Assembly (NCBI GenBank): GCA_005800405.1 | Contig: SYFN01000119.1 | Coordinates: forward strand, 1 to 18,204 | Direction of reading: 5' to 3' | Source: Burkholderiales bacterium | GTDB lineage: Bacteria > Pseudomonadota > Gammaproteobacteria > Burkholderiales > Burkholderiaceae_D | Length of the DNA stretch: 18,204 bases | Shown here: positions 1 through 18,204 of the stretch, piece by piece | How the letters are laid out: every line of letters starts with the position of its first letter | How positions within the stretch are numbered: the first letter of the stretch is position 1 | Notes under the pieces: generated by a model | Databases searched by the model: none | Seen by the model: only the letters and a program-made list of their open reading frames with translations | Told to the model about the DNA's origin: nothing | Made by a program: the position numbers and the translations under genes

Positions 1-132
1 TCTACGGTTACTGATGCAGAGCTTAAAATGATCGAAGATCGATTGAATCACCGCCCCAGAAAACGATTGGGATTTAAAACCCCGCATCAGGTGTTTCATG
101 AATCTCTAAACCGTGTTGCACTTCGTACTTGA
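1..132 (+). CDS. IS30-family transposase, C-terminal fragment (cut by window edge)
   Basis: The window opens inside a reading frame that encodes 43 residues and ends with TGA at 130-132. The peptide contains LNHRPRKRLGFKTPHQVF, the typical C-terminal end of IS30-family DDE transposases (the region of the last catalytic Glu helix and the conserved N-x-R-P-R-K-x-L-G-x-x-T-P motif). The rest of the gene lies upstream of the window, so intactness cannot be judged. In this family the right inverted repeat often overlaps or directly follows the stop codon, so the element probably ends near 130-150, but the partner repeat is not visible. It points towards the neighbouring leftward SUMF1-domain gene, whose stop is only 53 bases away. 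Confidence 0.85.
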   Translation, partial: STVTDAELKMIEDRLNHRPRKRLGFKTPHQVFHESLNRVALRT

Positions 133-185
133 AACCACGTGTACTAATTACTATCTGCCGACTCATTCAGTCAGCAGAATTGCAA

Positions 186-959
186 TCAATCCGAGCGAGC
201 AACGCGCAGACCGAAATAGGGACTTTTCAGCGTGGTTGCAAAGCGCGAACGGAAAGCCGATCTCAGCATACGCGCGACATTGAACCAAGAGCCGCCACGG
301 TTAACGCGAGACTCGCAATTACCTTCTTCCCATGCAGCCTGCGTTTGAGGTGCGCCTTGGTAACTTGGGTTCCAGCAATCCTGTGTCCACTCCCACACAT
401 TGCCGTACATGTCATACAGCCCGAAGTGATTCGGCTTTTTCTCGCCAACCGCGTGCGCTTCCTTGCCTGAATTGGCGCCGAACCAGGCATACGCATCGAG
501 GGAAGCCATTTCATCACTGTCGTAGTACTCTTTCAAGGTGCCGGCACGCGCCGCATATTCCCATTCTGCCTCGCTGGGTAAACGATATTGCTTGCCAGTG
601 AGTTGGCTCAGCTTTTCCACAAAACTCTGTGCCATCTCCCAGCTCACATGATCAACCGGGAAATTCTTGCCTTCATTTTCGCTGGGGTTCTCACCCATGA
701 CGGCGACCCACTCTGCCTGAGTCACTTCATACCTACCAAGGCTGAAGGATTTCATTTGTATGGTACGCGCCGGCTTTTCTTTGTCATTGCTGCTATCGTT
801 CGGCGCCGATTTCGCGGTGTCTGGGGTACCCATCGCGAAGCTACCCGCAGGAATAACGACCATTTCGGGACAAGTCGCACAGTCCCGAAATGTCTTGATG
901 GTGTCCGCAAAAGCGGACGCAGCCGCACACAGTCCGACGAAAAGATAGATGGCGCGCAT
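186..959 (-). CDS. Secreted SUMF1/FGE-sulfatase-domain protein (non-FGE type)
   Basis: This gene encodes 257 residues with a Sec signal peptide (hydrophobic residues 3-17, likely cleavage after AFA, residue 18), so the protein probably acts in the periplasm or outside the cell. The start at 959 is chosen over one 24 bases upstream because AAGGAG stands 7 bases before it and the signal peptide then begins normally. The SUMF1/FGE-sulfatase fold spans about residues 30-257: MVVIPAGSFAMG (33-44), FPVDHVSW (100-107), YRLPSEAEWEYAARAG (125-140), LYDMYGNVWEW (181-191), NRGGSWFN (220-227) and a final GLRVAR (250-255). True formylglycine-generating enzymes carry two copper-binding cysteines after the RGGS motif. 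Here that stretch (RGGSWFNVARMLRSAFRSRF) has none, so sulfatase activation is unlikely. Cysteines at 27, 30, 195 and 215 could form disulfides. No sulfatase gene is nearby. The function is unknown: such domains also occur in binding proteins and non-heme iron enzymes. Confidence 0.9.
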   Translation of the reverse strand: MRAIYLFVGLCAAASAFADTIKTFRDCATCPEMVVIPAGSFAMGTPDTAKSAPNDSSNDKEKPARTIQMKSFSLGRYEVTQAEWVAVMGENPSENEGKNFPVDHVSWEMAQSFVEKLSQLTGKQYRLPSEAEWEYAARAGTLKEYYDSDEMASLDAYAWFGANSGKEAHAVGEKKPNHFGLYDMYGNVWEWTQDCWNPSYQGAPQTQAAWEEGNCESRVNRGGSWFNVARMLRSAFRSRFATTLKSPYFGLRVARSD

Positions 960-1227
960 GGTCGCTCTCCTTGTTATGGTCAACCTGCATCATACGCAAA
1001 ACCGGATGTCGCACTGCAGCGTGCGTCTGTCGACACTGGTTTGCCGCGAGGGATTGGCGGGATCAGAGGATGCTGTCATTCGGCAGACAGGCCGTTTCGA
1101 TGTGATATCTTTGCGTCTGGTTACCCGCGCGGTGTATCGGAATCATTACGATAAGATCAATCATTCAGACCACGAGATGCCCGCCAAAAAATGGGATAAA
1201 AAGAATAATGTAGCATCGGGGAAAAGA
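960..1227. promoter_or_regulatory. Divergent intergenic region between SUMF1 gene and SDR/RLP operon
   Basis: This 268-base gap separates two divergent genes and must hold both promoters. On the minus strand AAGGAG at about 967-972 is the ribosome binding site of the SUMF1 gene, and a TATGAT box lies upstream near 993, without a convincing -35. On the plus side the heptamer AATCATT occurs twice (1141-1147 and 1159-1165), 18 bases apart on the same face of the helix, just ahead of the SDR start. This could be a pair of regulator half-sites. No clear sigma-70 promoter could be assigned for the operon. Confidence 0.35.
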
Positions 1228-2004
1228 GTGAATCAGGAAGTCAAACCCGCATCACGCGTGGCTGTCGTGACCGGTGGCGCCATGGGTATCGGCGCGGAAG
1301 TGGTTGAGCGCCTCGCGCGTATCGGTCACCATGTAGTGATTGCCGATCGCGATGAAGCCGCCAGCGCCGCGATGGTCGCGCGATTGCAATCGCAACAGCT
1401 GTCTGTGATGGCCATTCCGATTGACGTGAGCGATTCTGTGCAAATCGCAACGGCTTTTGGTGTCATCTCAAACACGCTTGGTCGCTGCGATATTCTGGTC
1501 AATTGCGCGGGTGTCGCCAAAGTGTTTCCTTTCGTTGATTTCCCGCTCGAGGAATTCGAGCGCACGATGAACATCAATGTCACTGGTACCCTGCTCTGCA
1601 GCCAACACGCTGCTCGTCAGATGATGCACCATCAGTGGGGGCGAATCATCAATATCGCTTCGGTCGCCGGCATGCGCGCGGTAGGTACGGGCCGCACTGC
1701 CTATGGCACCTCCAAAGGTGCTGTCATTGCACTGACCCGACAAATGGCCGTCGAACTCGCAGAATATGGCATTACTGCGAATGCAGTGGCACCAGGCCCC
1801 GTGGATACACCGATGACGCAGCTGTTGCATACTGCGCAATTTCGCACCGAGTATTCGAAAGCCATTCCAATGAATCGCTACGGTACGGTGTCTGAGATTG
1901 GCGCTGCAGTACAATTTCTCGCCTCCGATGATGCTGCCTACATCACCGGTATTGCAATGCCAGTCGATGGCGGATTTTTATCCAGCGGTGCTCGCGGTCT
2001 TTAA
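1228..2004 (+). CDS. SDR-family NAD(P)-dependent oxidoreductase (acid sugar cluster)
   Basis: This is a classical short-chain dehydrogenase of 258 residues when started at GTG 1228. That start gives the usual short leader before the first strand (VAVVTGG) and has GGGGA 6 bases ahead. An in-frame ATG at 1177 is possible, but further upstream extension is not, since it would run through the divergent promoter region. The cofactor loop TGGAMGIG is at residues 15-22 and an acidic residue ends strand 2 (D40), which suggests NAD rather than NADP. NCAG is at 92-95. The catalytic set is N118, S145, Y159 and K163 (Y-G-T-S-K), followed by PGPVDTPM. The stop TAA is immediately followed by the ATG of the RuBisCO-like protein gene, so the two are co-transcribed and probably co-translated. 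By context it should oxidise the acid sugar (or its alcohol/lactone precursor) to the keto form used by the kinase and RLP. The precise substrate is inferred only. Confidence 0.9.
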   Translation: MNQEVKPASRVAVVTGGAMGIGAEVVERLARIGHHVVIADRDEAASAAMVARLQSQQLSVMAIPIDVSDSVQIATAFGVISNTLGRCDILVNCAGVAKVFPFVDFPLEEFERTMNINVTGTLLCSQHAARQMMHHQWGRIINIASVAGMRAVGTGRTAYGTSKGAVIALTRQMAVELAEYGITANAVAPGPVDTPMTQLLHTAQFRTEYSKAIPMNRYGTVSEIGAAVQFLASDDAAYITGIAMPVDGGFLSSGARGL

Positions 2005-3222
2005 ATGATGCATATCAGCACAGGCATGCGCATCGAAGCCGTCTACCACCTTGAAACGGCGGATGATCCAGAGAAGGTGGCTGCACTGATCGCAGGCGAA
2101 CAATCCTCGGGGACTTTCGTCGCCATTCCCGGTGAAGATGAAGCGCTAAAGACGCGCGCCGCCGCGCGATATGAAATCACTGTGCTGGATCAGCCGGGCA
2201 GCAGCGAGGCGAGACATTACGAGCTCAAACTGTCATGGCCGCTGGAGAATCTCGGGCCATCACTGCCCAATCTGATGGCTACTGTCGCCGGCAATCTGTA
2301 CGAACTCAAACCTGTGCGCTCGCTGCGGCTGATGGATATGACGTTACCGCCCTCATTTGAGCAGGCGTATCCTGGTCCGGCGTTTGGCATCGCGGGCACA
2401 CGCGCACTCACTGGCGCACAGCAAGGACCACTGATAGGTACGATCATCAAACCCTCGGTAGGACTCAGCCCGCAGGATACTGCGAATGTCGTAGCTCAGC
2501 TGTGCGAGGCTGGGGTTGACTTTATCAAAGATGATGAGCTTCAGGCAGATGGGCCAGCCTGCCCTTTTGATGAGCGCGTCACGCTGTCGATGGCCGTCAT
2601 CAACCGCCATGCCGAGCGGTCGGGTAAAAAGGTGATGTATGCATTCAATCTGACCGGCGAGCTCGATGAAATGAAACGCCGCCATGACCTGGTGCAGCAG
2701 CTTGGTGGCACCGCCGTGATGCTAAGTCTGAATTCTGTCGGTATGGCGGGCTTCAATGCCTTTCGCCGTCATGCGCAATTACCCATTCACGCGCATCGTA
2801 ACGGCTGGGGTTATGTACAAGCGGGCTGGTCTTACACGGCATGGCAAAAGCTGTGGCGCCTGGCTGGCGTGGATCACATGCACGTTAATGGTATTGCCAA
2901 CAAGTTTCAGGAAGACGATGACAGTGTGATCGCTTCGGCGCGCGCTTGCCTGACGCCGATGTTTGCTGGCAAACCCTGCACGATCATGCCAGTGTTCTCC
3001 TCGGGCCAGACCGTCAGGCAGGCAGCACCCACATGGGAGCGGATGCAATCGACTGATCTGATTTTTCTCGCCGGCGGTGGATTGTTCGCGCATCCCGGTG
3101 GGATTGCCGCGGGTGTGAGCGCCCTTCGGCAGTCCTGGTCAGCAGCCATCGCAGGGACACCGCTCGATGTCGCTGCGAAAACCCATCGCGAATTACGTGA
3201 AGCACTGGAAAAATTTGCATGA
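2005..3222 (+). CDS. RuBisCO-like protein (RLP), probably acid-sugar-phosphate decarboxylase/hydrolase (OiaX/OiaT-like)
   Basis: The 405-residue protein has the full large-subunit RuBisCO fold. Aligned by eye to spinach RbcL: GTIIKPSVGLSP (145-156) holds K149 (= K175) but has S151 where RuBisCO has K177. FIKDDE (173-178) keeps the carbamylated lysine K175 (= K201) and the metal ligands D177 and E178. HAHR (262-265) matches H292/H294/R295. Loop-6 lysine K300 (= K334) is present in NGIANKFQEDD, S332 matches S379, and GGG (357-359) and HPGG match the phosphate loop. The metal site is therefore intact, unlike enolase or DK-MTP-1P enolase types that lose several residues, but the site differs from CO2-fixing RuBisCO. 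RLPs next to DUF1537 kinases are known to work on 3-oxo-isoapionate 4-phosphate in D-apionate catabolism (OiaX decarboxylase, OiaT transcarboxylase/hydrolase). That is the best family guess here. ATG 2005 abuts the SDR stop. A start at 2026 (MRIEAVYHLE) is also possible. Confidence 0.9.
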   Translation: MMHISTGMRIEAVYHLETADDPEKVAALIAGEQSSGTFVAIPGEDEALKTRAAARYEITVLDQPGSSEARHYELKLSWPLENLGPSLPNLMATVAGNLYELKPVRSLRLMDMTLPPSFEQAYPGPAFGIAGTRALTGAQQGPLIGTIIKPSVGLSPQDTANVVAQLCEAGVDFIKDDELQADGPACPFDERVTLSMAVINRHAERSGKKVMYAFNLTGELDEMKRRHDLVQQLGGTAVMLSLNSVGMAGFNAFRRHAQLPIHAHRNGWGYVQAGWSYTAWQKLWRLAGVDHMHVNGIANKFQEDDDSVIASARACLTPMFAGKPCTIMPVFSSGQTVRQAAPTWERMQSTDLIFLAGGGLFAHPGGIAAGVSALRQSWSAAIAGTPLDVAAKTHRELREALEKFA

Positions 3223-3260
3223 GTGCTGTTGCGTTTTCGCGCGGATGAGGCCATAAGATC

Positions 3261-4631
3261 ATGAACGATGCGAACACGGCCTTGCAGGCCAAGGTCCTGT
3301 TTTATGGCGATGATTTTACCGGTGCTTCGGACAATGCTGCACAATATGCACGACACGGACTGAAGACGGTTTTATTCTTTTCCGATCCTGGTATGGATTT
3401 CCTCGAACAATCGGCCCGAAACTATGACGTACTGGGCGTTGCCGGTACGGCGCGGTCCCTTGATCCCGATGGTATGCGTGCCGAGCTGGTACCCGTACTC
3501 GAAAAATTTCGGCAGCTCGATATACCGTTGGTGCAGTACAAATGCTGCTCAACCTTTGACTCCTCCCCCGATACAGGCAGCCTCGGTCATGCAATGCAAC
3601 TGATGCAAGCCTGCTGGCCAGGTAGCCTGATACCTGTGTTGGCAGCCACGCCCGAGTTCGGCCGTTACACCATCTTCGGTCATCACTATGCACGCGCAGG
3701 CACAACCGTACATCGACTCGACCGTCATCCCGTGATGTCACGTCATCCGGTGACGCCGATGCACGAATCTGATTTATCTTTGGTGCTCGCTCAGCAAGGC
3801 TTTAACCCAGGCCATGCGGTCGATTTACGTCTGCTGGATCATTTTGAAGCAACACCCGACGTGCTGGCCAACGAGCTCATGGCGCACGACAGCGTGGTCT
3901 TCGATGGTTACACGTTAAAGCAAGTCATGACTGCTGCAGCGAGCTTGTGGCATGTGTCGCAACGACGTCAGGTGTGTGCGATGGCAGCACAGGGATTTGC
4001 CCACGGACTCGGTACATGGTTGCGCCTGTCCGGGCGACTGACCTCAAGCCCGCCCGCGCACAAACTTGCTGCGGTTGACCGACTGCTGGTGCTGTCAGGC
4101 AGTTGCTCGTCCTTGTCTGCGGATCAGATTGCTTGGGCACGGAGAGCCGGCTTTCTGACGATGCGTGCAGAGCGCAGCCTGCTGACCTGCGAAGATCCCG
4201 GCGCACTGGACTCGCTGGAGAAGCGCATGCTGGATGCATTGAAATCCGGTACTAGCGTGATTGTCTTCACCGCAGAGGGACCGGATGATGCGCAGCTGTC
4301 CACGGCATCGACTCAGCCTTTAAATGCGTTGGCGGTAGCACAGCGTATCGGCCATCTTTTCGCTAGACTGGCGCGAGTGGCATTTGAACGGGTTGGGCTA
4401 CAGAGGCTGGTCGTAGCCGGTGGTGACTCGTCCAGCTTTACGATGCGCGACATACTCGCGAGCGCACTTGAGATTAAAGCAAGTCACTTCGGACAAAACG
4501 CCCATGTCTGCACCTTGTTATCCGATGACCCGCTCATCAACAATAAGGAAGTACTGCTCAAAGGTGGACAGGTAGGTCAAGCGGATCTGTATGGTCTGAT
4601 GCTGAATGGCTTCAGCGATTCAAGCGCATAA
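3261..4631 (+). CDS. Four-carbon acid sugar kinase family protein (DUF1537; OiaK/OtnK-like)
   Basis: The protein has 456 residues, normal length for the family. The N-terminal sugar-binding domain starts with the signature VLFYGDDFTGASD (residues 12-24). The C-terminal nucleotide-binding domain carries VAGGDSSSFT (385-394) and LLKGGQVGQ (432-440), the usual G-G-D and K-G-G-x-x-G motifs. Members phosphorylate D-/L-threonate, D-erythronate, 3-oxo-tetronates or 3-oxo-isoapionate with ATP in the cytoplasm. With the RLP 38 bases upstream, it most likely makes the phosphorylated keto acid that the RLP consumes. The substrate is not determinable from motifs alone. Start ATG 3261 follows a weak GAGG element. 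The unit SDR-RLP-kinase ends here: no transporter, lactonase, aldolase or regulator gene accompanies it within the window. Confidence 0.92.
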   Translation: MNDANTALQAKVLFYGDDFTGASDNAAQYARHGLKTVLFFSDPGMDFLEQSARNYDVLGVAGTARSLDPDGMRAELVPVLEKFRQLDIPLVQYKCCSTFDSSPDTGSLGHAMQLMQACWPGSLIPVLAATPEFGRYTIFGHHYARAGTTVHRLDRHPVMSRHPVTPMHESDLSLVLAQQGFNPGHAVDLRLLDHFEATPDVLANELMAHDSVVFDGYTLKQVMTAAASLWHVSQRRQVCAMAAQGFAHGLGTWLRLSGRLTSSPPAHKLAAVDRLLVLSGSCSSLSADQIAWARRAGFLTMRAERSLLTCEDPGALDSLEKRMLDALKSGTSVIVFTAEGPDDAQLSTASTQPLNALAVAQRIGHLFARLARVAFERVGLQRLVVAGGDSSSFTMRDILASALEIKASHFGQNAHVCTLLSDDPLINNKEVLLKGGQVGQADLYGLMLNGFSDSSA

Positions 4632-4754
4632 TCCAACATCACCTATCACCCACACCTGACTCAATCGGGGTAAAGTGTCGCCTCGCAGAAAAATACGAAT
4701 ATTCTCGCAATATCAACAAATAATAAACACAATAACTTATCCGAGGCACAACTC

Positions 4755-5171
4755 ATGAAGCGATTGATTGTCGGCGCAGCGCTCCTGATCACCCTGCAAG
4801 CAGCCAGCGCACAAAATATTTTCGAAATCTCGCCCGATTCGTCGAACCCGAATTACACCCAGTGCAAATTCAAAGAGTACGATGAAAGTGCTTTGCTGAT
4901 CACGACCTATATGGGCTCACTGGTCGCATCGAAATTCGAAAAGACCTGCTCGAACGAATTTTTGGCTCGCGCCAAGGATGGCAAGCGCAAACATGATGCA
5001 ATGCTGGTAGCCGCTGACCAGCAAATAGGTTACTGCTACTCGGACAAAGATATGCAGTTCATTCGCAACTTGCTGATCACAGCAGTCGGCAAAATACCCG
5101 ATTTCTGTGAATCAAAAAATGTCGCTGACGCGATTGAAAATTGGGTGAAGCGACTCAACCAGGAAAACTGA
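4755..5171 (+). CDS. Small secreted four-cysteine protein, function unknown
   Basis: The gene encodes 138 residues starting with a clean Sec signal peptide (KR, hydrophobic 5-16, cleavage after ASA at residue 19), preceded by GAGG 10 bases before the ATG. The mature part of about 119 residues has four cysteines (37, 65, 94, 118), consistent with two disulfides in the periplasm. Charged helices (FEKTCSNEFLARAKDGKRKH, DKDMQFIRNLLITAVGKIPDF) suggest an all-alpha fold, loosely like the HdeA/Rap1a-type small periplasmic proteins, but I do not recognise the family. It lies 123 bases downstream of the kinase in the same direction. The spacing and AT-rich leader suggest its own promoter rather than membership of the sugar operon. 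Confidence 0.8.
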   Translation: MKRLIVGAALLITLQAASAQNIFEISPDSSNPNYTQCKFKEYDESALLITTYMGSLVASKFEKTCSNEFLARAKDGKRKHDAMLVAADQQIGYCYSDKDMQFIRNLLITAVGKIPDFCESKNVADAIENWVKRLNQEN

Positions 5172-5184
5172 TCGGCGCTTTCTC

Positions 5185-5207
5185 GCGGACGCAAACACTG
5201 CGTCCGC
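5185..5207. terminator. Perfect 8-bp hairpin after small secreted protein gene
   Basis: GCGGACGC (5185-5192) and GCGTCCGC (5200-5207) form a perfect 8-bp GC-rich stem with the 7-base loop AAACACT, starting 13 bases after the stop codon of the upstream gene. No T run follows, so it is not a standard intrinsic terminator. It may act as a Rho-associated or mRNA-stabilising 3' hairpin. Confidence 0.45.
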
Positions 5208-5784
5208 CTCGCCTGCAAATCTGTGCAATTGAGCAGTCAGGTTGACCTATCTCCCTGAACCGCGTTCGAGGGACAGGCATTCTCTTATCAGTTTTTTTCG
5301 AGCGACTGCCGTCCTTGACGCCACCGTATTTCAACAAGCTTGCTGGAATCTTGACACTTTTTTTGGCAATTCTGAACTCGAGGTCAGGTTTTTTCTCAGC
5401 TTCCATTTTGGAAAATTCTCCAACACCTGAGTGTTCATCAGCCAGACGGTGATGATCAGGGGCGGAATCAGCTTCGAAAGCTTTTTTGAGTCCTTGTTGG
5501 TAGATACGCTCTACTGACTGGATTTCTTGATCCAAGTGTTGGAGCGACCTGTGCTTGGATTCATATGGTCTCCGCTCGATCGAGCTGTAGGTTCATCGCA
5601 AAAGCACCATTGAGGTCGCTGCGGATTGAGTCATCGTGGCATTATTCGCGCATGGGGACATCGCAACGTTAAAACCATCCAACGCCCGAGAGAGGAAGGC
5701 AAATTTTTAGGGGAATTTCGTGCAGCTTGCTGCTCAACAGCCGAGCGGTACCGGTGACGCAAGTGACCCGGTAGCGATAGAATC
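5208..5784. other. Intergenic region without a convincing gene
   Basis: About 580 bases lie between the small secreted protein and the stop of the HExxH protein. The only long open frame is leftward (5155-5535, TTG start). It encodes a very charged peptide (begins LDQEIQSVERIYQQGLKKAF) but overlaps the 3' end of the upstream gene and reads through the GC-rich hairpin. It lacks an ATG and a good ribosome binding site, and a stop lies about 22 codons upstream of the TTG, so it could be a gene remnant but is not called. T runs at 5291-5297 and 5359-5365 make the stretch locally AT-rich. No repeats or RNA gene were recognised. Confidence 0.4.
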
Positions 5785-6153
5785 TTACTCGTGCCAGTTC
5801 GCCTGAAAGCAATGACGCACCTCATGTCCCAGCGTGTGCATGTTCAGCTTTTTTTCGGTGAAAACGACACACACGTCATTTTCATAAAACGAGCAGGCCT
5901 TGAGCTCGTACCCGAAATCGCCATAACCGCGTAATCGCGCTTCGCGATCGCAGGTCGCCTGGATATTATCGACGGGTATCCAGGTGACCTTTGAGGTCAC
6001 CGTGAAATTCCGATTGCTGTCGAATATCTCGAATGGATTGTCGCCGTCCGTCACGGTTGCATGCACGGTGCTGGCGAAAAGGAAACCGACGAACGCTATC
6101 GTCCGTGCCAGTCCGGCGTGCTGCTCTGTGCGTGCACGGGAAAGTTCAGGCAT
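5785..6153 (-). CDS. Small secreted protein with C-terminal HExxH zinc-site motif
   Basis: The 122-residue protein has a long N-terminal signal (hydrophobic 18-31, cleavage likely after VHA, residue 32), leaving about 90 mature residues. GGGAG sits 6 bases before ATG 6153, supporting this start. The extreme C-terminus reads HTLGHEVRHCFQANWHE: H110-E111-x-x-H114 is a zincin-type metal/catalytic motif, with H121 as a possible third ligand (HExxHx6H, one residue longer than the metzincin spacing). Cysteines at 68, 87, 95 and 115 could pair. Known zinc peptidases are larger and have sequence after the motif, so this is either a minimal metalloprotease-like domain or a metal-binding protein. It lies 128 bases downstream of the bicarbonate transporter gene in the same direction and could be read from that promoter, but its own ribosome binding site is good. 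Confidence 0.75.
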   Translation of the reverse strand: MPELSRARTEQHAGLARTIAFVGFLFASTVHATVTDGDNPFEIFDSNRNFTVTSKVTWIPVDNIQATCDREARLRGYGDFGYELKACSFYENDVCVVFTEKKLNMHTLGHEVRHCFQANWHE

Positions 6154-6281
6154 GGATAACTCCCGTTTTGATTACAAGGATGTCGGCCCAAGGCTTTGCG
6201 GCCAATGATGTAAAGATAACTGCTTTGGAAAATTCCTGCAGAGCAGTCCATTACACAGCTTGTCAAAAAAAGAAGTCAGAC

Positions 6282-7298
6282 TCAGGCGAGTACCCGTCTG
6301 GCGGCCTCCGTGTAGAAAGGGATACCAAACAGAATATTCAGCAGAAAAGTAACGCCAAGGGACAAGCCCAGATAAAGCGACGGATTGGCCTCGGGAATTG
6401 CGTAACGCAAGACCGCTGGCACCACGATGTACGAAGCGCTGGCCGAGAGCACCATGATGAGCGCAGCGTCGGCGACCGGCAAAGACAGCAGCACCGACAC
6501 CAGCAGTGCGATGCTAGCGTGCGCCACGGGGGCCAGTGCGGCATAAGCGATCAGTATCGGCGACTTGCCCTGCACATCACGCATGCTGCGCGCAACCATC
6601 AAGCCCATATCCAACAGAAAAAAAGCCAGCATGCCTTTGAAGAGATCGGTTGAAAACGTCTGCATCATGACTTTGCCCGCCTCGCCACTCAGGTAGCCAA
6701 TGAACAAAGAAGCCAGCAACAGCAGATGCGCCCCGCTGGTAAAAGACCCATGAATGACTTTGCCCATGGAGGGCGCGGAAAAACTGCCGCCCCCTGAACC
6801 CACCATGGCCCCAATGCCACTCTGGTTAGCGACCACCTGCGCGCTCGCCTGCTTTTGGCGAATCATGTTGGCAAGTAGCACCGCCATCAGAATCGCGGGC
6901 GACTCCATAAGGACCATCGCGACCGCCATGTGCCCACCGGGCGACATCTGCTGAGATTCGAGATACTGCATCGCCGTCACGAAGGTCACTGCACTAACCG
7001 AGCCGTAGGAGGCAGCGACGGCAGCGGCAACGAATCGCGCAACCCGATTTCTCAGAAACAGGTAGCCCAGCGCCGGTACAACGAAAGCCATCAGGATCGC
7101 GGCGAAAAGGCTGATCATCACCGAGGGATTCAGACCTGACGCCGCAAGGGCGAAGCCACCTTTCAGACCCAATGCCATCAGAAGGTAAAGAGACAGGAAT
7201 TTGGCCGTGGCGGCGGGCATCTCCAAATCAGAGCGGAACCAGCCAGCGATCACGCCAAATACAAAAAAAAGAATTGCCGGGTCGAGCAGATTTTGCAT
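6282..7298 (-). CDS. SbtA-family sodium-dependent bicarbonate transporter
   Basis: The 338-residue, very hydrophobic protein matches the SbtA (DUF897) family: LYLLMALGLKGGFALA (about 38-52), SYGSVSAVTFVTAMQYL, a LMESPAI motif, then a polar cytoplasmic loop rich in Gln, Ala, Gly and Ser (about 160-195), and a second five-helix half ending near the C-terminus. Two inverted five-helix repeats are the known fold. The family imports bicarbonate with sodium, best studied in cyanobacteria. The start at 7298 is chosen because AGAGG lies 4 bases upstream. An in-frame ATG at 7331 would overlap the operator. No gene for the PII-like partner SbtB is adjacent. It is divergent from a LysR gene, which is the usual arrangement for a transporter and its own regulator. 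Substrate is assigned by family only, since many proteobacterial members are untested. Confidence 0.88.
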   Translation of the reverse strand: MQNLLDPAILFFVFGVIAGWFRSDLEMPAATAKFLSLYLLMALGLKGGFALAASGLNPSVMISLFAAILMAFVVPALGYLFLRNRVARFVAAAVAASYGSVSAVTFVTAMQYLESQQMSPGGHMAVAMVLMESPAILMAVLLANMIRQKQASAQVVANQSGIGAMVGSGGGSFSAPSMGKVIHGSFTSGAHLLLLASLFIGYLSGEAGKVMMQTFSTDLFKGMLAFFLLDMGLMVARSMRDVQGKSPILIAYAALAPVAHASIALLVSVLLSLPVADAALIMVLSASASYIVVPAVLRYAIPEANPSLYLGLSLGVTFLLNILFGIPFYTEAARRVLA

Positions 7299-7318
7299 AC
7301 ATCCTCTTTTAGACAAGG

Positions 7319-7347
7319 ATGATAGATACATTAAACAATCGGGTAAA
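7319..7347 (-). promoter_or_regulatory. Candidate sigma-70 promoter of the sbtA-like gene
   Basis: Reading leftward, TTTACC (complement of 7342-7347) and TATCAT (complement of 7319-7324) are separated by 17 bases. They match 4/6 and 5/6 of the -35 and -10 consensus. The -35 lies inside the palindrome between the two genes, so a bound LysR protein would directly contact or occlude it. Position 20 bases upstream of the chosen start codon is suitable. Confidence 0.45.
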
Positions 7348-7367
7348 ATCGAATTTTACATTGTTTA
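7332..7367. promoter_or_regulatory. Two-step interrupted palindrome, likely LysR-type operator
   Basis: TAAACAAT (7332-7339) is mirrored by ATTGTTTA (7360-7367), and inside it GTAAAAT (7343-7349) is mirrored by ATTTTAC (7353-7359) around CGA. Both arms are perfect. The only asymmetry is three extra bases (CGG, 7340-7342) on the left. The 36-base element occupies the centre of the 85-base gap between the divergent transporter and LysR genes. LysR regulators bind dyads with T-x11-A character in such gaps, so this is the expected autoregulatory and activator site. Confidence 0.65.
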
Positions 7368-7383
7368 CCATAGATAAAAAGCA

Positions 7384-8280
7384 ATGAATATGACTTTCAG
7401 ACAGCTGCGACTGGTGCTGGCGCTGGCCGATACCGGCAGCGTCAGCGCAGCGGCGCGCGCGACCCATGTGACTCAACCCACTGCCTCAATGCAGTTGCGC
7501 GAGGCCGCAAACGCGGTGGGCATGCCTTTGTACGAAGTGATAGGCAAACGCGTGCATCTAACCGAAGCCGGGAAAGAGCTCGCCCGAACCGCGCGTGCGA
7601 TGTCGGCGGAGTGGGAAGCATTTGAACAAAAAATCGATGGCCTCAAAGGGCTGACGCGAGGCCGCCTGAAAGTAACCGTGGTCAGCACAGCGAAGTATTT
7701 CGTACCCCGTCTGCTGGGCGGCTTTTGCGCCAAATACCGCGCGATCGATATTTCACTCGAGGTTCTTAATCGCGATGGTGTCGTCAGTCGGCTCGCTGAT
7801 AATCTCGACGATCTCTACATCATGTCCATGCCACCTGGTACATTTGATCTCGAGGATCAGGTATTCATGCCCAATCCACTGGTCGTGATTGGACCCCGAA
7901 AAAAACGGTCTGCCAATCGAAGCACGATGGATTTACGCGCATTGGCGAGCAGTCGGTTTATCCTGCGCGAACCAGGTTCAGGCACTCGCATGGCAACCGA
8001 TGCCCATTTTCAAAGGCTGGGTTTCAACCCGGAAATGAAGCTGGAGCTGGGCAGCAATGAAGCGATTCGGGAAGCCGTGGCAGGTGGTCTGGGTGTTGCG
8101 GTGATTTCTCAGCATGCGCTACAAGGTCATGCATCAGGACTTGGCGTTTCGATATTGGATGTCAAGGGTTTTCCCCTGCAGTCGCAGTGGCATGTCGTGC
8201 ACCACAAGGGCAAGCAGTTGTCACCGATTGCGACAATCTTCCGCGATCATTTGCTCAAGAGCTCGACGCTGTGGCGCTAA
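7384..8280 (+). CDS. LysR-family transcriptional regulator (CbbR/CmpR-like)
   Basis: The 298-residue protein has normal LysR length. The N-terminal winged helix-turn-helix covers about residues 4-62 (FRQLRLVLALADTGSVSAAA, then THVTQPTASMQLREAANAVG and LTEAGKELA). A linker helix and a two-lobed effector domain follow (about 90-295). The stretch STAKYFVPRLLGGFCAKY and LEVLNRDGVVSRLADN resemble CbbR/CmpR regulators, which control carbon-fixation and inorganic-carbon transport genes. The divergent SbtA-like gene supports a role in controlling bicarbonate uptake. The regulator probably also represses itself through the palindrome 16-50 bases upstream of its start. A second ATG at 7390 is an alternative start. 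The effector is not evident from the sequence. Confidence 0.92.
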   Translation: MNMTFRQLRLVLALADTGSVSAAARATHVTQPTASMQLREAANAVGMPLYEVIGKRVHLTEAGKELARTARAMSAEWEAFEQKIDGLKGLTRGRLKVTVVSTAKYFVPRLLGGFCAKYRAIDISLEVLNRDGVVSRLADNLDDLYIMSMPPGTFDLEDQVFMPNPLVVIGPRKKRSANRSTMDLRALASSRFILREPGSGTRMATDAHFQRLGFNPEMKLELGSNEAIREAVAGGLGVAVISQHALQGHASGLGVSILDVKGFPLQSQWHVVHHKGKQLSPIATIFRDHLLKSSTLWR

Positions 8281-8316
8281 GTCGCTGAACAAAAATCGAC
8301 GACACAGGCGCAGGCA

Positions 8317-8520
8317 TCAGAGGAGCAGCGTAAACGCCCCGGCCATCACGAGCGAGAACAGGATGACCAGACCTAGGAGATAAAAACCAATGCGTCGCTG
8401 GGCACGACGCGCAGCGGCCAGTCTGTCTGCCAGAGCAAGCTGATCCTTCTCCAGACTCGCAAGTCGCTCTCTGGCTGATTTGAGTTCATTCAGGGTGTGA
8501 TTGACCCGACCATCATCCAT
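8317..8520 (-). CDS. Small coiled-coil/single-pass membrane protein, unknown function
   Basis: This 67-residue protein has two visible parts: an amphipathic, Glu/Arg/Leu-rich stretch (about 8-42) with heptad-like Leu spacing that predicts a coiled coil, and a C-terminal transmembrane helix (about 45-66, FYLLGLVILFSLVMAGAFTLLL). The RAQRR segment just before the helix suggests that the N-terminal part is cytoplasmic. The ribosome binding site is weak. The gene lies in the opposite direction to both neighbours, its stop 36 bases after the LysR stop. The clear two-part architecture makes a real gene likely, but no family is recognised. Confidence 0.6.
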   Translation of the reverse strand: MDDGRVNHTLNELKSARERLASLEKDQLALADRLAAARRAQRRIGFYLLGLVILFSLVMAGAFTLLL

Positions 8521-8831
8521 TAGGCAGCCACGAAAATAGGTGGGTAGCTGCGAAAACGCTGCTACCGCTAAAAAGTCTGAATATAGCAGCAGTCACCGAT
8601 TTTCTATCATTATTAAATTGATATTAAACTGAACTCGCGCCCCGGTCGTTGCAAACACTCGCCGCCAATTTTCAATTTAAAAACAAGTTACGCATCAAAG
8701 TTGGCGAACACCGAACATTGGGATATCGCGTATCCTTCTTTTTCCACCAAGGCGGCATGGTGCGCGCGACCGGCGCGAAGCCAGGACGCGGCCTCATTTT
8801 GCATGGCTGGACAAACTACAGAACGTCGATC
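8521..8831. promoter_or_regulatory. Divergent intergenic region with hairpin and AT-rich patch
   Basis: These 311 bases separate the leftward small membrane protein from the rightward caspase lipoprotein. At 8543-8566 there is a hairpin: GGTAGC-T-GCG, loop AAAA, CGC-T-GCTACC, with a 9-bp stem interrupted by one T/T mismatch. It would be transcribed in the leader of the leftward gene. An AT-rich stretch (about 8601-8630, with TATCAT and TTGATA boxes) is the most promoter-like part, but no well-spaced -35/-10 pair could be fixed. The lipoprotein frame stays open back to 8649, yet the translated leader has no features and the lipoprotein signal begins only at 8832. Confidence 0.35.
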
Positions 8832-11294
8832 ATGAACGCCGTCAATGTATCACCACGATTCGCGCCGTCTTTTTGCGCTCTGCTCGTGTCAATACTTGGA
8901 CTCGCCGCCTGTGGTGGTGATTACACGAATCAGGTAACTCAAATCACTGGCAAAACCCGTTATCTGAATCCGAACGCGGCCAGTACAAAAACCCAAGGGT
9001 TTGAATCAGCTTACATTGATCAGCGAGGCGTGCTGACCATCACATTGAAAGAAAAAATCAGCTCGCCGGAATTCGAAGCGCCGATTGTTCAACGTCGGGA
9101 AGTGACCGGTAAGCGTGCCAATCCGATTGGATCCACGCTGGCAGCCACATTCACGATTGGCTTGTATCCGTTGCTGGCACCGGGAAATTTTTTGAAAGAT
9201 ACCTTTGGTCACGAGACAGGAACCCAAGTTCTGAGTGAGGAGCCCGATCGCAATCGTGCCGTGGCGACTGGTCGCAGTGAATGGGTGACACTGCCACTGA
9301 ACGGTGCTCAAATCGAGATAACCGGGCTTAGGACCACTATCACTCGTGAAATCCAGCTCAATTCACAAGGCTCTGGCTCCATTGATGTCGGCAGCGAACT
9401 GTTCGATCGATACGTTGAAGCAGGAAACCTGAAACGTCTGTCGATTGTTTGTAAAAATTGTGTTGTCAACACGAGTGTTTCAGGTCTAGCCGCGCGAACA
9501 TCGCTGGAATTCACCCCTCCTGATAGCTGGCGGTTGCTGGCGGAATATCGCAAAAGTCCCGACCTTGTCTGGGTCGCCGACTCCGATTTGGTCGGCGCTC
9601 GGAGCCGAAGGGCTGCGAGCAACCGATCGCGTGCAGTCGCCTGGAAGGATATCACTGCCGCCGCACAAAAGCGTGGTGAAACTCAGATGCAGAGACTTGC
9701 AGAGCTGCCCGAAGCCTTGCGCCGCGAACGACGCGAAATAGAAGCCTCGAGGCCTCCACCAGAAGTAACGCTGACGCGCGATGAATTCGAATCGACAGCC
9801 GAATTCAACGAACGCGTACGAGCCACTCGGGCGAGTGAAGAGGCAAAACGGGCCGCGTACGATCGTCGCGTTGAAAACCTGAACCGCAAGTTGCGTGAGT
9901 TTCAGGACAATCTTCCAAAAACGCTGCCCCGCCCTCTGGTATTACAATCGATCAGTGAAAGTCTCTTTGAACTGGTCGGCGAACCCGAGGTGAAAAACGT
10001 CATCTATGACGCCGATCTTAAACGCTTCATCATCACGGTTGCTGGCTCTACGCAACCAGATCGTGCACCCATGACATTTACGATGGTGACGCAACACGAT
10101 ATTGACTCGGATCAGGGCAGACGACTCAAGCAGTTAATCAGTCGTGCCCGCCCTTTCCTGCGCATGGCAGCGAGCGACAAGCTTATACGTCCGGTATCTG
10201 GGCACTTGATGTTGAGCGATCAGGTGCTTGCCATGCAATTCGTCGACAATGTGGAAATATCCGCTTTGGATACTGTGAAGCCCGAGACAGGGCAGATGGC
10301 CAATCTACGGCCTCTGCGGAAAATTGAAAGCGGTGCCGTGGCGACACAATCACTGGTACTCGCCGATGATGTCGAGAGCCGCAAGCTGCGCGAGCGACTA
10401 GAAGAACTGCGTGATGATGTGCGGCAGCGTCAACAAGTCAGCGCTGAGAAAGAACGACTTAACGAAGAAATTCGTCAGCTTGAAGCTCGCCTTAAAACCA
10501 TGGACCAGGGTGAATTCAATGATGACCTTGCCGAGGTGATCGCAAAAATTTTACCCGTGCGCGCTATTGGAAATACCTTTGCCGTGGTGATTGGTATTGC
10601 CGACTATGAGGAGCTGCCACGTGTGACGTTCGCGGATCGCTCTGCCAAAAATTTCGCTGATCTGATCCGCAGACAATTTGGCATTCCACCCGAACACATG
10701 GTCAGCCTGATCAATGATGAGGCGACCGGCGTGCGCATGATGACACGCCTGCGTACCGTGGTCGGTCGCCTGACCCACAAGGACAGGCTGATGGTGTACT
10801 ACTCTGGTCATGCGGCGCCGACGCGCGACGGCAAGCACACTGTGCTAATCCGCCAGGATGCCTCGGACGGTCATCTGGATGATCCTGCTTTCAGACTTAA
10901 CGAGTTCTACCAAATTCTGCTTCGAAGTAATGCACAACAAATCGTCGTGGTACTGGACACCTGTTTCTCGGGTCGCTCTGAGGGTAACAAGCTGATTTAC
11001 AACGATGTCGCACCCGTGATCCCGGTGTCGCGCGACGGCGCAACACCGCCAAACGACTCGCGGCTTACCGTGCTCGCAGCGGCTGGACCCTCCGATTTTG
11101 CCAACGGTCTGCGCGGGCGAGGTCATCGGTTATTCTCTTATCATTTGCTGCATGAGATGGCCAAAACCGGCAGTCTGGTTCCGGACCGTTTTAATGTGGT
11201 GAGCGAAGCGGTACAGCGCGATGCCATCGCACTGGGACCGGATTATCGTCAGAAACCTTTGTGGCTGGGCAAAATAAAAACGGTGAAACCATGA
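8832..11294 (+). CDS. Lipoprotein with C-terminal caspase-family (peptidase C14) domain
   Basis: The start at ATG 8832 gives an 820-residue protein with a lipoprotein signal: hydrophobic 14-24, lipobox LAAC with lipidated C27, and Gly at +2, which suggests outer-membrane sorting. After a beta-rich N-terminal region there is a charged helical segment (about 290-360, with TRDEFESTAEFNERV), a folded middle part, and a predicted coiled coil (about 513-557). The caspase/p20 domain begins at FAVVIGIADYEELP (583). Its catalytic dyad is His660 in YYSGHAA and Cys711 in VLDTCFSGR. Both are intact, so a cysteine protease (metacaspase/orthocaspase-like, probably Arg/Lys-directed by family) acting in the periplasm is expected. 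Such lipid-anchored forms are poorly characterised. The last codons overlap the next gene by ATGA, implying translational coupling to an SDR. I found no partner substrate or toxin gene next to it. Confidence 0.88.
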   Translation: MNAVNVSPRFAPSFCALLVSILGLAACGGDYTNQVTQITGKTRYLNPNAASTKTQGFESAYIDQRGVLTITLKEKISSPEFEAPIVQRREVTGKRANPIGSTLAATFTIGLYPLLAPGNFLKDTFGHETGTQVLSEEPDRNRAVATGRSEWVTLPLNGAQIEITGLRTTITREIQLNSQGSGSIDVGSELFDRYVEAGNLKRLSIVCKNCVVNTSVSGLAARTSLEFTPPDSWRLLAEYRKSPDLVWVADSDLVGARSRRAASNRSRAVAWKDITAAAQKRGETQMQRLAELPEALRRERREIEASRPPPEVTLTRDEFESTAEFNERVRATRASEEAKRAAYDRRVENLNRKLREFQDNLPKTLPRPLVLQSISESLFELVGEPEVKNVIYDADLKRFIITVAGSTQPDRAPMTFTMVTQHDIDSDQGRRLKQLISRARPFLRMAASDKLIRPVSGHLMLSDQVLAMQFVDNVEISALDTVKPETGQMANLRPLRKIESGAVATQSLVLADDVESRKLRERLEELRDDVRQRQQVSAEKERLNEEIRQLEARLKTMDQGEFNDDLAEVIAKILPVRAIGNTFAVVIGIADYEELPRVTFADRSAKNFADLIRRQFGIPPEHMVSLINDEATGVRMMTRLRTVVGRLTHKDRLMVYYSGHAAPTRDGKHTVLIRQDASDGHLDDPAFRLNEFYQILLRSNAQQIVVVLDTCFSGRSEGNKLIYNDVAPVIPVSRDGATPPNDSRLTVLAAAGPSDFANGLRGRGHRLFSYHLLHEMAKTGSLVPDRFNVVSEAVQRDAIALGPDYRQKPLWLGKIKTVKP

Positions 11295-12052
11295 TCAATC
11301 AACTGAACCTTCAGCAGCGTCATGCTGTCGTTACGGGTGCCGCATCCGGCCTTGGCTTCGCCATAGCCAATCGCCTCCTCACCTCGGGTGCCCGACTAAC
11401 CCTCTGGGATCGGGACCCGACAGGCCTGCAGCAAGCGGTACATCATCTGCAAGCCAGCGCAGCGGGCAGCGTGATCAATGCTTTCACAGTTGATGTGGCT
11501 TCGCATGCTTCCGTGGCTGATGCAGCGCGCAGCACGCAAGCGATCGCCCCCGTCGACATTCTGGTCAACTCCGCCGGTATCAGCGGACCCAATGCCAAGC
11601 TCTGGGAGTACCCGACCGATGCCTGGGAGCAGATCATTGACATCAATCTCAATGGCACCTTCCTCTGCTGCCGCGAATTGGTACCCGGTATGCGAGAGCG
11701 CAATTATGGCCGCATCGTGAACATCGCCTCGGTCGCGGGCAAAGAGGGCAACCCGAATGCCAGCGCCTACAGTGCAAGCAAGGCTGCCGTGATTGGCCTG
11801 ACCAAATCGCTGGGCAAAGAACTTGCCGATACCAGCATCTGCGTGAACTGCGTTACCCCAGCCGCCGTGAAGACCGCCATTCTGGACCAGAATTCTGCGG
11901 AGCACATTGCCTACATGCTCAGCAAAATACCGATGGGACGTTTTGGGACACCCGAAGAAATCGCCGCGATGGTGGCTTGGCTTTGTACCGAGGAATGCTC
12001 ATTTACGACGGGTGCCGTGTTTGATCTGAGTGGCGGGCGCGCGACCTATTGA
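11291..12052 (+). CDS. SDR-family NAD(P)-dependent oxidoreductase
   Basis: The gene encodes 253 residues from ATG 11291, which overlaps the caspase gene stop as ATGA. An upstream in-frame start at 11261 is rejected because 11291 gives the usual length and a GGTGA element stands ahead. Motifs: TGAASGLG (15-22), D40 closing strand 2 (NAD preference), NSAG (93-96), catalytic N119, S147, Y160, K164 (Y-S-A-S-K), and the C-terminal dimer segment GAVFDLSGGRATY. The overall sequence resembles sugar-acid and 3-oxoacyl-ACP reductase-type SDRs. The SGGRATY ending is one I associate with 2-keto-3-deoxy-L-rhamnonate/fuconate dehydrogenases, but this is weak evidence. Coupling to a lipoprotein protease is unexpected for a cytoplasmic dehydrogenase. 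It differs from the first SDR in this window and is not a recent copy. Confidence 0.9.
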   Translation: MINQLNLQQRHAVVTGAASGLGFAIANRLLTSGARLTLWDRDPTGLQQAVHHLQASAAGSVINAFTVDVASHASVADAARSTQAIAPVDILVNSAGISGPNAKLWEYPTDAWEQIIDINLNGTFLCCRELVPGMRERNYGRIVNIASVAGKEGNPNASAYSASKAAVIGLTKSLGKELADTSICVNCVTPAAVKTAILDQNSAEHIAYMLSKIPMGRFGTPEEIAAMVAWLCTEECSFTTGAVFDLSGGRATY

Positions 12053-12066
12053 ATCGTACGAAGCAC

Positions 12067-12081
12067 ATCGAAGACTTCGAT
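12067..12081. terminator. Short palindrome between convergent SDR and RND genes
   Basis: ATCGAAG-A-CTTCGAT is a perfect 15-base palindrome in the 52-base gap between the rightward SDR stop and the leftward RND permease stop. With a realistic loop only a 5-bp stem remains, and only TTTCT follows. It is at best a weak bidirectional terminator. Confidence 0.3.
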
Positions 12082-12104
12082 TTCTATACTGGGTAAGCTC
12101 TCAT

Positions 12105-15100
12105 TTACTCCGCTTTACGCAAAACGGTTTGGCTGAATCGCCGCCATAGATCTTGGGCGTCATCGACGAAGGTATAAACGGCAGGTACCACCAGGAGTGA
12201 TAACAGGGTGGAGGTAATCAAGCCACCGATGACCGTGACAGCCATAGGTGAGCGGAAACTTGGGTCTGCTCCGAAGCCTAGCGCTAAAGGCATCATGCCC
12301 GCCCCCATCGCAATCGTAGTCATCAGAATCGGGCGGCTCCGCTTGTGACAAGCGTCTACCAGTGCGTCGAACCTCGACATGCCTGCATGGCGGGCCAGAA
12401 TCACATAATCAACCAGCAGAATGGAGTTCTTGGTCACGATACCCATCAGCATAATCAATCCAATCATGGATGGCATCGACAATGCCTTGTGAGTGACCAG
12501 CAGACCAACAAAAGCACCGCCTATCGACAGCGGCAGCGCTGCAAGAATTGTGATCGGCTGCATGAAGTCGTGGAACAGCAGTACCAGCACCCCATAGATG
12601 CAGAGCACCCCAATCAGCATGGCGATGCCGAAGCTCTCAAACAGCGCCTGCATTTCTTGCGCATCACCCAGCTCGGCAATCGTGACTGAGGGCGGCAGGT
12701 TTTTCATGCTGGGCAGTGCACGCGCTTCTTCATTCAACTCACCCAGCGAACGACTGCCCAACTCCACCTCCAGGGTGACATTACGGCTGCGGTTCAGCCT
12801 GTCGATTTGCGCCGGGCCGCTGTCCATGCTCACACTGGCGACCGTGCCCAGCATCACCGGACCCTGGCGTCCCGGTACCGATAAGCGCTCGATCGCTGCC
12901 AGATCAGCGCGCACATCATTGGGTAACTTCACGCGAATCGGTACCTGACGTTCTGACAAATTCAACCTCGGCAGGTTGACGTCATAGTCACCGGCGGTAG
13001 CAACGCGTACCGTCTCAGCAATACCCGCCGTGGTCACACCAAGGTCTGCCGCGCGCGCGGCATCAGGTCGAACGATGATCTCAGGTCGGACCAGCGATGC
13101 GCTTGAGTTGACATTGCCAATACCATTTATCGTTCGCAACTCGCGCTCGACTAGACGCGCCGCCGTCGCAAGCGCAAACGGATCATCACTTTTCAAAACG
13201 AGCTGCATCTTGACGCCGGTATCCGGCGGGCCAACGGTGAAGCGTGCACCTGGAATTTCATCCAGTCTGGTGCGTAACTGATTCTCCAGATCCTGCAATG
13301 ACTCAGCGCGCTCATCACGATGGATCACGTTCAGTGTCAGCACAGCGCGTCGCGCTTCAGCGGCGGCGCCCGGCACAAATGCGTCGCCACTGGAACCACC
13401 ACCGATCGAGCTGAAGATACGCTGGACGCCGTTGACTTTCATCGCGGTGAGTCTTGCCTGTTCGGCCGTAGCAGTAGTCTCTGCCAAGGTACTGCCCGGC
13501 GGCAGCTCGACCGTGATCTGCGTTTGTCCGCGGTCGGCCGGCGGTATGAAGCCTGTCGGTAGCAAGGGCACCAGCGACAATGAAGCCACAAAAAACGCCG
13601 CAGAGGCAATCGCCGTCACCCAGCGGTAGCGCAGACACCAGCGCATCACGCCGAGGTAGCTGCGCATCAGCCGGCCATCTTTCGGCGCCACATGCTTCGC
13701 CGGCTTGAGCAAATAGGCCGACATCATCGGCGTAAGTAAGCGCGCCACCACCAATGATGAGAACACTGCGACTGCGGCAGTCCAGCCAAACTGTTTGAAG
13801 AACAAACCAGGCACACCAACCATGAAGGCGGTTGGTAGAAACACTGCGACCAAGGTAAACGTGGTTGCAATCACCGCCATGCCAATCTCATCCGCCGCCT
13901 CGAGTGCAGCTTTCATGGGTGTCTTCCCCATTTGCAGGTGTCGCGCAATGTTCTCAATCTCGACAATTGCATCATCCACCAGCACACCGACCACCAGTGC
14001 TAATGAAAGCAGGGTCACGGTATTGATGGTGTACCCGAACCATGACATGGCCAGAAAGGTCGGGATCACCGAAAGTGGCAAAGCTGATGCCGCCACCAAA
14101 GTCGCACGCCAATCACGCAAAAACCAGAGCACCACCAGCACCGCCAACAGCGCGCCTTCGTACAGCAGAATCATCGAGCCTTGGTAGTTCTCTTCGACCG
14201 GTTGTGCGTTATCGATCACCTCCGTAATCCGCAGATGAGGGTTTTCTGCCTGCAGCCCATTCACCACCTCGCGAACGCCTTGTGCCACCATCAATTCACC
14301 ATAGCCCTTGGTGCGCGACACTTCGAAACCAACCACCAATGTGCCATCCTGAGTGGCGATGGCGCGTGGCTCGGCGACGGTATCGTCAACAGTCGCGATT
14401 TGATCCAGTCTTACGCGCCTGCCATCGTCGAGCGAGATTTCAATGAGCTCTAATTCAGCTGCTGTCTTGACGGTGGCAATAGTACGAACTGACTGCTCTG
14501 CGCCAGAGACATCGCCACGACCACCCGGGGCCTCTTGCTGCACCTGACGCAGCCTGCGGGAAACATCGATGGCGGTGACACGCAGCGCGTTCATGCGCTC
14601 CGTATCCAGCTCGATACGAACTTCACGCGAGACGCCACCAATGCGCTTGATGGCACCGACGCCTTTGACGGCAAGCAAGCGTTTGGTGACATTGTTATCA
14701 ATGAACCATGAGACCTCTTGTAAGTCGGGCGCACTGCCAGAGGTATTGGGAACGGCGGACACACTGAAGGTCAAAATCGGCCGGCCGGCAGTAGAGACTT
14801 TGGTCACGGAGGGATCACGCACGTCAGCCGGCAGATCGGCGCGCACCCGCGCTACCGCATCGCGTACATCGTTTACCGCATCCGAGAGATTTTTTTCAAG
14901 GACAAACTCAACCGTGACAGTCACTTGTCCATCAAGCACCTTGGTATAAATATTTTTGATACCCTGCAAACTGGCGACCGAGCCTTCGATCTTGCGCGCC
15001 ACCTCGGTCTCGAGCTGGGCCGGTGCAGCACCCGGCAACGAAGCCACTACGTTCACGATGGGCAGTTCGATATCGGGAAGATCCTGAATCGCATTCGAGC

Positions 15101-15188
15101 GAAATGCGAGCAGTCCAGCCAGCGTCAGCAGCGCGAACAACAAGATCGCGGGTACTGGATTGCGAATCGAGAGCGCGGAAAAATTCAC
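12105..15188 (-). CDS. RND multidrug efflux permease (HAE-1/AcrB-like)
   Basis: The 1027-residue inner-membrane pump subunit has normal length for the AcrB/MexB family. TM1 starts at residue 12, followed by LPDIELPIVNVVASLPGAAPAQLETEV and the porter domain. The TM4 proton-relay pair D405/D406 sits in VGVLVDDAIVEIENI, and the partner lysine K920 is in TM10 (MGIVTKNSILLVDYV), so proton coupling should be functional. The second half repeats the architecture after about residue 530. It starts with GTG at 15188, which overlaps the adaptor stop as GTGA. It is the third gene of a leftward operon (outer-membrane channel, adaptor, permease). The set suggests drug, solvent or other toxic-compound export. 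The HAE-1 features exclude the heavy-metal (CusA) subfamily. Confidence 0.95.
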   Translation of the reverse strand: MNFSALSIRNPVPAILLFALLTLAGLLAFRSNAIQDLPDIELPIVNVVASLPGAAPAQLETEVARKIEGSVASLQGIKNIYTKVLDGQVTVTVEFVLEKNLSDAVNDVRDAVARVRADLPADVRDPSVTKVSTAGRPILTFSVSAVPNTSGSAPDLQEVSWFIDNNVTKRLLAVKGVGAIKRIGGVSREVRIELDTERMNALRVTAIDVSRRLRQVQQEAPGGRGDVSGAEQSVRTIATVKTAAELELIEISLDDGRRVRLDQIATVDDTVAEPRAIATQDGTLVVGFEVSRTKGYGELMVAQGVREVVNGLQAENPHLRITEVIDNAQPVEENYQGSMILLYEGALLAVLVVLWFLRDWRATLVAASALPLSVIPTFLAMSWFGYTINTVTLLSLALVVGVLVDDAIVEIENIARHLQMGKTPMKAALEAADEIGMAVIATTFTLVAVFLPTAFMVGVPGLFFKQFGWTAAVAVFSSLVVARLLTPMMSAYLLKPAKHVAPKDGRLMRSYLGVMRWCLRYRWVTAIASAAFFVASLSLVPLLPTGFIPPADRGQTQITVELPPGSTLAETTATAEQARLTAMKVNGVQRIFSSIGGGSSGDAFVPGAAAEARRAVLTLNVIHRDERAESLQDLENQLRTRLDEIPGARFTVGPPDTGVKMQLVLKSDDPFALATAARLVERELRTINGIGNVNSSASLVRPEIIVRPDAARAADLGVTTAGIAETVRVATAGDYDVNLPRLNLSERQVPIRVKLPNDVRADLAAIERLSVPGRQGPVMLGTVASVSMDSGPAQIDRLNRSRNVTLEVELGSRSLGELNEEARALPSMKNLPPSVTIAELGDAQEMQALFESFGIAMLIGVLCIYGVLVLLFHDFMQPITILAALPLSIGGAFVGLLVTHKALSMPSMIGLIMLMGIVTKNSILLVDYVILARHAGMSRFDALVDACHKRSRPILMTTIAMGAGMMPLALGFGADPSFRSPMAVTVIGGLITSTLLSLLVVPAVYTFVDDAQDLWRRFSQTVLRKAE

Positions 15189-16381
15189 TGCGCGTCCTTT
15201 GTCTCGCGCTTGTTGTCACGATCAACCGCGTTACCACGAATCATGCGCACCAGATCACCATCATTCAAGAAACCAGCACCGGCCACCACAATCTCGTCTT
15301 GCAGCGAAATACCTTCGGTAATCTCGACATAGTCCTGCAGGTACCGCCCGGTCTTGACCTTCAGTTGCGCCACGCGCCCGTCAGACTTCATCTGAAATAC
15401 ATAGCTAAAGCCATCTCGCACAACCACCGCCTGTTGCGGCAGCGTGACACCGTTGCCACTACCAAGCATGAATTCGCCGCGCGCAAACATACCTGGTTTG
15501 GCTGGTGCTTCGCCCGAGGCAACGGGAAGCAGATCAACGAACACCAGCGCTGAACGATTTTGCGGATTGACGGTGGGCCCGATCATTCGCACCTTGCCGT
15601 TCAAGCGTGTTCCATTCGCTGCGACTAGCGTGACGCCAGAGCCAATGCGTATGCGCGATAGCTCGCTCGCCATTACCTCAGCGCGCCACTCCAGCCTGCC
15701 CTTGCGAATCATTCGAAATAGCTCGGTACCGTTCGCGACAACTGCACCCACGGTCGCGCTGCGTGCAGAGATCACACCGCTGTCCGGCGCGCGTAGTTGT
15801 GTGAACTTCAGCCGCAGCCTTTGTGCACTGACTGCTGCCTCAGCCGCTGCGACACGCGCACGCGCGGTTTGCTCTCCGGCGAGAAATTGATTGATCTGCT
15901 GGGTGCTGATTGCACCGGTGTTCACCAAGGATCGCGCACGCTCGGCATTTGAGCTGGCCTCGGCGAGTGTGGCTTGGGCCTCCAGCAAAGCGGCATTGGC
16001 CTGAGCAAGATCGGCTCGCACGGTCTCGTCGGAGAAACGAGCGAGGGTTTGACCGACACGCACAAGGTCACCGACATTCACCAACACCTCGGTCAAGCGC
16101 AGCCCATTTGCCTCGCTGCCAATACTCGCCTCCTGCCAGGCGGCGATATCGCCGTTGGCAACCAGTGTCTGCGAGAGACGGGTTAGCTGTGGGCGCGCCG
16201 TGTTGACAGTCAATGCGGCCTTCGCAGTTGATGGCGGCTTGGTGCTGGTCGCCTTGTCGTTCGCCTTGCTGCCAGGGGTGAGCGAAAGCCAGGCGGCGAG
16301 CATCATCAGCCTCGCTACGCTTGCGATTGCCGAACGCGGGGGTCGACGCGGGAAGTGTCGGATCGGGTGCAAGGTCATCAT
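15185..16381 (-). CDS. RND efflux periplasmic adaptor (membrane fusion protein)
   Basis: The 398-residue protein has an N-terminal signal/anchor (hydrophobic about 19-36), with no lipobox cysteine, unlike AcrA or MexA. The adaptor domains follow in order: first half-lipoyl strand ending in VGDLVRVGQTLARF (about 102-115), an Ala/Glu-rich alpha hairpin (DLAQANAALLEAQATLAEASSNAERARSL ... RVAAAEAAVSAQRLRL), second half-lipoyl LRAPDSGVISARSATVGAVVANGTELFRM, beta-barrel, and membrane-proximal domain. The ATG at 16381 overlaps the stop of the channel gene (ATGA) and its own stop overlaps the permease start. It bridges permease and outer-membrane channel. A second ATG directly follows the first. Confidence 0.93.
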   Translation of the reverse strand: MMTLHPIRHFPRRPPRSAIASVARLMMLAAWLSLTPGSKANDKATSTKPPSTAKAALTVNTARPQLTRLSQTLVANGDIAAWQEASIGSEANGLRLTEVLVNVGDLVRVGQTLARFSDETVRADLAQANAALLEAQATLAEASSNAERARSLVNTGAISTQQINQFLAGEQTARARVAAAEAAVSAQRLRLKFTQLRAPDSGVISARSATVGAVVANGTELFRMIRKGRLEWRAEVMASELSRIRIGSGVTLVAANGTRLNGKVRMIGPTVNPQNRSALVFVDLLPVASGEAPAKPGMFARGEFMLGSGNGVTLPQQAVVVRDGFSYVFQMKSDGRVAQLKVKTGRYLQDYVEITEGISLQDEIVVAGAGFLNDGDLVRMIRGNAVDRDNKRETKDAQ

Positions 16382-17850
16382 GGTTTCGACTGTGCGCGAG
16401 TTTTATCGGATGATGTTGGCGACTGCCAGCCGCCGCCACCGGCGCGGTACAAGGCGATCCATGCTGCGATGCGCTCACGCTGCAGGCTCACCAGTGCGGT
16501 CTCTGCTCCAAGTTTGCTGCGACGCGCCTCCTCCAGCTCGATTAGGCTACCAAAACCTTTTTTGTAGCGTAGCTGGGCGGCATCGAGCGAGGCCATGAAG
16601 CCGTCGATCGCAATCTGCGCGTCGTCACTGCGCGCCGCAATGCTATCGAGATTAACCAAACTCTCTTCGACTTCACGCACCGCGCGGCGTACGGTGGCGC
16701 GGTATAAATTTGCAGCGGCTTCATAACGCGCCACCGCTGCCGCCGTAGTGGCGCGTCGCCGATTACCATCAAAGATAGGCAGGCTCAGGGCCACAGGACC
16801 CACCGTCCAACTGTTCAGATTGAATGCGCCATCGCTGGTCTCAAATCGATTACGACCTATGGTTCCGGCTAGCGAGAGTCGCGGGTAGCGTCGCGCTTCG
16901 ACGCTACCGACATCGTTGCTGGCGGCGGCGACCTCCTGCGCGGCTGCGTAAATGTCAGGACGTTGTGCCAGCGTTGCCGCGGGTAGCTCTGCGAGGGGTA
17001 CCGGCGTCGGGAGCGGCAGGGTCGCGGGCACGCTGTCGAGCTTGGCGCGCAGATCGCGCTCATCAAGACCGGTCAGCATGACGAGCGCTTTGACATCCAC
17101 GTCGCACTTCGCTCGCAACGCGGTGACTCGGCTGCGTCCCTCTGCTGCACTGGCCCGCGTCAGCGCTGAATTTGCCGGAGGCTGAAATCCCGCTCTAACC
17201 GCCAGCTCAGTTAGGCGCGTAATCTCGGCACGCGAGGCTGCATCAGCCTCTGCAACTGTCAGCAAACGCCTACAGCCCCTCAAGGCATAGTACTGATTGG
17301 CAGTCTCGGCTGCCACTGATACGCGCGCCTCGTGCCAGTTGGCCTCGGCACCTTGTGCACGGAGCTGCGCCGCGTCGCGCGCCAATCGATTTACGCCAAA
17401 CAGGTCAATCTCCCAACTGGCCTGCAACGAGCCCTGGAAAACATTACCACCGGGGAAAGGCGGAAACGCGCTGCGGCGCTGTGCACTGACGCCAGCATCC
17501 AGGGTAGGCTGCAGTGCGCCACCTGCAGCCAATCGCTCTGCATTCGCCTGTTCGATCCTCGAGCGGGCGACACTGACACTAGCACTCTCGTTTTGCGCTG
17601 CGCCGATCAGATCGATCAGCAGCGGGTCTTGCTGCCGCCGCCACCAATCCGCCAGCGCCGACACTTGCCCACCATGGGCCAAAGCGCCCTCACCGGGCAT
17701 GGGCGCGATCCATTGTGCGGGAAGAGTCAGATCAGGCTTGGCCGTTAGTAGTAGCGCACTGATATGGCCGCAGCCGCTCAGTTGCATGCACAGCAGCAGG
17801 GGTAACACGGCCAAGTACCGAGCGTGGCTATGGTCGGGTAGTAAAGACAT
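16378..17850 (-). CDS. RND efflux outer-membrane lipoprotein channel (NodT/OprM family)
   Basis: The 490-residue protein has a lipoprotein signal (LLLCMQLSGC, lipidated Cys at 27) and the two repeated OEP domains of TolC-like channels: Ala-rich coiled helices such as SVSVARSRIEQANAERLAAGG and GAEANWHEARVSVAAETANQYYAL, and VGPVALSLPIFDGNRRRATTAAAVARYEAAANLYRATVRRAVREVEESL near the end. It forms the trimeric exit duct of the pump. It is the first gene of the operon, which is a less common order than adaptor-permease-channel. No strong ribosome binding site precedes the ATG at 17850. Instead a perfect palindrome covers the start codon. Confidence 0.93.
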   Translation of the reverse strand: MSLLPDHSHARYLAVLPLLLCMQLSGCGHISALLLTAKPDLTLPAQWIAPMPGEGALAHGGQVSALADWWRRQQDPLLIDLIGAAQNESASVSVARSRIEQANAERLAAGGALQPTLDAGVSAQRRSAFPPFPGGNVFQGSLQASWEIDLFGVNRLARDAAQLRAQGAEANWHEARVSVAAETANQYYALRGCRRLLTVAEADAASRAEITRLTELAVRAGFQPPANSALTRASAAEGRSRVTALRAKCDVDVKALVMLTGLDERDLRAKLDSVPATLPLPTPVPLAELPAATLAQRPDIYAAAQEVAAASNDVGSVEARRYPRLSLAGTIGRNRFETSDGAFNLNSWTVGPVALSLPIFDGNRRRATTAAAVARYEAAANLYRATVRRAVREVEESLVNLDSIAARSDDAQIAIDGFMASLDAAQLRYKKGFGSLIELEEARRSKLGAETALVSLQRERIAAWIALYRAGGGGWQSPTSSDKTRAQSKP

Positions 17851-17864
17851 TTTTTCAAAAAATG
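17848..17864. promoter_or_regulatory. 17-base palindrome covering the start codon of the efflux operon
   Basis: CATTTTTT-C-AAAAAATG is a perfect palindrome whose left CAT is the complement of the ATG of the channel gene. In mRNA it could form an A/U hairpin sequestering the start codon, or in DNA act as a repressor site. The usual Shine-Dalgarno position is occupied by its A/T arms. Confidence 0.4.
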
Positions 17865-17876
17865 GAAGTCGTCCGC

Positions 17877-17906
17877 ATTATCCCAGTATCTACCATTTGA
17901 TGTCTG
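17877..17906 (-). promoter_or_regulatory. Candidate promoter of the RND efflux operon
   Basis: Reading leftward, CAGACA (complement of 17901-17906) and GATAAT (complement of 17877-17882) are separated by 18 bases. They match 4/6 and 5/6 of the sigma-70 boxes, 27 bases upstream of the first start codon. No TetR, MarR or LysR regulator gene is adjacent in the window. Confidence 0.4.
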
Positions 17907-18065
17907 TGACTTGAGGAAAGATTCGAGCCCAAGCGCCGCTGATTTGCTTTCAGTTTAGGGCCATGAATCACGAGAGTTTTACATGATCAATCATTGCATT
18001 GATAAGGCTGGATTCTGGATAAGCGAAAGCAAGTGTGTTTGCAGTGCTCGATGTATGGAATCTTT

Positions 18066-18088
18066 TTAGGGAAGCGCTGATTTATTCC
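18066..18088. repeat. Probable left end of an IS5-family element with target TTAG
   Basis: TTAG (18066-18069) fits the YTAR target preferred by the IS5 group. It is followed directly by GGAAGCGCTGATTTATTCC, which begins with the GGAAG typical of IS5-group terminal repeats and lies 89 bases before the transposase start. The right end and second target copy are beyond the window, so the boundary is inferred. Confidence 0.55.
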
Positions 18089-18158
18089 CCGAAGGCCTTC
18101 CCGTAACGCAGTTGTTCTTTTAGAATTACGTCTACGCCCCCTGCTAGCGAGACTGCTC

Positions 18159-18204
18159 ATGCAAACTAGTTTCTCCGAACTAGAATACGCCGCGAAGAAG
18201 AAGA
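18159..18204 (+). CDS. IS5-family transposase, N-terminal fragment (cut by window edge)
   Basis: ATG at 18159 opens a frame reading MQTSFSELEYAAKKK up to the window end. The F-S/A-E-x-E-Y-A-x-K-K pattern is characteristic of the N-terminus of IS5-group transposases. The catalytic DDE domain is outside the window, so activity cannot be judged. The upstream 89 bases carry the presumed terminal repeat and promoter of the element. Confidence 0.75.
   Translation, partial: MQTSFSELEYAAKKK

Follow-up and report, generated by a model that had tools for sequence, protein, structure and literature searches.

The 18,204-nucleotide stretch of DNA analysed here (the window), from an uncultured beta-proteobacterium, carries three genes in tight succession on its forward strand. 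The first (1228..2004, start GTG, stop TAA) codes for a classical short-chain dehydrogenase/reductase (SDR) of 258 amino acids (Pfam adh_short_C2, 9e-64), and its GTG start is backed by the close relatives L032, L150 and L153, all three of which share this first residue. The second, which abuts the first with a gap of 0 bases, codes for a RuBisCO-like protein (RLP) of 405 amino acids (2005..3222, ATG, TGA; Pfam RuBisCO_large, 1.5e-62, and RuBisCO_large_N). After a gap of 38 bases there follows a gene for a DUF1537 kinase of the four-carbon acid-sugar kinase family, with 456 amino acids (3261..4631, ATG, TAA; Pfam SBD_N, 1.9e-45, and NBD_C). These coordinates, gaps and domains agree with an earlier note on this DNA, which had described a compact SDR/RLP/DUF1537 kinase operon.

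The window and 12 genomes whose RLPs are 74-92% identical together form what we call the window clade (n = 13). The SDR gene lies directly 5′ of the RLP gene in 12 of the 13 genomes, the exception being G664, where it sits on a different contig; the kinase gene is found 3′ of the RLP gene in 12 genomes, and the contig of the 13th stops before that point. Given that this order is kept across the window clade, we do not attribute the arrangement to chance. Among 21 genomes of the genus, the RLP and the SDR occur together in the same nine and neither is present in the other 12 (E-value limits of 1e-60 and 1e-70, respectively). Across 392 genomes of the family, the SDR (at least 62% identity) is found in 13, 12 of which also carry an RLP, and RLPs are present in 38; in G666 the SDR is present and the RLP is absent. 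The earlier note had remarked on the lack of a transporter. TRAP-transporter genes, which are typical of carboxylate uptake, are located 3′ of the RLP gene inside the operon in three of the 13 window-clade genomes. TRAP genes are found at L037, L154, L157, L166, L206 and L211.

In a tree built from 77 chosen RLP rows (L029, a mistranslated RuBisCO row, L218 and L164 were left out), the window RLP falls inside a 44-row clade (support 100/99) with proteins named OiaT (3-oxo-isoapionate-4-phosphate transcarboxylase/hydrolase), where the names are those of JGI, given to seven of 120 listed relatives of an Ancylobacter RLP, and the characterised Xanthobacter protein is absent from the tree. The oiaX rows form a separate clade. 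An earlier tree of 122 rows, L029 included, likewise places the window RLP among OiaT-named proteins. Within the OiaT clade it belongs to an 18-row subclade (100/98), and PF16896, the family of the oxidoisomerase ApnO, is near none of the 18 loci. The metal-site motif K-x-D-D-E (K175, D177 and E178) and the other compared active-site positions are present, so the metal site is intact, as had been proposed. At 21 of 21 compared positions (RuBisCO numbering), the window RLP carries the residue that is the consensus among 49 ApnO-linked relatives, in a table that contained row L029 and with an alignment that is uncertain at 379; one or two of the 49 rows deviate at three positions.

Several other identities were rejected for this protein. 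The model for OiaX (3-oxo-isoapionate-4-phosphate decarboxylase; NCBIfam NF042437) gives 419 bits against a cut-off of 700, and oiaX lies in another clade. MtnW (DK-MTP-1-P enolase; TIGR03332) gives 133.5 bits against 513.6, and carboxylating RuBisCO (NF003252) gives 226.5 bits against 438, with F at 66, I at 173 and S at 177. The earlier note named membership of the MtnW or another characterised clade as grounds for refutation. The protein nests with OiaT-named proteins rather than in unassigned territory, which in part counts against the note's reading. Because it does so, and shares their active-site residues, its core chemistry is probably of a known kind, with the entry step alone being different.

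The closest known system is the branch of D-apionate catabolism that uses OiaK and OiaT (Carter et al. 2018, via PMC6302742, in an excerpt of which the OiaT substrate is branched). Both have an RLP of the OiaT clade, with active-site residues in common, as well as a DUF1537 kinase and an RLP-kinase gene pair, but the window has an SDR instead of ApnO and lacks a lactonase. The OiaX branch, as in the Rhizobium plasmid locus L170, also pairs an RLP with a DUF1537 kinase. However, its RLP is only 42-44% identical to that of the window, belongs to another clade and has different active-site residues, and L170 carries triose-phosphate-isomerase and RpiB genes plus PF16896. The best solved relative of the window RLP is 3nwr, and clusters of the 3nwr type (TRAP, a 179-amino-acid glyoxalase-family protein, RLP, kinase) share the RLP, the DUF1537 kinase and TRAP genes and have no ApnO in the loci seen. 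They differ in having no SDR, in the glyoxalase-family gene 5′ of the RLP gene, and in an RLP about 45-50% identical.

Searches with PF16896 and a model for ApnL gave no match in the window genome (G000, 71% complete) or in seven of the eight same-genus carriers. The operon thus matches its earlier description as one for an acid sugar that lacks both lactonase and oxidoisomerase, and the SDR is, as was also proposed, the sole oxidising enzyme seen with the RLP/kinase core in these genomes. Among the 15 SDR-bearing genomes, PF16896 is absent from 13 (from nine of the 11 that are at least 90% complete), and both positive genomes carry a further RLP with ApnO adjoining. Four further clade genomes (L033-L036) also lack PF16896. 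The pattern is less strong for a second SDR subfamily: of seven genomes carrying it, PF16896 is absent from four (L040, L043, L059 and L067) and present in three (L038, L089 and L091). Homologues of the GlcD family, which are common genes, occur in all 15 SDR genomes, with every match below the curated cut-off and with partial or weaker matches alone in G000, G592 and G641. A query for an RpiB-type isomerase, run without a positive control, gave no match in the 15 genomes.

The SDR and ApnO share a locus in 0 of 86 loci, although a tree-aware test of their exclusion is not significant, with three independent pairs and few independent events. This near-exclusion, the common role of the two enzymes in their clusters, and the presence of one or the other front end on closely related cores could indicate that the SDR stands in for ApnO, converting D-apionate to 3-oxo-isoapionate by an oxidation coupled to carbon rearrangement. 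We consider this highly improbable. G548 retains both an SDR-type and an ApnO-type cluster, as does G638. ApnL matches occur in just three of the 15 SDR genomes, one adjoining the ApnO cluster of G548 and two among other sugar-acid genes, and we know of no SDR that performs such a carbon shift. In G118 and G224, the ApnL-like genes were rejected as a sign of apionate use, given that their neighbours, judged by inspection rather than by a family search, resemble a dehydratase and aldolases.

The SDR alignment contains the S-Y-K catalytic residues and an acidic residue following strand 2, from which we infer a preference for NAD. A protein search with the SDR returned only generic names among the 120 matches listed. 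SDRs as a family are highly diverse. The subfamily of the window also lies beside RLP/kinase cores whose RLPs belong to two other clades, and the SDR-type core of L211 and the ApnO-type core of L209 have RLPs that are 80% identical and kinases that are 75% identical. Given that ApnO is missing and that SDR and ApnO front ends are swapped on related cores, the SDR is proposed to be the C3 dehydrogenase of the acid sugar. Its direct product would most likely be the 3-oxo acid, with isoapionate or the corresponding C6 compound, D-hamamelonate (2-carboxy-D-arabinitol), as the starting material.

The kinase is the component that departs most from this analogy in its tree position and sequence. The model for OiaK (3-oxo-isoapionate kinase; NCBIfam NF042436) gives 312 bits, below its cut-off of 700, which is evidently strict because the L170 kinase beside oiaX is likewise unnamed by NCBI. 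The window kinase is just 33-40% identical to 67 OiaT-clade kinases, is altered at 25 of 98 conserved positions, and lies on a long branch outside the kinases of OiaT clusters; positions 27, 142 and 175 are altered in the window clade. The kinase tree does not track the RLP tree, and for this reason the window clade may act on another substrate than the clusters that served as the analogy; we lean towards an acid not used by the apionate clusters. It seems unlikely that this acid is a linear one of four carbons (L-threonate or D-/L-erythronate). Here the SDR would yield 3-oxo-tetronate for phosphorylation, and the RLP would decarboxylate the product in place of OtnC, as might be read from a weak match of the kinase to the 3-oxo-tetronate kinase model (119 bits, cut-off 350). 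The OiaK score is far above this, and the RLP is in the OiaT clade, whose substrate is branched according to the excerpt of PMC6302742.

The gene order and its conservation, the RLP clade, the residues, the absence of ApnO and the exchange of front ends were computed directly. Building on these, we judge the chances about even that the three genes serve the catabolism of a branched acid sugar, which the SDR oxidises, the kinase phosphorylates and the OiaT-type RLP splits, an order of steps that fits the one suggested before. The substrate would be a 2-C-hydroxymethyl aldonate, with carboxyl, hydroxyl and hydroxymethyl groups all on C2 from the start. Oxidation of its C3 hydroxyl by the SDR with NAD would directly give a 3-oxo acid of the type obtained from D-apionate through ApnO in other bacteria. 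The far end of this acid would be phosphorylated by the kinase, as its family suggests. Judging by its clade and residues, the RLP would then use its lysine and metal site to shift or remove the carboxyl group via an enediolate and split the product. OiaT yields 3-phosphoglycerate and glycolate, and these are most likely the products here as well. Either isoapionate (C5) or D-hamamelonate (C6) probably serves as the entry compound. Weighing against this reading are the two genomes with both cluster types (G548 and G638), the SDR of G666 that has no RLP partner, the separate course of the kinase tree and the diversity of SDRs.

The six-carbon option corresponds to a known pathway that the earlier note did not mention and that may cover the window operon. 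Tentatively, the operon could be the lower half of the D-hamamelose pathway, with the SDR as D-hamamelonate dehydrogenase, the kinase forming the C5 phosphate and the RLP, perhaps acting as an oxygenase, giving 3-phosphoglycerate and glycolate. For Ochrobactrum anthropi, this pathway is cited from Kim et al. 2018, whose title, as given in PMC10176493 and PMC10173188, names the discovery of an RLP with oxygenase function in D-hamamelose catabolism, and an excerpt of PMC8914248 ties the O. anthropi rlp to hamamelose genes and to the products 3-phosphoglycerate and glycolate. The two systems would thus share an RLP in the catabolism of a 2-C-hydroxymethyl sugar. The divergence of the kinase is consistent with this, as is the occurrence of 2-carboxy-D-arabinitol in plant leaves (excerpt of PMC9833046). 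Against it, neither an aldose dehydrogenase nor a lactonase gene was seen in the operon neighbourhood, no gene for the free sugar adjoins the operon, and the RLP active site is the same as in apionate-linked relatives. If true, the operon would be a shorter, acid-importing form of this pathway.

We consider it doubtful that the operon serves growth on 2-carboxy-D-arabinitol, with the RLP cleaving by a Rubisco-like hydration or oxygenation. Oxidation at C3 and phosphorylation at C5 would leave the RLP holding Rubisco's six-carbon reaction intermediate minus one phosphate. 2-Carboxy-D-arabinitol is the backbone of the night-time Rubisco inhibitor of plants, and such an entry compound would link the breakdown of a leaf Rubisco regulator to a bacterial relative of Rubisco.

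Returning to the module for a branched acid sugar, what appears to be new is a different entry enzyme, the SDR, on an RLP/kinase core already known from apionate catabolism. The partner genes met with this core include ApnO, two classical SDR subfamilies, an extended SDR, a hydroxyisobutyrate-dehydrogenase-like gene and a glyoxalase-family gene. The RLP/DUF1537 core known from apionate catabolism thus looks portable, a module that combines with varying partners, and the vague annotation ‘RuBisCO-like protein’ gives way to a few substrates that can be tested.

The window is the whole of contig C79, from a 2.16-Mb genome in 284 contigs. On its plus strand lie genes for a short-chain dehydrogenase (SDR; 1228-2004, GTG start, TAA stop), a RuBisCO-like protein (RLP; 2005-3222, ATG start, TGA stop) and a DUF1537-family acid-sugar kinase (3261-4631, ATG start, TAA stop). 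The tight packing claimed for these three genes is borne out, with 0 bases separating the SDR and RLP genes and 38 bases separating the RLP and kinase genes. The RLP is the sole PF00016 match found in this genome, which is 71% complete. We conclude that the operon is real and conserved, and that it represents the apionate-type RLP module in a variant form, with a different first enzyme and a divergent kinase.

A protein search, limited to 8000 scored candidates, listed at least 120 relatives with 82-97% identity. The six best listed among named genomes are assigned to Oxalobacteraceae (two), Burkholderiales, Comamonadaceae, Betaproteobacteria and Limnohabitans, and fresh water is suggested by labels like pond and Baikal. 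When 392 genomes of the family were scanned, RLPs of the window clade (74-92% identical by tblastn) were present in nine of 21 same-genus genomes. A separate scan located the SDR in those same nine and did not find it in the other 12, which lack a window-clade RLP. Gene orders were established by using a codon-usage ORF caller written for this analysis and HMMs built from the loci. Among the 13 genomes of the window clade (the window and loci L032-L037, L150, L151, L153, L154, L156 and L157), the SDR gene is directly 5' of the RLP gene in all except L156 (genome G664), where it resides on a separate contig. The kinase gene is located 3' of the RLP gene in 12 of the 13; the L154 contig stops before that point. 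TRAP transporter genes follow the RLP gene in L037, L154 and L157; in the two of these loci whose contigs continue, L037 and L157, they sit between RLP and kinase.

Several neighbouring genes deserve mention. The contig begins within a 43-residue protein tail (1-132) that has no Pfam match and resembles the end of an IS30-type transposase. Upstream of the operon, on the minus strand, is a 265-aa FGE-sulfatase-domain protein (186-983), and the operon is bordered by relatives of this protein in L032 and L037 as well. At 6282-8280, a gene of the Na-dependent bicarbonate transporter family (Sbt_1, PF05982) diverges from one for a LysR regulator, for which CbbR is the top NCBIfam model (205 bits, cut-off 450); no RuBisCO was found in the genome carrying this pair, which likewise lies after the operon in L032, L150, L151 and L153 (90-93% identical). 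The stretch 8649-12052 holds an ORF of 881 aa that has a caspase-like domain (PF00656) and overlaps a second SDR gene (11261-12052), one not closely related to the operon SDR, and an RND-type efflux set (AcrB-family pump, HlyD-type fusion protein and outer-membrane protein) occupies 12105-17850 on the minus strand.

The best NCBIfam model for the RLP is OiaX, the decarboxylase, at 419 bits against a cut-off of 700, and its best solved relative is PDB 3nwr. Plasmid proteins named oiaX by NCBI (six among 30 matches listed) are 42-44% identical to it, and an Ancylobacter RLP (L044) is 61% identical. The JGI name 3-oxoisoapionate-4-phosphate transcarboxylase/hydrolase (OiaT) is attached to seven among 120 listed relative clusters of this Ancylobacter protein. 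The earlier note had suggested placing the RLP in a tree with OiaX and OiaT. In a tree of 77 chosen rows, three oiaX-type rows stand apart from it (support 100/100), and its clade is not an unassigned one: the 44 rows include two OiaT-named proteins (support 100/99). At 21 RuBisCO active-site positions (spinach numbering), the 13 window-clade rows are invariant and match the consensus of 49 relatives linked to PF16896 genes, which itself has exceptions in one or two rows at three positions. At 60 (D), 123 (G) and 327 (Q), among other positions, the OiaX rows, three in all, depart from this consensus, as they probably do at 379, where the alignment is uncertain.

Within this clade, an 18-row subclade (support 100/98) holds the window RLP, and none of its 18 loci carries PF16896 near the RLP. 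Among the 11 window-clade rows, 10 have the SDR adjoining the RLP. All seven sister rows have TRAP genes; six of them carry an extended SDR, assigned by clustering and Pfam in L039 and L040 and by 71-75% identity to that SDR in the others, and L043 carries a second classical SDR subfamily. The extended SDR (PF01370 family; L039:9003-9965, also L040 and L268-L272; 71-75% identical between loci) stands where the SDR would otherwise be, accompanied by TRAP genes and a kinase. A PF16896 gene, which we take from its context to be D-apionate oxidoisomerase (ApnO), adjoins the RLP in all 20 loci (L129-L148) of the 61-65% identity group of the family scan; its family was assigned by Pfam on three representatives. 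The oiaX locus L170 likewise has a PF16896 gene, and triose-phosphate isomerase, RpiB-type isomerase and Gfo/Idh oxidoreductase genes are annotated there too. PMC11747546 describes a strain able to grow on apiose, with an apiose cluster that comprises lactonase, apiose dehydrogenase, oxidoisomerase, kinase and decarboxylase.

The two front ends were not found together in any one of 86 loci whose flanks each reach 4 kb or more: 48 carry ApnO without the SDR, 10 the SDR without ApnO, none both and 28 neither (five of these with the second SDR subfamily). This exclusion yields a Fisher p of 1.3e-4 if kinship is ignored, and is not significant over the only three independent pairs. PF16896 is absent genome-wide from 13 of 15 SDR-bearing genomes (nine of the 11 with a completeness of 90% or more) and likewise from those of L033-L036; the exceptions, G548 and G638, each carry another RLP with PF16896 adjoining. 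Of the 392 family genomes, 13 encode an SDR with 62% identity or more and 38 encode an RLP, and G666 is the sole SDR carrier of the 13 without an RLP.

A 78-row SDR tree, which gave long-branch warnings for some outer rows, places the RLP-linked SDRs in a single 18-row group (SH-aLRT 94) that includes the G666 protein. Its sister comprises SDRs from loci lacking an RLP, and both of those viewed more widely (L222, L223) contain TRAP genes. The group takes in clusters of two other RLP clades (L166, L206, L211, L213 and L219); the gene order in L166 and L206 is RLP-kinase-DctP-DctQM-SDR, and in L219 the SDR is ~11 kb from the RLP. Because the cores of L211 (with the SDR) and L209 (with ApnO), from one RLP clade, are so alike (RLP 80%, kinase 75% identical), there is good circumstantial evidence that both front ends would feed one intermediate in that clade.

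The window kinase is 33-40% identical to 67 OiaT-clade kinases, for a mean RLP identity of 62%; among 150 random OiaT-clade locus pairs, the 59 with RLP identities of 62-66% have kinases 43-59% identical. Its long branch falls outside all kinases in the tree except the outgroup of five from 3nwr-type clusters, and some rows are of unusual composition. ApnO-type kinases (46 compared) share 98 conserved positions, of which the window kinase has changed 25 and kept 73, the latter including G16, D17, D18, T20, G21, K94, C96, S97, T98, D100 and S101. Either the kinase has been replaced, or else its acid differs.

Other arrangements were also encountered. In the 3nwr clade, L215:3683-9783 and loci L167, L168, L214, L216, L276-L282 and L287 carry consecutive genes for a TRAP transporter, a glyoxalase-family protein of 179 aa, the RLP and, in most of them, DUF1537 kinase; no dehydrogenase was recognised beside them. 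A 3-hydroxyisobutyrate/threonate-dehydrogenase-like gene (L103:9116-9988), which stops 3 bases 5' of an RLP-kinase pair, is possibly another front end. On Cupriavidus pinatubonensis plasmid p2 (L174, 5276-15230), an SDR annotated as glucose 1-dehydrogenase, an alpha/beta hydrolase, RLP, kinase, TRAP genes, a NanR-type regulator and a PF16896-type gene adjoin otnK and otnC, and this stretch may constitute a complete pathway that starts with a free branched sugar.

In the literature searched, which includes few subscription papers, no SDR-RLP-DUF1537 operon was found described. Kim et al. 2018, as cited in PMC8914248, reported an RLP that belongs to a D-hamamelose pathway, and the citing passage names 3-phosphoglycerate and glycolate in ambiguous wording. 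Hamamelonate is 2-carboxy-D-arabinitol; for the phosphates, the identity is taken from a title in the references of PMC9833046. For the module described here, the simplest route is one wherein the SDR would oxidize an acid sugar to a 3-oxo acid, the kinase would phosphorylate this product, and the RLP would convert the phosphate to 3-phosphoglycerate and glycolate. We judge this mechanism to be moderately likely. GlcD-family homologues are present in all 15 SDR carriers, all below the curated cut-off and only as partial or weaker matches in G000 (the window's own genome), G592 and G641; such genes are common, and thus they favour the pathway only weakly. Given that we know of no enzyme of the operon that shifts carbon, the branch of the acid sugar should already be on C2, which therefore leaves isoapionate or its six-carbon homologue hamamelonate as the putative entry acid.
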